Translations under genes and position numbers: made by a program
Part shown: in pieces, positions 1-64,000 of the stretch
Numbering within the stretch: position 1 is the first letter of the stretch
Layout: every line of letters starts with the position of its first letter
Assembly (NCBI RefSeq): GCF_024345975.1
Contig: NZ_JAGQCD010000004.1
Location: forward strand, 1 to 64,000
Direction: 5' to 3'
DNA length: 64,000 nt
Source: Cyanobium sp. Cruz-8D1
Lineage (GTDB): Bacteria; Cyanobacteriota; Cyanobacteriia; PCC-6307; Cyanobiaceae
The notes under the pieces: generated by a model
Seen by the model: only the letters and a program-made list of their open reading frames with translations
Database searches by the model: none
Told to the model about the DNA's origin: nothing

Positions 1-29
1 GGGTCATCGGGAAGGAAGCGGTAGCGCAT
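1..29 (-). CDS. 5' end of an unidentified leftward gene (partial)
   Basis: A leftward ATG at 29-27 opens a frame reading MRYRFLPDDP before the window ends. Ten residues are too few to name a family. It is called a gene start because promoter-like hexamers and a Fur-box-like sequence lie 34-78 bp upstream in the right orientation. If the promoter is real, the gene is probably iron- or Fur-regulated. Another ATG at 7-5 is also possible. Confidence 0.3.
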
Positions 30-62
30 CGGAGAGGGGCGCCCTTATTGCGAACTGCTCGC

Positions 63-92
63 AACCTAGACGCTTAACCACCCCTTTTGCAA
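63..92 (-). promoter_or_regulatory. Putative sigma70-type promoter for the left-edge gene
   Basis: Read leftward, TTGCAA (92-87) resembles a -35 element. It is followed after 18 bp by TAGGTT (68-63), a -10-like hexamer. The first candidate ATG lies about 34 bp further on. The -35 hexamer overlaps the Fur-box-like site, the usual geometry for repression. This is motif reading only; no transcript start is known. Confidence 0.35.
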
Positions 93-107
93 GCGATTCT
101 CAATAGC
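89..107. promoter_or_regulatory. Fur-box-like operator
   Basis: The 19-mer GCAAGCGATTCTCAATAGC matches 15 of 19 positions of the classic Fur-type inverted repeat GCAAATGATTCTCATTTGC. It overlaps the -35 hexamer of the leftward promoter. The nearest leftward start is about 60 bp away. The fur-family gene nearby ends at 374 and is transcribed toward this site, so it is not obviously its target. The base match is seen; Fur binding is inferred. Confidence 0.4.
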
Positions 108-373
108 AGCTGGAGATTGCGACGGGGAGGCGGCGGGGAGGCGGCAGCGCAAGGGTCCCCAGGGCCGGTCACCCGCGACGGTCGCCTTGGAGGCCTGCCG
201 TTGTGCCCACGGCAGCGGGTCCCGCGCCGATCGCCTCCAGCCTGGTGTGATTCCTCCGCTTCAGCCCCCCATGCTCCGCATCCGTGGCGATCGGTCCAGC
301 CTGCTGGCCGCGCTGGCAGCCCACTGGGCCGATCAGCAGCTGCAACTGCCAGCACTCAGCCCCGGCACCCCCC
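108..373. other. Non-coding stretch with no recognised gene
   Basis: These 266 bases lie between the Fur-box-like site and the stop codon of the fur-family gene. All six frames give low-complexity, Pro/Arg/Ala-rich translations typical of out-of-frame high-GC DNA. A 50-codon rightward frame at 271-423 was considered and not accepted. No tRNA or terminator hairpin was recognised. Confidence 0.5.
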
Positions 374-844
374 TCAACCCTGCTCCTCAGCCGCGCAGGC
401 CGGACAGAGGGCCCGCACGTTGAGCACGCACTCCAGCAAACGGAAGCCGAAGGCCCCAGCCGCCGCCTCGCCAGCGGCGAGGACGGAACCGCTCTCGAAC
501 TCCTCGGTGCGGCCGCAGCGGACACAGAGCAGGTGGTGATGGTCGCGGTGGGCGTCGCCGGCCAGCTCGAAGCGCCGCCCCCCCTCCGGCAGTTCCAGTT
601 CCTGCAGCAACCCCATCGAACTCAGCAACCGCAGGGTGCGGTAGACGGTGGCCAGCGACACCCGCTCCTGGCTGCGCACCAGGCGCAGGTGCACCTCCTC
701 CGCACTCAGGTGACTGCCCTCGCCGATCCGCTCGAACAGATCCAGCACGCGCTGGCGCTGCGGTGTGAGCCGCTGGCCCCGATCGTGGAGGGTGGTGCGC
801 AGGCTGCTGGGCTGGGCCAGACCCGTGGGGGGAGTGTTCACCAC
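374..844 (-). CDS. Fur-family transcriptional regulator (PerR-like)
   Basis: A 156-aa metal-dependent repressor of the Fur superfamily. Residues ~18-85 form the winged helix (LTPQRQRVLDLF, then VSLATVYRTLRLL). The metal-binding and dimerisation half carries HRDHHH (99-104), CVRC (107-110) and CPAC (147-150), giving the two CxxC pairs of a structural zinc site. The context around LLCVRCGRTEEF and the spacing look closest to cyanobacterial PerR/FurC as I remember it, but FurA and Zur cannot be excluded. The start is GTG at 844 or the adjacent GTG at 841. The open frame runs much further upstream but only as a shadow of the next gene. It is the last gene of a leftward run, 29 bp after the UPF0104 gene. 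Confidence 0.85.
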   Translation of the reverse strand: MVNTPPTGLAQPSSLRTTLHDRGQRLTPQRQRVLDLFERIGEGSHLSAEEVHLRLVRSQERVSLATVYRTLRLLSSMGLLQELELPEGGRRFELAGDAHRDHHHLLCVRCGRTEEFESGSVLAAGEAAAGAFGFRLLECVLNVRALCPACAAEEQG

Positions 845-873
845 GCGATCCCAGACCTTCGCAAAACTAGAGC

Positions 874-1950
874 CTATTGAGAAGGGCTGCCTGATGGCGG
901 TGTCGATGGCGGTGTCGCCGCCGACGGCTGCCGCACCAGCCGCCGGTCCAGGGCCACCAGGGTCGCCGCCAGCAGATCGGTGAGCGTGACGATCAGGCGG
1001 TAGCTCAAGGCCACCGCCAGCAGCGGCGCTTCCGGCAGGGCCACCCCCATCCGCAGCAGCAGCACCGCCTCGAACACCCCCAGACCGCCAGGTGCCCCCG
1101 GCACCACCAGACCAGCGGTCCAGGCCAGGGCGAATCCCGCCAGCCAGACGGGAACCTCGCTCCCCAGGGGCAGATCGAAGGCCCGGATGCAGCAGCAGAA
1201 GCCGGCGAAGCGCAACAGCACGAAGGCCAGCTCCGCCAGCAGCGGCGCCCAGGGGTAGCCCCGCAGCCAGCTGGAGCGCGCCACGGGCGACGCCTGGGCC
1301 AGCTCCTGCTGGAGCTCCTCCTCCAGGCCCAGCTCCCGGGCCCGGCGCCGCTCCAGCCGCGCCAGCAGGGGATCCAGCCAGCGGGGCAGCAGCAGGGCCA
1401 GGGGCAGCAGGCACACCAGTCCAAGGCCGCCCTGCCAGCCGCCCAGGGGCACCAGGGCCAGGGCCGCCACCGCCGCCACCAAGGGGTCGAGCAGCACCGC
1501 CACCAGAGCCATGCTCGTGCTGAGCGGCGCCGCCAGGGGGGCGCCCTCGCTGCGCAGCCGCTGCACCCGGGAGGCCAGGTGCCAGATCCCCCCGGGCAGG
1601 AACTTGCGCAGGTTGGTGGCCAGGTGCAGTTCCACCACCGCGGCCCAGTTGGGGCGCAGGCCCAGCCAGCGCAGGATCACGCCCCAGGCCACGCCATTGA
1701 TCAGCAGGCTGAGCAGGCTCACGCCGACGCCCAGCACCAGCCACAGCCAACCCTGGCCATCGAGCCGCAACTGCAGCAGCTGACGGCCATGGCTGAGCAG
1801 GGCCGCCATCACAAACCCGAGGCTGCCGAGGGTGATCCAGGGACGCAGGCCGCCCGGCAGGGCTGGCAAGGCAGGCAGGGCGGGCCACTTGATGGTCGTC
1901 GGCAGCCGGCGCCGCAGGCTTTCGAGGCTGGGGCGCGACCAGCGACTCAT
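874..1950 (-). CDS. UPF0104 / lysylphosphatidylglycerol-synthase-TM-like membrane protein
   Basis: A 358-aa polytopic inner-membrane protein with roughly eight hydrophobic segments. It carries the motif PGAPGGLGVFEAVLL near residue 285, a hallmark of the flippase-like UPF0104/YbhN family. That family resembles the membrane half of MprF lysyl-phosphatidylglycerol synthase; no soluble acyl-transferase half is present. The substrate is unknown. Its ATG overlaps the larC stop by 4 bp, so the two are probably co-transcribed. The C-terminus is a Ser/Pro-rich tail. Confidence 0.8.
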   Translation of the reverse strand: MSRWSRPSLESLRRRLPTTIKWPALPALPALPGGLRPWITLGSLGFVMAALLSHGRQLLQLRLDGQGWLWLVLGVGVSLLSLLINGVAWGVILRWLGLRPNWAAVVELHLATNLRKFLPGGIWHLASRVQRLRSEGAPLAAPLSTSMALVAVLLDPLVAAVAALALVPLGGWQGGLGLVCLLPLALLLPRWLDPLLARLERRRARELGLEEELQQELAQASPVARSSWLRGYPWAPLLAELAFVLLRFAGFCCCIRAFDLPLGSEVPVWLAGFALAWTAGLVVPGAPGGLGVFEAVLLLRMGVALPEAPLLAVALSYRLIVTLTDLLAATLVALDRRLVRQPSAATPPSTPPSGSPSQ

Positions 1951-3161
1951 GGCGCTCCTCCCTCAGCCGCCAGGGCGCGGCGGACCTCGTCACGCACCTC
2001 CTCGATGGAGCGACCCAGACGCCCGGCCAGCTCGACCAGGTCGGCATGTTCGGCCTTGGCACGCCGGCGACCGTCGGGCAGGCTGGCCCACTTGATCCGC
2101 ACCGGGCCCAGGGCGGTGGCCAGGGTGGCACTTTGCCTGGGCAGGATCCAGCGGTTCTGCAGCTGCTCCCGCACCCCCAGCGTCGTGCCATGGCGCCACC
2201 ACACCTGGCGCAGCACCGGCCCCAGCTCCGGGGGCATCAGGGCCGTCAGCAGGGTGCCGCTGCGGCCCTTCTTCATCGCCACCGGCTGACTGAACACGTC
2301 CAGGGCCCCGCCGCTGCGCAGGGCCTCCGCCAGGTAGGCCAGGTCCTCGGCGCTGGCGTCGTCGATCTGGGCCTGCTGCTGCAACAGGACTTCGCTCACT
2401 TCGTTGGCTCCACTGGCGCCATCGTCCCCCAGGGGACGGGCCAGGGTGAGGCGCAGCAGGTTGGCCCGATCCAGCTGGCGCGTCCCCAGCCCCACGCCCA
2501 CCTGCAACGGCACGGCCCCGGGGGAAGGGCCGAAACGGTCGGCCCAGCAGGCCATCAGGGCCAGGCCCGTGGGGGTGGTGAGCTCGCCGGGGGGAAACCC
2601 TTCGCTGGAGGCCAGCGGCAGGCCCCGCGAGCGGGCGATCTCCAGCACCGCCGGGGCCGGCAGGGGCAGGGCGCCATGGGCGGTGATCACGCTGCCGTGG
2701 CCCCCAGGCGGCACGCCGCAGACCAAGCGATCCACCCCCAGGTGCAGCAGGCCGGCGCAGACCCCCACGATGTCCACCAGGGCATCGATCGCCCCCACCT
2801 CATGAAACGCCACAGCCTCGGCGGGATGGCCGTGGACCGAGGCCTCCGCCTGCGCCAGCAGGGCGAACACCGCCAGCACCTTCCGCCGCAGCTCCGGCGC
2901 CAGGGGAGCCGCCTGGATCTGCTGGCGCAACGCCCCCCAGGGGCGATGGGGCGGTTGCTCCTCCAGGGCCTCGACATCCAGATGCAGGCCCCGCAGGCCG
3001 CCGCTGCGTCGCTCCTCGATCCGCAGCCGGTAGCGCCCCTCCAGGCCCAGGGCGGCGAGGGGCGCATGGATGGTCGCTTCGGGGAGGCCGAGGTCCAGCA
3101 GGGCGGCCAGCAGCATGTTGCCGGCCAGGCCGGTGGGGCAATCCAGCAGGGCCAGGGTCAT
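1947..3161 (-). CDS. larC: LarC-family nickel-insertion protein
   Basis: A 404-aa protein matching LarC, which inserts nickel into the pyridinium-dithio pincer cofactor of lactate racemase-type enzymes. The N-terminus (LLDCPTGLAGNMLLAALLDLG) and the histidine-containing segment AVAFHEVGAIDALVDIVG (~132-149) are typical, as is ELTTPTGLALM. In lactobacilli LarC is made by ribosomal frameshifting between two ORFs; here both halves lie in one frame. No larA, larB or larE homologue is visible in the window, so the client enzyme is unknown. It overlaps both neighbours by 4 bp. Confidence 0.85.
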   Translation of the reverse strand: MTLALLDCPTGLAGNMLLAALLDLGLPEATIHAPLAALGLEGRYRLRIEERRSGGLRGLHLDVEALEEQPPHRPWGALRQQIQAAPLAPELRRKVLAVFALLAQAEASVHGHPAEAVAFHEVGAIDALVDIVGVCAGLLHLGVDRLVCGVPPGGHGSVITAHGALPLPAPAVLEIARSRGLPLASSEGFPPGELTTPTGLALMACWADRFGPSPGAVPLQVGVGLGTRQLDRANLLRLTLARPLGDDGASGANEVSEVLLQQQAQIDDASAEDLAYLAEALRSGGALDVFSQPVAMKKGRSGTLLTALMPPELGPVLRQVWWRHGTTLGVREQLQNRWILPRQSATLATALGPVRIKWASLPDGRRRAKAEHADLVELAGRLGRSIEEVRDEVRRALAAEGGAP

Positions 3162-3799
3162 GGGGGGGGCCGCCGTCCGAAGCGTGGGGCCGCCGCCAGC
3201 AGCCGTTCGGCCTCGGCCTCCATTTCAGAGCGGCGGGCCCGCAGGGCCTGCTCCACCTCCCGGCGCGCCCGGCGCTGTTCCAGGCGGGCCGTTTCAACAT
3301 CGAAGCCCGAGAGGCCCCAGAGGCGGCCCAGCAAGGCCCGGTCGTCATCGCCGCCAACACTGTCGCCGTACACCAGCGACTCGGCCACCATGCCGGCCTG
3401 CAGCACCCGGCTCCAGCGCCGCAGGTCCTCGGCGGAGAGCTTGACGCTCTCGGGCAGAGCGAACTCGGTGCAACCGCCGCTGTCAACACCGGCCCGCAGG
3501 CAGGCCAGGCTGCCCACCAGCACCCGCTGCACCGCCAGACCATCACTGAGCGCCGCCAGGGCGTGGCCGGCTTCATGGATGGCGATGCGGCGCAGGCGCC
3601 CGTGGCCGCCGGGCAGGGTTTCGGCCAGCAGGTGGCCGCCCCGGCCGCCGAAGCGGGCCGCATCGATGGTGAGGGATCCCAGGCCCAGGGCCACGAGCAC
3701 GGTGATCCACCAGGGGGAAAGCCCGACCAGCGGGCCCAGCACGGCGGCAAGGCTGACCAGCAGCACCACGACGCCAGCCGTGAGGGCACCGCTGGTCAT
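3158..3799 (-). CDS. Membrane-anchored M41-type (FtsH-like) protein without an AAA domain
   Basis: A 213-aa protein. Two hydrophobic segments fill residues ~5-45. A zinc-protease helix follows, IAIHEAGHALAAL, with the HEAGH motif near residue 74. FtsH proteases (~600 aa) have an AAA+ ATPase ahead of this motif; none exists here. A likely third metal-ligand region is around GGDDDRALLG. The C-terminus is a charged, Arg/Glu-rich helix. Comparable short cyanobacterial proteins are often labelled ATP-dependent Zn protease although they lack the ATPase. It could be an active intramembrane-associated peptidase or a regulatory partner of FtsH. Confidence 0.7.
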   Translation of the reverse strand: MTSGALTAGVVVLLVSLAAVLGPLVGLSPWWITVLVALGLGSLTIDAARFGGRGGHLLAETLPGGHGRLRRIAIHEAGHALAALSDGLAVQRVLVGSLACLRAGVDSGGCTEFALPESVKLSAEDLRRWSRVLQAGMVAESLVYGDSVGGDDDRALLGRLWGLSGFDVETARLEQRRARREVEQALRARRSEMEAEAERLLAAAPRFGRRPPP

Positions 3800-3800
3800 C

Positions 3801-4505
3801 TCAGCGACCCTGGCGGGTCACGGCGCGGCCATGGCCCTTGGGCTTGGCCGGACCACCTTTGTCGCCGCCGGGCTTGCGGGCCCGGCCGCCGCGGTTACCC
3901 CGTTCCGCCACCGGACCGATGACCTCAAAGCGCTCGACGGCGAGCTGCTGCCCCTGGCGCCGCAGATCGAGGGAGACGAAGTGGCGCAGATGCTCCAGGG
4001 AAATGTCGCCGCGCAGCTGCAGCTTGAACGGCACCGGACGGTTGCCGTCGGGGCGGGGCTGCTGCCGCACCTTGATGACCAGATCGCCGGTCTCGGGGCG
4101 GGTGAAGATCAGTTCGCCACGGATCGAGAAATAGTCGTCACCCTCGGGAAGCTGGTCGGCGTCGGTGGCCTCGGCTTCAGTGGCCTCGGCTTCATTGGCT
4201 TCAGCTTCGGGGGCAGGGGCGAGGGTGCTCGGTTCCCACACGCCCACCATCTGCAGGTGCAGCTGGTTCTCCTCCCGGGAGCGGGGGTAGACGACCCAGA
4301 GATGGGGCATCGCCAGGTCGAGATGGCGCCGCATCAGCGTGAGCAGGCGGCCGAGCACCACGGCCTCGATCTCGGTGCCATCGGTCGTGCGGATCAGACC
4401 CCGGGTGGGCTGGTCGGGATCGGCCGGTACGTAGCAACCGCGCACCACTCCGATGGCCCGGTACTGCATCGGCTCGGTGACCGGGGAGATGGGATGCTGG
4501 CGCAT
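3801..4505 (-). CDS. Conserved cyanobacterial hypothetical protein with a basic C-terminal tail
   Basis: A 234-aa protein read from ATG at 4505 (MRQHPISPVTEPMQYRAIG). A further ATG lies at MQYRAIG, and an upstream in-frame start at 4553 would overlap the divergent promoter region. The N-terminal part (YRAIGVVRGCYVP, then HLWVVYPRSREENQLHLQMVGVW) is a pattern I associate with an unnamed conserved cyanobacterial family. A central Glu/Ala linker repeats EAEA units. The C-terminus is rich in Gly/Arg/Lys, suggesting nucleic-acid or membrane contact. It ends 1 bp before the M41-like gene. No function is assigned. Confidence 0.65.
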   Translation of the reverse strand: MRQHPISPVTEPMQYRAIGVVRGCYVPADPDQPTRGLIRTTDGTEIEAVVLGRLLTLMRRHLDLAMPHLWVVYPRSREENQLHLQMVGVWEPSTLAPAPEAEANEAEATEAEATDADQLPEGDDYFSIRGELIFTRPETGDLVIKVRQQPRPDGNRPVPFKLQLRGDISLEHLRHFVSLDLRRQGQQLAVERFEVIGPVAERGNRGGRARKPGGDKGGPAKPKGHGRAVTRQGR

Positions 4506-4575
4506 GGTGGATGTGAAAAACCCCGTGGCGGTGCCTGGACTGGCCCGGGTCAATGTAAGCAGCAGCGGAAGCGCG

Positions 4576-5475
4576 ATGCCCAGGTCAGACTCGGACGCGA
4601 TCCTGAGCCCTCTCCGTCAGCGGATGCCCTCGCCGAACCGCCGCCTACCTGGCCTCCCGTCGCTGCTGGCGGCAGGCCTGGTCGGGCTGCTGGCCCTCGG
4701 GGGCGGCTGGTGGCTGGGCCAGCGCCAGTCGGCCACCCAGGCCAGTGCCGACCCGAAGCGGACGCTGCTCACCAAGGAGGCCACCCGCTTGCGGCTACGG
4801 CTCGACGGCGACGAAGCGGCCCCGGCCGACCGCCAGCGGCTGCTGGAGCTGTTGGTGGCCCTCGACCGCAAGGCGGAGGCGATCAGCCTGCTGGAGCCGA
4901 TGGCGGACCGGGAACCCGAGCGCTGGTCGCTGCGGCTGATGCTGGCCGAACTGCGGCGCGACCAGGGCGACCGCAGCGGCGCCGAGCGCGAACTGCGCCA
5001 GATCCTCAACCTGCGGCCCACCCAGGTGGAAGCCCTGCAACTGCTCAGCCTGCTGAACCTGGAGCAGGGTCGCGGCGCCGCCGCCGAGGCCCGGGTCAAG
5101 GCGGCCTACGCCATGGCCATCAAACCCGAGGTGCAGCCGGAGGCCCTGGGCATCGGCCTGCTGCTGGCCGAGCTCCAGCTCAAACGCGATCAGGTGGCCA
5201 GAGCAGCGGCCACCTACCTGCAGCTGGCCAACTTCTTTCCCCAGGACCAACGCCCGCTGCTGGGCCTGGCCATGCTGCGGCACGACCAAGGGGACGCCAG
5301 AGGGTCCCAGGAGGCCCTGGCCCAGGCACGGCTGAGAAACCCCAACCCCGAAAAGCCGGACCCGAGACTCGACGAACTGGCGGCGAGCTGGGGACTCGAA
5401 CCGCTCAGATCCCCTTCAGTTGCCCCGCAGACCCTGCCGGCGCCGGCTTCGGTGCCTTCGCGTCAAAGTCCCTGA
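4576..5475 (+). CDS. TPR-repeat protein with N-terminal membrane anchor
   Basis: A 299-aa protein. Residues ~25-47 (PSLLAAGLVGLLALGGGWWLG) form one membrane segment. The remainder is helical repeats with TPR-like periodicity (LLELLVALDRKAEAISLLEPMADREP, LMLAELRRDQGDRSGAERELRQIL), so a scaffold or adaptor role is likely. Start ATG 4576 was chosen because it leaves a 70-bp divergent intergenic gap. The longer frame from 4453 would overlap the neighbour's start and begins with unlikely sequence. The 3' end overlaps the convergent exported-protein gene by 71 bp. Confidence 0.65.
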   Translation: MPRSDSDAILSPLRQRMPSPNRRLPGLPSLLAAGLVGLLALGGGWWLGQRQSATQASADPKRTLLTKEATRLRLRLDGDEAAPADRQRLLELLVALDRKAEAISLLEPMADREPERWSLRLMLAELRRDQGDRSGAERELRQILNLRPTQVEALQLLSLLNLEQGRGAAAEARVKAAYAMAIKPEVQPEALGIGLLLAELQLKRDQVARAAATYLQLANFFPQDQRPLLGLAMLRHDQGDARGSQEALAQARLRNPNPEKPDPRLDELAASWGLEPLRSPSVAPQTLPAPASVPSRQSP

Positions 5476-5797
5476 GGGCCTGATCGACCGCGGAACTGGG
5501 TGGGGTGGCGTCGTCGAGGGAGGTGCTGCGCTTCAGCTTGTTCAGCAGGTCGAGGGGATTGGTGCTGTCGAGGATCGAGCCGCTGCCGGAACCGGATTTG
5601 CCGGGCCCGTAGTCGTAGAGCTGGCGCTCCAACGTGCCAGTGCCGAGTGTCTGGCCGTAGCCGGCCTGCTGGGCCAAGGCCTCACCGGCCGGCAGCAGGG
5701 CCAGCGCAGCGGCGGCCAGGGTGCCGACACGGACGATGCCGGCGCGGACAGTGCCAGCGAGGAGAGTGCCGGCGCGCAAAGGAAGCAAAGGGTTCAT
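5405..5797 (-). CDS. Small exported hypothetical protein
   Basis: A 130-aa protein with a signal-peptide-like N-terminus: positive start, hydrophobic stretch to about residue 40, and a cleavage-like site at GEALAQQ. The mature part is short, polar and Gly/Ser/Pro-rich (GKSGSGSGSILDSTNPLDLLNKLKRS). No family is recognised. Its last 71 bp lie antisense to the end of the TPR gene, so both frames constrain that stretch. The start is ATG 5797, divergent from the exonuclease gene with a 76-bp gap. It could be a thylakoid-lumen or periplasmic protein. Confidence 0.55.
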   Translation of the reverse strand: MNPLLPLRAGTLLAGTVRAGIVRVGTLAAAALALLPAGEALAQQAGYGQTLGTGTLERQLYDYGPGKSGSGSGSILDSTNPLDLLNKLKRSTSLDDATPPSSAVDQALRDFDAKAPKPAPAGSAGQLKGI

Positions 5798-5873
5798 GGC
5801 TCCTGCCGGCGAGGGGAAGAATCACCAGGACCTTCATGATAAGGGCCCCCAGCCGGTCCACCGGCCCGTCGCC

Positions 5874-6713
5874 ATGGCCCTGCGGATCGCCACCTGGAAC
5901 GTCAATTCGGTGCGCACCCGGCTCGATCAGGTTGGTGCCTGGCTCAGGAGCGAAGGGCCCGAGGTGCTCTGCCTGCAGGAAACCAAGGTGGCCGATGACC
6001 TGTTCCCCCACGCCGCCTTCGAGGCCCTGGGCTACCGGTCCGTGATCAGCGGCCAGAAGGCCTACAACGGCGTGGCGATCCTCAGCCGACTGCCGATCGA
6101 GGACGTGCGGGTGGGCTTCGCCGCCCTGCTGCCGGACGATCCGACGGCCGAGGCGCTGGGCGAGCAGAAACGGGTGATCAGTGCCTCGATCGAAGGGGTG
6201 CGGGTGCTGAATCTCTACGTCCCCAACGGATCGGCCCTGACCTCGGAGAAGTACCCCTACAAGCTGGAGTGGCTGGCCTGCCTGCGGCGCTACCTGGAGG
6301 CCCAGGAGGCCGAAGGGGAACCCCTGGCCATGGTGGGGGACTTCAACATCGCCCTGGACTCCCGCGACATCCACGACCCGGAGCGCCTCAGCGGCGGCAT
6401 CATGGCCAGTGATCCGGAGCGGCAGGCCCTGAGCGCCGCCCTGGGCGATCGCCTCAGCGACGTGTTCCGCGTCTTTGAGACGGAGCCCGGCCACTGGAGC
6501 TGGTGGGACTACCGCACCGGCGCCTGGGACATGGACCGGGGCTGGCGCATCGACCACATCTATCTTTCAGACGAGTTGCTGGCCTGCGCCACGGGCTGCG
6601 TCATCCACAAGGATCAGCGCGGCAACGCGCAGCCCAGCGACCATGCGCCGGTGGTGGTGCACCTGGCCTGGCCGCCACAGGAAGCGGCCGACGGCGACGA
6701 CCACCGGTGGTGA
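5874..6713 (+). CDS. xth: Exodeoxyribonuclease III
   Basis: A 279-aa AP endonuclease/3'-5' exonuclease of base-excision repair. The EEP-fold motifs appear in order: TWNVNSVR (N-terminal Asn), LCLQETKV (Glu metal ligand), YNGVAILSR, GDFNIALDSRDIHD (Asp/Asn), GWRIDHIYLS and SDHAPVVV (terminal catalytic Asp-His). All key residues are present and the length matches the family. ATG 5874 is preferred to the upstream in-frame start at 5721, which would extend into poorly conserved sequence and overlap the divergent gene. Confidence 0.95.
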   Translation: MALRIATWNVNSVRTRLDQVGAWLRSEGPEVLCLQETKVADDLFPHAAFEALGYRSVISGQKAYNGVAILSRLPIEDVRVGFAALLPDDPTAEALGEQKRVISASIEGVRVLNLYVPNGSALTSEKYPYKLEWLACLRRYLEAQEAEGEPLAMVGDFNIALDSRDIHDPERLSGGIMASDPERQALSAALGDRLSDVFRVFETEPGHWSWWDYRTGAWDMDRGWRIDHIYLSDELLACATGCVIHKDQRGNAQPSDHAPVVVHLAWPPQEAADGDDHRW

Positions 6714-6729
6714 CGGACCGCCGGGGAAC

Positions 6730-7341
6730 TCACGCCAGCAGCGCCGCCAGATCGAGGTCCGCTCTCCGCACCAGGGCGAACAGCGTGCCGGAATTGCCGC
6801 GGCTCACCCGCAGCGCATCATCGAGCACGGTGACATCGAGCCAGGCTGGAAAGCTCTGATTCACCTGCCGAAACAGCTGCAGGCGCCGTTCTCCGATCCG
6901 GGGTCCCAGCCAGCCGCCCCGCTCGAACTGCACCGACACCCGCTGGTGGGGCGGCTCGGGGGCGACGGCGATCCGGGCCTGCACCCCGATCCCCGCCAGG
7001 GGCCCGAGGGGGCCGGCCAGCCGCAGCAGGTTCATGGCACGGCCATTGGCGGGATCGAGCAGTTGCAGATTCTCCAGCCAGGGCTGGACCGCCAGATAGG
7101 GCAGGGAGCTGCTGCTCCAGCGCAGTTCCCAGACCCCCGCCAGCTGGGACGCCTGGGCGGCCAGATCGGCGGGCTGCAGGCGCTCCAGCCGCTCGATCAG
7201 GGCCGGAATCCTCTCGGCGGCCTGGACTGCGGAACGGGCAGATCCGGCCCGCAGCCAGCCCAGCAGTTCCTCCCGGCAGGCTTGCGCTTCACCGTCCGCA
7301 CCCGTCGGGCCATCGTCGATCGCAAGGGAAGGATCCGACAC
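6730..7341 (-). CDS. PAP/fibrillin-family protein
   Basis: A 203-aa soluble protein. Residues ~30-200 have the plastid-lipid-associated/fibrillin layout: a helical start (RIPALIERLERLQPADL), LAGVWELRWSSSSLPYL, and a C-terminal strand pair ending DDALRVSRGNSGTLFALVRR. These lipocalin-like proteins associate with thylakoid or plastoglobule lipids and are linked to photoprotection. It converges with xth (16-bp gap) and diverges from mqo (113-bp gap). Confidence 0.8.
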   Translation of the reverse strand: MSDPSLAIDDGPTGADGEAQACREELLGWLRAGSARSAVQAAERIPALIERLERLQPADLAAQASQLAGVWELRWSSSSLPYLAVQPWLENLQLLDPANGRAMNLLRLAGPLGPLAGIGVQARIAVAPEPPHQRVSVQFERGGWLGPRIGERRLQLFRQVNQSFPAWLDVTVLDDALRVSRGNSGTLFALVRRADLDLAALLA

Positions 7342-7454
7342 CGGCGTTCACCCGCAGCACGGGGGCGCATCAGGATCCATGCTGTCAGGGACAGGTGGCC
7401 ATCGGATACCGTGTCGCCCGGCCTGATCGCCGATCCGATCCACCGGCAGACCCC

Positions 7455-8942
7455 GTGACGCTGACCACCGTTGATGTGACCCTGGTGGGGGCGGGGATCA
7501 TGAGTGCCACCCTGGGCACCCTGCTCAAACAGCTGCGGCCGGAGCTGCGCCTCCTGCTGCTTGAGGGCCTGCCCCGGGAAGCCCAGGAAAGTTCCAGCGC
7601 CTGGAACAACGCCGGCACGGGCCATGCGGGCAACTGCGAGCTGAATTACACGCCGATGGCAGCGGACGGTTCGATCAGCCTCACCAAGGCGCTCGACATC
7701 AACGAAGCCTTCGATCTCTCGCGCCAGTTCTGGACCCACCTGGTGAAGGGCGGCGCCCTGGGCTTTCCAGAGGCCTTCATCCAGGGCGTCCCCCACATGA
7801 GCTTCGTGCTGGGGGAAGAGCGGCGGGCCTACCTGCACGAACGCCACCGGCTGATGGGCGCCCACCACTGCTACCGGGGCCTGACCTACAGCGAGGAGCC
7901 GGCCCAGGTGGCGGACTGGGCCCCCCTGCTGATGGAAGGGCGGGATCCGGCCCAGGCGATCGGCGCCACCTACATCGCCTCCGGCACCGATGTGAACTTC
8001 GGGGCCCTCACCAGCCAGCTGCTGGATCACCTGCGCACCAGTCCGCCCTTCGAGGCGCGCTTCTCCACGGCCGTGACGGGCCTGCAGCGCCGGCAGGACG
8101 GCAGCTGGCGCCTGGAGACGAGCGATCAAGCCAGTGGTGAAACCCGCCTGATCGATTCCGGCACCGTGTTTCTCGGCGCCGGTGGCGGCGCCCTCACCCT
8201 GCTCCAGAAATCAGGGATCCCCGAAGGACGCGGCTATGGCGGCTTTCCCGTCAGCGGCCTGTGGCTGCGCTGCGGCGATCCAGCCGTGGCCAGCCGCCAC
8301 CACGCCAAGGTCTACGGGATGGCCGCCGCCGGCTCGCCGCCGATGTCGGTGCCCCACCTCGACACCCGCCTTGTCGACGGCCGGCACTGGGTCCTGTTCG
8401 GGCCCTACGCCGGGTTTTCCAGCAAGTTCCTCAAGAGTGGCTCCCTCTGCGACTGGCCCAGGTCCCTGCGGCCCGGCAACCTGCTGCCCCTGCTGGCGGT
8501 GGCCCGCGACAACCTGCCCCTGACCGACTATCTGATCAGTCAGGTGTTCGCCAGCGACGAGCAGCGCTTCGCGGCCCTGCGCGACTTCTACCCGAACGCC
8601 CGGCCCTGTGACTGGTCACTGGCGGTGGCCGGCCAACGGGTGCAGATCATCAAGGGCGACCCCAGCAGGGGCGGGGTGCTCCAATTCGGCACCGAGGTGG
8701 TGCATGCGGCGGATACGTCCCTGGTGGCCGTGCTGGGGGCCTCACCTGGCGCCTCCGCCGCCGTGGCGATCAGCCTGGAGATCCTGCGCTCCTGCTTCCG
8801 CGAAAAGCTGCCCGATGGCTGGGAGCGGACGCTGAAGCAGATCCTGCCCTCCTACGGCGCCTCGATCCGCCACGATGCCGATCTCTGCCAGCGGATCCGC
8901 AGCCAGAGCGCCGAGGTGCTGGGGCTGCCGGCACCCGGCTAA
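7455..8942 (+). CDS. mqo: Malate:quinone oxidoreductase
   Basis: A 495-aa FAD-dependent, membrane-associated enzyme oxidising malate to oxaloacetate with quinone reduction. The dinucleotide-binding start VTLVGAGIMSATLGTLLKQL, the SSAWNNAGTGHAGNCELNYTP segment and FLGAGGGALTLLQKSGIPEG are characteristic of Mqo. The start is GTG 7455, placing the FAD motif near residue 8; the longer upstream frame begins in the divergent promoter region. Its stop overlaps the crtL stop by 4 bp (tail to tail). Confidence 0.95.
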   Translation: MTLTTVDVTLVGAGIMSATLGTLLKQLRPELRLLLLEGLPREAQESSSAWNNAGTGHAGNCELNYTPMAADGSISLTKALDINEAFDLSRQFWTHLVKGGALGFPEAFIQGVPHMSFVLGEERRAYLHERHRLMGAHHCYRGLTYSEEPAQVADWAPLLMEGRDPAQAIGATYIASGTDVNFGALTSQLLDHLRTSPPFEARFSTAVTGLQRRQDGSWRLETSDQASGETRLIDSGTVFLGAGGGALTLLQKSGIPEGRGYGGFPVSGLWLRCGDPAVASRHHAKVYGMAAAGSPPMSVPHLDTRLVDGRHWVLFGPYAGFSSKFLKSGSLCDWPRSLRPGNLLPLLAVARDNLPLTDYLISQVFASDEQRFAALRDFYPNARPCDWSLAVAGQRVQIIKGDPSRGGVLQFGTEVVHAADTSLVAVLGASPGASAAVAISLEILRSCFREKLPDGWERTLKQILPSYGASIRHDADLCQRIRSQSAEVLGLPAPG

Positions 8943-10195
8943 GGCTGGCGCGGCGGCAACAGCAAGCCCGCCCGCACGCCCCAGGGAGACAGGCTGAACA
9001 GGCGCAGCATGGCCGCCAGCAGCTCCGGCACGCCCAGGGTGTTGGCCAGAAAGCCCGACCACTGCGGGCCGCTCAGGCGGAAGAAGCTGGCGAAGAACTG
9101 GCGCAGCTGGGCTTCGGAGAATCCCATCAGCTTGCCCAGGCCGAACTGGTAGAGGGCGTGCTTGCGGCGCAGCTCCGGGGGCCAGAGGGCCCGCCAGCCC
9201 GCCTGGGCCAGGAGCAGCGAGGGAGCCGCAGGCGCCGCCATCGCCGCGGCCACCGCCGCCGCCACCGCCGGAGCCCGGCGCAGCAGGGCGCCCACCATGT
9301 AGCCGGAGGCCGGATGCACCATCGAGGCGGCCCCGCCGAAGCCCAGCACCGGCTGCTGCAGATCCGGCAGGGGCAGGTTCATCGGAAACAGGCAGAACTC
9401 CTCGTGCTCCACCGCCAGCACCCGCACGCCGCGCTGGGCCAGGCGCCGGTGCAGGCGGTGCTGGAGCCGCTCGAAGGGCACAGGCGGCGCCAGGGCCAGG
9501 GAGGTCTCCTCGACGAAAAATCGCCCCCCGCCCAGGTCCATCGCGTACAGGAACGTGGGGGGCTCGGCCCGCTCGGCCTCGCTGAGGTGGTCGCTGCGGT
9601 AGTCCATCAGCACGAACTGATCGGGCGGCACCGGCGGCGCCGAGAAGCGGCCAACAACGCCGTAGGCCGACTGCCCCGCCACCGGGCCCCGATCGGGCCG
9701 CCGCACCAGCAGCGGCTGATGGCCGGTGGCGTCCACCACCAGCCGCGCCTGCCACTGGCTTCCATCCGCGCCCACCACCACACTCAGGGCGCCAACGGCC
9801 TCCCAGCTTGTGGCCAGCCCCTGAAGGAGCTCCACCCCGCCGCGCCCGCAGGCCTCCAGCCAGTGCTGCTGCAGGGCCTCGCGGTTGAACAGGCCGTAAT
9901 CACGGCCATGGGCTGTGGGGCGATTGGCCGCCGCGGCGGGATCAGGATCCCCTGCGCCGAAGTAACTCACCGTCTGGCTCCAGCGGTGCTCCAGCAGGTG
10001 GCCCAGGCCAAGGGCGTCCACCTCGTCCCCCCAGATGCCGTAGGTGTTGGGCCAGGGGGTGCGCGGATCCTGGGGCGCCAGCAGGGCCACCTTCAGCCCT
10101 TCCGCCGCCAGGGCCGCCGCGATGCAGAGGGCGGCGGGACCGCCTCCGAGCACCAGCACGTCCCTCGCCATCTCGCCGGTACCGTGATCGCTCAT
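8939..10195 (-). CDS. crtL: Lycopene cyclase (CrtL type)
   Basis: A 418-aa flavoprotein of the plant/cyanobacterial lycopene cyclase family, closing the ionone rings of lycopene in carotenoid synthesis. The N-terminal nucleotide-binding motif is DVLVLGGGPAALCIAAALA. PWPNTYGIWGDE follows, then DATGHQPL, QSAYGVVG and FVEETSLA, all typical of CrtL. GGAASMVHPASGYMVGALLR lies in the C-terminal half. Beta- and epsilon-cyclases cannot be told apart by eye. The start is ATG 10195, with an alternative ATG at MARDVLV. It diverges from the channel-like gene with a 15-bp gap. Confidence 0.9.
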   Translation of the reverse strand: MSDHGTGEMARDVLVLGGGPAALCIAAALAAEGLKVALLAPQDPRTPWPNTYGIWGDEVDALGLGHLLEHRWSQTVSYFGAGDPDPAAAANRPTAHGRDYGLFNREALQQHWLEACGRGGVELLQGLATSWEAVGALSVVVGADGSQWQARLVVDATGHQPLLVRRPDRGPVAGQSAYGVVGRFSAPPVPPDQFVLMDYRSDHLSEAERAEPPTFLYAMDLGGGRFFVEETSLALAPPVPFERLQHRLHRRLAQRGVRVLAVEHEEFCLFPMNLPLPDLQQPVLGFGGAASMVHPASGYMVGALLRRAPAVAAAVAAAMAAPAAPSLLLAQAGWRALWPPELRRKHALYQFGLGKLMGFSEAQLRQFFASFFRLSGPQWSGFLANTLGVPELLAAMLRLFSLSPWGVRAGLLLPPRQP

Positions 10196-10210
10196 CCTGC
10201 ATCACGGCCC

Positions 10211-11233
10211 ATGCGTGCCCTCGCCCGCTGGACGCTGTCGGCGCTGGCCTGCCTGGGCCTGAGCCTGAGCCTGGTGCTAGCGCAGGGCCTGGGTCTGGCG
10301 ACAGCGGCCGCAGCCCCGGTCGCCACCGTGCCGATCCGCGTCGCCCTGAAGGTCGACAACGTCTACCGCTTCTCCTCAAGGGAGAAAACCTTCAGCGTCG
10401 AGGGAACGCTGCGACTGTCGGCGCCGGCTGCGGCGGTGCGGCAATGGTTGGCGGCGGGGGTGGATCCGCTCGATCTGGTCCGCTTTAAGAACCTGGTGGA
10501 GCCCTGGAACTCCCTGTTGGAGGCCAGCAGCGGTCCGCTTCGCCTGGGCACGGATCTGGGCCGCGACTACCGCTTCAACGGCAACTTCTACTCCGATGAG
10601 ATCGACTACCGGGGTTACCCCTTCGGCACCCTGCCCCTGCAGATCCGGCTGGTGGCCGACCCCAGCTTTCCCGCCACGATCGCCGAGCCGCCCCGGATTC
10701 GCCTGCAGGCCGACAGCGGCGCCTCCGGTGTCAGCCGCCGCAGCAACATGAGCGGCTACCGGCTCAGCAGCTGGCGCCTCTTCCACCACCGCGGCGGCGT
10801 CGAGATGGAGCTGCGCTACGAACCCATCGGCTGGGCGGCCCTGGTGAAGTGGCTGCTGCCCCTGACGATCACGATGGTGGTGATGCTGCTCACCCCCAAC
10901 CTTCGGGCCGGCTTCAGCTCCGAGCGCCTGGCGATCCCGCCGGTGATCCTGCTGACGCTGGTGTTCATGCAGCAGTCCTACCGCGACTCCCTGCCCTCCC
11001 TGCCCTATCTGACCGTGCTGGATGAGCTGTACGCCTTTTCCTACCTGGTGACCCTGGTGTTCTTCTGCGAGTTCATCTGGTGCGCCAACCGGCTGGATCG
11101 CCTCGCCAGCGACGGCAACGGCCCACAGCGCCCATGGCTCGAACGCCGGATCGAACGGCTGGAACTGGGCCTGCAGCTGGCCAGCCTGGCCGGCTACGGC
11201 CTGTTGATGCTCTGGGCCTGGAGCCAGCGCTGA
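10211..11233 (+). CDS. Putative pentameric ligand-gated ion channel homologue (Cys-loop superfamily, GLIC-like)
   Basis: A 340-aa protein. Residues 1-~35 form a signal peptide. Residues ~40-205 are a beta-rich extracellular domain containing VYRFSSREKTFSVEG and DYRGYPFGTLPLQIRL (132-147), which corresponds to the conserved YPFD...L.I.L loop of pLGICs. As in other prokaryotic members, the loop lacks its two cysteines. Four hydrophobic segments follow at ~208-227, 236-254, 267-290 and 320-338, with the long charged M3-M4 linker expected for the family. The match is to the general plan of Gloeobacter GLIC. M2 is unusual in being partly polar (FMQQSYRD at its end). The function and ligand are unknown. 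Confidence 0.6.
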   Translation: MRALARWTLSALACLGLSLSLVLAQGLGLATAAAAPVATVPIRVALKVDNVYRFSSREKTFSVEGTLRLSAPAAAVRQWLAAGVDPLDLVRFKNLVEPWNSLLEASSGPLRLGTDLGRDYRFNGNFYSDEIDYRGYPFGTLPLQIRLVADPSFPATIAEPPRIRLQADSGASGVSRRSNMSGYRLSSWRLFHHRGGVEMELRYEPIGWAALVKWLLPLTITMVVMLLTPNLRAGFSSERLAIPPVILLTLVFMQQSYRDSLPSLPYLTVLDELYAFSYLVTLVFFCEFIWCANRLDRLASDGNGPQRPWLERRIERLELGLQLASLAGYGLLMLWAWSQR

Positions 11234-11252
11234 CTCCCTGCAGGCGAGTCAG
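11230..11252. repeat. Inverted repeat spanning two converging stop codons
   Basis: CTGACTC (11230-11236) and GAGTCAG (11246-11252) are a perfect 7-bp inverted repeat around the self-complementary CCTGCAGG. It covers the stop codon of the channel-like gene and that of gyrA, which face each other. It could fold in both transcripts as a bidirectional stop structure, but no T-run follows, so it is not a standard intrinsic terminator. Confidence 0.35.
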
Positions 11253-13924
11253 TCGTCTGGGGTCTCGTCTGGGGTCTCGTCAGTGGCTGGCGCCGTATCC
11301 CCCGGGAGCTCGGGGGGGACTGCCGCCGTCGCCTCAGGGGTGGCCTCAGGGACCACCCCGACGGCCAGCTCCTCCTCCTCGGCGGCTGGCGGCACCAGCA
11401 CCACTTCGGTGAGGCGATCGCCGGCATCCAGCTTCTGCAGCCGCACCCCGGTGGCCGCCCGGGACTGCTGGGGAATGGCATCGGCCTTCATGCGCACGAT
11501 CACCCCCCGCTCGCTCACCAGCAGCAGTTCCTCACCGGCGCCAAGCACCTTGAGACCGACCAGCACGTCGCCATCCCGGCGGAACTTGATCGCCCGCAGA
11601 CCCATGCCGGCGCGGCGCTGCAGCCGGAACTGATCCACCGGCACCCGCTTGCCAAGGCCGCTGGCACTGGCCACCAGCACCCAGGGGCCCTCGCTGGGGG
11701 CGACCTCGTCACCCTCCTCGTCGTCGCCACCGGCGGCATCCGCCGTGCTGGCGACACGGTCCGCCAGTTCCGCCGTGAGGACATCCATGCTCACCAGCTC
11801 ATCGCCGGCGCGCAGATTCATGGCCCGCACGCCGCGGGCGGCACGGCCCAGGGGACGCAACTCCTCGTCGCTGAGACGGAAGTGGATCGTCATCCCCTTG
11901 AGGGAGCCGATCAGCACGCTGTCGCCGGGCAGGGCCAGGCGCACCCAGCGCAGGGCGTCTCCATCCTCAAGGGAGATGGCGATCAGGCCGTTGGAGCGGA
12001 TGTTGCTGAAGGCCGACAAGCGGGTGCGTTTGATGTAGCCACCGCTGGTGAGCATCACCAGCTGAACGTCGTCGTCGAAGGCACTCACCGCCAGCAGGGA
12101 CGTGATCGCCTCCTCGCGGGGAATCGGCAGCAGCTGCACGATCGGAGTTCCCTTGGCGGAACGGCTGCTGAACGGCACCCGGTAGGCGGGGATGGAATAC
12201 ACCACGCCCCGGTCACTGAACAGCAGCAGGGCGTCGTGGTCGTTGCAGCTGATGAACAGCTTCACCGCCTCCTCGCCCTGGCTGCGGGTGCCGGCCTTGC
12301 CACGGGTGCCGCGGCTGGTGGCCTCGAACTCGCTCACCGGCATCCGCTTGAGGTAGCCGTTCTCGGTGAGCAGCACCACCGACCGCTCATTGGCGATCAG
12401 GTCGATGTCTTCGAGGCCACCTTCGAGATCCAGGATCTCGGTGCGGCGGGGGGAGTCGTAGCGACTGCGCAGGACCTGCAGCTCCTCCTGGATCAGCCCC
12501 AGCACCCGCTCTTTCCGACCAAGGATGTCGGTGTAGTCGGCGATCTTGGCGACGAGGTCGTCATGTTCGAGGCGGATCTTGTCGGCTTCCAGGGCCGTGA
12601 GGCGCCGCAGCTGCATCTGCAGGATGGCGTCGGACTGGATCTCGCTGAGGCCATGGCGCTCCTGCAGCTGGGCCCGGGCCGTGGCGGTGTCGGGGGCGGC
12701 CCGGATCAGGGCGATGATCGGATCGAGCTGGTCGAGGGCCAGCAGCAGGCCCTGCAGGATGTGATCGCGCTCCTGGGCCTTGCGCAGGAAATAGCGGGTA
12801 CGCCGCTCGATCGTGCCGATGCGGAAGTCGAGGAACACCCGCAGCATGCGGCCGAGGGTGAGCAGCACGGGCTCCCCCTTCACCAGGGCCAGCATGTAGG
12901 CACTGAAGTTGTTCTGCAGCGGCGTGAGCTTGAACAGGTTGTTCAGCACCACCTGGGGGTAGGCGTCGCGGCGCAGTTCGATCACGATGCGCATGCCGTC
13001 GCGATCGCTTTCGTCGCGGATGTCGGCAATGCCCTCGAGCTTCTTGTCGTTGACCAGCTCGGCGATGCGCTCGATCAGGGCGGCCTTGTTGGTCTGGTAG
13101 GGGAGCTCGGTGATGATCACCGCGTCACGGTCGGGACGCCCCTTGGCTTCCACCGTCTCGATGGAGGCCACACCCCGCATGGTGATCGAGCCACGGCCCG
13201 TGGTGTAGGTCTCGCGGATGCCTCGTCTGCCGAGAATCTGGCCGCCGGTGGGGAAATCGGGGCCGGGGATGATCGCCATCAGGGTGCGATCCTCGATCTC
13301 CGGGTCGTCGATCAGGGCCAGCAGACCGTCGATCAGCTCGGTGAGGTTGTGGGGGGGGATGTTGGTGGCCATCCCCACGGCGATGCCCGAGGAGCCATTC
13401 AGCAGCAGGTGCGGCACCCGCGCCGGCATCACGGTGGGTTCCTGCTGGGAGCCGTCAAAGTTGTCGATGTAATCGACGGTCTCGGCTTCGATGTCCTCCA
13501 GCAGGCTGTCGGTGGTCAGGGCCTGCAGGCGCGACTCGGTGTACCGCATCGCGGCCGGCGGATCGTTGTCGACCGACCCGAAGTTGCCGTGCCCGTCGAT
13601 CAGGGGCATGCGCATGGAAAAGTCCTGGGCCATGCGCACCAGGGCGTCATAGACCGCCGTGTCGCCGTGGGGGTGGTACTTACCGAGCACCTCCCCGACG
13701 ACGCGGGCGCATTTCCGGTAAGGCCGGTCGCTGGTGAGACCGAGCTCGTACATCGCGTAGAGGATGCGCCGGTGCACCGGCTTGAGGCCGTCGCGGGCAT
13801 CGGGCAGGGCCCGGCCCACGATGACGCTCATCGCATACTCCAAATAGGAGCGCGACATCTCAATGCGCAAATCGGTCTGGATGATCCGTCCGTCGGATTC
13901 ACCGGGTCCGGTTGGATCCGCCAT
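11249..13924 (-). CDS. gyrA: DNA gyrase subunit A
   Basis: An 891-aa type IIA topoisomerase subunit that cleaves and rejoins DNA. The quinolone-resistance region [20 protein letters not shown] is intact (Thr at the E. coli Ser83 position). The catalytic Tyr sits in [10 protein letters not shown], near residue 128. The C-terminal beta-pinwheel holds six repeats and a GyrA-box-like [11 protein letters not shown], supporting gyrase rather than ParC. The tail is acidic with short TPDE repeats. The ATG at 13924 lies only 33 bp from the divergent DUF39 gene. Confidence 0.95.
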
Positions 13925-13957
13925 GCAAGACCGTATGGGGCACAGCCCACTCTATCG

Positions 13958-15112
13958 ATGACCCTGCCGGCCCGTGGTGAATCGGCCCTGCGCCAGCGTC
14001 AGCGCAAGGGCGTGCTGCGGGTGCGGGCCGCCGCCGACTTCCGCGCCCTGGTGGCCGAGGCCGGACTGGCGGAGGCCTACGACAGCACCGACGTGGTGGT
14101 GGCCGCCAACGCCGAATTCACCGATCAGGGCAGCCTGCACCTCAACATTGGCCCCAGCGATCCACCGATCCGCTTCCGGGAGGCCCAGCTCGAGGGCCTC
14201 GGGGCCCAGGGCGGCGGTGGCGGTGGCGACCTGGTGCTGCCCATCGGCGGCGGCCACGGGGAGGCCCAGCGGCAGGGGGGCGCCCATCTGCTCGACCGGC
14301 TGCTCAAGGGCGGCTCCCTGGGCCTCACCGCCACCGGGGACATCACCGCCCTGCACCCGCGGCGGGATCTGCAGGCCCAGCTCGATCTGGAACGGATCGG
14401 TTCCGGCCGGCTGCTGCTGCACCGGGCCATCAGTGAAAACGGCTTGGTGGCCGTGAGCAGTGCCGATGGGGTGCTGCGCAGCCCCTGGGGACCCGTGCTG
14501 GGGCCGTTCGGGAATGCGCTCTACGGCTGCGGCGGCGCCGGCAGCATCGGGCTCACCATGCCCGGATTAGGGCTGCTGGGGCCGGGCTCAGCGGTCCTGG
14601 TGGCGGGGGCCCTCGGCTGGGTGGTGGGCAGTGGCAGCGGCCACCAGCCGGGCGTGCCTCGCTCCGCCGGCGGCCATGCCCTCAGCCCAGGGGCGGTGGC
14701 GGCGGTGAGCGTGGACCTGCATGGCCTGCGGTCCGAATGGCTGCGGCCCTGTTTCTTCGAGGGCCACGGGGCCGGCCTGCTGGTGGGCCTGGCGGCGCCG
14801 ATCCCCCTGATCAGCGAGGCGGTGGCCCGGCAGGCCGCCTGCGGCAACGAGGATCTGGAGGCGCCCGTGCTGGATGTGGCGATCCCGCGGCGCCTGCGGC
14901 CCCGCTTCGGTTCCGTCAGCTACGCCCGGCTGAAGTCCGGCCTGATTCAGGTGGAGGGGCACCGCGTCAGCGCCGCTCCGGCCCATAGTCCGCGGCTGGC
15001 CGAAGCGATTGCTGCGGAGCTGATCGCCTGGCTCGAGGATGGTCGTTTCCCGTTGCGCCTGCCGGTCCGTCCGCTCTCGGGGCGTGGTGGCCTGATCCCC
15101 CTCGACAGCTGA
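13958..15112 (+). CDS. DUF39-family homocysteine biosynthesis protein
   Basis: A 384-aa protein resembling the DUF39 (HcyBio) family, which in methanogens converts aspartate semialdehyde plus sulfide to homocysteine. Supporting segments are VVVAANAEFTDQGSLHLNIGPSDPPIRFRE, a central cysteine-containing FGNALYGCGGAGSIG, and the C-terminal conserved stretch around ISEAVARQAACGNEDLEAPVLDVAIPRRLRP. A Gly-rich insert (GGGGGGD) lies near residue 85. The start is ATG 13958; the open frame extends far upstream antisense to gyrA. The link to homoserine metabolism also touches hom at 47.6 kb, though the two are not adjacent. The family call is fairly firm; the reaction in cyanobacteria is inferred. Confidence 0.7.
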   Translation: MTLPARGESALRQRQRKGVLRVRAAADFRALVAEAGLAEAYDSTDVVVAANAEFTDQGSLHLNIGPSDPPIRFREAQLEGLGAQGGGGGGDLVLPIGGGHGEAQRQGGAHLLDRLLKGGSLGLTATGDITALHPRRDLQAQLDLERIGSGRLLLHRAISENGLVAVSSADGVLRSPWGPVLGPFGNALYGCGGAGSIGLTMPGLGLLGPGSAVLVAGALGWVVGSGSGHQPGVPRSAGGHALSPGAVAAVSVDLHGLRSEWLRPCFFEGHGAGLLVGLAAPIPLISEAVARQAACGNEDLEAPVLDVAIPRRLRPRFGSVSYARLKSGLIQVEGHRVSAAPAHSPRLAEAIAAELIAWLEDGRFPLRLPVRPLSGRGGLIPLDS

Positions 15113-15185
15113 AATCCCGGGGATCCCTGGCGGAGGTTCCGGAAAACAGCCGTAAGCTCCGCCGAGAGCTAACGGCGCCAGCGCA

Positions 15186-15776
15186 ATGGCCGAGACCCCC
15201 TTCAGCCCCGAATCCCCCTTCAGCCCTGAGCCTCCCCTCAGTCCCGAGGGGCAGGAGAACGGACTTCCATCGCAGCCGTGGCCGGCGGATGCGGCCGAGG
15301 CGACGCCGGACCCCGTCACCCCCGAAACAGAACCGATCCTGGCCGGGCCGGATCCCGAGGCTGACCCCGCAGATGCGCCGGTGAGCGCGCCGGAGCCCGG
15401 CATCGTGGCCACCTTTGAAGTGCCCCCCCTGGAGGGATCCGCTGATCCGACCAGCGAAGGCGGCGGGGAATTCGATCTGCTGCTGCAGAAGATCAAGGAC
15501 TGGCTCAGCAGCGGTGAGCTGCAGGCCCAGTGGCAGCGTTTCCGCGGCCCCCTCAAGGGGCTGGCGATCCTGATCGGGGTCGTGCTGCTGCTGCGGATCT
15601 ATGCCTCCTTGATCGGCACCCTGGACAGCCTGCCCCTGGTGGGCGGCCTGCTGGAGCTGGCGGGGCTGATCGCCGTGAGCCGTTTCACCGTCACCAGGCT
15701 GGTGCGCAAGAGCGACCGGGAACAGGTCTTCGCCGACTGGAGCCGCCGCTGGAACGATTTCCGCGGCCGGGAGTGA
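15186..15776 (+). CDS. CAAD-domain protein (CurT/CURT1-like thylakoid protein)
   Basis: A 196-aa protein. The first ~95 residues are a disordered, acidic Pro/Glu/Ser-rich region starting with tandem SPESPFSPEPPLSPEG units. Residues ~105-196 are the CAAD domain: an amphipathic helix (LLLQKIKDWLSS), a membrane segment (LKGLAILIGVVLLLRIYASLI), a second (LPLVGGLLELAGLIAVSRFTVTRL), then a charged helix with VRKSDREQVFADW. Such proteins bend thylakoid margins (CurT/CURT1) or anchor aminoacyl-tRNA synthetases. No synthetase is attached here. Confidence 0.85.
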   Translation: MAETPFSPESPFSPEPPLSPEGQENGLPSQPWPADAAEATPDPVTPETEPILAGPDPEADPADAPVSAPEPGIVATFEVPPLEGSADPTSEGGGEFDLLLQKIKDWLSSGELQAQWQRFRGPLKGLAILIGVVLLLRIYASLIGTLDSLPLVGGLLELAGLIAVSRFTVTRLVRKSDREQVFADWSRRWNDFRGRE

Positions 15777-15848
15777 TTCCCAGCCCCTGATGCGGTCGGA
15801 CCCGCCGCGGACCGGTTGATAGTTTGTGCCCACTGTGTCCGTCCAACG

Positions 15849-17012
15849 GTGAACATTCAGCTCGGTCGCTCCAGGACCGTCCGCCGCGCCTACGGCATCG
15901 ACGAAATCGCCCTGGTCCCGGGCGGCCGCACCGTCGACCCGGAAGTGACCGATAGCAGTTGGAGCCTCGGGGGCCTCCAGCGGGAGATTCCGATCATCGC
16001 CAGCGCCATGGATGGGGTGGTGGATGTGGGCATGTGCATCGAACTCACCCGGCTGGGGGCCCTGGGGGTGCTCAACCTGGAGGGCGTCCAGTGCCGCTAC
16101 GACGATCCCGAACCGATCCTGGATCGGATCGCCTCGGTGGGCCGCGACGATTTCGTGGCTCTGATGCAGGACCTTTACAGCCAGCCGGTCCGCGAAGACC
16201 TGGTGCGGCAACGGATCGCTGAAATCAAGGCCGGCGGCGGCATCGCGGCGGTGAGCGCCACCCCGGCGGCGGCCCTGCGCTTCGGGGCGGCGGTGGCCGA
16301 GTCGGGCGCCGACCTGTTCTTCGTCCAGGCCACGGTGGTCTCCACCGAACACGTCGGCCCCGAAGGTCGCCAGACCCTTGACCTGGCCGCCCTCTGCCGC
16401 GACCTGGGCGTGCCCGTCGTCATCGGCAACTGCGTCACCTACGACGTCACCCTGCAGCTGATGCGGGCGGGGGCCGCCGGCGTGATGGTGGGCATTGGCC
16501 CCGGTGCCGCCTGCACCTCCCGAGGCGTGCTCGGTGTCGGCATTCCCCAGGCCACGGCCGTGGCCGACTGCGCCGCCGCCCGGGACGACTACGAGCGTGA
16601 AAGCGGGCGTTACGTGCCGGTGGTGGCCGATGGCGGCATCGTCACCGGCGGGGACATCTGCAAATGCCTGGCCTGCGGCGCCGATGCGGTGATGATCGGC
16701 TCCCCGATCGCCCGGGCCTCCGAAGCGCCTGGCCGCGGCTTCCACTGGGGCATGGCCACGCCCAGCCCCGTGCTGCCCCGCGGCACCCGCATCAAAGTGG
16801 GCACCACCGGCAGCCTGGAAAAGATCCTGCGCGGCCCTGCCGGTCTTGATGACGGCACCCAGAACCTGCTGGGCTGCATCCGCACCTCCATGGGCACCCT
16901 GGGGGCCCGCACCCTCAAGGAGATGCGCGAGGTGGAGGTGGTGGTGGCGCCGTCCCTGCTGACCGAAGGCAAGGTGTACCAGAAGGCCCAACAGCTGGGC
17001 ATGGGCAAGTAG
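15849..17012 (+). CDS. guaB3: GuaB3-family IMP dehydrogenase-related protein
   Basis: A 387-aa TIM-barrel protein of the IMPDH/GMP reductase superfamily, read from GTG 15849 ([25 protein letters not shown]). The catalytic loop [18 protein letters not shown] contains the Cys used by IMPDH, and [27 protein letters not shown] forms the phosphate-binding site. The CBS-domain pair of canonical GuaB (~490 aa) is absent, as in the GuaB3 family. It probably acts in guanine nucleotide synthesis, oxidising IMP to XMP. The neighbour downstream is Yfr1 and then trxA, a conserved picocyanobacterial order. Confidence 0.9.
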
Positions 17013-17097
17013 CACGGCGCGGTCCAGCCGGACCCAACGGGGTCGTCGCAGAGCTGGACAACACTGCCTCAAGGCGAGATGGAGGCTAACCTCTTGG

Positions 17098-17157
17098 TGT
17101 GGGGGCTCCGGCTCGCACACTCCTCACACCCCCCGGCCCGGCGTGTCCGGGCTTTTT
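17098..17157 (+). ncRNA. yfr1: Yfr1 cyanobacterial small RNA
   Basis: The RNA contains the exact signature ACTCCTCACAC (17119-17129), the invariant single-stranded motif of Yfr1. It is followed directly by a hairpin and T-run. The 5' part can form GTGTG...CACAC pairing. The location between guaB and trxA is where Yfr1 sits in many Synechococcus and Prochlorococcus genomes. A TAACCT -10-like hexamer (17087-17092) fits a start near 17098, giving ~60 nt, the expected size. Yfr1 is known to repress outer-membrane protein mRNAs and to matter under stress. The exact 5' end is estimated. Confidence 0.85.
17136..17157 (+). terminator. Intrinsic terminator of Yfr1
   Basis: GCCCGG (17136-17141) pairs with CCGGGC (17147-17152) around a 5-nt loop, followed by TTTTT. 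It is the 3' hairpin of Yfr1 and would also stop read-through from guaB3. Confidence 0.85.
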
Positions 17158-17294
17158 GTCTTTCCCCGCCGTTCGACCCGCAGCCCTGCTCCCTGGAACT
17201 GCCAGTTCCGCTACGGCCTGCAACGCTGACTCCTTCCCAGGGGAAAGCGGCCGAAACCGGTTGCTAGATTCATTTCATCCCGAGTCTGCAAGGA

Positions 17295-17618
17295 ATGTCC
17301 AGCGCCGCTGCCGTCACCGACGCCTCCTTCGAGCAAGACGTGCTCAAGAGTGATGTGCCCGTGCTGGTTGATTTCTGGGCCCCCTGGTGTGGTCCCTGCC
17401 GCATGGTGGCGCCGATCGTCGATGAGATCGCCAAGGAATACGAAGGCAAGATCCGCGTCTACAAGCTCAACACCGACGAGAACCCCAACGTCGCCAGTCA
17501 GTACGGCATCCGCAGCATTCCCACGCTGATGCTGTTCAAGGGCGGCCAGAAGGTTGACACCGTCGTGGGTGCTGTCCCCAAGAACACCCTGTCCGGCACC
17601 ATTTCCAAATACCTCTGA
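17295..17618 (+). CDS. trxA: Thioredoxin
   Basis: A 107-aa protein with the WCGPC redox centre ([14 protein letters not shown], Cys ~33/36), the cis-proline segment [11 protein letters not shown] and full family length. It is a cytosolic disulfide reductant for target enzymes. The 5' leader between the Yfr1 terminator and ATG 17295 is ~137 bp and contains GCTAGATT, a -10-like sequence ~30 bp upstream, so it probably has its own promoter. The LOG-family gene begins 37 bp downstream. Confidence 0.95.
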
Positions 17619-17655
17619 TTCCGTTCCGCTGACGCCGCCCCTCTCCCCGAACCCA

Positions 17656-18714
17656 GTGCCGGCGGCGGGCAGAAGTCCCTTGCAGGCCCTCGCCGACGAG
17701 CTCCACGGGCACCCCCAACGTCGCCAGATCGAGCGGGCGGTGGTGTCTTTGCTGCAGGTGGCGCGTCAGGAGAAAGAAGAGGAGGAATGGCGCCTGATCG
17801 CCGGCTGTCTGGCCGACATCAGCGAAGCCCTGGAGGTCTTCCGTCCGCGCCGCAGCGCCCGCAAGATCAGCGTCTTCGGCTCGGCCCGCACCCGCCGCGA
17901 CGACCCCTGCTACCTGCTGGCTGAGCACGTCGCCCGCCAGGCGGTGGAGGCCGGTTTCGAGGTGATGACCGGAGCCGGGGCCGGCGTCATGGAGGGCGCC
18001 AACAGCGGCGCGGGTTGCGAGCACAGCATCGGCCTCAACGTGGATCTGCCCTTCGAGCAGCATCCCAACCCCTACGTGAGCGCCTGCGACGGGCGCCTCC
18101 TCTACTTCCGCTACTTCTTCACCCGCAAGCTGTTCTTCCTGATGGAGAGCGATGCCCTCGTGGTGATGCCCGGGGGATTCGGCACCCTCGATGAACTGTT
18201 CGAGTGCCTCACCCTCATCCAGACGGGACGCACCTCGCCGATTCCCCTGGTGCTGCTCTCGCCGGAGGGCGACGATTTCTGGAAGGTCTGGAAGCGGAAC
18301 GTGCACCAGGAACTCGCCACCCGGGGACTGATCTCTCCGGAGGATGTGGATCTGATGGTGGAAGCCTCCGGCGCCGAGGAGGCCGTGGACCACATCTGCC
18401 GGTTCTACCGGGTGTTCCACAGCGCCCAGCTGGGCCAGGACCGCATCGAACTGCTGCTCAACGCCGAGGTGCCCCGCAGCCTGCTGCCGGAGCTGAACCG
18501 CGGCTTCGCCGACCTGCTGGAGGAAGGTGCCATCCAGACCGGTGAGGGCGTCGACGACAACGGCCTGCTGCGGCCCTGCCTGCGGCTGCGCTTCGACAAA
18601 CGCCGCGTCGGCCGGCTCTACCAGTTCATCGACCACCTCAACGGCCTCGACCTGCCGGCCTCACCGGCCCTGGAGCATCCGGCCGAGCGGGTCCCGAGCG
18701 TCAGCCAGCCATGA
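17656..18714 (+). CDS. LOG-family protein (TIGR00730-like nucleotide phosphoribohydrolase)
   Basis: A 352-aa protein with a Rossmann-like LOG domain at ~75-260: ISVFGSARTRRDDPCY, VMTGAGAGVMEGANSGA, then VVMPGGFGTLDELFECLTL, which holds the PGGxGTxxE catalytic motif. Families with this motif cleave ribose-5'-phosphate from cytokinin or other nucleotides. Compared with the ~190-aa LOG core there is a helical N-terminal region and an extra ~110-aa C-terminal domain, a layout seen in the larger cyanobacterial members. The start is GTG 17656; a TTG at 17680 is possible. It overlaps hisH by 4 bp. Confidence 0.85.
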   Translation: MPAAGRSPLQALADELHGHPQRRQIERAVVSLLQVARQEKEEEEWRLIAGCLADISEALEVFRPRRSARKISVFGSARTRRDDPCYLLAEHVARQAVEAGFEVMTGAGAGVMEGANSGAGCEHSIGLNVDLPFEQHPNPYVSACDGRLLYFRYFFTRKLFFLMESDALVVMPGGFGTLDELFECLTLIQTGRTSPIPLVLLSPEGDDFWKVWKRNVHQELATRGLISPEDVDLMVEASGAEEAVDHICRFYRVFHSAQLGQDRIELLLNAEVPRSLLPELNRGFADLLEEGAIQTGEGVDDNGLLRPCLRLRFDKRRVGRLYQFIDHLNGLDLPASPALEHPAERVPSVSQP

Positions 18715-19334
18715 GCCGCATCGGCCTGATCGACTACGGCATGGGCAACCTCCATTCGGTGCAGCGCACCTTCGCGCGGCTCGGTGCCGAGCTGGTGAGC
18801 GTGCACGGCCCGGCCGACCTGGAAGCCTGCGACGCCCTGGTGCTGCCGGGCGTGGGCGCCTTCGATCCGGCCATGGAGCGGCTGCGCTCGGCCGGGCTGG
18901 AGCCGGCGCTGAAACGCTCGTGCGCCAGCGGCCGCCCGCTGCTGGGGATCTGCCTGGGCCTGCAGCTGCTGTTCGAGGCCAGTGAGGAGGGCCGAGCCGA
19001 TGGGCTGGGCGTGCTGGCCGGCCGCGTGCGCTCCCTGCCGCGGGTGGCGGGCCATCCCCTGCCCCACATGGGCTGGGCCCCCCTGATCCCGGCCACCGCC
19101 AGTCCCCTGCTGCCGGCCGCCACCCCCGAGGCCTGGGTTTACTTCGTGCACTCCTTCGCCGCCGAGCCGGCCGACGCCGCGGCCAGCACGGCCCTCGTCG
19201 ACTACGCCGGCACCCCGGTGACGGCGGCGGTGTGGCAGGGGACCATCGCCGCCTGCCAGTTCCACCCGGAGAAGTCCGGGCCCGTGGGCGAAGCGATGCT
19301 GCGCCGCTGGCTCGACTGGGTCGCCTCCCTGTGA
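18711..19334 (+). CDS. hisH: Imidazole glycerol phosphate synthase subunit HisH
   Basis: A 207-aa class I glutamine amidotransferase supplying ammonia to HisF in histidine synthesis. Seen are IGLIDYGMGNLHSV, LPGVGAFDPAM, the nucleophile elbow LLGICLGLQLLF (Cys ~83), YFVHSF, and the His-Glu pair in QFHPEKSG. Length and motifs are complete. It overlaps the LOG gene (ATGA) and rsmD (GTGA). The other his genes are not in the window. Confidence 0.95.
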   Translation: MSRIGLIDYGMGNLHSVQRTFARLGAELVSVHGPADLEACDALVLPGVGAFDPAMERLRSAGLEPALKRSCASGRPLLGICLGLQLLFEASEEGRADGLGVLAGRVRSLPRVAGHPLPHMGWAPLIPATASPLLPAATPEAWVYFVHSFAAEPADAAASTALVDYAGTPVTAAVWQGTIAACQFHPEKSGPVGEAMLRRWLDWVASL

Positions 19335-19897
19335 CGCTGCGGCTGAGCGGGGGGCGCCGGCTGCAGAGCCCCCCCGGGAGCACCGCCCGGCCCACCGCCG
19401 CCCGGGTGCGACTGGCGGTGATGAACCTGCTGGCCGAAAGGGTCCCCGGCAGCCGCTGGCTGGATCTCTGCTGCGGCAGCGGCGTGATGGCCTGCGAGGC
19501 CCTGCAGCGCGGCGCCTCCGAGGTGGTGGCCGTGGAGCGGGATCGCCGCATCGCCGCGGTGGCCCGGGCCAATCTGGAGCTGGTGCGGCAAGGCCGGCCG
19601 GCTGGGCCGGAAGGCTCCCCCCGCTGCCGGGTGGACGGCGATGAGGTGCTGCGCTGGCTGGGCCGCACCGACCCCAGCGCTTTCGATCTGATCTACGCCG
19701 ATCCCCCCTATGCCGCCGGCCTGTACGCGCCGATCGCGGCGGCGGTGCTCAGGGGCGGCTGGCTGGCCCCCGGGGGGGTTCTGGTGTGGGAGTGCGCCAG
19801 CGACGCGGTGCCGGAGCTGCCGCCGGGATGGCAGTGCCGCGATCAGCGGCGCTACGGGGGGAGCACGGTGGTGCTGCTGGAGATGGAGATCTCCTGA
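19331..19897 (+). CDS. rsmD: 16S rRNA guanine-N2 methyltransferase (RsmD family)
   Basis: A 188-aa SAM-dependent methyltransferase. It starts at a GTG overlapping the hisH stop (LRLSGGRRLQSPPG, RPTAARVRLAVMNLL). The SAM motif LDLCCGSGVMACEALQRGA is followed by VVAVERD and the catalytic IYADPPYAAG (DPPY). This matches RsmD, which modifies G966 of 16S rRNA. It is the last gene of a tightly overlapped trio with the LOG gene and hisH. Confidence 0.9.
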   Translation: MTLRLSGGRRLQSPPGSTARPTAARVRLAVMNLLAERVPGSRWLDLCCGSGVMACEALQRGASEVVAVERDRRIAAVARANLELVRQGRPAGPEGSPRCRVDGDEVLRWLGRTDPSAFDLIYADPPYAAGLYAPIAAAVLRGGWLAPGGVLVWECASDAVPELPPGWQCRDQRRYGGSTVVLLEMEIS

Positions 19898-19941
19898 CGC
19901 GCGGTCACGCCAACCCAACCATCTTCATCACAATTTTGCCC

Positions 19942-19965
19942 ATCTGCTGCACATCGACAGCAGAT
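19942..19965. repeat. Perfect 8-bp inverted repeat downstream of rsmD
   Basis: ATCTGCTG (19942-19949) and CAGCAGAT (19958-19965) flank an 8-nt loop in the AT-richer 148-bp gap between rsmD and the exported-protein gene. It could be an operator of the downstream gene or an mRNA-end hairpin. No T-run follows, so it is not a standard terminator. Confidence 0.35.
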
Positions 19966-20045
19966 CTCAAGTCGGCACGGTCGATGACACCATTCAGCCC
20001 GGATTTAGATGGTATTCAGGGATAGCCCTTCCGGCACTTTCCGTC

Positions 20046-20747
20046 ATGCCAAACCTTTTTTCCAAGCCTTCCAGTCCATCCACCATGGCCCCCTTCAGCG
20101 CGAAACACCTCCTGGCGCGGAGCCTGATGGCGGCCGCCCTGATCGGTGGCGCCGGCGCGGCGCTCTCTGCAGGTTCGGCCGAAGCCGCAACAGGCTGCGG
20201 AGTTGGGATCCCCTGGGCAGACTGGGTTGGCGGCCAGGCCCTCACTTGCGGCGACAAAGTCTTCTCCTGGAGCGCGACGGCCACACTCGGCGATCTTGCC
20301 TCATCGACTGTCTCCGCTGTTCAACCTCTCCCAGGCGACTATCTCTTCAACCTGGACTTGCCCACTTTCACCACGAGCAGCTTCGACTTCACCTACGTGG
20401 CTTCGATCACCGATCCCAGCCGGGTCTTCAGTGCTGTCGACCTTGACTCCGACGCAGACGTCCTCGCGAGTCCCCCAAGCATTCTGACGGCCAACTTTAC
20501 TGGCGGCGCAGTCCCAATTACTCTCAGCAGCACGAATGGATCGTCGAGCTTTGCCGACGTAGCTGGCGGCCCCCAGATCCTGACCGTACGAAATGAATAC
20601 AACGGCGCTGGGGCCATTGACTCTTTCGAGAACAGCTTCCAACAAACCTCCGTCCCCGGCCCCCTGCCCGTGCTCGGTGCTGGCGTCGCCTTCGGCTTCA
20701 GCCGCAAGCTGCGCCGTCGCATCCAGGGGGATCGGGTCAAGGCCTGA
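20046..20747 (+). CDS. Exported PEP-CTERM-type protein
   Basis: A 233-aa secreted protein. The signal peptide covers ~15-50 (LLARSLMAAALIGGAGAALSAGSAEAA). The mature region is a Ser/Thr/Asp-rich beta-type domain. The last ~30 residues are SVPGPLPVLGAGVAFGFSRKLRRRIQG: a Pro-containing motif, one hydrophobic helix, then an Arg-rich end. This is the three-part PEP-CTERM signal in its cyanobacterial P-L-P-V-L-G-A form, processed by exosortases and linked to exopolysaccharide. ATG 20046 is used; ATG 20085 would also keep the signal peptide. The HpsJ-like gene downstream belongs to the same biology. No exosortase is in the window. Confidence 0.75.
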   Translation: MPNLFSKPSSPSTMAPFSAKHLLARSLMAAALIGGAGAALSAGSAEAATGCGVGIPWADWVGGQALTCGDKVFSWSATATLGDLASSTVSAVQPLPGDYLFNLDLPTFTTSSFDFTYVASITDPSRVFSAVDLDSDADVLASPPSILTANFTGGAVPITLSSTNGSSSFADVAGGPQILTVRNEYNGAGAIDSFENSFQQTSVPGPLPVLGAGVAFGFSRKLRRRIQGDRVKA

Positions 20748-20771
20748 CGGCTCCTGCCGAGAACGTTTCGC

Positions 20772-20799
20772 GGCCCCGCCTCCCGGCAGGGCCTTTTTT
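20772..20799 (+). terminator. Intrinsic terminator after the PEP-CTERM gene
   Basis: GGCCCCGCC (20772-20780) pairs with GGCAGGGCC (20785-20793), with one bulge, around TCCC. TTTTTT follows at 20794-20799. The strong GC stem and T-run end 52 bp after the stop codon. Confidence 0.85.
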
Positions 20800-20849
20800 C
20801 TTTCGTCCCACCCAATTCCCACCTCCTGAACCTTCCTCCCGGATCCGCC

Positions 20850-21731
20850 ATGGCTGCCTCCCCGACGCGTTCCGATCAACGCTCCGACGATTCCAGAGCG
20901 ATGGCCTCACAGTTCGGACTGCTGGCCATCTGCCTGCTGATCCTGTACGGGCTGGTGGTGCTGGCCGCCATCCTGCCGCCGCGGCTCCTGGATCCGGCCT
21001 GGCAGCTGCGGTTCACCAACGCCCTGATCAACAACGGCTTCCTCGCCCTGCTCGGCCTGGCCGTGCTCCATCTGGCCGCCTATCTCGATCCCGCCAATCC
21101 TTATCTGATCCGCCGTCGGGACAACTTTGCCGCCCTGGCCCTGGCCGCCGTGCTGGGCTTTCTGCTGCTCATCCCCCTGCAGGGCTATGCGGTGTGGCGC
21201 GGCGTCAGCAACGCGAACAGCCAGCAGAGCAGCCAGCTCCGCCAGGTGACCGGCCGGGTCTCGGCCGTGAGAGACGCCATCAACAAATCCACCAGCACCC
21301 AGGACCTGCAAGGCCGCCTGCAGGCCCTGAGGGTTCCACCCCTGAGCGCCGCAGACCTTGCCCACCCCCTTCCGGTGCTGCGCAAAACCATGCTGGAAAC
21401 CTTGGAGCGAACGGAAATCCGCGCCGGTGACCAGCTCAGGGGGATTCAACCCTCGGGTCTGTGGCCGATCATCCAGGGCAGCATCCGTGCCGTCCTCTCG
21501 GCTCTGGTGCTGGTGGTCGGCTTCGCCGGCTTCTCCCGGCGCCGGGGCTGGTCGATGACGCTGCTGCAGAGCTGGCTGGCAAGGTTCAATCAACGCGGGG
21601 GCGCCTTCGGCCACCGGCGCACGGGATTGTTCAAGCGGCACCACCGCAGCAAGGCCGATGCCTTTCTGCACAGCCTTTGCGACGAAGGGACGACGACAGC
21701 AGGAGCATCGCCGTCCCAACGGGAGGGCTGA
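20850..21731 (+). CDS. HpsJ-like membrane protein
   Basis: A 293-aa protein. Three hydrophobic segments occupy ~25-47, 60-80 and 92-112. A soluble coil region with many Gln/Ser residues follows (~113-205), then a fourth membrane segment (~207-227, SIRAVLSALVLVVGFAGF) and a basic tail. This plan resembles HpsJ, a hormogonium-polysaccharide protein with relatives annotated near cyanoexosortases. The adjacent PEP-CTERM protein supports the link. It starts 50 bp after the terminator and so has its own promoter region. A second ATG at MASQFGLLA (~19) is possible. The family call is tentative. Confidence 0.5.
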   Translation: MAASPTRSDQRSDDSRAMASQFGLLAICLLILYGLVVLAAILPPRLLDPAWQLRFTNALINNGFLALLGLAVLHLAAYLDPANPYLIRRRDNFAALALAAVLGFLLLIPLQGYAVWRGVSNANSQQSSQLRQVTGRVSAVRDAINKSTSTQDLQGRLQALRVPPLSAADLAHPLPVLRKTMLETLERTEIRAGDQLRGIQPSGLWPIIQGSIRAVLSALVLVVGFAGFSRRRGWSMTLLQSWLARFNQRGGAFGHRRTGLFKRHHRSKADAFLHSLCDEGTTTAGASPSQREG

Positions 21732-21794
21732 TGTTCGGACTCCGAGGGGAAGAACCGGGCGGCCGGACTGGCTAGGGTGCGATCAGACGAACGC

Positions 21795-21908
21795 TCAGCC
21801 CCCGAGGGCACTGCCCCGGCGGTACTGGTTCCAGGCCGCCACGAACAGCCCCACGAGCGTGACGGGGATCAGTCCAAGCACGATGCCGCAGAGGAGGGGT
21901 TCGATCAT
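21795..21908 (-). CDS. petG: Cytochrome b6f complex subunit PetG
   Basis: A 37-aa single-helix protein starting [18 protein letters not shown] and ending [14 protein letters not shown], a near-standard PetG sequence. PetG is a thylakoid membrane subunit needed for assembly of the b6f complex. The frame extends further upstream as a shadow of cytM; ATG 21908 is set by family length. It converges with the HpsJ-like gene and diverges from cytM, another photosynthetic/respiratory electron-transport gene, across 75 bp. Confidence 0.95.
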
Positions 21909-21983
21909 GGAGGGGCTGTCGGTTCCGGCGATGCACAATTCTTCCACGACCACCGCCGGCAACGCGAGTCCCACCGCAGCACT

Positions 21984-22412
21984 GTGATCAGTCCGTCCCC
22001 CAGCACCCCGGCCGCCGTGACGCCCCCTACCCCCGCCGGGGGAGATCAGCCCCTCGCCCAGCGCCGCAGCCTGGTGGCGGCCCTGGCGACGCTGGCGGCG
22101 GTGGCCTGCATCCTGCTGCTGCTGGTGGTGGTGCTGCCGGCGGCCCGCAGCGATCCCTACACCCGCCAGACCCTCGAGCTCACCGGCTCGGCCACCGACG
22201 GGGGCCGCCTGTTCCGGCTCAACTGCGCCGGCTGCCACGGCCTTGCGGCCCAGGGCCTGGTGGGCCCGAATCTGCATGGTGTTGACCGACGCAAGAACGA
22301 TCGCCAGCTGATCCAGCAGGTGGTCAGCGGCCGGACCCCACCGATGCCGAGATTCCAGCCGGAACCCCAGGCCATGGCTGATCTGCTGGCGTTTCTGCAC
22401 GCGCTGCCTTGA
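21984..22412 (+). CDS. cytM: Cytochrome cM-like c-type cytochrome
   Basis: A 142-aa protein with one N-terminal membrane anchor (~29-53, [21 protein letters not shown]) and a class I c-type haem domain. The CAGCH haem motif is at 81-85 and the axial Met is probably in TPPMPRF. The C-terminal helix is [12 protein letters not shown]. Length and anchor fit cyanobacterial cytochrome cM, thought to modulate photosynthesis versus respiration. GTG 21984 is used; GTG 22017 is an alternative. It overlaps the next gene by TTGA. Confidence 0.8.
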
Positions 22413-23152
22413 GCCTCCAGCTGGTCCTGGTCGAACCCGCCGGCCCCCTCAACGTGGGCAGCGTGGCCAGGCTCTGCCGCACCTATGGCCTTGAGGATCT
22501 GCGGCTGGTCGCCCCCCGCTGCGATCCCCTCGGCGACGAGGCCCGACTGATGGCCGTGAAGGGGTTGCCCCTGCTGCAGCAGGCACGCCTGTTCCCCACC
22601 CTGGCCGCCGCCTTGGCCGACTGCGGGCGGGTGGTGGCCACCAGCGGCCGTCCGGAGGGGGAGCCCCTGCCGCTCGAAGACCCCGATGACGCCCTGGCCT
22701 GGCTGCTGGCCGGCGACCAGGCCCTGCCGTCGGCGCTGGTGTTCGGCCGGGAGGACCGGGGTCTGAGCAATGACGAGCTGCTGCAGGCCGGCCGGCTGCT
22801 GCAGATTTCGACCCCCACGCCCCACGGCTCCCTCAACCTCTCCCACGCGGTGGCCGTGGTCCTGCACGACCTGCACCGACTGGCCCGGCAGACCCCGGCC
22901 CCGGCGGTGGCCGCCTGCCCCCCGGCCCCCTGCTCCCGGGGGGTGCTCGAAGCCATGCTCGGCGACGCCGAGGAGCTGCTGCTGGAGGTCGGGTTTCTGT
23001 TGCCCCACACCGCCCATGCCCGGATGGCCAAGTTGCGGGCCCTGCTGCAGCGCGGCCAGGTCAGTGCCCCGGAGGTGGCCCTGCTGCGGGGCCTGGTGTG
23101 CCAGTTGCGCTGGGCGAGCCGTCGCCCTTTCCCTTCGTCCCAGGACCACTAG
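22409..23152 (+). CDS. TrmJ-like tRNA 2'-O-methyltransferase (SpoU/SPOUT family)
   Basis: A 247-aa SPOUT methyltransferase with a TTG start overlapping the cytM stop. Motif 1 is [19 protein letters not shown], motif 2 [15 protein letters not shown], and motif 3 [22 protein letters not shown] helical C-terminal extension (~170-247) as in TrmJ follows. TrmJ methylates ribose at tRNA position 32. The exact target position is inferred. Confidence 0.85.
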
Positions 23153-23199
23153 CGTCGAGAAGTCGAACCGTCGAACCATTGCCCCAGGGTCCTGATTCC

Positions 23200-24264
23200 G
23201 TGAGTGCCGGCCGTCCCTCCCGTCCCCCCAGCAACCCCTGGCTTCGCCCCGTGGGCCTGGTGCTGCGGCTGATCGTGCTGGGGGTGGGTCTGGGCGTGAT
23301 CGTGGGCACGGCCCTCAAGCTGCTGGAGCCCCGCCTTGTCCAGGGGGCGATCGGCACTCCAGTGCCGGACCCCCCGGTGGTGAAGAAACCGGGCACCGGA
23401 GCGATGGCCCTGGGACGGTTCGAGCCGCGCCAGGAGCTCGTCGGTCTGAGCCAGCAGTGGACCCGGATGGCCGCCGCCCACAAGGATCTGACCGCCAGCG
23501 GCTTCCTGCTGGTGCTCGACGACGGCCGTTTCGCCCAGTTGCAACCGGACCTGCCCCTATCGGCGGCCAGCTCCATCAAGGTGCCGATCCTGCTGGCGGG
23601 CCTGGAGGATCTCGATCACGGCAAGCTGCGCTGGAACGAACCCATGCCCCTCACCAAGGAGGTGGTGGGCGGTGGGGCCGGCTGGATGGCCAACAAGCCG
23701 CTGGGCACCCGCTTCCCCTTCTTCGAAGCCGCCACGGAGATGATCCGGGTGAGTGATAACACCGCCACCAACCTGCTGATCCGCCGCCTGGGCGGCAAGA
23801 CCGGCCTCAACGGACGTTTCCGCGACCTCGGCCTGACGGCCACGGTGGTGAACAACTGGCTGCCGGACCTCGACGGCACCAACACCACCAGCTCCCGCGA
23901 CCTGGCCCGCTCCATTGCTCTGGTGGACACCGGTGACAAGCTCACCCCCCGGGCCCGGGATCTGTTCCGCGAAATCATGGCCACGTCTCGCACCAACACC
24001 CTGATCCCCCTCGGCCTGCTGATGGGGATGGGCAAAGACTCCTCCGATCCCGACAGCGAGCTGCTGCCCAAGGGCATCACCGTTTACAACAAGACCGGCG
24101 ACATCGGCATCGCCTACTCCGACGCCGCCCTGATCCAGCTCCCCAATGGCCAGCGGGCCGTGCTGGCTGTGATGGTGAAGGGTCCCTTCAACGACCCCCG
24201 CTCCGCCGAACTGATCCGGTCGATGGCCGGCGTCGTCGCCAAAACCCTCGTCAAAAGCCAGTGA
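23200..24264 (+). CDS. Membrane-anchored serine hydrolase of the class A beta-lactamase/PBP fold
   Basis: A 354-aa protein with an N-terminal anchor (~17-40) and a beta-lactamase/transpeptidase-like domain. SSIK (Ser124/Lys127), SDN (185-187) and KTG (298-300) are all present and correctly ordered. The omega-loop region after the SDN motif lacks an obvious ExxLN, so the deacylating Glu of true class A beta-lactamases is not seen. A role as a periplasmic peptidase or esterase on cell-wall peptides is therefore as likely as antibiotic hydrolysis. The start is GTG 23200; it overlaps the DUF3370 gene (GTGA). Confidence 0.8.
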   Translation: MSAGRPSRPPSNPWLRPVGLVLRLIVLGVGLGVIVGTALKLLEPRLVQGAIGTPVPDPPVVKKPGTGAMALGRFEPRQELVGLSQQWTRMAAAHKDLTASGFLLVLDDGRFAQLQPDLPLSAASSIKVPILLAGLEDLDHGKLRWNEPMPLTKEVVGGGAGWMANKPLGTRFPFFEAATEMIRVSDNTATNLLIRRLGGKTGLNGRFRDLGLTATVVNNWLPDLDGTNTTSSRDLARSIALVDTGDKLTPRARDLFREIMATSRTNTLIPLGLLMGMGKDSSDPDSELLPKGITVYNKTGDIGIAYSDAALIQLPNGQRAVLAVMVKGPFNDPRSAELIRSMAGVVAKTLVKSQ

Positions 24265-25703
24265 GAGCCGTCATCCCCGCCCTGCTGCTGCCGTGGCTGT
24301 CCGGCCTGGGCAGCCCCCTGCTGGCCCAACCGCAGCCGTCTGCAGCCCCGAAGCCCGCCCCCGCGCTGCCGGTGCTGCGCCCGGGCACCGTGGCGCCCCT
24401 GCCGGGCCGGCTGGATACGGTGCCGATGCTGAACGACAACAACCCCGAGGTGATCAAGGGGCCCGGCATCCTGCTGTCCAGCTTCGATGGCCAGCGGGGC
24501 TACGCCGGCCGGCCCCTGGGTGAACCCTCGGCGCACCTGAACGCGGCTTTCAGTGGCCCCTTCGAGCTGTTCAGCCACCACATCTACGCCGGCAGCCCCG
24601 AAAGCCTCGACTCCACCCTCTGGCTGGCGGTGGTCGCGGCCCCGCGGGGCAAGGTCCCGGTGAAGCTGCGGACCGTGGCGGGATCCACCGCCCTGTCCCA
24701 GTCGGTGAACCCCGACCAGCCCTCGGCCCCCTTCCTGCCCCTGCCGGCCCTGATGGAGCAGGGCAGCACGCCGATCTGGGCCGGCCCCGGCAGCCGGGTG
24801 GCCACCGAACTGCTGGCACGGCAGCGCAGCCCCCTGGTGCCCGAGGGCTGGAGCCTGCCGCCGGGTCAGCTGAGCACGCTGATGGTGCTGCCGCTGCCCG
24901 TGCGTGGCCTCGATCCGTTGCTCAACGGCCTCAACCTGCAGCTGCGCCTCAACAGCGACGGCCCGGTGGACGTGGCCACCCTGGCGGCCTTCGGCCCCGT
25001 CGATCGCCCGCCGGATCCGGCCGTCTGGCAGCGGCTGCTGCAGGGTGGCCTCAGCCCGAAGGAGCACAGCCCCAGCCCCAGGGGGGCCAGCGGCCCGATG
25101 ATCTACTCCCGGGTCAGCGGGGTCCAGGAGGGCAGCGCCTGGGTGGGACGGATCACCGATCCAGGCCGGCCGACCCTGTCGGTGAGCCGGGCACCGATCT
25201 CCTGGCCGATCGCGTCGCTGGAGCGGGGCACCCTGGGCACCGGCCAGGTGCAGACCGCCCCCCTGCGCGCCTTCTACCCGGGCACCGCCTGGGCGGCCCA
25301 CGGCAACTACGGCGTCACCTACGACCTCAGCCTGCCGCTGCGCAACGACACAGGCAGCCCGACGCGGCTCGCCCTGGCCCTGGAATCCCCGATCAAGACC
25401 GACCAGCCCCTGGGCGGCCTGCGCTTCAACACCACCCCAGCGCGGGCGGTGATGTTCCGGGGCACCGTGGAGGTCAGCGGCCTCGACACCGACGCGGGCG
25501 GCCCCGGCGGACGGCGCCGCTTCCACCTCGTGCTGCGGGCCGGTCAGGAAGGACCCACCCTGGGCACCGTCAGCCTGCGCCCCGGCCAGGAACGACAGCT
25601 GCGGGTGCGACTGATCTATCCGGCCGACGCCACACCACCCCAGGTGCTCAGCCTGCTGCCTGTGAAACAATCCCCACTTCCCCCAGCCAGCCCCCAACCG
25701 TGA
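24261..25703 (+). CDS. DUF3370-family exported protein
   Basis: A 480-aa protein with a signal peptide (~1-23, LLLPWLSGLGSPLLAQ). The rest is beta-rich and matches the cyanobacterial DUF3370 family as I recall it: LDTVPMLNDNNPEVIKGPGILL, GPFELFSHHIYAG, YGVTYDLSLPLRNDTG, then FRGTVEVSGLD. The function is unknown. It starts at a GTG overlapping the upstream hydrolase stop, and its own stop overlaps the chlI GTG, so all three are probably one transcript. Confidence 0.75.
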   Translation: MRAVIPALLLPWLSGLGSPLLAQPQPSAAPKPAPALPVLRPGTVAPLPGRLDTVPMLNDNNPEVIKGPGILLSSFDGQRGYAGRPLGEPSAHLNAAFSGPFELFSHHIYAGSPESLDSTLWLAVVAAPRGKVPVKLRTVAGSTALSQSVNPDQPSAPFLPLPALMEQGSTPIWAGPGSRVATELLARQRSPLVPEGWSLPPGQLSTLMVLPLPVRGLDPLLNGLNLQLRLNSDGPVDVATLAAFGPVDRPPDPAVWQRLLQGGLSPKEHSPSPRGASGPMIYSRVSGVQEGSAWVGRITDPGRPTLSVSRAPISWPIASLERGTLGTGQVQTAPLRAFYPGTAWAAHGNYGVTYDLSLPLRNDTGSPTRLALALESPIKTDQPLGGLRFNTTPARAVMFRGTVEVSGLDTDAGGPGGRRRFHLVLRAGQEGPTLGTVSLRPGQERQLRVRLIYPADATPPQVLSLLPVKQSPLPPASPQP

Positions 25704-26785
25704 CGCCAACCAGGAAGCGCCGGGTCTTCCCCTTCACCGCCATCGTGGGGCAGGAGGAGATGAAGCTGGCGCTGCTGCTCAACGTGATCGATCCCCGCAT
25801 CGGCGGGGTGATGATCATGGGCGACCGGGGCACGGGCAAATCCACCACCATTCGGGCGCTGGCCGATCTGCTGCCGGCGATCGACGTGGTGGCGGGGGAT
25901 CCCTACAACAGCTCCCCCAGCGACCCCGACCTGCAGAGCGCCGAGGTGCGCCAGAGGGCCGAACGGGGGGAGCAGCTGCCGGTGGAAGCCCGCCAGGTGC
26001 CGATGGTCGACCTGCCGCTGGGGGCCACCGAAGACCGGCTCTGCGGCACGATCGACATCGAGAAGGCCCTCAGCGAGGGCGTGCGGGCCTTTGAGCCGGG
26101 GCTGCTGGCCAAGGCCAACCGGGGCCTGCTCTACGTCGACGAAGTCAACCTGCTCGACGACCACCTGGTGGATGTGTTGCTGGATTCGGCCGCCTCGGGC
26201 TGGAACACGGTGGAACGGGAGGGGGTCTCGGTGCGCCACCCGGCCCGTTTCGTGCTGATCGGCTCCGGCAACCCGGAGGAAGGGGAGCTGCGGCCCCAGC
26301 TGCTCGACCGTTTCGGCATGAGCGTCGAGGTGCGCACGGTGCGCGATCCCGAGCTGCGTGTGCAGGTGGTGGATCAGCGCACCGGCTTCGATGCCGACCC
26401 CGACAGCTTCAGCGACCGCCTCCAGAGCACCCAGGAAGCCCTGCAGGCCCGGGTGGTGGAGGCCCAGGAGCGCCTGCCCCAGGTGGCCATCGACGACGAG
26501 CTGCGCATCCGCATCTCGGCGGTCTGCGGCGAACTGGATGTCGACGGCCTGCGCGGTGACATCGTCACCAACCGGGCGGCCCGGGCCCTGGCGGCCTTCG
26601 AGGGCCACCTGGAGGTGAGCGACGACGACGTGGCCCGCGTCGTGGCCTGCTGCCTGCGCCACCGGCTGCGCAAGGACCCCCTCGAGCAGATCGACTCCGG
26701 CGATCGGGTGGTGAAGATGTTCTGCAAGGTGTTCGACCACGCCGGCGGCGACCCCGCCGCCTTCCAACTGGCCCTGGCGGCCTAA
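25700..26785 (+). CDS. chlI: Magnesium chelatase ATPase subunit I
   Basis: A 361-aa AAA+ ATPase subunit of the enzyme inserting Mg2+ into protoporphyrin IX for chlorophyll. Walker A is MGDRGTGKSTT (~36-46) and Walker B LLYVDEVNLLDDHLVD. The PLGATEDRLCGTIDIEKAL insert and the SGNPEEGELRPQLLDRFG sensor follow, all standard for ChlI. The start is GTG, overlapping DUF3370. It marks the left border of the accessory segment. Confidence 0.95.
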   Translation: MTPTRKRRVFPFTAIVGQEEMKLALLLNVIDPRIGGVMIMGDRGTGKSTTIRALADLLPAIDVVAGDPYNSSPSDPDLQSAEVRQRAERGEQLPVEARQVPMVDLPLGATEDRLCGTIDIEKALSEGVRAFEPGLLAKANRGLLYVDEVNLLDDHLVDVLLDSAASGWNTVEREGVSVRHPARFVLIGSGNPEEGELRPQLLDRFGMSVEVRTVRDPELRVQVVDQRTGFDADPDSFSDRLQSTQEALQARVVEAQERLPQVAIDDELRIRISAVCGELDVDGLRGDIVTNRAARALAAFEGHLEVSDDDVARVVACCLRHRLRKDPLEQIDSGDRVVKMFCKVFDHAGGDPAAFQLALAA

Positions 26786-26808
26786 GGGCGCGCCAAACCA
26801 GCTCCGCA

Positions 26809-26837
26809 TTGATAACGGCATATGATGCCAATATCAA
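26809..26837. promoter_or_regulatory. 29-bp palindromic operator/promoter of the antitoxin gene
   Basis: Outer arms TTGATA (26809-26814) and TATCAA (26832-26837) and inner arms GGCAT (26817-26821) and ATGCC (26825-26829) are centred on ATG. Both arm pairs are perfect and share one axis. The site overlaps promoter-like hexamers: TATGAT (26821-26826) as a -10, or TTGATA/TATCAA as -35/-10 with 17-bp spacing. It lies 25 bp before the antitoxin ATG. RHH antitoxins normally autorepress by binding such repeats. Confidence 0.6.
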
Positions 26838-26862
26838 CTTGTACCGTGGGGGATCGGGCCAG

Positions 26863-27081
26863 ATGCGCACAATCATCGATCTGCCCGATACCGATCGGGA
26901 ACGGCTCGACAGCCTCTGCCGCCAGCGCGGCCTATCCCGGGCCGAAGGCCTGCGCCAGGCCCTGCGCAGCTGGCTAGACCACCAGGGCGTTCAGCACCAG
27001 AGCATCTTCGGCCTATGGCGCAACCGCCCGGAAGACTCTCTGAGCCTTGAACGGAGCCTGCGCAGCGAATGGGAGCGCTGA
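26863..27081 (+). CDS. Ribbon-helix-helix (CopG-type) antitoxin
   Basis: A 72-aa protein. Residues 1-45 fit an RHH fold: strand RTIIDLPD, helices DRERLDSLCRQRG and SRAEGLRQALRSWLDH. The C-terminal tail (IFGLWRNRPEDSLSLERSLRSEWER) would wrap the toxin. ATG 26863 is preceded by GGGGGAT at SD distance. It sits directly before a PIN-type toxin frame (1-bp gap), as in VapBC modules, and downstream of a symmetric operator. Confidence 0.8.
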   Translation: MRTIIDLPDTDRERLDSLCRQRGLSRAEGLRQALRSWLDHQGVQHQSIFGLWRNRPEDSLSLERSLRSEWER

Positions 27082-27082
27082 G

Positions 27083-27399
27083 GTGGCCGCTGGGATTGCG
27101 GCTGCAGGCCTGCTGCTCGACTCCAACATCCTGATCGACCTCTTACGCGGGGAAGCCCAGGCCCTCGCCTGGATCGAGGCCCACGCCGGGGCAACCTCGA
27201 TCAGCGTGATCAGCTGGATTGAAATCCTGGTGGGCTGCCACGACGACGAAATGGGCGCCGTGGAACCCTGGCTGAGCAGCTTTCCCCGCCTGGAGCTGAC
27301 CCAGGCCATCGTCTGCAGCTGGTGACCCGCAACACCCGCGACTTCCCAGAGTCCCTCGGCGGTGTGCAGGTTCCTTACCGACTCAGCCCCGAGGCCTGA
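27083..27399 (+). pseudogene. Broken PIN-domain (VapC-type) toxin
   Basis: A frame from GTG 27083 gives LLLDSNILIDLLRGE (first catalytic Asp) and ISVISWIEILVG (the conserved Glu), then RLELTQAI, and stops early after VCSW at 27325. The next frame resumes at 27316 as QLVTRNTRDFPESL...YRLSPEA to a TGA at 27397-27399; this is the normal C-terminal end of a PIN toxin. About 25-30 residues between, which should hold the LPDAIILA segment with further catalytic Asp residues, are missing. An out-of-frame internal deletion explains this. The toxin should be inactive. Confidence 0.75.
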
Positions 27400-27402
27400 G
27401 CA

Positions 27403-27618
27403 GTGCGCATCCTCGCCATCGATCCCGGCCTGGCCCGCGTGGGTGAGCGGGTGGTGGAGTTTACGCCAATGCAGATCAAGCAGGCCCTCACCGGCCACGG
27501 CCATGCCGACAAGGACGACATGCTGGCCGCGGTGATGCGCGAACTGAACCTGGACAGCCCACCGCGGCCCGATGATGCTGCCGAAGCCCTAGCTGCGGCC
27601 CTCACCGGCTGGTGCCAG
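27403..27618 (+). pseudogene. Internally deleted second ruvC (remnant)
   Basis: The first 14 codons ([14 protein letters not shown]) match the start of RuvC. The next residues ([14 protein letters not shown]...[17 protein letters not shown]) match its last third. About 95 codons between, including the conserved Glu and FFFYRSST region, are gone in frame. Compared with the intact ruvC at 45.3 kb the remnant is clearly diverged (for example [12 protein letters not shown] versus [12 protein letters not shown]), so it is not a recent copy. The reading frame continues without a stop into the LuxR-type gene. Confidence 0.85.
27409..27443 (+). repeat. Left copy of an imperfect 35-bp direct repeat (ruvC 5' end)
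   Basis: Identical to 45343-45377 at 32 of 35 bases; it encodes [12 protein letters not shown] in the ruvC remnant. The two copies bracket 17.9 kb. They are homologous coding sequence rather than a typical tRNA-type attachment site. Confidence 0.7.
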
Positions 27619-27666
27619 GGCGGCTCCGCCAAAAGCCCCCCGCTTTACACCGCTCCTCACCCAGCC

Positions 27667-28389
27667 GTGCCTCGCTTCGACCCGCTGGATCCAGGTTTCC
27701 GCGCCCGCCGCGAAGCGGTCGATGCGCTGTTCAAGCCCTGGACGCTGATCGGCGCGTCAGGCTCCCATCTGGAAGCGCAGCTGATGACGCGCGCGGCCAT
27801 CACCGCTCAGTTGGATCGCATGCTCGGTAGCTGCGTCACCCCTGCGGAGGTGATGGATCTGGTCGAGAGCCGCAAGGAGCGTTGCCTGCTGATGCTGGTG
27901 GATTCGATCGCGCCCGACCATGGCGAGGCGCTGATCAACCAACTGCGCGTCCTGCCGCGCCCTCCGGCGGTGGTGCTGCTGCTCGAAAGCACGGCGTGGC
28001 TGCAGGTGAATGCCTACCCACTGGATCGCGTCGACGCCGTGGTCAAAACGCAGAGCTTCGGCAGTGGCGTGTTGATCGAAGCTCTCACGGCAGTGAACCG
28101 GGGGCATCGCTACGTGGACCCAGCCCTGCTCTGCGCCCTCAAGGCCAACAGCCGCGGCAACCAGCCCCAGCTCACCCCAAGGGAGCAGCAAACCCTGGAG
28201 GAACTGGCCCAGGGCCTGACGAACCGGGAGATTGCGCAGCGCCTGGGCATCGCCGAAACCACCACCCGCGAATACACCCGCTCGGTGCTGCAGAAGTTGA
28301 ATGCGCGCAATCGCACCATGGCGGTGGGCGCTGCGATGAAGCTGGGCCTGTTGTTGCAGCACAGCAGGCAAGACGGGGCTGGCCGATGA
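27667..28389 (+). CDS. LuxR-type response regulator
   Basis: A 240-aa protein from GTG 27667; the frame is open back to the ruvC remnant at 27403, so a fused 328-aa product is possible. Residues ~35-165 look like a divergent receiver domain: [22 protein letters not shown] (possible phospho-Asp), [10 protein letters not shown] and [17 protein letters not shown]. The C-terminal ~65 residues are a LuxR helix-turn-helix: [26 protein letters not shown], then [22 protein letters not shown]. It lies 11 bp before the TVP38 gene and upstream of the giant gene, making those plausible targets. No partner kinase is nearby. Confidence 0.75.
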
Positions 28390-28399
28390 AGCTGCCCTG

Positions 28400-28981
28400 A
28401 TGCCAGAAATCAACCCCTGGCTGTATCTGCTGCTGCTGAGCGCCGCCGTGGGGCTGGGTTTGCCGGCCGGTGCCCTCGTTGTTGGCGCTGGAGCCCTGTT
28501 TGGGCCCGGGCTGGGGCTGCTCACCGTGCTGAGCGGCGAAGCCATGGGCCTGCTGCTCAACTGGCGGCTGTGCCGTGGGCTGCTGCGGCCAAAAATGGAG
28601 CGCTGGCTGGCCCGAACGCCCAAAGCCAGGCGGCTGGAGCCGCTGATGACGCAACCGGCCGGGTTGAAACTGCTGCTGCTGCTGCGGCTGGCGCTGATCC
28701 CGATGAATCTGGTGAATGCCGGCTGTGCCCTGGGGCCCACCCGGCTGCAGCCCTATGCCCTGGCCTCGTTGGCCCTGATCCCACGCTTTGCCCTGATGGT
28801 GCTGGCAGGGGCCACTGGGGCTGAATCGCTACGGGGAAACCTGAGCCCACTGTCGTTGACGGGCCGCTGGGTGGCTGTGGCTGCCAGCGCAGCGGTGCTA
28901 CTGCGCCTGGCCAGGCGGCTGCAGTTCGGCGAGAACCGGAACACCACAGAAACCAGGCAGCAGGAGGAACGCCTCCCCTAG
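28400..28981 (+). CDS. TVP38/TMEM64-family (VTT-domain) membrane protein
   Basis: A 193-aa polytopic protein. The conserved VTT-type segment LPAGALVVGAGALFGPGLGLLTVLSGEAMGLLLNW occupies ~20-55, with LLLLLRLALIPMNLVNAGCAL near 95-115 and a C-terminal membrane helix (~150-170). VTT/DedA-like proteins act in lipid scrambling or membrane homeostasis. It follows the LuxR gene by 11 bp, so the two are probably co-transcribed. The polar tail is rich in Glu, Gln and Arg. Confidence 0.7.
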   Translation: MPEINPWLYLLLLSAAVGLGLPAGALVVGAGALFGPGLGLLTVLSGEAMGLLLNWRLCRGLLRPKMERWLARTPKARRLEPLMTQPAGLKLLLLLRLALIPMNLVNAGCALGPTRLQPYALASLALIPRFALMVLAGATGAESLRGNLSPLSLTGRWVAVAASAAVLLRLARRLQFGENRNTTETRQQEERLP

Positions 28982-29115
28982 GCAGGGCGCTGAAAGAGCT
29001 TGATGCCACTGCGTTTCAACCAGGGTTGAGTCTCCCATCAGAGCCTTGAGCGGCCAGAGGCAGAACGGCATCCCCCCCATTCGGTGGGTACACAGGACAG
29101 ACATCAACCATCACC
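28982..29115. other. Leader region of the giant gene
   Basis: A 134-bp gap between the TVP38 stop and the first ATG in the giant gene's frame. No hairpin with a T-run and no convincing sigma70 promoter or Shine-Dalgarno sequence was seen. The giant gene may be read from the upstream LuxR-TVP38 transcript or from a promoter of another type. Confidence 0.4.
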
Positions 29116-29181
29116 ATGGATGCACGAACGCAGCAGGCCGACGCGCCCTTGCTGCAAACCCCTCCCTAGCCGAGCACCGTC
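29116..29181 (+). other. In-frame upstream extension of the giant gene, closed by one TAG
   Basis: ATG 29116 opens MDARTQQADAPLLQTPP in exactly the frame of the giant ORF and ends at TAG 29167-29169. The frame then reads PSTV and enters the TTG-started giant ORF at 29182. The extension has codon choice and composition like coding sequence. Possible explanations are a nonsense mutation, a sequencing error, or a separate 17-aa leader peptide. None can be chosen from sequence alone. Confidence 0.5.
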
Positions 29182-32100
29182 TTGCCCTACGCCAGCAGCA
29201 TCCAGGTCGTCAACGACGCCAACGGAACCGCCTATGCCTTCCTGGCAGACAACGGGCTCATCTGGCAGTGCCAGTGGAATGGAGCGGCCCAGCGCTGGGA
29301 CAAGGGCCAGGCGGTGCCGGGTGCGGTGGGTGGTGAGAAGCTGCAGGCGCTGGCTCTGGACAACCTCTGGCCCACCGAAAGCGGCGGCAGCAGCGGCAAT
29401 GCCACAACGGGCAACAACCCGGGGATCGTGCTGGCCTACCGGGTGGGGGAGGGCAGCAGCGCCGAGATCGTCGCGAGCCTCGGCCAGTGGGGCAGTGATG
29501 GACAGCTGGGCTGGTCGGCGCCGGTGCAGCTCACCGACGATCAGGTGGAGGAGCAGGCCTTCTCGCTGACGCAGGGCACGGGTGGCGGCTTCTCGCTGGT
29601 GGTGCAGAAGCAGCAGGCCGCCACTCCGGTGAATGCCCTGCTCGACAAGTTGGCGAACACCCCGTCCGATCGGCTCGAGGCGGAGCTGAAGGCGGCTGCC
29701 AGCGGCGAGCGGCCGGACAGCGATCTGTATGCCACGCAGTTCGCGATCGCTGCCGATCCCAGCGGCGGGCTTCAGCTCAACGACCTCTCAGGCGGCACCC
29801 CTAAAGCCCTCAGCGCAATTCTGCCTCCGTCCGCGACTGCCAGCTCTCCGCCGGCTTTCTCGGGCAACACCCAGCTGTCGCGGCAGCAGCTGATCACCCA
29901 GCCGGTGCAGGAGACGCAGTCCCTGTCGGCCGGTCCGATGCTGATGCTGCAGAGCAGTGAGCCCACAAGCCCAGCCGGTGTGAGCTGGAAGTGGCAGGGA
30001 GGCCCAGGCAAACAGCTGAGCAGCGCCAATGGCGGCTCCCTGCGGATTGGCTTCCTGGTGGGTCAGAACCTGCTGCGTTGGCAACTCCCGAATCAGAAGT
30101 CACTACTGAGCCTGGAGGAGGATCCGCTCGACAATATCACCAGCGAATACACACGGAGTTCGGGGAGTGTTTTCAGCCATTCCAACAGTTCATTCCTGAC
30201 GGATTCAGGTGCTGATTTTGGCAGCTTTATTGCTGATGATGCATCCGGCTTTGAAAGCTTCGTCAATGAGTCGAGGGGCACGTTCGCGGAGATCCTGAAT
30301 CCACCACCTTCTGAGCTTGCCGATGACATTGCCACGTTTACAAGGCCAAGGGCATCCAGCTTGGCCTCGGTTGGATTGGCCCCAATGGCATCAGGCATCT
30401 CGCTGTTTGGGTACAGAGGTTCAGACCAGAACCCGGTCCATGTTCATCCCCTGTTGAGGGGTGTGATCGGCCTGGCCAATGTTGGCCGCGGCGGCCCCAC
30501 GGTGTTGAGTGCAGCCAAGTTTATGATTGATGTCGGAAACAACGATCGAAGTAAGATCTTTAAGGACGGATTGCGGAGCCGGGGAAATGGTGAGACTGGG
30601 TGGACCAAGGTCAGATCAGGGTTCGCCGTCGGCGGTGGTGGGGATCTGCAGACGATCTATCAATATCAAGGCAAGGGCAAGCCATATCTGGTGAGCCTCC
30701 AGTCCGAAGAGTCGATCGGGGCTGATTTTGAGTCTACGAGCTTGAGATTCAGCGACACTGGCGGTAGCCTGATGGGCAACTCCGCCGTCAGTAGTGGTTG
30801 GCTGTTCGAGCAGACTCTCACCAGCGCAGAGGGAGGGCGGTTGCCCAGCTGGCTGGCTGATCTGGGCTATGCGGGTGGAGCTGCGGCTGATCTGGAAAAG
30901 ACCGCTTTAGGTGGCGCTATGGCGTTAGGTAAAGGTTATGCAGGGAAGGGGCTGAATAGTTACTCCGGAGGGGTGGGTGGGGCATACGCAAACAAATGGC
31001 AACGAAATCTGCAAGGGATCAACGCCGGTGTGGGCAGTGCTCTGGCCGCCTTGGGGCCTGCCACCGCCATCACCGCCGCAGTTCGTGGCGGTCTGGGGAC
31101 GGATTCGGAGCTGACGCATGGCTCCGGTTTGAATCTATTCGCGCGCCTGACCGGGCGCTGGCTGTATAAATCCGTCCTGGGCCTGCAGTTCACGGTCGCC
31201 AATAAGCTCGTCAAGTTTCTGGCTGGTGAAGAAAAGGGTGTCGGTACGGATAATTTCTACGCCAGTTTGGGGCTGGCCCTGCCTCTGGGGGGCTCCGTCC
31301 CCCTGCTGAGTTATTCCCTCAGCAAGAGCTGGGGGGGGGATGAGTCGCATCAGTCGTCTGACAACACGCCACAGGCGCTCGCGGCGAACTCCTCCGGAAT
31401 CACCGGCACCACGACCAGCACAGACAACCCATCAGGGGCCTACATCAGTGCCACCAGTGGTGAAGCCTACCCCTTCCTCTATGCACCGCAGTCCGGCAGC
31501 AACTCTTATTTTTCAGCCGCCACATCCACAGCGCAGAACAACGTGGCGCTGCTGGGTGGCCAGGCGACCACATTGCAGCTGCTCACGCTTCAACCGACAG
31601 CCATCGGTGCGATCAACCCAGCCAATACGGCCGGCAGTAATGCGCTCAGTCTCTACAATCCTGGCTCCGGTCTGAATGACGGTAGTTATGCCAATGTGCC
31701 GATCCTGGGTGTCACTGCCGATGGCGATCTCCAGACGGCGGCCAAGACCAGTTTCACGGTTCAGGGTGGCAGCATCCAGGCCAGCAGTTTTCAGATCGTT
31801 TCTGGCGGCTCCTATCTGGCGCTTCCTGAAACACAGCCGAACAGTGGCACCTATGCGCTGGTGCTCGATGTGTACTCCACCGGCATCGCCACGCCTCCGG
31901 ACCCTAGCGGCAATCTGGGCAACATCTTTGCCTATCTGCCCCTGATCACGCTGGCGTCGAACAGCACCAATCCGCCCCCGCTGCAGATCCAGGATATTCA
32001 GCGGGTCTCCAATGTGTCTGTTAACCCCGCAGATCCGCCCGCCAACCTGCTCTATCCCCAATACGATCCGACCACCCAAGAGACCACCGCGCCGAGCGCC

Positions 32101-35100
32101 ACTCAGAACAGTCTCTACACCTATAACAATGTGCCGGTGCAGCTGTTCAGCAGCACCTCGAGTACAACTGCGATCCCCCTTCTCAATCCCGGTGCCACAA
32201 GCGCCGATCCAGCCAATTCGGTCACCGCCACCGTTACCCTCAGTGGTGGTGTGATCCAGCGGGTCGCCCTTGATCAACCGTTATTGGTCGCGAATGGAGC
32301 CATCGACACAGCCACGTCGCTGCGGCTGAGCTTGCCCGATGCGGTCGTCAGCAGCCTGCCCAAGGGCAGCCTGCCGCCCAGTTTCTCAGTAGTGCCGGAA
32401 GCGCTGGGCTTCAACAATGTCGTGGCTGATGAGCAGTTCAGCGCCCAGCCTGATGTGGCCAATGCCGGTGTGTTTCTTGCCTCGGGCATCAGCGATGCGT
32501 TGCCCCTGACGGGCGCGATGGCGGCCTGGCCGGTCCAGAATCGTGTCACCTATGTCACCACCAACGGCTCAGGTCAATCCAATGTGGTGTATCTGAATGG
32601 CAGGGTGAAAGATGCCCAGGCCCCAACTGGATATGCCACAAAGCTGGTGGTGGAGCCCGATGACTTGTCGCTGCTTGCCCTGTATAAAGATACTTCCGGC
32701 AATGATCTTCCCGTCTTCAGTGCCGCCAGCACGCCGACTGCGATCACCATCGAAGGGCCTGCTACGAGCAAATTTGGTGGTGACACCTTTGTGGCTTGGG
32801 TGGAGGCTGCTGATCCGGTGATCCCCGCGACGATGAGCGGCAATGGGGCTGCCAACTTCCAGAATTTCATGGATGCCCTGTATGGCAATCAGCAGATTAA
32901 TTACCGTATCAATGCCGCTGGGACAACCGGCTGGGAGGGGCCTGCTAATCTGTCCTCCCTGTATAAGCCTGAGAACGCGGTAATCCGTCATCTTCAGGCA
33001 TTCAATGTGCCGAAGGCTAGCGCCTCAGGTGGCCTGGCCACATTGCTGGTGTGGACGGAGACCTCCCTTGATGCCATCAAGGACAGCGGCTTCGAGGGTT
33101 GGATTGAAGGCACCAAGCTCACCGTCACCACTCCAGGCGTTTCGCTGTCCGTTGGTGATCTGGTCAGCGGTATCGGCGTGGGCGAGCCCGCCAGCATCAA
33201 GGCTGTCAACAGTGACGGCACCTACAACCTCGGCCGAAGCCTGATGCTCGGGTCGGCTGAGAGTTCGGTGATCCTGAGGGCGATCGAACCTCTCCCCACG
33301 GTGATCAAGGCAGGTTGGATCAATCCCAATGCCTCAAACTTTGGATGGAATTCTCTGCTCACTGATGCCAGTGGCAATTCCTCGATCCAGACCATCCCCT
33401 GGGATCAGGATGCTGATGTGGGTCTGACGATCGAAGACATCTCCATCGCCTCCAAGCTCTTGCTGCAGGCTGATGGCAGCATCGCCAAGAGTCCGCTGAT
33501 CACCTGGAGCCAGGAGGTGCGCACCCCCTACCGCCAGAGCGTTCTCAATGATCAGCCCAATCTCTATCTGCAGTTCGGTGAGCTGCAGAGCGGCATCAGC
33601 GATATCAACATCGGCTCGGTCAATTCGACCTACACCAGCACCTTTGCCTCCGACACCGGCCTGAATTTCACGATTGCCGGCGCCCTGCCCAAATCCCAGG
33701 CCACCGCCGTGCAGAACGTCGATGGAACCGGCGTGCTGAGTACAGGGCTGGGCTCCACATTCGCCTCCATTCGTCAGATCGCCAGCAACATTCCGGCCAG
33801 CAGCCTGGCCGCCGGCAGCGCCATCGCCCGTTTCACCGGGGCGATCAGCGGCGACACCCTCACCGTCAGCGCGCTCCCGGCCGGGCGGCTGGGGGTGGGT
33901 GATCTGCTGGCGGGCCCGGGGGTTCTTGCCGGCACCACGATCCAGTTCGTCGGGTCGGTCGATCAGACCACCGGACTGGGCACCTACAGGATCAGTCAGC
34001 GCCAGAGCCTTGCCGTGACTGACCTGCAGGCCATCGAGGCGTCCAGCCAGCTCCCCCTGAGCAGCTTCACCGGCAGCATCTCTGGCAGCACCCTCAGCGT
34101 CAGCGACATCAGCCAGGGCGACCTGGCTGTGGGTGATCTGATCACCGGTCCGGGGATCCCGGGCGGTACCACGATCATCGCCGTCAATACCTTCGATCTC
34201 GACAACGGCACCGGCAGCTTTCTGCTCAACAAGAGCTTCAGCGAAGCCGTCGCCAGCTCGGCGCTGGTGGCCAGCCCCGGCGTCCCCAGCAATCCCTACA
34301 CAATCGAGTTCTGGGCCCAGCTGAGCGACAGCACGTTCGACAACCCCAACGGTGCCGGCCTGGTGGCGCTGGGGCAGCCCTCCGATGCGGCTGTCGGCGC
34401 GCCCGAGCTGCCGGAAGGCTGGTTGCTGAACGCCAGTTTCGTGGTGGATCGTGTCTCCTATCAGCAGGCCGCAGCCAGTGGCTTGATCAGCTCCATTCCC
34501 ACCAGTATCAGCGATCCCGGCGAGACGCTCTATGGCTGGGAGTGGGGTGTGGTAGCCACCGGCGCTAACACCACCGCCATGGATGGAAATGGCGGCAGCA
34601 ATCTCTACAACAATGCTCTGCTGCTCAATAATCTGGTCAGTGGCTCAACGCTTGCTGGTGTCACCCAGTTCCTGGCCAATTATGGCCTCACCCCTGAGGA
34701 TCTGAGCGGCATCGATAACAGCGATGCTGCCACCATCGCCAGTGTGCCGACCACCCAGCTGGAATTCAGCAACGCCATCGACAGCAGCACCGGCCTGCCC
34801 AATTCCAGCCTCAATACCATTGCTGTTGACACCAGCACAGCGCTGTTGAACGAGGGGCTGGTCACCGCCTCAGGCGGCATCAGCTCCGAGCTCTCGGCCA
34901 TGTTCACGGCGCTCTGGGACTTTCAGCAGGCGACAGGCGAGGCCAAGGTCAACTTCTCCCTGGCTCCCGACAGCCCCAATGTCACCACCCCCAGCTCCGG
35001 AGCCTTGCCCAGCGGGTTAAGCACCGAGAGCTACTCCGGCTATCAGCTCAGCTTCGCCCTGGCCCGTGGCACCGCCATCTCGGTGAATGGATCCGGCCAG

Positions 35101-38100
35101 CTGGTGTTTGATGTCGGTCAGGGAACGTCGATCACCTCTGAGGCCAGTGGCACGGTGCCCGCCGATCTGCGAGATGGGAACTGGCATTACATCGTGGCCT
35201 CCTTCCTGCCCACCTTTCAGACCTACGACGCAGACGGTGTCACCGTCCAGCTGCCCACCAACATCGGCACGGCTTCGCTGTATGTGGATAACCAGTTGGT
35301 GGCCAGCAACACGAATGTCTTCAATCCTTATCCGCTGATCAACCTCAACGATCAGGCCCAGCTGCTGGCCAATAATGCCAAAGGCGCCATTGATCAACTG
35401 GCGTTCTACGACAAGGCCCTCAGTAGCGCGGCCTTCAGTCCCAACTTGTCAGGCGACTGGCCCACGCCCAATGCGCAGGATGCCCTCGGACTGCTCGCCA
35501 GCCTGGGCTACGACATCGCCACCAAGACGCCTGATCCGGGCGCGATTCCGGGAGCGGTCTCCAAGCACTGGGAGGCCCGCAATGTGAACCCCAACGCTGC
35601 GGCGCAGGCCACTTACACCAGCAGCTTCGACGCCAGCACGAACAGCTGGTCGCAGGCCAGCAGCCTCAATGCGCTGCTGCAGGTGGATCCCAGCCTCCCC
35701 AGCTACAGCAGCGGTGGATCGCTCCAGGATGGGCTGGTGATCGCCGTTCCCACGGCCAGCTGGACCAGCAGCGGTTGGCAGGAAACCACAAGCAGCAGCA
35801 CCAAGACGGATGGTTTCTTTAATCCAGCCAACCAGGAACTCACCGGCGTCACCGTCACCCTGAAGAATCTCACCGATACCACTGAGGCAAGCGTCACGAT
35901 TGCGCTGACCCCAGATCAGGTGCTGATCGGTAACCAGAGCCTGCAGTCGCTGCAGCCCATGGCCAGCGATGCCGACTTCAACTACACGGTGCTCAGCAAT
36001 ACCCCCGCTTTCAGCCTGGTGATCCCCAAGGATCAGCTGCCAGCAGACAAAGACGACAGGCTCAAGGATCAGTACAGCGCCACCTATTCCTTCAACTTCG
36101 TTGAAGGCTCCAACACGGTCACTGTGGGCACGACCGCCGCCGTCGACGTCAACACCTCTGCCAGCAGCCTCGCTGCCATGCAGGCAACCGGCGTGGTCAG
36201 CGCCAAAACCCTCACTCGTCTGCAGGACAACAACAAGGCCATCGCCACAGCGCAGGTGATCGAGCAGGCGCCGCTGCAGCTCAAGTATGTCGACAGCGGC
36301 GTGGTGCTCAAGAGCGCTGAAACCGCCGCAGGTGCCAACAATCCTGCCGATTTCACTCCCGCCGACAGCTTCGGGCAGTCGCAGGTGTTCGGCTCGTTCA
36401 ATGACAGCAGCGGCAACACCAATGGCTGGCTGGCGATCGCCCAGCCCTTCTCAACCAATGCCCTCAGCGATCCCGCTGGTCGCGTCTGGATCAATTACAC
36501 CGGTCAGTCCAAGAGCGGAACACCGAGCACCACCACGGCCCAGGCACCCACCACCTGGCTCAATGCCCTGGCCAACAGCAACTTCTCTCCCGCAACCCCC
36601 AATCTGCCCCTGCTCGGCGATGCCAACAATCCCAGCAGCAGCGGTGGTCTGCTGATCAAGGCCGACCCGACCGCCGGCTGGGGCCAGAACTTCGGCCAGA
36701 CGATGCTGGTGGCCGATGTCAATCAGGATGGCATCAGTGACCTGATCATCGCCGCACCGCAGGCCAATGGCGGTGGTCGTGTGGTGATCGTCGACGGTCA
36801 ATGGATCAAGACCACCCTCACCAGCAGCGGTGGAGCCACGACGCTTGATCTGTCCAACCCCAGCGGTGTGGGTTCCTATGTCACCGTGCTCACGCCGGCT
36901 GATCCCGCCAGCAGCGACGACCAAATCAGCGTGGCGAACTTCGGTTCGGCGTTGGCGTTTGATGGCACCACGCTGTGGATTGGTGCGCCCAACTATCTCA
37001 GGCAGGTGGGTGCTGACGGCACCGATTCGCTGCAATCGCTGGTGCCGATCGGTGCCCTCTATCGCTACAGCACCAGTGCCACCAACCCCAATGGCTGGGA
37101 TACCGGCACCGCTCCAGCTCTGGCCAACCCGATCCTGGGATCGGCAGGCACCACCATCACCAACAACGCCAGCGGTGCCGAGACCACTGCGTACTGGGGC
37201 AGCCAGTTCGGCACCGCCATCGCCGTGAACAGCAGTGGTGGCATCGCTGTTTCGGCTCCCGGCGTGCAGGCCTCACTGCTGTACAGCGGCACTCAGGCCG
37301 TTCAGGAGTCGGCCAATGGCAAGAAGAATCCGAGTGATCCCTATGGCGATGGCGCGCTGGTGAGGATTCAGCTGCCCTCCAGCAGCAACAACAACAGCGT
37401 CTCCAGCACGCAGGGTGTCAACAACCCCGGCCTGATCGACGTCGGCAGCCAGAGCGGTGCTCTGTCGTCGAAAGAGTCCACCTACATGCAGAACCTCAGG
37501 GCTCTGCAGCAGGACCCCATCGTTGGGGCGACCTATGCCAACAACCAGGCGATTCAGACCGGAGAGGTCGGCGCTGTCTATCTGTTTGGCAGCAGCGCTG
37601 ATCTGACGGCTCTCACCACTGCGGTCACGCCTGAAGCCGTGGCCGCTGCCAGCAAGGGAGGCGCCACCTTCTATGGAGCCCTGCCCTGGAACACCCTGGG
37701 GGCCTCAGGGTTTGGATCCAGCCTGAGCTTCGGCGACTTCAACAACACCAACAGCAATTCGATTCTGGCGATCGGAGCTCCCCAGACCGGCGGCTCTGGA
37801 GCGTTGTATCTGGTGGACACCAGCCAAGAATTCATCAACGCAACTGCAAGCCAGCCCAGCTGGATCAAGTCCATCAATCTGGCGCAGGGTAACCAATACC
37901 TGGCCCACCTAGCGAGTGGCCTCACCCTCTATGGGGCAGACAGCGCTGACAACTTTGGCAATGGCCTCGTCGACCTTGGCGATGTCAATGACGATGGCTA
38001 CAGCGACCTGTTGATTCAGGCCTACAACGCCTCCTCCGGCGCTGGTAATGGTTATGTCTTGTTCGGCAACGATCAGATCTTCCCCGCCAGCAGCGCTGGG

Positions 38101-41100
38101 CCCAATCCTGCCAGTGGCAGTGTGGCCTCCGGATCGATCGGTCAGCTGAACAGAGCTGATGGCAAGCCACTGAACATCGCCATCCTCACTGAGCTCGGCT
38201 ATGGCAACATCGGTTACACAGGGCAGGGTACTTTTAGTGGTGGTGACATCAACGGAAATGGCATCAACGATATCCCCCTGGGCTCCGGTCCAAACGGCAA
38301 TGCCTATCTGACCTGGGGGCAGCCCTACCTCGAAGCGATCGATAATCTGCAGCTCAGCAAGCTCACCAGCGACAGCGGCTTTCTGCTCGATGGTTTGGCG
38401 AGCACCAACCAGGGATCGTTGCGTTCGATCGGTGATTTCAATGGCGATGGCTATGACGACTTCATCTCCATCCGTCCTGGTAATGCACTCACCAACGTGC
38501 GGATTGAGCTGGGTGCTAATACCCAGGAGATCCTCGCTGATGCTCCCTACAACTTCTACACCTTCACAGTTGCCAATGGCACCCAGGTGCTGCCTGGGGG
38601 TGACATCAATGGCGACGGGATGGACGACATCGTGCTATTCCTCGAACAGAACTTGAGCAGCGCGGCCGATGGCAACAGTGGCGCCGGCAGCACCACAGGG
38701 ATTCTCTATGGGCGAAGCTCCATCGACCTGCCGCTGGGCGCGGGCTTTGGTTTCATCGCTCCGGTGGATCCCACCACCAGTGCGCCTTTGGCACCTCTGC
38801 CCGGGCTGGCGGTGGAGAAAAGCGCTGGCGAGGTGGGCCTCACCGATGCCACTGCCAGTGTGATCGCTGTGGGCAACATCCTCTATGCGGCGGTCAAGGG
38901 CAAAGGGGACAACACCCTCTGGTTCACCCAGAGCCGCGACGGCGGCAACACCTGGAACAATTGGACAGAGCTGGGCACGGTCAACAGTGGCTTTGCTACC
39001 AGCACCGGCCCCTCCCTGGCCTTCTTTGAGAACAAGCTCTATCTGGGCTTCCTCAATCTCTCCGGCACGCTGTCGCTGTCGAGCTGGGATCCCGCCAGCA
39101 ATAACCTTGCCGCCTGGAGTGCTCCCACAGCACTGAGCGATTCTTCCAATGCCGCGGCAGTGTTCAGCAGCGCCTACGGGCCTCAGTTGCTGGATCGCGG
39201 CGATGTCCTCGGCATGGTCTGGGTCGACGCGGCAAGCGGCACGCTCAAGTCCTCCGGCTCCTCCATGCCTGACGGGAAGGCTGGCAGCTGGACGTCGCCT
39301 ACCACGGTGCTGCAGCGCCTTGAGGCCAACGACGGCGCCAGCTTCGTCGCGATCAGCGCCACGGCGGCTCCCACCGCCACCTGGCTGGGCGGGGTGCCGG
39401 TGCTGGCCGTCAACGACAACGGCAGAATCAATGTCTATGCCGGTGTGCAGAGCGGCTCCAGTCTGCAGCTCACCTCCAGCTTCACGGCTCCCAGCGGTGG
39501 GCCGGCAATCAGTTCGGCGCCGGTGCTCACCAGCACCCCCACTGGCCTGGCGCTCACCTACACCAACGCCAATGGATCGATCAGCCTCAATCGGCTGTCA
39601 TTCGTCGCAGATGACGGCACGCCGTTGCCCGGTGTGCAGTTCAATGCGGATGGCAGCATCAACACCAGCAACGCCGATCTGCAGTGGCAGAGCACCGTGC
39701 TCAACGAGGGCAACAGTGGGCTGAGTACATCTCTGGCCAGCACCCCTGTGAGCGTCAACGGCAACCTGCTGCTGACCAATATCCGCAACAGCTCCAGTCA
39801 GGATGACCAGATCTGGATCAACGCCGTTCCCAATCTCAGTGATGCGTCCAGCACCACCTGGTTGAACTCCACCATTCAGCTTCCGGACAGTAGTAGTGGC
39901 TGGAGCATCAGCCAGCAAACCGGCACGGTCAACATCGGCACGTTCACACCGCATTGGACGGGCGATAACGGTGGCCTTTCCCCCAGCGCTCCGGCATTTG
40001 CCGAACTGAACGGGGTTCTTTATGCCGCCGTGGTGGGTGATGACACCACGACAGACAGCAATGACGGGCTGCTCTTCTGGAACTCCAGCTCCGACGGCGG
40101 CCAAACCTGGAGCTCCTGGCAACAGGTGCCCAACTACGCCAGCAATCAAGCGCCTTCGTTGGCAGCCTTTGATGGCGCCATCTACATGGGCTACGTCGGC
40201 ACCAATGCTGGTATTTTCATCGCCAGCTTGACCGATCCAAGCACGAATTCCTGGACCCAAGTGCAGGTCAATAATCAGGAGGGTCAATACATCGCTCTGA
40301 CGAGTGAAAATGACGAGCTAGCTGCCTATTACGTGGGCACCGGCACCAAAGCCAACCTCTACCGCACTGCAACCTCGAATCCCACAAGCGGAAGCGGCTG
40401 GAGTAACAGCATGCTGATCCAATACGCAAATGGAGATCAGACAGCCTCAGGCAATCTCGCCGTTACCACCGTACCGGGATCAGGCTCAAACAGTGACACC
40501 ACCTACATCGCCTATCAGGGTGGTACACCTTCGACTCCAAGCGATACCCTCTATCTCACCTACAGTTCCACTCAGTCCACGGGCAGTTCCAGCTCCTGGA
40601 ACTTTGCTGAGTTAACGGCACAACCCACCACAGCCAACCGTGGCGGCGTGAGCCTTTCCAATAACAGCGCAGGGCTGCTGTTGGGTTATCCCGACAAGCT
40701 CAATGATGAGCTTGTTTATGTGGTTCAGCAAAGCGCCAACTCTGGCAGCACCTGGTCATCCTTCACCACTCTGGAGGCCCCAACAGGAAGCAGCCTGCCC
40801 AGCTCGGGCACCAATAACTCCTTCAGCCTGCTGGCATCGGCCAACAGCAATGCGGTGTTGGTGGGCGCGATCAACAACGGCACGGGTTACAACAACGCCA
40901 TCAACACCACCATCGTCTCCGAGCTGCCGACCAGCACCAGCCTCAGCAGCTCCCAGACCCAGTCCACTCTCTCCGCTGTTGGCGATCTCAATGGCGATGG
41001 CTTTGCTGATCTGCTGGTGGCCGCCAACAACGTGGTCGTTAATCCGTCCAGTAGTTCGCCGACGCTCGCCACCGGACTGCGGCTGATCAGCGGCGCAGCC

Positions 41101-44100
41101 ACGAGCAGCCAGATCCTCGACAACAACAATCCCAGCTCCAGCACGCAGAACGTGCAACTGGCGCCCTGGCAAGGCCTCAGCAACAGCACCCCAGTTGCCT
41201 CACTGAGTGGCAGTGGTCAGCTCACCGTCACCAGCACAGATTCCCAAAGCGGCCGCAGCCAATCCAACAGCGCCACTCTCTCCTCCACTGCTGCATTCAC
41301 CGCCACAGCGGGGGATACAGCCACAGCCCAGCAGCTGTTCCAGCCCAACGCGGCCTTCACCATTGGCAAACCCACCGCTGGGATTCCCCTTGGTGAGCTC
41401 GCCCTGATCAGCACCGCCGGCTTCGGCGACCTCAATGGCGACGGCTACGAGGATTATCTCGACCCCACCTCCGCCACTGTCATCACAGGGGCCAACAGCC
41501 AGAGCTGGACCCTCTGGAGCATCCGTGCCGCCGGCGATGTCAACGGTAATGGCGTCGATGATGTGCTGCTCTCGCTCGCTCCGCAGGGACCGGCTTATGT
41601 TCCTACATCTGCTGGCAGCCCCACAGCTCTGCAATCCGTCCTGCTCGATGGATCCCTCTTCAAGATTGACACCGGCTCCACGACCTTCAGCCTCAACAAT
41701 CTCCGCACCCCTCTAGACCCCTACAACAGGGGCGAGATCTACGACATCAGCAGCACTTCAACCAGTCAATATGTACCACTGCTGCAGAATTGGTTTGACC
41801 CCATCCTCAATTTTGAGCCAGGATCCCTGAAGTCGTCATCCATCACCAACAGTTTCAATCCCGCGGGTGCGATGTCCTACTCGCCTCCGTCGGTTGCAAT
41901 CAGTCCGCAGAATGAGACCTATATATTCCTCTCTGGCGCCGACAATTTCAGTTCGAGCAAATCTAACAGCGGGCTCTGGATGGCCTATCAGCAAGATGGG
42001 ATCTGGAGCCAGATGGAAATCAAAATAGGCCCCACCGCAACAGCCGTGGAAGCCAATGCCAGCTCTTTCTCGCCGAGTGCTGCTTTCTACGAGGGAAGCC
42101 TTTATGTTGCTTACAGTGACTACAATGGAAATATATGGATTGCTTACAGCAATGGCAACCCCGAGGAAGCCACTTCCTGGCAGCAATACCAGGTAAAAAC
42201 ATCGACCACCGAATCCACTGCTTCCTCACCAACCCTGATTGCAGAGCAAGGCAGGCTTGCGATGTATTTCCCCTCAAACAATGGCAAGAATCCGGAATAT
42301 GTGCGCTACCTCTACAGCCATGATCCTGGCAATCAGGCCGGCAGCAATACCAACGGCAACTGGGGTGGCAGCCTTAACACGTCCACTGGGGTGTATTCGG
42401 GCATCAGTGGTCAAATGGACTTTCCACTTGCAGGTACTACCATTCCCGCCGGACCAACAGTTACATCTCCGATTGCTGCCACAACGTTCCAAGGGCGCAC
42501 CGTACTGGCCTTCCGGGATTACAACGGCTCTGCTGGATATGGTCAAATCATATTGGCCACTCAAGACTATTCACAGACGACCGGTTCCGCTCCTAGCCCC
42601 ACTGCGGGCTGGAATTTCTTCAACACTGGGATAAGTAACGTCAATGGTGTGGGGCTGACCAGTGATCAAGGTCTGCTTTATCTCACCGCAAGTGGCGACT
42701 ACGCCGACTACACGCCCACTTCCACTCTATGGAGCCTGAGCCCCGCTGACTCCAACACGTGGAATACTCCAACCAGAACCAATGTAGGGGGCTCGCCATC
42801 ACTCGTGAGTGAATTCACTTATGGGGTGATCAACCCATTTGTGCTCAATGGTGAACTCAAAGCAGCTTGGACGAATTCCAGTTTCGACATTCAGGTCTCC
42901 AATCTTGATGTCAGCGTGAATGTGCCCACGCAGCAATCCCTCGCCGGTTATTCCATCGATGGCAATATTGACGTCAATGGCGATGGCTTCACTGATATTC
43001 TTATTTCTGATCCCTCTGATCCAAGCGAGGGGGTTGACAACCAATACGTACTCTTTGGTGGCGACTATCTCAACATCGCCTCCCAGGTTGGAACCGCAGG
43101 TAATGACACCCTGATTGGTACGCCTCTCGCCGATGTAATCTATACGCTCAGTGGCGCTGATGAGGTGATCTCTAATGGCGGCGCCGATGTGATCTACACC
43201 GGCTCCGGTGATGATCAGATCTCGATCACAGACAACGCCTTTTTCCGCATCGATGCCGGCAGTGGTTTCGACAAGCTGCTACTTGAGGGGGGCGCCGGGC
43301 TGGACTACGACTTCTCTGAATATTTTGCTGGCACCAAGCTGCGCAACATCGAACTGATTAGCTCCGTTGACTACGGCAGCAACACCCTCAGCTTTGATGC
43401 GGCAACTGTCAACGCGATCAACCCCGATCGCGTTCTCTTCCTCACCCCCGATACCAGCGATATCATCGCTCTAAGTAGTGAGTTCCAGCGCAACCGCTTA
43501 TTTGACACCAATTACGGCGGAGCCCTCTGGAACGCCTACGCCGCCGGTGAGCAGACCTCACCCACCAGCGATAGCCCCGCCCTGGTTTATGTGCTCAATC
43601 CAGAAGGTGCCACCAACGCGAACTGGCTCAGCACCAATGTCACTATCAACTCTGCAGCCCCCAGCAGCACCAGCCTCAGGGCCGCATTCGCGGCACCGCT
43701 GGGAGCAACGGATTCAAGTAGCGAATCATCCATCCCCACCACCTCAGCTGTGCACCAGAGCGTGAGCTTTGGCTCCACTCTCACCCTCACCAGTTACCGC
43801 ACCAAGGCCTCCGACGGTGAGGCTCGCTTCTCCATCAGCAGCTCAGACACCTCAAAGCCCCGTGCGCTGCTCTACGCCATCTCGTCCGCCAACAGCTCCG
43901 CCGAACCTGGCCGGCACTACACAGCCATCGCTGGTGTGGCCGTTCTGGCCAAGGGCGAATCCAGCTTCGATATCACCGTTCCCATCAATAGCGAGGCCTT
44001 CTCGCAGTTGCGCAATGGCACCCTCTCGCTGCGGGTGGAAGAGATTACCTACAGCGATCAGATGGAATCCATTCATCTTCTGATCGAGCCAACTCCAGCC

Positions 44101-45321
44101 GCAGTTGGTGGCCTGCCACCTGTGCTTTCGGGACTCTCCCTCAGCCCCGATTCCAGCGGCCGTAGCGCCACCCTTGAGCTCCGAGCCGACACCAATGACG
44201 GCAGTGCCGATGCCCTCAACCTCAGCATCGCTAGACGGAACAGCGCCGACACCGTCGCCGTCAGCCAACGCCAACTCGTTTCAATCAACGACTTCAAGCC
44301 AGTTCCAGGCGACCTACCCCCCGCCTACAACCTGCAGAACCTGGATCACGATGGCCGCCCTAATCAACAGGTCCAGACCTCCCTGCTGCTCAACCTAAAA
44401 CCCACGGGCAACGACCCCCTGGTCTCCCTGCTCGGGCCGGAGCTGAACTGGCAAAGCACCGTCCAGCTGCTCAATGGCAACCAGGTGCGCTTCCAGCAGG
44501 ATGCACCGCTCACCAGCTGGCGCGCCGACAGTGGTGCGGGCCTAGTGACCTTTGGGCTGCAATCGGGCTCGAACAACCTCACCTTGATCAGCAATGCCCA
44601 GGGAGGGAGCGCCGGCAGCCTCAACTCCAACAACGCCAACGGGGCGACTAGCTGGCAGACCACCGAGGGCAAGGCCATCGGCAGCCGCTCAATCACAGAC
44701 GGCCTAAACCTCAAAGGCAGCGACTGGACTCCCACCGCCAGCCTTGACGGCGTCTCCCTGGCCCTGCTCAACCTGGCTGTCGATGGCAACCAGGTCACCG
44801 CCACCTTCAGCGGTGGCGTCACGGGCGTGTTCTGGCAAGCCGACGGCAACGCACCCTCGCTCCTGCCTGTCCCAGTCGCCGTTGAGGTGCAGCGCCTGGC
44901 CGGCTTCAACAACAGCCTTGGGTTCTATACCGTGGATTCGATCACCGGTAGGGTCGACGGCCTCAATCCCGGCGATGAGGGTTATCTGCAGAAGGCCCTG
45001 GCCCGCTCCGAGGCGGAGGACCTGCTCATTGATGCCAGCAGCTTGCCCGCCTTCGGGGCTTCAGCCACCTTCAACGCCCTCCCGCTCGACACCCGCGAGC
45101 GCTATGGCGTACTGCTCCTCCAAAATGGCGATCGCTCCGTGATCTTCTCCTCCTTCGCCGCAGCCAACGAGGGTGGGACCACCCAGATGGTCAGCCTCAG
45201 CAACAGCGCCAACAGCCTGGTGCTGGGGATTGAGGACCTGTCGGTGGCGAAAGGGCTAGGCGACAGCGACTTCAACGATTTGATCGTCAAGATCCAGGGT
45301 GTCTCCTTAGGACTGTTCTGA
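29182..45321 (+). CDS. Giant multidomain protein (5379 aa) with FG-GAP, Asp-box, LamG-like, RTX-like and DUF4114 regions
   Basis: A 16.1-kb uninterrupted ORF with a TTG start. There is no signal peptide; Ser, Thr, Asn, Gly and Asp dominate and Cys is almost absent. Approximate residues: 300-700, a non-repetitive, partly hydrophobic Gly/Ala-rich part; 1306-1700, three related GSISG-type modules; 1704-2083, a LamG/concanavalin-like domain (IEFWAQL, DGNWHYIVASF, ASLYVDNQLVAS); 2504-2530 onward, at least nine FG-GAP/VCBS-type Ca2+ loops such as DVNQDGISDLIIAAP and DLNGDGYEDYLDP; Asp-box repeats (RDGGNTW, SDGGQTW) near 3250 and 3632; RTX-like repeats at 4640-4703; a Calx-beta-like stretch near 4857-4970; DUF4114 from ~5250, ending DSDFNDLIVKIQGV. 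This points to a Ca2+-dependent cell-surface or released protein exported by a type I system, comparable in kind to SwmB. No T1SS genes are in the window. Confidence 0.85.
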   Translation: MPYASSIQVVNDANGTAYAFLADNGLIWQCQWNGAAQRWDKGQAVPGAVGGEKLQALALDNLWPTESGGSSGNATTGNNPGIVLAYRVGEGSSAEIVASLGQWGSDGQLGWSAPVQLTDDQVEEQAFSLTQGTGGGFSLVVQKQQAATPVNALLDKLANTPSDRLEAELKAAASGERPDSDLYATQFAIAADPSGGLQLNDLSGGTPKALSAILPPSATASSPPAFSGNTQLSRQQLITQPVQETQSLSAGPMLMLQSSEPTSPAGVSWKWQGGPGKQLSSANGGSLRIGFLVGQNLLRWQLPNQKSLLSLEEDPLDNITSEYTRSSGSVFSHSNSSFLTDSGADFGSFIADDASGFESFVNESRGTFAEILNPPPSELADDIATFTRPRASSLASVGLAPMASGISLFGYRGSDQNPVHVHPLLRGVIGLANVGRGGPTVLSAAKFMIDVGNNDRSKIFKDGLRSRGNGETGWTKVRSGFAVGGGGDLQTIYQYQGKGKPYLVSLQSEESIGADFESTSLRFSDTGGSLMGNSAVSSGWLFEQTLTSAEGGRLPSWLADLGYAGGAAADLEKTALGGAMALGKGYAGKGLNSYSGGVGGAYANKWQRNLQGINAGVGSALAALGPATAITAAVRGGLGTDSELTHGSGLNLFARLTGRWLYKSVLGLQFTVANKLVKFLAGEEKGVGTDNFYASLGLALPLGGSVPLLSYSLSKSWGGDESHQSSDNTPQALAANSSGITGTTTSTDNPSGAYISATSGEAYPFLYAPQSGSNSYFSAATSTAQNNVALLGGQATTLQLLTLQPTAIGAINPANTAGSNALSLYNPGSGLNDGSYANVPILGVTADGDLQTAAKTSFTVQGGSIQASSFQIVSGGSYLALPETQPNSGTYALVLDVYSTGIATPPDPSGNLGNIFAYLPLITLASNSTNPPPLQIQDIQRVSNVSVNPADPPANLLYPQYDPTTQETTAPSATQNSLYTYNNVPVQLFSSTSSTTAIPLLNPGATSADPANSVTATVTLSGGVIQRVALDQPLLVANGAIDTATSLRLSLPDAVVSSLPKGSLPPSFSVVPEALGFNNVVADEQFSAQPDVANAGVFLASGISDALPLTGAMAAWPVQNRVTYVTTNGSGQSNVVYLNGRVKDAQAPTGYATKLVVEPDDLSLLALYKDTSGNDLPVFSAASTPTAITIEGPATSKFGGDTFVAWVEAADPVIPATMSGNGAANFQNFMDALYGNQQINYRINAAGTTGWEGPANLSSLYKPENAVIRHLQAFNVPKASASGGLATLLVWTETSLDAIKDSGFEGWIEGTKLTVTTPGVSLSVGDLVSGIGVGEPASIKAVNSDGTYNLGRSLMLGSAESSVILRAIEPLPTVIKAGWINPNASNFGWNSLLTDASGNSSIQTIPWDQDADVGLTIEDISIASKLLLQADGSIAKSPLITWSQEVRTPYRQSVLNDQPNLYLQFGELQSGISDINIGSVNSTYTSTFASDTGLNFTIAGALPKSQATAVQNVDGTGVLSTGLGSTFASIRQIASNIPASSLAAGSAIARFTGAISGDTLTVSALPAGRLGVGDLLAGPGVLAGTTIQFVGSVDQTTGLGTYRISQRQSLAVTDLQAIEASSQLPLSSFTGSISGSTLSVSDISQGDLAVGDLITGPGIPGGTTIIAVNTFDLDNGTGSFLLNKSFSEAVASSALVASPGVPSNPYTIEFWAQLSDSTFDNPNGAGLVALGQPSDAAVGAPELPEGWLLNASFVVDRVSYQQAAASGLISSIPTSISDPGETLYGWEWGVVATGANTTAMDGNGGSNLYNNALLLNNLVSGSTLAGVTQFLANYGLTPEDLSGIDNSDAATIASVPTTQLEFSNAIDSSTGLPNSSLNTIAVDTSTALLNEGLVTASGGISSELSAMFTALWDFQQATGEAKVNFSLAPDSPNVTTPSSGALPSGLSTESYSGYQLSFALARGTAISVNGSGQLVFDVGQGTSITSEASGTVPADLRDGNWHYIVASFLPTFQTYDADGVTVQLPTNIGTASLYVDNQLVASNTNVFNPYPLINLNDQAQLLANNAKGAIDQLAFYDKALSSAAFSPNLSGDWPTPNAQDALGLLASLGYDIATKTPDPGAIPGAVSKHWEARNVNPNAAAQATYTSSFDASTNSWSQASSLNALLQVDPSLPSYSSGGSLQDGLVIAVPTASWTSSGWQETTSSSTKTDGFFNPANQELTGVTVTLKNLTDTTEASVTIALTPDQVLIGNQSLQSLQPMASDADFNYTVLSNTPAFSLVIPKDQLPADKDDRLKDQYSATYSFNFVEGSNTVTVGTTAAVDVNTSASSLAAMQATGVVSAKTLTRLQDNNKAIATAQVIEQAPLQLKYVDSGVVLKSAETAAGANNPADFTPADSFGQSQVFGSFNDSSGNTNGWLAIAQPFSTNALSDPAGRVWINYTGQSKSGTPSTTTAQAPTTWLNALANSNFSPATPNLPLLGDANNPSSSGGLLIKADPTAGWGQNFGQTMLVADVNQDGISDLIIAAPQANGGGRVVIVDGQWIKTTLTSSGGATTLDLSNPSGVGSYVTVLTPADPASSDDQISVANFGSALAFDGTTLWIGAPNYLRQVGADGTDSLQSLVPIGALYRYSTSATNPNGWDTGTAPALANPILGSAGTTITNNASGAETTAYWGSQFGTAIAVNSSGGIAVSAPGVQASLLYSGTQAVQESANGKKNPSDPYGDGALVRIQLPSSSNNNSVSSTQGVNNPGLIDVGSQSGALSSKESTYMQNLRALQQDPIVGATYANNQAIQTGEVGAVYLFGSSADLTALTTAVTPEAVAAASKGGATFYGALPWNTLGASGFGSSLSFGDFNNTNSNSILAIGAPQTGGSGALYLVDTSQEFINATASQPSWIKSINLAQGNQYLAHLASGLTLYGADSADNFGNGLVDLGDVNDDGYSDLLIQAYNASSGAGNGYVLFGNDQIFPASSAGPNPASGSVASGSIGQLNRADGKPLNIAILTELGYGNIGYTGQGTFSGGDINGNGINDIPLGSGPNGNAYLTWGQPYLEAIDNLQLSKLTSDSGFLLDGLASTNQGSLRSIGDFNGDGYDDFISIRPGNALTNVRIELGANTQEILADAPYNFYTFTVANGTQVLPGGDINGDGMDDIVLFLEQNLSSAADGNSGAGSTTGILYGRSSIDLPLGAGFGFIAPVDPTTSAPLAPLPGLAVEKSAGEVGLTDATASVIAVGNILYAAVKGKGDNTLWFTQSRDGGNTWNNWTELGTVNSGFATSTGPSLAFFENKLYLGFLNLSGTLSLSSWDPASNNLAAWSAPTALSDSSNAAAVFSSAYGPQLLDRGDVLGMVWVDAASGTLKSSGSSMPDGKAGSWTSPTTVLQRLEANDGASFVAISATAAPTATWLGGVPVLAVNDNGRINVYAGVQSGSSLQLTSSFTAPSGGPAISSAPVLTSTPTGLALTYTNANGSISLNRLSFVADDGTPLPGVQFNADGSINTSNADLQWQSTVLNEGNSGLSTSLASTPVSVNGNLLLTNIRNSSSQDDQIWINAVPNLSDASSTTWLNSTIQLPDSSSGWSISQQTGTVNIGTFTPHWTGDNGGLSPSAPAFAELNGVLYAAVVGDDTTTDSNDGLLFWNSSSDGGQTWSSWQQVPNYASNQAPSLAAFDGAIYMGYVGTNAGIFIASLTDPSTNSWTQVQVNNQEGQYIALTSENDELAAYYVGTGTKANLYRTATSNPTSGSGWSNSMLIQYANGDQTASGNLAVTTVPGSGSNSDTTYIAYQGGTPSTPSDTLYLTYSSTQSTGSSSSWNFAELTAQPTTANRGGVSLSNNSAGLLLGYPDKLNDELVYVVQQSANSGSTWSSFTTLEAPTGSSLPSSGTNNSFSLLASANSNAVLVGAINNGTGYNNAINTTIVSELPTSTSLSSSQTQSTLSAVGDLNGDGFADLLVAANNVVVNPSSSSPTLATGLRLISGAATSSQILDNNNPSSSTQNVQLAPWQGLSNSTPVASLSGSGQLTVTSTDSQSGRSQSNSATLSSTAAFTATAGDTATAQQLFQPNAAFTIGKPTAGIPLGELALISTAGFGDLNGDGYEDYLDPTSATVITGANSQSWTLWSIRAAGDVNGNGVDDVLLSLAPQGPAYVPTSAGSPTALQSVLLDGSLFKIDTGSTTFSLNNLRTPLDPYNRGEIYDISSTSTSQYVPLLQNWFDPILNFEPGSLKSSSITNSFNPAGAMSYSPPSVAISPQNETYIFLSGADNFSSSKSNSGLWMAYQQDGIWSQMEIKIGPTATAVEANASSFSPSAAFYEGSLYVAYSDYNGNIWIAYSNGNPEEATSWQQYQVKTSTTESTASSPTLIAEQGRLAMYFPSNNGKNPEYVRYLYSHDPGNQAGSNTNGNWGGSLNTSTGVYSGISGQMDFPLAGTTIPAGPTVTSPIAATTFQGRTVLAFRDYNGSAGYGQIILATQDYSQTTGSAPSPTAGWNFFNTGISNVNGVGLTSDQGLLYLTASGDYADYTPTSTLWSLSPADSNTWNTPTRTNVGGSPSLVSEFTYGVINPFVLNGELKAAWTNSSFDIQVSNLDVSVNVPTQQSLAGYSIDGNIDVNGDGFTDILISDPSDPSEGVDNQYVLFGGDYLNIASQVGTAGNDTLIGTPLADVIYTLSGADEVISNGGADVIYTGSGDDQISITDNAFFRIDAGSGFDKLLLEGGAGLDYDFSEYFAGTKLRNIELISSVDYGSNTLSFDAATVNAINPDRVLFLTPDTSDIIALSSEFQRNRLFDTNYGGALWNAYAAGEQTSPTSDSPALVYVLNPEGATNANWLSTNVTINSAAPSSTSLRAAFAAPLGATDSSSESSIPTTSAVHQSVSFGSTLTLTSYRTKASDGEARFSISSSDTSKPRALLYAISSANSSAEPGRHYTAIAGVAVLAKGESSFDITVPINSEAFSQLRNGTLSLRVEEITYSDQMESIHLLIEPTPAAVGGLPPVLSGLSLSPDSSGRSATLELRADTNDGSADALNLSIARRNSADTVAVSQRQLVSINDFKPVPGDLPPAYNLQNLDHDGRPNQQVQTSLLLNLKPTGNDPLVSLLGPELNWQSTVQLLNGNQVRFQQDAPLTSWRADSGAGLVTFGLQSGSNNLTLISNAQGGSAGSLNSNNANGATSWQTTEGKAIGSRSITDGLNLKGSDWTPTASLDGVSLALLNLAVDGNQVTATFSGGVTGVFWQADGNAPSLLPVPVAVEVQRLAGFNNSLGFYTVDSITGRVDGLNPGDEGYLQKALARSEAEDLLIDASSLPAFGASATFNALPLDTRERYGVLLLQNGDRSVIFSSFAAANEGGTTQMVSLSNSANSLVLGIEDLSVAKGLGDSDFNDLIVKIQGVSLGLF
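33097..34290 (+). repeat. Three GSISG-type modules in the giant protein
   Basis: Copies start near 33097 (GWIEGTKLTVT...VGDLVSGIGV), 33829 (FTGAISGDTLTVS...VGDLLAGPGV) and 34063 (FTGSISGSTLSVS...VGDLITGPGI). Each is ~60-75 residues with the pattern G-x-I-x-G-x-x-L-T/S-V, then V-G-D-L-h-x-G-x-G-h. Copies 2 and 3 are adjacent and most alike; copy 1 is separated by ~180 residues. This short beta module recurs in phage-fibre-like and giant bacterial proteins. Confidence 0.65.
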
Positions 45322-45336
45322 GTAAACGGCCAGGCC

Positions 45337-45819
45337 ATGATCATCCTCGGCATCGATCCCGGTCTGGCCCGCGTTGGCTATGGGGTGATCGATGTGGAGG
45401 GTCGCTCCGCCACAGGCGGCGGCCACCAGCGCCTGCTCGACTGCGGCATGATCCGCACCGAACCTGGCCGCAGCGACGGCGACCGCATGGTGGAGATCGC
45501 CCGCGATCTACGCGTGATCGTGCGCCGCTGGCGGCCCCAGCTGGCGGCGGTGGAGAAGTTTTTCTTCTACCGCTCCAGCACCACCATCGCCGTGGTCCAG
45601 GCCCGGGGGGTGGTGATGATGACCCTGGCCCGCTTCGCCATCCCGGTGGTGGAGTTCCCGCCGATGCAGATCAAGCTGGCGCTGGCGGGATCGGGCCACG
45701 CCGAAAAGGACGAGGTGCTGGCGGCGGTGATGCGGGAACTGGATCTGCAGATCCCCCCCCGTCCCGATGACGCCGCCGACGCCCTGGCGGTGGCCCTGAC
45801 CGGGTGGTTCCAGCGGTGA
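45337..45819 (+). CDS. ruvC: Holliday junction resolvase RuvC
   Basis: A 160-aa endonuclease resolving Holliday junctions with RuvAB. The catalytic acidic residues sit in [14 protein letters not shown] (Asp7), [13 protein letters not shown] (Glu ~71) and [14 protein letters not shown]...[13 protein letters not shown] (C-terminal Asp pair). All are present and the length is normal. It starts at ATG 45337, only 15 bp after the giant gene, and its stop overlaps the cyclo-ligase start. It marks the right border of the accessory segment. Confidence 0.95.
45343..45377 (+). repeat. Right copy of the imperfect 35-bp direct repeat (within ruvC)
   Basis: Matches 27409-27443 at 32 of 35 positions; the three differences are all single substitutions. 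It encodes [12 protein letters not shown] at the start of intact ruvC. Confidence 0.7.
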
Positions 45820-46436
45820 GTGCAGCCGCCGCCGGTGGGGCCGCCAAGCAGGAGCTGCGTCGCCTGTTCCGCCGGCGGCGGAAGGAGAGCCTGCCGGGCG
45901 CCGCCGCCGGCATCCTGGCGACGGCGCAACGGCACCTGGCCGCCCTGCTGGCTGGGCGCGCTGGGGATCTCGGCCTCTACTGGCCCCTGGGCAGCGAGCC
46001 CGACCTGCGCCCCCTGGCCCAGGCCTGGAGCAGCCGGCTGGCCCTGCCGGCGGTGGCTGGCGCCGGCCTGGTGTACCGGGCCTGGGTTCCGGGCGATCCC
46101 CTGGCCGACGACGCCTGCGGCATTCCGGCGCCGGTCGCGCTGGTAACGGATCAGCGGCACGGCCAGGAGCGATCGCCGGGCGCCATGGCCCTGCTGCTGG
46201 TGCCCGCCCTGGCGGTGGCCCCCTGCGGCCTGCGGCTGGGCTCCGGCGGTGGCTGGTACGACCGGCTGCGGGCCGATCCGCTCTGGGCGGCGGTCCCGGC
46301 GCTGGCGGTGCTCCCCGCCGCCTGCGCAGCGGCGACCCTGCCCCGTGATCCCTGGGACATCCCCTTCGACGGCTGGATCGATGAATGGGACTGCCACCTC
46401 ACCGCAGCGGGGCGGCAGAAGATTGCAAGCTCTTAA
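45816..46436 (+). CDS. 5-formyltetrahydrofolate cyclo-ligase
   Basis: A 206-aa enzyme converting 5-formyl-THF to methenyl-THF with ATP. The basic N-terminus [15 protein letters not shown], the [16 protein letters not shown] segment and the signature [13 protein letters not shown] (G-x-G-x-G-x-YDR) fit the family. The start is GTG 45816, overlapping the ruvC stop. Confidence 0.9.
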
Positions 46437-46496
46437 CGAACGCCGTCCTCTCGAGCCAATGGCCGATTGGTTTGCCAGGATCGGCGCAGTGCATCC

Positions 46497-46682
46497 GTGC
46501 CGTCCTTGGATTTGATCCTCTCGTCGCTCCAGAACCGTCCCATGACGGCCGCCGAGCGGGTGATGACCTCCGAGTTTCAGACCCGTGGCGCCTCCAGCGA
46601 CGCCCTCTCGATGATGGTCAGCTCGGTCGCGAGGATGGTTCAGGCGGGCAAAAGCAGCGATAGTCGCTGGAAATCCACCTGA
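46497..46682 (+). CDS. Small conserved-looking hypothetical protein
   Basis: A 61-aa frame from GTG 46497; an ATG at 46572 or thereabouts (MTAAERVM) and a TTG at 46467 are alternatives. The core ERVMTSEFQTRGASSDALSMMVSSVARMVQAGKS is amphipathic and looks like real protein rather than a shadow. I cannot name a family. It lies 60 bp after the cyclo-ligase and 7 bp before the next exported-protein gene. Confidence 0.5.
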   Translation: MPSLDLILSSLQNRPMTAAERVMTSEFQTRGASSDALSMMVSSVARMVQAGKSSDSRWKST

Positions 46683-46689
46683 TTCACGG

Positions 46690-47163
46690 ATGAAGCCCCT
46701 TCTCTTTTCCGGGCTGGTTGGCCTCGTCGGTCTTGGGCTGGCCCCCGCCCAGGTGAGGGCCCATGCCATCGAGAGCAGCCTGGAGCGGCTCACCAGCCTC
46801 ACCGACTCCCTGCGCCTGGAGAGTCAGTTCTCCAGCGGCGAGCCGGCCGGCGATGCCGCCGTCCGCCTGGTCCCCCTCGATGGGGGCAGCCCGATTGAGC
46901 TGGGGCGCACCGACGCCGCTGGAACGATCGTCTTCACCCTGCCGCCCCAGGCCAGCCGCCAGTGGGAAGTGCAAGTGGATGCGGGCCCCGGCCACCGCGA
47001 CTACCTCGAACTGCCCGAGGCCACGGCGACCCCTTCGTTGCCCGCACGGGTGAGCCGATCCCATCCCTACGCTCAAGCGGAGGGTTGGGCCTTCCTGCCT
47101 CCCCTCGGCGTGCTCGCCGTGGCCGGACTGGCCGGGATGCTGAGGCCGCGCCGTCCGTCCTAG
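46690..47163 (+). CDS. Exported or membrane-anchored hypothetical protein
   Basis: A 157-aa protein with a signal peptide ending near AQVRAHA (~25). A beta-sandwich-like middle follows (AAVRLVPLDGGSPIELGRTDAAGTIVFTLP), with a carboxypeptidase-regulatory-like rhythm. The end is a membrane helix plus Arg-rich tail (GVLAVAGLAGMLRPRRPS). The helix-plus-Arg end recalls sorting signals, but no PEP motif is present. The shape also resembles accessory proteins of metal-uptake systems; that is only a suggestion. Confidence 0.55.
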   Translation: MKPLLFSGLVGLVGLGLAPAQVRAHAIESSLERLTSLTDSLRLESQFSSGEPAGDAAVRLVPLDGGSPIELGRTDAAGTIVFTLPPQASRQWEVQVDAGPGHRDYLELPEATATPSLPARVSRSHPYAQAEGWAFLPPLGVLAVAGLAGMLRPRRPS

Positions 47164-47180
47164 TCCCCTCCTTGTCGTCC

Positions 47181-47600
47181 ATGGCCACCGGCAGTCCCGC
47201 TCTCGACCGGATCGTCGAACGGCTGGGGAGCAGCAGCGACCCGCGCCGCCGTTACGAATACGTGCTGTGGCTGGCCAAGAAGCTGGAACCCTTCCCCGAC
47301 GACCTGCGCCTGGACGCCTTCAAGGTCAAGGGGTGCGTCTCCCAGGTGTACGTGGTGGGCCACCTGGAGCAGGGAAAGCTCCACTGGCGCGGCGATTCCG
47401 ATGCCCAGATCACCAAGGGGTTGCTGGCCCTGCTGATCGAGGGGCTGGAGGGCATGACCCCGGAGCAGGCCACCGCTCTCGACCCCGCCTTCATCGCCGC
47501 GACGGGCCTGCAGGCCAGCCTGACGCCCTCGCGGGCCAACGGTTTTCTCAACATCCTGCGCACCATGCAGGCCCAGGCCAGGCAGCTGCAGGCCGGTTGA
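47181..47600 (+). CDS. sufE: SufE-family cysteine desulfurase accessory protein
   Basis: A 139-aa protein. SufE accepts sulfur from SufS on a single Cys for Fe-S cluster assembly. The acceptor loop FKVKGCVSQVYVV carries it (Cys ~52). The N-terminal RRYEYVLWLAKKLEPFPDDLR and C-terminal PSRANGFLNILRTMQAQA are typical. ATG 47181 gives the normal family length. Confidence 0.9.
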   Translation: MATGSPALDRIVERLGSSSDPRRRYEYVLWLAKKLEPFPDDLRLDAFKVKGCVSQVYVVGHLEQGKLHWRGDSDAQITKGLLALLIEGLEGMTPEQATALDPAFIAATGLQASLTPSRANGFLNILRTMQAQARQLQAG

Positions 47601-47633
47601 TTTCTAGGATGGTGGTTTGTGGGGTTGCAGCCC

Positions 47634-48950
47634 ATGACCATCGGCATCGGCTTGCTCGGGCTGGGCACGGTGGGGAGCGGCGTGGCGGCGATCCTGGCCA
47701 GTCCCCAGGGCCGGCATCCCCTGGTCGGCGACCTGGTGCTCGAAAGGGTGGCCGTGCGCGACCTCCACCGCCCCCGCCCGCTGACCCTGCCGCCGGAGCG
47801 CCTCACCACCGACCCTGGGGCGGTCATCGACGATCCGAAGGTGGACATCGTCGTGGAGGTGATGGGGGGCCTGGAGCCGGCCCGCAGCCTGATCCTGCGC
47901 GCCATCGCCGCCGGCAAGCCCGTGGTCACGGCCAACAAGGCGGTGATCGCCCGCTACGGCCAGGAGATCGCCGCCGCCGCCGCCAGGCAGGGCGTTTACG
48001 TGCTGATCGAGGCCGCCGTGGGTGGCGGCATCCCGATCATCGAGCCGATCAAGCAGTCCCTGGGCGGCAATCGCATCCAGCGGGTCAGCGGCATCATCAA
48101 CGGCACCACCAACTACATCCTCAGCCGCATGGCCGACGAGGGGGCCGCCTACGCCGAGGTGCTGGCCGATGCCCAGCGGCTGGGCTATGCCGAGGCCGAT
48201 CCCGCCGCCGATGTGCAGGGGGGAGATGCGGCCGACAAGATCGCCATCCTGGCCGGGCTGGCCTACGGAGGGCCGGTGGAGCGGGCGGGCATCGCCACCG
48301 AAGGCATCGACCGGCTGGAGGCCCGCGATGTGGCCTATGCCGCCCAGCTCGGCTTCGTGGTGAAGCTGCTGGCGGTGGCCGAACGGGTCCAGGACGACGC
48401 CCAAGCCGGGCCACCGGACGGCGTTTGCCTCGACGTGCGCGTGCATCCCACCCTGCTGCCGAAGCACCACCCCCTGGCGGGGGTCCACGGCGTCAACAAC
48501 GCCATCCTGGTGGAAGGCGATCCAGTCGGGCAGGTGATGTTCTTCGGCCCCGGCGCCGGGGCCGGTCCCACCGCCTCGGCGGTGGTGGCCGACATCCTCA
48601 ACATCGCCGGGATCCGCCAGGTGGGCGGTCCCCAGGCCGGCCTGGATCCCCTGCTGGCCGCCAGCAGCTGGCGCCACTGCACCCTGGTCGACGGCTCCCT
48701 GAGCCGGCACCGCAACTACGTCCGCCTCAGTACCCGCGACGAGGCCGGCGTGATCGGCAGCCTCGGCACTTGCTTCGGCAACGCCCAGGTGTCGATCCAG
48801 TCGATCGTGCAGCTGGAGGCCAGGGAGGGGGAGGCGGAGATCGTCGTCATCACCCACGAGGTGAGGGAGGACCGATTCCGCGAGGCCCTGGCCGCGATCG
48901 AAGCCCTTGAGGGGGTGGAGAGGGTGGCCGCCTGCCTGCGGACCCTCTGA
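47634..48950 (+). CDS. hom: Homoserine dehydrogenase
   Basis: A 438-aa NAD(P)-dependent enzyme reducing aspartate semialdehyde to homoserine for Thr and Met synthesis. The nucleotide-binding GLLGLGTVGSGVAAIL, then KPVVTANKAVIARYG, the catalytic region GGGIPIIEPIKQSLGGNRI and SGIINGTTNYILSRM are all present. A C-terminal ACT domain (~350-438, YVRLSTRDEAGVIGSLGTCFG) gives feedback control by threonine. The upstream gap to sufE is 33 bp. Confidence 0.95.
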   Translation: MTIGIGLLGLGTVGSGVAAILASPQGRHPLVGDLVLERVAVRDLHRPRPLTLPPERLTTDPGAVIDDPKVDIVVEVMGGLEPARSLILRAIAAGKPVVTANKAVIARYGQEIAAAAARQGVYVLIEAAVGGGIPIIEPIKQSLGGNRIQRVSGIINGTTNYILSRMADEGAAYAEVLADAQRLGYAEADPAADVQGGDAADKIAILAGLAYGGPVERAGIATEGIDRLEARDVAYAAQLGFVVKLLAVAERVQDDAQAGPPDGVCLDVRVHPTLLPKHHPLAGVHGVNNAILVEGDPVGQVMFFGPGAGAGPTASAVVADILNIAGIRQVGGPQAGLDPLLAASSWRHCTLVDGSLSRHRNYVRLSTRDEAGVIGSLGTCFGNAQVSIQSIVQLEAREGEAEIVVITHEVREDRFREALAAIEALEGVERVAACLRTL

Positions 48951-49082
48951 GCCGGAGCTGAACCGTCGCGCCCCCTGACCACCACCAGCCAGCCCCCCGC
49001 AGGCAGGCCGCTTGAATGGGCCCCACCGGATCGCAAGGTCTTGCCGACGACCAGGGGAAGAACAGCACGCAGGCCGGCCCCC

Positions 49083-50666
49083 ATGGCGACCAGGCTCGCC
49101 AGCCTGCTGCTGGCCCTGCCACTGCTGGCGGCCTGTCAGCCGACGCGGTCGGGCCAGTCCCTGATCGTGGCCACCAAGAGCCGCATCGATTCCCTCGATC
49201 CTGTGCAGGCCTCCCGCATCGGCGTGATGCAGGTGCTCAGTGGCCTCGGCGACCCCCTCTATGCCATCGACGGCAACGGGCGCCTCGAGCCGCGGCTGGC
49301 CACGGCCCTGCCGGTGCTGAGCGGCGACGGACGGCGGGCCCGGATCCCCCTGCGCCAGGGGGTGCTCTTCCATGACGGCACCCGCTTCGATGCCGCCGCC
49401 ATGGCGTTCTCGCTGCGGCGCTTCATGGCGATCGGCACCCTCGGCTACCAACTGAGCGAACGGGTCGAGAGCGTGCAGGTCATCGCTCCCTACGAGATCG
49501 AGCTGGTGCTGAAGCGCCCCTTCACCCCTTTGCCGCGGCTGCTCAGCGCCATCGTCCTAACCCCGGTGTCCCCCACCGCCTACCAGCGGCATCGCGACAA
49601 GCCCCTCAACGACCGCTTCGTCGGCACCGGCCCCTACGCCCTGGCCTTCTTCGGAGGCCAGCAGCAGCGCCTCACGCCCTGGCCCCGCTACTGGGGACGG
49701 CGTCCGGCCAACGCGGGCATCGACCTGGTGACCCTGAGCAACTCCACCGCCCTGTTCGGGGCCCTGCGCAGCGGCGAGGTCGACCTGCTGCTCAACAGCG
49801 GTCTGGAGATCGACCATCAGCAGGCCCTGCACCGGGACGCCGCCGCTGGTCGCCTGCGGGAGGCCATCGGTCCAGCCCAGGGGATCGCCCTGGTGTCGCT
49901 GCTGAGCGACCAGCCGCCGCTCAACCGCACCGTCCTGCGTCAAGCCGTGGCCCGCAGCCTGGATCGGGCCACCATCGTCCGGCGGGTGACCCTGGGGCTG
50001 CGCTCCCCCCAGCGGCAGCTGATCCCCCCGGACCTGCTGGGCTCCGATCCCAGCGCCTGGCCGCCCTATGACCCCGCCGGGGCCCGCGTCCTCTACCGCC
50101 AGGCGGGCTATTGCCAGGGGAAGGTGCTCACCCTGCCGCTCACCTACCGCTCCGACATCCCCACCGACCGTCTGTTTGCCCTCACCTGGCAGGCCCAGCT
50201 GCGCCGCGACCTGGGCGATTGCGTGACCCTGGAGGTGACCGGCATGGAGGCCACCACCGCCTACTCCCAGCTCGACAAAGGCGCCCTGACGATGCTCTTC
50301 TACGACTGGGTCGGCGACTATCCCGATGCGGAAAACTTCCTCATGCCATTGCTGTCCTGCAGCAAGGCCGAGGGGGACCGTTGCCTCAAGGGCAACAGCG
50401 TGCAGGGCGGCAGCTTCTGGACGGCGCCGGGGCTGGAGGCGGAGCTGCAGCGCAGCAGCCAGGTGGATGGCTCCGATCGGACCGCGTTGCTGGTGGCCAT
50501 CCAGCGCCGTGTCGCCGCCGCCAACCCCTATCTGCCGGTCTGGCTCAGCGCCCAGGCGGCCTGGGGCGGTCTGGGTGTCAGCCAGCCCCGCTTCGATGGA
50601 TCCGGGCGGGTGATGCTCGGCGAGCTGCGCCGGCTGCCCGCCGCCTCCGGAGCCCGACGGCCATGA
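49083..50666 (+). CDS. ABC transporter substrate-binding lipoprotein (SBP_bac_5, oligopeptide/nickel type)
   Basis: A 527-aa lipoprotein with a lipobox LPLLAACQ at ~13-20. The mature part matches the family-5 periplasmic binding fold: SLDPVQASRIGVMQVLSGLGDPLY, LRQGVLFHDGTRFDAAAMAFSLRR, FVGTGPYAL, LRQAVARSLDRATIV and LFYDWVGDYPDAENFL. It would capture peptides or nickel-type chelates outside the membrane. ATG 49083 puts the lipobox at the proper distance. It overlaps the permease start by 4 bp. Confidence 0.9.
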   Translation: MATRLASLLLALPLLAACQPTRSGQSLIVATKSRIDSLDPVQASRIGVMQVLSGLGDPLYAIDGNGRLEPRLATALPVLSGDGRRARIPLRQGVLFHDGTRFDAAAMAFSLRRFMAIGTLGYQLSERVESVQVIAPYEIELVLKRPFTPLPRLLSAIVLTPVSPTAYQRHRDKPLNDRFVGTGPYALAFFGGQQQRLTPWPRYWGRRPANAGIDLVTLSNSTALFGALRSGEVDLLLNSGLEIDHQQALHRDAAAGRLREAIGPAQGIALVSLLSDQPPLNRTVLRQAVARSLDRATIVRRVTLGLRSPQRQLIPPDLLGSDPSAWPPYDPAGARVLYRQAGYCQGKVLTLPLTYRSDIPTDRLFALTWQAQLRRDLGDCVTLEVTGMEATTAYSQLDKGALTMLFYDWVGDYPDAENFLMPLLSCSKAEGDRCLKGNSVQGGSFWTAPGLEAELQRSSQVDGSDRTALLVAIQRRVAAANPYLPVWLSAQAAWGGLGVSQPRFDGSGRVMLGELRRLPAASGARRP

Positions 50667-51682
50667 GTCGCCGTTCCGACCTGGCGCGCTACCTGGCCTC
50701 CCGGCTGGCCCTGGCGCCGTTGATGCTCTGGCTGATCGCCTCGCTGGTGTTCCTGCTGCTGCGGGTGGCCCCCGGTGATCCGATCGATGCCCTGCTGGGC
50801 ACCCGCGCTCCGGAGGCGGCCCGCGCCGCCCTGCGGGCCCAGCTCGGCCTGGATCGCCCCTTGTCCGAGCAGTACGGCCGCTTCCTGGGTCACCTGCTGC
50901 AGGGCGACCTGGGCCAGTCACTCACCAACGGCGAACCGGTGACCCGCCTCATCCAGGACAGCCTGCCGGCCAGCCTGGAGCTGGGGGTGGTGGCACTGTT
51001 GCTGGCCGCCATGGTGGGGCTGGCGGTGGGCTTCAGCGGCATCGGCCGCCCCGAGGGGCGCCTCGATCTGGCCGGCCGCCTCTATGGCATCGGCACCTAC
51101 GCCCTGCCCCCCTTCTGGGCGGCGATGGTGGTGCAGCTGGTGTTCGCCGTCTGGCTGGGCTGGCTGCCGGTGGGGGGGCGCTTCCCCGCCACCCTGATGC
51201 CGCCGCAGGGCACGGGCTTCTACCTGCTCGACAGCCTCAGGGCCGGCGACTGGCAGCAGCTGGGCGGCAGCCTGCGCCACCTCGTGCTGCCGGCGGCCAC
51301 CCTGGGCCTGCTGCTCAGCGGCATCTTCACCAATGCCCTGCGGCTCAACCTGCGCCGTGCCCTCGGCTCCGACTACGTGGAGGCCGCCCGCAGCCGCGGC
51401 CTCAGTGAACGACGCGTGGTGCTGCACCACGCCCTGCCCAACGCCCTGCTGCCGGTGCTCACGATCACCGGCATCACGGTGGCCTCCCTGATCGGCGGTG
51501 CCCTGCTGATCGAGGTCACGTTTTCCTGGCCCGGCATCGCCTTCCGCCTGCAGGAAGCGATCGCCCAACGCGATTACCCCCTGGTGCAGGGGATCGTGGT
51601 GGTGGTGGCAGCCCTGGTGGTGCTGGTGTCTGTGCTTGTCGACCTGGTGGTGGCCCTGCTGGATCCCCGCATCCGCTTTTGA
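50663..51682 (+). CDS. ABC transporter permease (DppB/OppB family)
   Basis: A 339-aa inner-membrane permease. The N-terminal segment LMLWLIASLVFLLLRVAPGDPIDALLG is the DppB signature. The EAA-like coupling loop YVEAARSRGLSERRVVLHHALPNALLP lies near 235-265. About six membrane helices are visible. It overlaps the binding-protein gene. A DppC-type second permease and ATPases are not adjacent; they must be elsewhere or supplied by another system. Confidence 0.9.
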   Translation: MSRRSDLARYLASRLALAPLMLWLIASLVFLLLRVAPGDPIDALLGTRAPEAARAALRAQLGLDRPLSEQYGRFLGHLLQGDLGQSLTNGEPVTRLIQDSLPASLELGVVALLLAAMVGLAVGFSGIGRPEGRLDLAGRLYGIGTYALPPFWAAMVVQLVFAVWLGWLPVGGRFPATLMPPQGTGFYLLDSLRAGDWQQLGGSLRHLVLPAATLGLLLSGIFTNALRLNLRRALGSDYVEAARSRGLSERRVVLHHALPNALLPVLTITGITVASLIGGALLIEVTFSWPGIAFRLQEAIAQRDYPLVQGIVVVVAALVVLVSVLVDLVVALLDPRIRF

Positions 51683-51708
51683 GTCCAAGACGGCACTGCG
51701 CCACGGAA

Positions 51709-53289
51709 TCAAGGCTTCAGGCCGGCTTTCCAGCGCCGGGCAGCGGCGGCATCGAGCACGTCGAGGGTGACCCCTTGCTGCACCCGCCGCTGGGCAGGCA
51801 GCAGCAGGGGCTGCTCCAGGGTGTGGAGGTACTCGGTGGTGAGACGCAGCAGCGCCGATTGCACCCGGACCGGATCCACCCCCACCAGCTCCTCATCGAG
51901 GCGGAAGAGCACCTCGTCGGTGGACATCAGCCGCACGGGCGAGAAATGGCTGCCGCCTTCCACCATCACCAGGCGACTGCGGGGATCCCGCCCCTGCAAA
52001 AACAGGCGCAGCTGCTCCTCCAGGGGCGGCGTGACCAGATCGAGGCTGCCCCCCACCATCAGAACCGGCACCCCGAGCGAGGCCAGGCCCCGACGGGGCC
52101 AGAGCAGGCTGCCGAAGCCGTTGAGCAGCACCAGCCCCCGCAGGTCGGCGGGAGGGGCGGAGCGCTCCGGCAGTTCCGTGCTGGACAACTGGCACTGCAG
52201 CAGCCGGGAGGGATTGGCGATCGGCAGGCGGTCGAGGGCCTTGCGGCAACGCTCCCTTAGGCCGGGTTCCGGCACCACGCCAGCCGCCAGCAGGGCGGAG
52301 AGGCCCCCCATCGAATGGCCAAGGAGCACCACGCCCTTGCCCTGCACCGGCAGATCACCGCGCCGCTGGGCCGCCAGCACCGCGGTGATGTCGGCCAGCC
52401 GGATGGCCAGGGTCTCGGCTCCCGGCGGGGGCCGCTGGCCGTCGAGGGCGGCCTTGAGGGCAGGGCCATCACTGCCGGGGTGCTGAATCACCACCGTCGG
52501 CCAGCCCCGTTCGGCCAGCTCACTGGCCAGCCAGCCGAACTGGTCGGCATTGCCCCCCAAGCCGGGCATCATCAGCAACCAGGGCCGATCCGCCGGGGCC
52601 AGCGCCGGCCAGATCTCCAGGGGCAGGGGCTGGGGGCGGTGCGCCACCACCAACCCCTGCCGGCGGGCCCTCAGGGAGGCGTGTTCACCAAAGGCGAAGG
52701 GAACGGTGCGGCGCTCCGGCAGCGCCAGGGCCTGGAGGCGCCGCAGGGCCTGGCGCTGCAGGTCGATCTGCTGGCGCCACTGCAGGGCCAGGTCGTAGAG
52801 GCCATCGAGCTGGAGGCTCAGCCGCTGCACCGGCAGGGCCCGCAACAGGCCGATGCTGGAGACGTCCTGACGCGTCTCCAGCATCCGCCGCAGGGTGGTC
52901 TGCAGCACCGCCGTGGTGCTGCGGCCCTCGGAGGTGGTCAGCAGGTCGCCCAGGCGGGCCAGCATCTGGCTGCCGGTCCAGCTGTCGAGCAGCTGCTGGC
53001 CGAAGCTGGTGTCCCGCAGCAGGGGGGCGCGCAGCAGGATCTTCAGGTCCTGACGACTGCGGGGATCGAGCAGATCCAGCCAGACCGCCAGATCGCCGCC
53101 GCCGCCGGACCGCCCGCCGGGGCTCCTGGACCAGCCATCGAGCTGCTCCAGGTTCACCGGCAGCTCCAGGCCATCGAAGCGCAGCTCCAGCACCTCCGCG
53201 GCACCGGCCACGGGCGCCAGGCCGGGCACCGCGATCAGCAGACTGGCCAGCAGGCCCTTGAGTTGGCGACGGCGGTGTGAGACAGGCAC
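51709..53289 (-). CDS. Exported alpha/beta hydrolase with DUF1400-like N-terminal region
   Basis: A 526-aa protein with a signal peptide (~10-30). An all-helical ~150-residue N-terminal region follows (VLELRFDGLELPVNLEQLDGW...), the DUF1400-type arrangement seen on cyanobacterial esterases. The hydrolase domain shows MMPGLGGNADQFGWLASELAERGW, the nucleophile elbow GHSMGG (~333-338), VLMVGGSLDLVTPP with the acidic residue, and EGGSHFSP with the catalytic His. The substrate is unknown (lipid or ester). Its start overlaps the divergent MFS gene by 13 bp if the longest MFS start is used. Confidence 0.8.
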   Translation of the reverse strand: MPVSHRRRQLKGLLASLLIAVPGLAPVAGAAEVLELRFDGLELPVNLEQLDGWSRSPGGRSGGGGDLAVWLDLLDPRSRQDLKILLRAPLLRDTSFGQQLLDSWTGSQMLARLGDLLTTSEGRSTTAVLQTTLRRMLETRQDVSSIGLLRALPVQRLSLQLDGLYDLALQWRQQIDLQRQALRRLQALALPERRTVPFAFGEHASLRARRQGLVVAHRPQPLPLEIWPALAPADRPWLLMMPGLGGNADQFGWLASELAERGWPTVVIQHPGSDGPALKAALDGQRPPPGAETLAIRLADITAVLAAQRRGDLPVQGKGVVLLGHSMGGLSALLAAGVVPEPGLRERCRKALDRLPIANPSRLLQCQLSSTELPERSAPPADLRGLVLLNGFGSLLWPRRGLASLGVPVLMVGGSLDLVTPPLEEQLRLFLQGRDPRSRLVMVEGGSHFSPVRLMSTDEVLFRLDEELVGVDPVRVQSALLRLTTEYLHTLEQPLLLPAQRRVQQGVTLDVLDAAAARRWKAGLKP

Positions 53290-54500
53290 AGGGAAGGGCC
53301 AGGGCGCGGTCCTGGTTCACCCAGTTTCCAGCAGCCCTGCGCGACGTGGCCCTGATCCGCACGATCGCCATGCTGGGAGCCGGTGGCGTGCTGTATCTGA
53401 CGCCGATGGTGTTCCACCAGGCGCAGTTCAGCGCCGGGAGGGTCACCGAGGGGCTGGCCCTCGCCGCGGTGGCGGGCACCCTGGGCCGGATGCTGAGTGG
53501 TGTGCTGCTGGATCGGGGCCTCAACTGTTCGGTGCCGGTGCTGCTGGCGGCGCTGATGGCCATCGCCGGCGACGCCCGACTGATGGGCACCGGGTCCTTC
53601 GCTGGCTACCTGCAGGGGCAGGTGCTGCTCGGCATGGCCATGGGGTTCTACTGGCCCGCGGTGGAGTTGGCGGTGCCGCTCAGCTGCGCGCCGGTGAGTT
53701 CGGGGCGGGCCTTTGCCCTGACCCGCAGCGCCGATGCCCTCGGCATCGCCATCGGGGCGCTGGTGGGGGCCGTGCTCGCCGCTCGGGGATGGTTGCGGGG
53801 CATCTATGTCGTGGACATCGGCTGCATGCTCCTGTTGCTGCTGGTGCTGCGGCGCCAGGGCCTGCCGGATCCCAGGCCCAGGGAGGCCCTGGCCCACCCC
53901 AGCCCCTGGGGCCAGTGGATCCCTGGCCTGCTGCCGCTGCTGGCCATTGCGGTGCTGGCCACGGCGATGCCGGCCCTGATGCAGAGCGCCCTGCCGCTGG
54001 AGCTGGTGCGGGGCAGCCTGCAGCGCCGTGCCCTGCCGGTGAGCCTCGGCGCCCTCACCATCGGCCTGCAGCTGGGCCTGGTGCTGCTGCTCCAGTGGCC
54101 GGTGGGTCAGGCCCTGGCCCGGCGGCCGGTGACGACGGGCCTGAACCTCAGCCTGCTCAGTTTTGCCGCCGGCAACCTGCTGCTGGCGGCCTCCGCGCTC
54201 AGCGAACGGGGCCTGGCTCTGCTGCTGCTGGCCCAGCTGCCGCTGGCCCTCGGGGTGACCGCCTTCCTGCCCACCGCCACCGAAGCGGTGGTGGAGCGTT
54301 GCCCGCTCGAGCACCAGGGACTGGGCATGGCCCTGCTCTCCCAGTGTTTCGCCATCAGCGGCTTCGGGGCTCCCCTGCTCGCCGGCCGGTTGCTGGATGG
54401 CCAGGGCCATGGCACCGGCCTGTGGCTGCTGATGGCCCTGGCCTGCCTGGGGGGTCTGCTGCTGGTGCGGGGCCTAGGCCCCCGCAGGACGTTCGGCTGA
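53277..54500 (+). CDS. MFS-type transporter
   Basis: Up to 407 aa with about twelve hydrophobic segments, including MLGAGGVLYLTPMVFHQ, the loop GRMLSGVLLDRG (a motif-A-like G-R-x-x-D pattern), and GYLQGQVLLGMAMGFYWPAVELAVP. The second half repeats the plan. GTG 53277 overlaps the divergent hydrolase start by 13 bp; GTG 53346 (VALIRTIAMLG) avoids the overlap and may be the true start. The substrate cannot be predicted. It ends 27 bp inside the convergent small gene. Confidence 0.75.
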   Translation: MRQAQGRARARSWFTQFPAALRDVALIRTIAMLGAGGVLYLTPMVFHQAQFSAGRVTEGLALAAVAGTLGRMLSGVLLDRGLNCSVPVLLAALMAIAGDARLMGTGSFAGYLQGQVLLGMAMGFYWPAVELAVPLSCAPVSSGRAFALTRSADALGIAIGALVGAVLAARGWLRGIYVVDIGCMLLLLLVLRRQGLPDPRPREALAHPSPWGQWIPGLLPLLAIAVLATAMPALMQSALPLELVRGSLQRRALPVSLGALTIGLQLGLVLLLQWPVGQALARRPVTTGLNLSLLSFAAGNLLLAASALSERGLALLLLAQLPLALGVTAFLPTATEAVVERCPLEHQGLGMALLSQCFAISGFGAPLLAGRLLDGQGHGTGLWLLMALACLGGLLLVRGLGPRRTFG

Positions 54501-54695
54501 CGCCGCCGCCTGCTTCTCAACCCAGGCCTCATGGGGCAGGGGCTCGGTGCCGTACTCCCAGTCGTCGTAGTCCGGATCATTGCGGATGCGGCGATGGATC
54601 TCCTTCTGGGCCTCGAAGTTATGGGGATGCTCGGAAGTCTCACCCGCGGTATCCGGCAGGGGAGACGGGGTGTTGGGGTGCTCCGTTGCTGCCAT
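54474..54695 (-). CDS. Small acidic hypothetical protein
   Basis: 73 aa from ATG 54695; the longer frame to 54824 gives a non-coding-looking start. The core HNFEAQKEIHRRIRNDPDYDDWEYGTEPLPHEAWVEKQAAA is charged, soluble and has coding character. The family was not recognised. It lies 34 bp after the AttH-like gene on the same strand, so may be its last operon member. The 3' end overlaps the MFS gene by 27 bp. Confidence 0.5.
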   Translation of the reverse strand: MAATEHPNTPSPLPDTAGETSEHPHNFEAQKEIHRRIRNDPDYDDWEYGTEPLPHEAWVEKQAAASAERPAGA

Positions 54696-54729
54696 GGCCC
54701 TGCGCTCCTGTTGGATCCATCCTCGCCGA

Positions 54730-55899
54730 TCACCCACCCCGCAGGCTGTCGAGGCGGTCGGCGTAACCGGTGAGTTCGCCGTAGCCCCGGCCCCGGAGCT
54801 CCTGCTCACCGCGATGGCCCCCATAGCGCAGAGCTCCCTCCCAATAGGTGGCCGACGCCGTGCTCAGCTCCTGATCCGCCATCTGCGGCGTGATCACCAG
54901 CTCCAGGTCCAGCCGTGGAATGGTGAGCCTCCAGGCGGCGGGGTAGCGGGCGCCGCTGTGGGGGCTGCGCCAGGTGGCCGTGACCATGAGGTCGTAGTCC
55001 TCGGCGCCCAGTTCCACCTCGTCGTCGCCATCGATCCAGCGGCCACCGCTGAACGGTTCTTTGCCGCCGTCCTCCCGGCGCAGGCCGTAGAGCATCAGGG
55101 CGGAGCCGTCGTTGAACTGGGCCGAGAACCAGTCCCAGCCGACGGTGCCCGGGCTGAGGACGCTGGTGGAGAACTCATGGTCCTTCCAGCTGACACCGTG
55201 CACGGCATGGGTTTGGCCTGCCACCGTGACCGTGCCCTCGGTGGGCTGCTGCACGAGGGAGTAGTAGTGCGAGGCGTTGCCTGGTTCGGGCCCCTTGCGG
55301 CTGAGGCCGTCCTGCCCCTGGAGCACCGGGGGCCGGCTCTGGCGCAGGGTCAGGTCAATGGCCATGGCGCCGGTGGCGGCCCGCAGCCGCACCTGGTCGG
55401 GCCCCTCGGCGCTGATGCGCCAGTCGTTGAGCCAGACCGCGTAGGGATCGGCCTCGGCCCCGGCCAGGCCGAGGGCGCCGCGGGCGAAGCGCTCCTCCTG
55501 CCGGAAGGTGTCGGCCGCGATGTCGCTGACCGTGAAATGGGCCGAATACACCTGGGGGGTGCGCCAGGCCGACCCACCGCCCCCGGAAGCCTGCGCCGAG
55601 GACGTCTCGGGCACCAGGGCCTGGCGGAAGATCGTGAACTGGTAGCCGAAGGGCCGTCCCTCAGCGGTTTCCAGGTTGCCCGTGTAGTACCACCACTCGG
55701 TCTGGTGGTCGGGATGGGCGCCGAAATCGGCGGGAAAGCGCCACTGGCGAGGGGTGAGGGCCCGGGCGAAGCCCTGGGGCGCCGGCGCCTCCCCCCACTG
55801 GATGCGGCTGCTGGCTCCGGCTGGGCTGGGGCCGGCCAGGCTGAGCAGCAGCACAGCCACCAGGGCCAGCAGGGCGGGCAGGGGATGGCGGTGTTTCAT
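54730..55899 (-). CDS. AttH/CrtC-like exported lipocalin-type protein
   Basis: A 389-aa protein with a signal peptide (~1-30, ALLALVAVLLLSLAGPSPAGA). The domain pattern is FPADFGAHPDHQTEWWYYTGNL near 55-76, QFTIFRQAL, YSAHFTVSD, HAVHGVSWKDHEFST and WDWFSAQFNDGSALMLYGLR. This matches the AttH/hydroxyneurosporene-synthase-like lipocalin family (COG5621). The 4-bp overlap with an FtsX-type permease, followed by a LolD-type ATPase, is the Att-like gene order. That supports a periplasmic lipid- or hydrophobe-handling partner of the transporter. Confidence 0.8.
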   Translation of the reverse strand: MKHRHPLPALLALVAVLLLSLAGPSPAGASSRIQWGEAPAPQGFARALTPRQWRFPADFGAHPDHQTEWWYYTGNLETAEGRPFGYQFTIFRQALVPETSSAQASGGGGSAWRTPQVYSAHFTVSDIAADTFRQEERFARGALGLAGAEADPYAVWLNDWRISAEGPDQVRLRAATGAMAIDLTLRQSRPPVLQGQDGLSRKGPEPGNASHYYSLVQQPTEGTVTVAGQTHAVHGVSWKDHEFSTSVLSPGTVGWDWFSAQFNDGSALMLYGLRREDGGKEPFSGGRWIDGDDEVELGAEDYDLMVTATWRSPHSGARYPAAWRLTIPRLDLELVITPQMADQELSTASATYWEGALRYGGHRGEQELRGRGYGELTGYADRLDSLRGG

Positions 55900-58516
55900 T
55901 CCTGCCGCAGCGCCTCGCTGATGTTCATCCGCGAGAGCCGCTGGGCGGGATAGAGGCCCGCCAGCACGGCGGCCCCCACCGCAATCAGCAGCGACTGGAG
56001 GAAGAAGCGCGGCTCCAGGGCGATCTGCAGGGTCCAGCCGAAGGAGCGCACGTTGATCACATGCACCAGCACCCAGGCCAGCACGAAGCCCAGGGGCATC
56101 GAGCAGGCCCCGGCCAGCAGGCCCATCAGACCCGTCTCCAGCAGGGTGAGGCGCCCCAGCTGGCGGGGTGTCATGCCGGTGGCCCGCAGCACGGCGAACT
56201 CCCGGCCCCGCTCCAGCTGCAGGCTCATCAAGGTGCTGAAGATGCCGATGAAGGCCACCAGCACCGTCAGCAACTGCAGCGCGCCGGTGATGGCGAAGGT
56301 GCGATCGAAGATCTCCAGCGAGCCCTGGCGCAGGGAGCCGTTGGTCTGCACCAGCAGGGTCTGGCGGGAGCCGAAGCCCTGGCGCAGCTCGGCGGCCACC
56401 GCATCGGCATCGGCGCCGGGGGCCAGGAACAGGCCGAGGGAGGCGACGCTGTCGTCGTGCCAGAGCTCCGCCACCTGGGCGCGGTCCATCAGCACGCTGC
56501 CGCGATCGGAGGAATAGTCGTAAAAAACGGCGATCACCGGGAAGCTCCTCTCGCCCTCGGGGGTTTCAAGCCTGACCTGCTCGGGGATGGCGTTCTGGCC
56601 ATCGCGCAGGTAGACGGCCTCGGAGAGGATCACCCCCTCGCGGGCCTCCAGGGCGGCGAAGGGGTCATCGAGGCCAGGGCGGATCCAGGCGTAGGGGCGG
56701 CGGCCGGCGGACACATCGCCCCCAGCAGCGATCAGGGTGATGTCCCGGTCCTGGTCGACCAGGCGCACATCGAAGTTGTTGTAGGTGACCATGGCCCGCA
56801 GGTCGGGGCGCTCGGCGATGGCCGAGACAATGGCGGGATCCACCTTGCCCAGCACCCGGTTGGCCGTGGTGCTGGGGGGGGAGACGAACAGATCGGCCTG
56901 GAGGGTCTGGTCGAGCCAGGTGACCACCGTGCCCCGGAAGGAGCCGATCATGATCGAGAGGCCCACGATCACCGACACCGCCACCATCAGGGCCGCCACG
57001 GCCACCGCGGTGCGGCTGAGGGAGCGCAGGATGTCGCGGGGGGCCAGGCGGGCCACCACCCCCAGGCCCCGGCTGGCCCAGCCCAGAACCTCCATCGCGA
57101 CCACCAGCACCGGCGGCATCAGCAGGGCCGCACCCATCAGCAGGGCAAACACTCCTGCGAAGGCGGGCACCAGGCCGCTGCTGTCCCAGCGGAGCAACAG
57201 CACCCCGAGGCTGCCGCTGAAGAGGGCCGCCAGCAGGAACCAGGGCAGCAGCAGCCGCCAGCCAGCCTCCAGGCTGGAGCGCTGCAGGGTCATCTGCGGC
57301 GGTGTGGCCATCGCCTCCCAGGCGGGCAGGGCTGAGGCCAGCAGCGCTGAGGCCACCCCCACCAGCATCCCCTTGGCCAGGGTGAACCCTGACAGGCTGA
57401 TCTGTCGCACCGAGACCACGAAATAGAAGTCATTGATCGTCTGGGTGATCAGACCCACGACGGTGCGCCCCAGCACCACCCCCAGCACCAGGCCCAGCAG
57501 AGACCCCACCAGGCTGAACAGGGCCGCCTCGCCCAGGATCAGGGTAAACAGCTGGCCCCGGGTCACCCCCAGGCAGCGCAGCACCCCGAACAGGCCGCGG
57601 CGCTGCACGACGCTGAACGTGACCGTGTTGTAGATGAGAAAGATGCCCACCACCATCGCCAGCAGGCTCATGGCGGTGAGGTTGAGCTCGAAGGCGGCCG
57701 TCATCTGCTGCACGGCGTTGCCGCGCGCTGCCGCCGTCTCCAGCTTCAGCCCCCTGGGCAGCCAGTCGCTGAGGGCCGCCTCCTGGGCGGGGCTCTCCAG
57801 GATCAGATCGATGTGAGCCACCGCCGGCACCGCCTGGGCACCGGTGGGGTCGAGCAGGTCCTGGGCGGTGGCGATGTCAACCAGCAGCAGCGTTTCAAGG
57901 CCGCGGCGCTCCAGGGCCGCCTCACTGCTGACGCTGCCCACCAGCTGCAGCTCCGAGGTGCGCCCGGCCAGATCGAGATGCAACGTGCCGGAGCCGTCGG
58001 CGGCGCCGGGATGGAGGCCGTAGCGCTCGGCGGTCTCGGTGGCGATCACGGCCGTGCCGGGTTCGGTGAGGAAGGGCACGAAACCCTTGCCACCTCCCCT
58101 TTCACCACCGCCATCGCCCCCCAGCAGGCCGCGGAAAGGCGCTTCGCTGAACAGATCGACGCCGACGACCCGCAGCAGTTCACCGTCCAGTTCCTCGGCC
58201 CGGCCGTAGGTCTCGATCACCGGGGCGGCTGGGATCTCGGGGAAGCGGCGGCGCAGCTCCACGAAGGTGGTGTCGGGGACGCCGCCGGGCCCGATCGCCA
58301 CCAGCCGATGGGTGGTGCGGCCGGTGATGGCGTCGGTGGAGAGGGAGAAGGCCCGCTGGGCCGAGCCACTGGCCAGATCGATCGACACCAGCATCGCCAC
58401 CCCCAGGGCGATGCCCAGGATGCAGAGCAGGTACTGCAAGGGACGGCGGCGCCAGCGACGGGCCGCCAGGCGCCAGAGGGGGCCGTTGCGGACCACGGGC
58501 AGGGGACTTGCTTCGC

Positions 58517-58520
<4 letters not shown>
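55896..58520 (-). CDS. FtsX-family ABC transporter permease
   Basis: An 874-aa protein: a fused double FtsX/MacB-type permease. There is an N-terminal helix ([23 protein letters not shown]), a large periplasmic region (~70-250), and a helix bundle (~265-480). A second N-terminal-like helix follows (~510-535, [21 protein letters not shown]), then a second periplasmic region and a final helix bundle (~745-860). It overlaps both the ATPase and the AttH-like gene by 4 bp. It probably extracts or moves lipoproteins or lipids from the inner membrane without its own channel. Confidence 0.85.
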
Positions 58521-59236
<716 letters not shown>

Positions 59237-59346
59237 CGCAGCGCGTTATCGGTGTACGTTCATTGGGAGCGGGACCTGGGCAAGAAAACTCCCTTGTCAG
59301 CAGACTAAAGATAGGCACTTCAGTGGCCAGGTCGAGAGCCAATCCT

Positions 59347-60351
59347 TCATCCGCCGAAGCGTGTCATCCTCAACAGCGGCTGCAGCGATCTCTGCATCAA
59401 CCAAGAGGTCTTCCGGAAGATCAACCGAGCACCGCGATAGAGCAGGTCATTGAGCTCATCGACGCGATGCATGACGGACTGCCTTATCCGCAGCAGGGAG
59501 AGCTGCAAAGGCTGGGGCAAAAGTGACTTAGGCTCATACAAGCTTGCATAGGAGATGCCGATTCTGTTGAATTCAGCCAATAGAGCCGGCGCTCTCTCCC
59601 AGCCTTGAGGGTCAAGAAATCGTCGAACGTAATCGAACTTGCCTTCGAGCAGGTCTTCAGCACAATGATGATTGAAATCCTGCTTTTTCTGGTAGGCCTG
59701 CAACGATCTCCTGGAGAAATCAGTCACCACACACGAAAGGTGCTGCCTACTGCTGATTCTGTGCAGCCTGTAGGGCTTGTAATGAAACTCGAAATAGATG
59801 ATGTTGGTGATCGTTTCGCCTGACCCAAGGCGCGATTTGGCGTGGTGATAACCATGGTCCAGAGAATCGCAAGCGCCTTGAGCAAAAAAACATTTTGGGC
59901 TGGAATTCGTAATGGAGTAAAGATGCATTCTGCAAGGATTATGCCAGAACTTGTGCCGAATGAGAAGCACATCTCTGCTCCCTATGCACGGCTGGAGGAC
60001 CCTTTCAATATCACGCCTCTGACAGGATATTCCCGAATTCGTCTGACAAGCCAGAAACTCGTCGCAATCTAATAAAAAATAAAAATCAAAGGGATTGGAG
60101 TGATCCAACCGCTGAATGAAGTTGGCGATCATCGATCCACGCTCGCGGTATTCATGTCGAGTTGAATACTCCCATATGACAGTAGCACCGTTACTCCCTG
60201 CACGCTGAAGTGACTGGATGACAGAAGTAGACTTCGATCCATTATCGAAGATGAATAAATTCTCAGGGCCCAACAGATTAGCATGATAAGAATACCAAGG
60301 ATCAAGCAGGATCGTCTCATCCTTTTGCATCATTACGCAGGCAATTCTCAT
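59347..60351 (-). CDS. Glycosyltransferase (GT2/GT92-like), AT-rich
   Basis: A 334-aa protein. MRIACVMMQKDETILLDPWYSYHANLLGPENLFIFDNGSKS is the start of a GT-A fold. FYFLLDCDEFLAC (~92-104) holds the DxD metal site, and HKFWHNP and HYKPYRLH follow. The layout fits the GT92/DUF23-like transferases that modify surface polysaccharide. An AAGGAGAG Shine-Dalgarno sequence lies ~10 nt before ATG 60351. Base composition is strikingly AT-richer than both neighbours, suggesting recent transfer. No polymerase or transporter cluster is adjacent; the WecB-type gene is 3.4 kb away. Confidence 0.75.
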   Translation of the reverse strand: MRIACVMMQKDETILLDPWYSYHANLLGPENLFIFDNGSKSTSVIQSLQRAGSNGATVIWEYSTRHEYRERGSMIANFIQRLDHSNPFDFYFLLDCDEFLACQTNSGISCQRRDIERVLQPCIGSRDVLLIRHKFWHNPCRMHLYSITNSSPKCFFAQGACDSLDHGYHHAKSRLGSGETITNIIYFEFHYKPYRLHRISSRQHLSCVVTDFSRRSLQAYQKKQDFNHHCAEDLLEGKFDYVRRFLDPQGWERAPALLAEFNRIGISYASLYEPKSLLPQPLQLSLLRIRQSVMHRVDELNDLLYRGARLIFRKTSWLMQRSLQPLLRMTRFGG

Positions 60352-60438
60352 GTCGCTTCACCCTCTCCTTTGGGTTGAAGGATAATCAAAAGGTGAGCAT
60401 GCAGCCAGCCCTGCCCTGACAAGCGGCTGAAGCACGGA

Positions 60439-61326
60439 TCAAAACGACTCCATGAACCAGCGGGCCAGGGCCGACACATCCTCGTCGCCGTGACCGGCCG
60501 CGATCAGGTCGTCCTCCATCGCCGCCACCTGGCGGGCCAGCGGCAGCTCCAGGCCAGCGGCGGCGGCGGCCTCCAGGGCGATCGCCAGATCCTTGCGGTG
60601 CAGGCGCAGCCGGAAGCCGAGCGGGAATTCGCCCCGCAGCATCGAACCACCGCGGTGCTCCAGGGCCCAGGAGCCGGCGGCTCCATCCACCAGCGCCAGA
60701 CGCACCGCCTGCATCGGCAGCCCCAGACGCTGCCCCAGGGCCAGGGCCTCCGCCACCGCCGCGTAGCAGCCCGCCACCAGCACCTGGTTGACGGCCTTGG
60801 CCTCCTGGCCGGCCCCCACCGGGCCGAGGTGGGTGATCGTTCGGCCCACCGCCTCCAGCACCGGACGGACCCGCTCCAGGTCGGCGGCCTCTCCACCCAC
60901 CAGCACCGAAAGGGTGCCGGCCCGGGCCCCCTCGGTGCCACCGGTCACCGGCGCATCGAGATAGGCCACGCCGCGCTCGGCCAGGGCGGCGGCCACGGCA
61001 CGGGAGGTCGCCGGCGCGATGGTGGAGAAATCAACCACCAGGGAGCCGGGCACCAGGCCCGCCAGGGCGGCGTTAACGCTGTCAGCCCCACGCCCCAGCA
61101 GCACCTCGGCCACGGCTGTGTCATCGCTCAGGCACAGCGCCAGCACAGCGGCAGCCTGCGCCGCCTGCGCCGGGGTGGCGGCCCGCCGGGCCCCGGCGGC
61201 AGCAAGAGCCATTTCCCGCTCCCGGTGGCGGTTGTGGACCGTGAGCGCAAAGCCCTTTGCCAGCAGATTGGCCGCCATTGGAGCTCCCATAGCCCCCAGG
61301 CCGATGAAACCGACGGGTGTGGCCAC
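60439..61326 (-). CDS. NAD(P)-dependent beta-hydroxyacid dehydrogenase (3-hydroxyisobutyrate/tartronate-semialdehyde reductase family)
   Basis: A 295-aa enzyme with a GTG start. VGFIGLGAMGAPMAANLLAKG is the NAD(P)-binding signature, VDFSTIAPATSRAVAAAL the substrate-side motif, YLDAPVTGGTEGARAGTLSVLVGG the DxPVxGG motif, and GPVGAGQEAKAVNQVLVAG holds the catalytic Lys. The exact substrate (for example glyoxylate or succinic semialdehyde, as in GLYR) is not decidable. It ends 87 bp upstream of the GT gene and follows ychF by 11 bp. Confidence 0.85.
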   Translation of the reverse strand: MATPVGFIGLGAMGAPMAANLLAKGFALTVHNRHREREMALAAAGARRAATPAQAAQAAAVLALCLSDDTAVAEVLLGRGADSVNAALAGLVPGSLVVDFSTIAPATSRAVAAALAERGVAYLDAPVTGGTEGARAGTLSVLVGGEAADLERVRPVLEAVGRTITHLGPVGAGQEAKAVNQVLVAGCYAAVAEALALGQRLGLPMQAVRLALVDGAAGSWALEHRGGSMLRGEFPLGFRLRLHRKDLAIALEAAAAAGLELPLARQVAAMEDDLIAAGHGDEDVSALARWFMESF

Positions 61327-61337
61327 GGGCGGTCCGC

Positions 61338-62429
61338 TCAGACGTTGAACAGGAACTCCATCACATCCCCCTCAGCCACCACGTACTCCTTGCCCTCGCT
61401 GCGCAGCCAGCCCCGGTTGCGGGCCTCGGCCAGGGTGCCGGCCTCCAGCAGCTGGCCGTAGGCGATGGTCTGGGCACGGATGAAGCCCCGTTCGAAATCG
61501 GTATGGATCACACCGGCGGCCTGGGGGGCGGTCATGCCGGCGGTGATCGTCCAGGCGCGTGTCTCCTTCTCGCCGGTGGTGAAGTAGGTGCGCAGACCCA
61601 GCAGGCGGTAGGTGGCGCGGATCAGGCTCTGCAGACCGCCTTCGCTCACCCCCAGCCCGGCCAGGTAGTCGGAGCGCTCCTCGGCGGCCAGGTCGACCAG
61701 TTCGGCCTCCACCTGGGCGGAGATGCGCACGGCTTCAGCCCCCTCCCGGGTGGCCAGCGCCTCCACGGCGCTCACCCAGGCGTTGCCGCTGGCGAGGTCG
61801 TCCTCGCTCACATTGGTGGCGTAGATGATCGGCTTGGCGGTGAGCAGGCCGAGGTTGCGCACCAGGGCCTGCTCCTCCTCGCTCAGGGACACCCGTCGAG
61901 CGGCTCCGCCCTGCTCCAGCTCGGCCTGAAGCCTGGCCAGGGCCACGTCTTCGGCGGCGGCCTCCTTGCTGGTGCGTGTCTGTTTCTTGAGCCGGTCGCG
62001 CCGCTTTTCGATCTGGGCCAGATCCGCCAGCCCCAGTTCCAGGTTGATGATCTCGGCATCCCGCTCCGGATCGACGCTGCCGGAGACGTGGATCACGTCG
62101 TCGTCGTCGAAGCAGCGCACCACGTGGACGATCGCATCCACCTCGCGGATGTTGGCCAGGAATTTGTTGCCCAGCCCCTCCCCCTGGCTCGCGCCCTGCA
62201 CCAGCCCGGCGATGTCCACAAATTCAACCCGCGTCGGCACAATCTCCTTGGATCGGGAGAGATCGGAGAGCTTCTGCAGGCGCTCATCGGGAACGGCCAC
62301 CACCCCCACATTGGGTTCGATGGTGCAGAACGGGAAGTTGGCCGCCTGGGCCTGGGCGTTGGCCACCAGGGCGTTGAAGAGGGTCGACTTGCCCACGTTG
62401 GGCAGCCCGACGATTCCGGCTTTGAGCAT
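61338..62429 (-). CDS. ychF: Ribosome-associated ATPase YchF
   Basis: A 363-aa Obg-family ATPase. G1 GLPNVGKSTLFNAL begins at residue 7. FCTIEPNVGVV, VEFVDIAGLVQGASQGEGLGNKFLANIREVDAIVHVVR, and NVSEDDL (the degenerate G4 that gives ATP preference) follow. A coiled insert (~120-200) and the C-terminal TGS domain ending EGKEYVVAEGDVMEFLFNV complete the family layout. It is involved in translation and the oxidative-stress response. Confidence 0.95.
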   Translation of the reverse strand: MLKAGIVGLPNVGKSTLFNALVANAQAQAANFPFCTIEPNVGVVAVPDERLQKLSDLSRSKEIVPTRVEFVDIAGLVQGASQGEGLGNKFLANIREVDAIVHVVRCFDDDDVIHVSGSVDPERDAEIINLELGLADLAQIEKRRDRLKKQTRTSKEAAAEDVALARLQAELEQGGAARRVSLSEEEQALVRNLGLLTAKPIIYATNVSEDDLASGNAWVSAVEALATREGAEAVRISAQVEAELVDLAAEERSDYLAGLGVSEGGLQSLIRATYRLLGLRTYFTTGEKETRAWTITAGMTAPQAAGVIHTDFERGFIRAQTIAYGQLLEAGTLAEARNRGWLRSEGKEYVVAEGDVMEFLFNV

Positions 62430-62584
62430 GGGTGAAATCTAGGGGTCACCGTGCCAGGGCCCTTTCGGTCTCCCCCCGTCCACAACAGCGGCCCAGGCGA
62501 GCGACACTGATCGCAGCGAACCGCCGGCCCATTCCCGCCCTTACCCCCCTACCGCCGGCTCCAGCTCCCACCCGGAGCCCTGCG

Positions 62585-63706
62585 TTGCCCAACGTCCCGG
62601 TGGCGACGAAGCGCCGCCCCCGTCGCCGCCTCTGGATCGGCCTGGTGGTGGGGTTGGCCCTGCTCGCCTCAGCCGGACTCTGGCAGCGGCAACGGCTGCA
62701 GACCGGGCGCGATCTGGCCCCCTTCACCGTGGTCGCCCGCGAGGGATCCCTGCCCGGGGTGATCACCGCCAGCGGTGAACTGGATGCCGTCCAGCGGGTG
62801 AACGTCAGCCCCAAACGGCAGGGCATCCTGCTGGAGCTGCTGGTCGACGAGGGCGACACGGTACGCAAGGGCCAACCCCTGGCCCTGATGGATGACGGCG
62901 ACCTGCGCGACCGGTTGACCGAACTGCAGGCCAACGTGCTCTCGGCGCAGGCGGAGCAACGCCGCAGCGACAGCGAGCTGCGCCGCAACGAACCCCTGTT
63001 CCGCCAGGGGGCGATCAGCCTCAACGACCTGAACCGCTTTCGGGCCGACGCGGAAGTCCGACGGCTGGCCACCTCTGCGGCCCAGCAACGTCTCAAACAA
63101 CGGCAGGTGGAGAAAAGCGAGCTGACCGTGCGGGCCCCGTTCGACGGGGTGATCAGCCAGCGTTACGCCGAGCCCGGCGCCTTCGTCACCCCCACCACCA
63201 CCGCGTCCGCCACCGCCGGTGCCACCAGCTCCTCGATCGTGGAGCTGTCCGAGGGCCTGGAGGTGGTCGCCAAGGTGCCCGAAAGCGACATCGGCCGGCT
63301 GAAGGTGGGGCTGCCCGCCAACGTGCGGGTCGATGCCTTCCCGGACCGTCGTTTCCAGGCCCGGGTGCGCCAGATCGCCCCCCGGGCGGTGAAGACCAAC
63401 AACGTCACGTCCTTCGAGGTGAAGCTCCAGCTGGTCGATCCGGCCCCGGAACTGCGCATCGGCATGACCGCCGACATCGACTTCCAGACCGGCACCCTCC
63501 AGGCCAGGACCGTGGTGCCCACCGTCGCGATCGTCACCGAGGACGGCCGCCCCGGGGTGCTGCTGGTGGGCAAGGGTCAGGAACCCACCTTCCAGCCGGT
63601 GGAGCTGGGCTCCAGCAGTGGCAAGGACACCCAGATCCTCACGGGCCTGGAGAGCGGCACCAGGGTGTTCATTGACCTACCCCCCTGGGCGAAGAAGCGT
63701 CCTTAA
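62585..63706 (+). CDS. HlyD/MacA-type membrane fusion (periplasmic adaptor) protein
   Basis: About 373 aa from TTG 62585; GTG 62600 and the far-upstream GTG 62432 are alternatives. One N-terminal helix ([19 protein letters not shown]) anchors it. The biotinyl-lipoyl halves ([42 protein letters not shown] and [21 protein letters not shown]) flank a coiled-coil hairpin. Beta-barrel sequence around [25 protein letters not shown] follows. It would link an inner-membrane pump to the outer membrane. No pump gene follows on this strand within the window; the next gene converges with a 4-bp overlap. Confidence 0.85.
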
Positions 63707-64000
63707 GCGGCGGCGACCCCCAGGTAGCGGCGAGCCGCCTCCACAATCCGACCGCTGGCCGCGCCATCGCCGAAGGGATTGTGGGCGTGGGCCATGGCCT
63801 GATAAGCCTCCTGGTCGTCCAGAAGGCGACTGGCCTCCGCCAGGATCACCGCGCTGTCGGTGCCGATCAGCTTCGCCGTACCGGCCGTCACCGCCTCGGG
63901 CCGTTCGGTGGTGCGGCGCAGCACCAGCACGGGCTTGCCCAGGGCAGGCGCCTCCTCCTGCAGACCACCGGAATCAGTCAGCAACAGGGTGCAGCCGCGC
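63703..64000 (-). CDS. wecB: UDP-N-acetylglucosamine 2-epimerase, C-terminal part (partial)
   Basis: About 98 residues to the right edge. [42 protein letters not shown] is the signature of WecB-type 2-epimerases (DSGGxQEE, then ERPE). [15 protein letters not shown] closes the C-terminal domain. It converts UDP-GlcNAc to UDP-ManNAc for surface polysaccharide. The N-terminal three-quarters lie beyond the window. The frame is open to base 64000, so 63984 is not the true start. Confidence 0.9.

Follow-up and report, generated by a model that had tools for sequence, protein, structure and literature searches.

The locus between a guaB-type gene and trxA in Cyanobium sp. Cruz-8D1 raises the question of whether it encodes the small RNA Yfr1 and, if so, whether that RNA has the usual form. 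The window, i.e., the whole 64,000-nucleotide stretch of DNA that was analysed, had been assigned a Yfr1 gene in an initial annotation on the basis of an exact 11-nt motif and a terminator hairpin in the guaB-trxA gap; motif, hairpin, and neighbours are all there. The covariance-model search that it proposed as a check returns RF01116 (Rfam Yfr1) as the sole Rfam family above its cut-off within the window, at 17099-17155 with 65.1 bits (curated cut-off, 38 bits), an E-value of 1.2e-10, and coverage of model positions 1-59 of 59, and relatives agree. On the strength of sequence, model score, and synteny, with folding stability contributing nothing, the locus is identified as a functional member of this known family of trans-acting sRNAs, with a probability of about 0.96. 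It is an ordinary copy at the usual place, one more family member that ORF-based annotation misses and that deserves annotation, and beyond published Yfr1 biology it adds little. The useful extra is a testable porin target prediction together with a candidate Yfr2-type partner for this clade, for which a literature search pairing Yfr1 with Cyanobium found no Yfr1 study. The locus comprises:

15816-17012, + strand: upstream neighbour, a guaB3-type IMP dehydrogenase-related gene with an uncertain start codon (TIGR01304, 508.5 bits)
17087-17092, + strand: -10 element TAACCT (TANNNT) at positions -12 to -7 (genus conservation)
17099-17155, + strand: yfr1, predicted mature sRNA of 57 nt (RF01116, conservation edge, alignment with MIT 9313)
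17099-17118, + strand: predicted 5′ hairpin, 7 pairs interrupted by a 1x1 internal loop at 17102:17115 (fold)
17119-17129, + strand: 11-nt motif ACTCCTCACAC (exact match)
17119-17134, + strand: predicted single-stranded regulatory segment, made up of ACUCCUCACAC (17119-17129) and a C-rich linker (fold, conservation)
17135-17157, + strand: predicted Rho-independent terminator hairpin and U tract (terminator scan, helix pairing)
17295-17618, + strand: downstream neighbour, trxA (thioredoxin, 107 aa; TIGR01068, 142.3 bits)

The exact motif ACTCCTCACAC has a single copy in the window (chance expectation, 0.01), which is also its single copy in the 3.97-Mb genome. By itself the 11-mer carries little weight, because its reversed pattern is found twice in the same genome. 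Synteny is that of Yfr1, with the RNA lying between a guaB-type gene and trxA and all three pointing in one direction. The gene labelled guaB earlier falls more precisely into the GuaB3 family (TIGR01304); the classic IMP dehydrogenase model scores it at 131.7 against a cut-off of 481.5.

The 5′ end is marked by a sharp edge in conservation. Each position from 17099 to 17107 is conserved in at least 34 of 35 genus rows, while the commonest base is held by 26 of 35 rows at 17098 and by 18 of 35 at 17097. The TANNNT box, whose key bases T, A, and final T are each present in 33 of 35 genus rows, ends six bases ahead of 17099; the promoter search at yfr1 found no sigma-70 consensus pair with a -35 box. 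RF01116 matches in two further genomes coincide exactly with the yfr1 coordinates in Table 2 of PMC1242208 (MIT 9313, 1220973-1221029; MED4, complement 1000744-1000797), and these genomes are therefore taken to be MIT 9313 and MED4. In MIT 9313 the match spans 57 nt, its first base aligning with 17099. Conservation edge, -10 spacing, and the start of this match together indicate that the RNA most likely spans 17099-17155, making 17099 a likelier start than the 17098 proposed initially. Yfr1 is characteristically an abundant transcript of 54-69 nt, and an RNA of 57 nt is predicted here. A table and a figure legend of PMC1242208 give 57 nt for MIT 9313 and 54 nt for MED4, while at one point in its text the MIT 9313 and WH 8102 lengths are interchanged; the paper also reports northern signals and a yfr1 start site mapped by RACE.

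In the predicted fold, 16 unpaired bases separate a 5′ hairpin from a terminator-like hairpin, which is followed by a U tract. The 5′ stem contains 7 pairs and one 1x1 internal loop (Yfr1: 6-10 bp and at most one bulge or internal loop), the open segment carrying ACUCCUCACAC is 16 nt long (Yfr1: 16-20 nt unpaired), and the 3′ hairpin at 17135-17153 comprises 7 pairs followed by a U run (Yfr1: GC-rich, 6-9 bp, U tail). As far as sequence can tell, all defining features of Yfr1 are present.

Covariation was assessed on 32 of 36 distinct 57-base stretches, with one from another family (L030) and three with differing hairpin lengths (L200, L202, and L204) dropped from the structure alignment. Among these 32 family rows, 93.3% of the cells pair (153 of 500 shuffles are as high), and the covariation score exceeds all 500 shuffles. 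The terminator helix is 100% paired, with two of its seven pairs changed on both sides, amounting to 8 cells (1 of 500 shuffles as high). Three of the five whole-structure measures (cells paired, both-side pair changes, and further pair types) do not stand above shuffles, with 332 and 278 of 500 shuffles as high for pairs changed and pair types, respectively. In the 5′ helix, variation across the 32 rows is one-sided only, with no pair changed on both sides, and 17102:17115 is mismatched in every row. Covariation thus lends modest support to the Yfr1 structure, and this comes from the terminator helix. Folding energy was rejected as evidence of identity, as it is not significant relative to shuffles either for 17099-17157 (59 nt, z -0.83) or for a 63-nt stretch (z -1.68).

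Counting the own genome, 57 of the 60 members of the relatives set have Yfr1. It occurs in 35 of 37 same-genus genomes (own included; completeness of the two without it, 85% and 64%) and in 22 of 23 genomes from the other families of this class (completeness of the one without it, 95%). Loci were fetched for 49 of the 57 hits, and all 49 carry the exact 11-mer; at 17119-17129, the motif is invariant in 35 of 35 genus rows. The 54-base core at 17099-17152 is identical in eight named records, including Synechococcus sp. BO 8801, Cyanobium sp. N.Huapi 1H5, Aphanothece cf. minutissima CCALA 015, and Microcystis elabens FACHB-917, which suggests that the window belongs to a picocyanobacterium close to them. 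A phylum-wide draw of 386 genomes gives a Yfr1 match in 184, all of which belong to the class of the window. The 20 misses listed, from a total of 202, comprise 15 in other classes and 5 in this class, the latter being four same-family genomes of 1.7-1.8 Mb and one other.

With the GuaB3 and TrxA of this genome as queries against the fetched flanks, a guaB-type gene upstream and trxA downstream are both found at 67 of 76 yfr1 loci, one of them at 7, and neither at 2; the 9 loci lacking one or both are an upper limit, as at least one of them (L023) ends 87 bases after the motif. The synteny list holds 78 rows for the 76 loci, as two loci have a second motif copy on the opposite strand. At two yfr1 loci of another genus of the family (L200 and L201, around 1501-1600), the RNA and its apparent -10 box and spacer together make up a 14-bp inverted repeat (arms GTGTGAGGAGTGTG...CACACTCCTCACAC), and the opposite strand therefore also holds the 11-mer. 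A transcript starting upstream there is predicted to close the motif fully (-47.0 kcal/mol), and one starting near +1 to leave it unclosed (-22.9 kcal/mol).

Three other readings of the locus were weighed. The initial annotation held that a GTGTG...CACAC pairing would sequester the start of the motif and that the 5′ hairpin may differ from the usual one, which would entail transcription from 17097 or upstream, with GUGUG:CACAC closing the first motif bases. The fold itself depends on where the transcript begins. From 17099, all 11 motif bases are predicted to be unpaired with a probability of 0.98-1.00; from 17098, the predicted openness of the first falls to 0.28. A start at 17097 does give an extended helix of a predicted -29.0 kcal/mol that closes the first two motif bases (0.01 open, with the other nine at 0.99-1.00), and a start at 17096 or 17095 also mostly closes the third (the rest are 0.75-0.88 open). 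The GUG:CAC pairs beneath the internal loop belong to the standard Yfr1 model. Bases 17097-17098, on which the added closure depends, lie ahead of the inferred 5′ end: the -10 spacing sets +1 at 17099, and the match with the coordinates published for MIT 9313 starts at the same aligned base. Nor do the extra pairs persist in relatives. Of the 35 genus rows, 26 allow 17098:17119 to pair and 6 allow 17097:17120, with G at 17097 in only 6; no more than 5 allow both. Three extra 5′ stem pairs form in 59.4% of the cells across 32 family rows, for which the shuffle control is uninformative because the motif columns are invariant. Even from 17097, the nine motif bases that pair with porin mRNAs, UCCUCACAC, remain open. 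With upstream bases varying freely against invariant motif columns, the altered hairpin finds no support and was rejected as highly improbable.

An arrangement of guaB3, yfr1, and trxA on one strand, with gaps of 86 and 139 nt, would also suit a cis element, either a trxA 5′ leader or a guaB 3′ UTR, processed or terminated from guaB read-through and involving no independent sRNA. Such an origin is very hard to reconcile with a -10 box conserved at the right spacing and a terminator-like hairpin that closes the unit before trxA. Published strains moreover have a mapped, conserved yfr1 start, with trxA beginning ~100 bp downstream (PMC1242208), and one or both neighbours are not found at 9 of the 76 loci (within the fetched flanks, an upper limit). 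That the copy is decayed and unexpressed is scarcely credible. PMC2190773 does report yfr1 to be absent from two Prochlorococcus strains, but here the window carries the commonest of the 35 genus bases at all 57 transcript columns, and its model score of 65.1 equals that of most relatives. The preferred reading remains that of a functional, independently transcribed Yfr1.

Candidate targets of this Yfr1 are found among porins. Two full-length SLH/OprB porin genes on contig C76 have exact Yfr1 complements over their Shine-Dalgarno regions, with start regions GTGTGAGGAACCC-ATG and GGTGTGAGGACCA-ATG. The complements are 9 nt to Yfr1 17121-17129 and 10 nt to 17121-17130, located 4 and 3 bases ahead of the ATG, respectively, and their duplex energies with Yfr1 of -16.3 and -20.8 kcal/mol are reached by none of 500 shuffles for each. 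The looser pattern GTGTGAGGN{1,8}ATG occurs 10 times in this genome versus 2 reversed. In 42 genus genomes (own included), GTGTGAGGAN{1,6}ATG occurs 90 times versus 6 reversed, and 70 of these 90 sites begin a homologue of the two porins, across 35 of the 42 genomes; the other 7 have no porin site of this form. Because start regions were picked by site, these numbers describe porin enrichment among sites, not the share of porins with a site, and since the site includes the GAGG Shine-Dalgarno core, part of its conservation is expected without Yfr1.

Published work on other cyanobacteria links Yfr1 to the same kind of target. In E. coli, Yfr1 represses a reporter carrying the 5′ region of the MED4 porin PMM1121 (PMM1121-GFP) 4.7-fold (PMC6778093). 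In Nostoc, PMC6974561 reports repression by Yfr1 of 10 of 11 tested fusions and activation of one; for 9 of the 11, the predicted pairing lies immediately ahead of the start codon. The conservation of porin sites in the genus extends this published target class. The porin link itself is known from MED4 and Nostoc, and what would be new is the upkeep of the sites across the porin array and across the genus. Porin repression probably holds in this organism as well. The odds are about even for the broader proposal that Yfr1 in this genus mainly sets outer-membrane permeability, through tandem SLH/OprB porins with exact anti-Yfr1 Shine-Dalgarno sites and release by a Yfr2-type RNA; if true, one constitutive sRNA would control the whole porin array.

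Other candidate sites were scored in this genome. No convincing site was found near candidate starts of mraY and murC, which are Yfr1 targets in Nostoc, in a weak assay that was confined, for each long frame on both strands, to starts within its first 400 bases, with start codons unsettled. One further site, a perfect 10-mer, sits at the start of a short ORF on contig C58 (-28.4 kcal/mol; reached by none of 500 shuffles). The protein of this ORF, which we take to resemble the DUF167 family, appears by eye in this genome only among the sites listed, and it is kept as a lead. A third porin copy (C76:98100-99000, i.e., L114:3600-4500) lies between the two full-length ones and lacks the N-terminal part; its anti-Yfr1 site directly precedes internal porin sequence, as if by deletion. 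Just after this shortened porin (L114:4437-4490), a terminator-like hairpin follows CTCCTCACAC, which has 10 of the motif's 11 bases. The same combination is seen near the 3′ end of an apparent coding region in another genome (G026, L060:1470-1510), where RF01116 scores 30.2 bits, under its cut-off. Both stretches are possibly Yfr10-like RNAs or chance occurrences.

A putative Yfr2-type partner is also encoded in this genome. Yfr2 RNAs are characterised by the Cyano-1 motif (PMC8400943), and a Cyano-1 (RF01701) candidate at G000:C13:54726-54795 scores 36.1 bits, below the cut-off of 41 bits. Cyano-1 hits occur in 41 of 42 genus genomes, 22 of them above the cut-off. Within the candidate, GTGAGGAGTG is a 10-nt complement of Yfr1 17118-17127 (-19.3 kcal/mol). 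Of the 41 Cyano-1 hits, 31 were inspected; 30 have GTGAGGAGTG close to the 5′ end, and in the L158 hit it was not found within the limits of the scripted search. In PMC6778093, Yfr2 restores expression of the Yfr1-repressed PMM1121 reporter. The porin and Yfr2-type complements, as read from sequence, fit the published Yfr1 mechanism.

Taken together, yfr1 would act as an independent unit, with its own promoter and terminator, producing a trans-acting RNA of ~57 nt. Its two hairpins would keep the ACUCCUCACAC segment open for pairing with mRNAs complementary over the Shine-Dalgarno region, which would block ribosome binding. The best candidate targets here are the two SLH/OprB porin genes, whose products would be dialled down, and the Yfr2-type RNA probably competes for this segment through its 10-nt complement. 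What the analysis establishes directly is the sequence, its family membership, synteny, and conservation, and a complementarity kept across the genus; that the RNA is constitutively expressed, represses translation, and is antagonised by Yfr2 is ascribed to it by analogy with work on Prochlorococcus MED4 and Nostoc.

Two other observations lie outside the locus. Viral contigs scanned for a combination of the motif and a CCCG...CGGG hairpin give 7 stretches, none of which reaches any Rfam cut-off. Four of the 7 form one related group; in the two members whose frames were listed, a gene's stop precedes the motif by 7 bases, and for one of the group a 200-base piece has no match in phage records. 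With the group counted once, four viral occurrences are estimated to match chance for an 11-mer in a collection of this size, and they were rejected as evidence of a phage Yfr1. In L033, L034, and L035 (around 1501), inspection by eye finds a similar stretch with GTGTGAGGAG at three places in the genome, which suggests a repeated element.

Among known RNAs, Yfr2/Cyano-1 (RF01701) is a separate family and an interaction partner, not a relative, its candidate lying on another contig. Yfr10 of MED4 has the conserved motif in common with Yfr1, but carries it in a loop atop a stem and is not conserved in synteny (PMC6778093). Here, the motif sits between two hairpins at the standard locus and not in the loop of a stem-loop, and identity with Yfr10 was rejected. 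PMC2190773 describes Yfr1 in 31 of 33 cyanobacterial genomes, and the motif, structure, and location given there are those seen here. The RNA differs from Yfr1 in nothing essential; the fourth pair of its 5′ stem is a G-G mismatch, at a position mismatched in 32 of 32 rows. It shares with Yfr1 (RF01116; PMC1242208, PMC2190773) the two hairpins, the 16-nt open segment with ACUCCUCACAC, a predicted length of 57 nt, the guaB-yfr1-trxA order, and a -10 box six bases ahead of +1.
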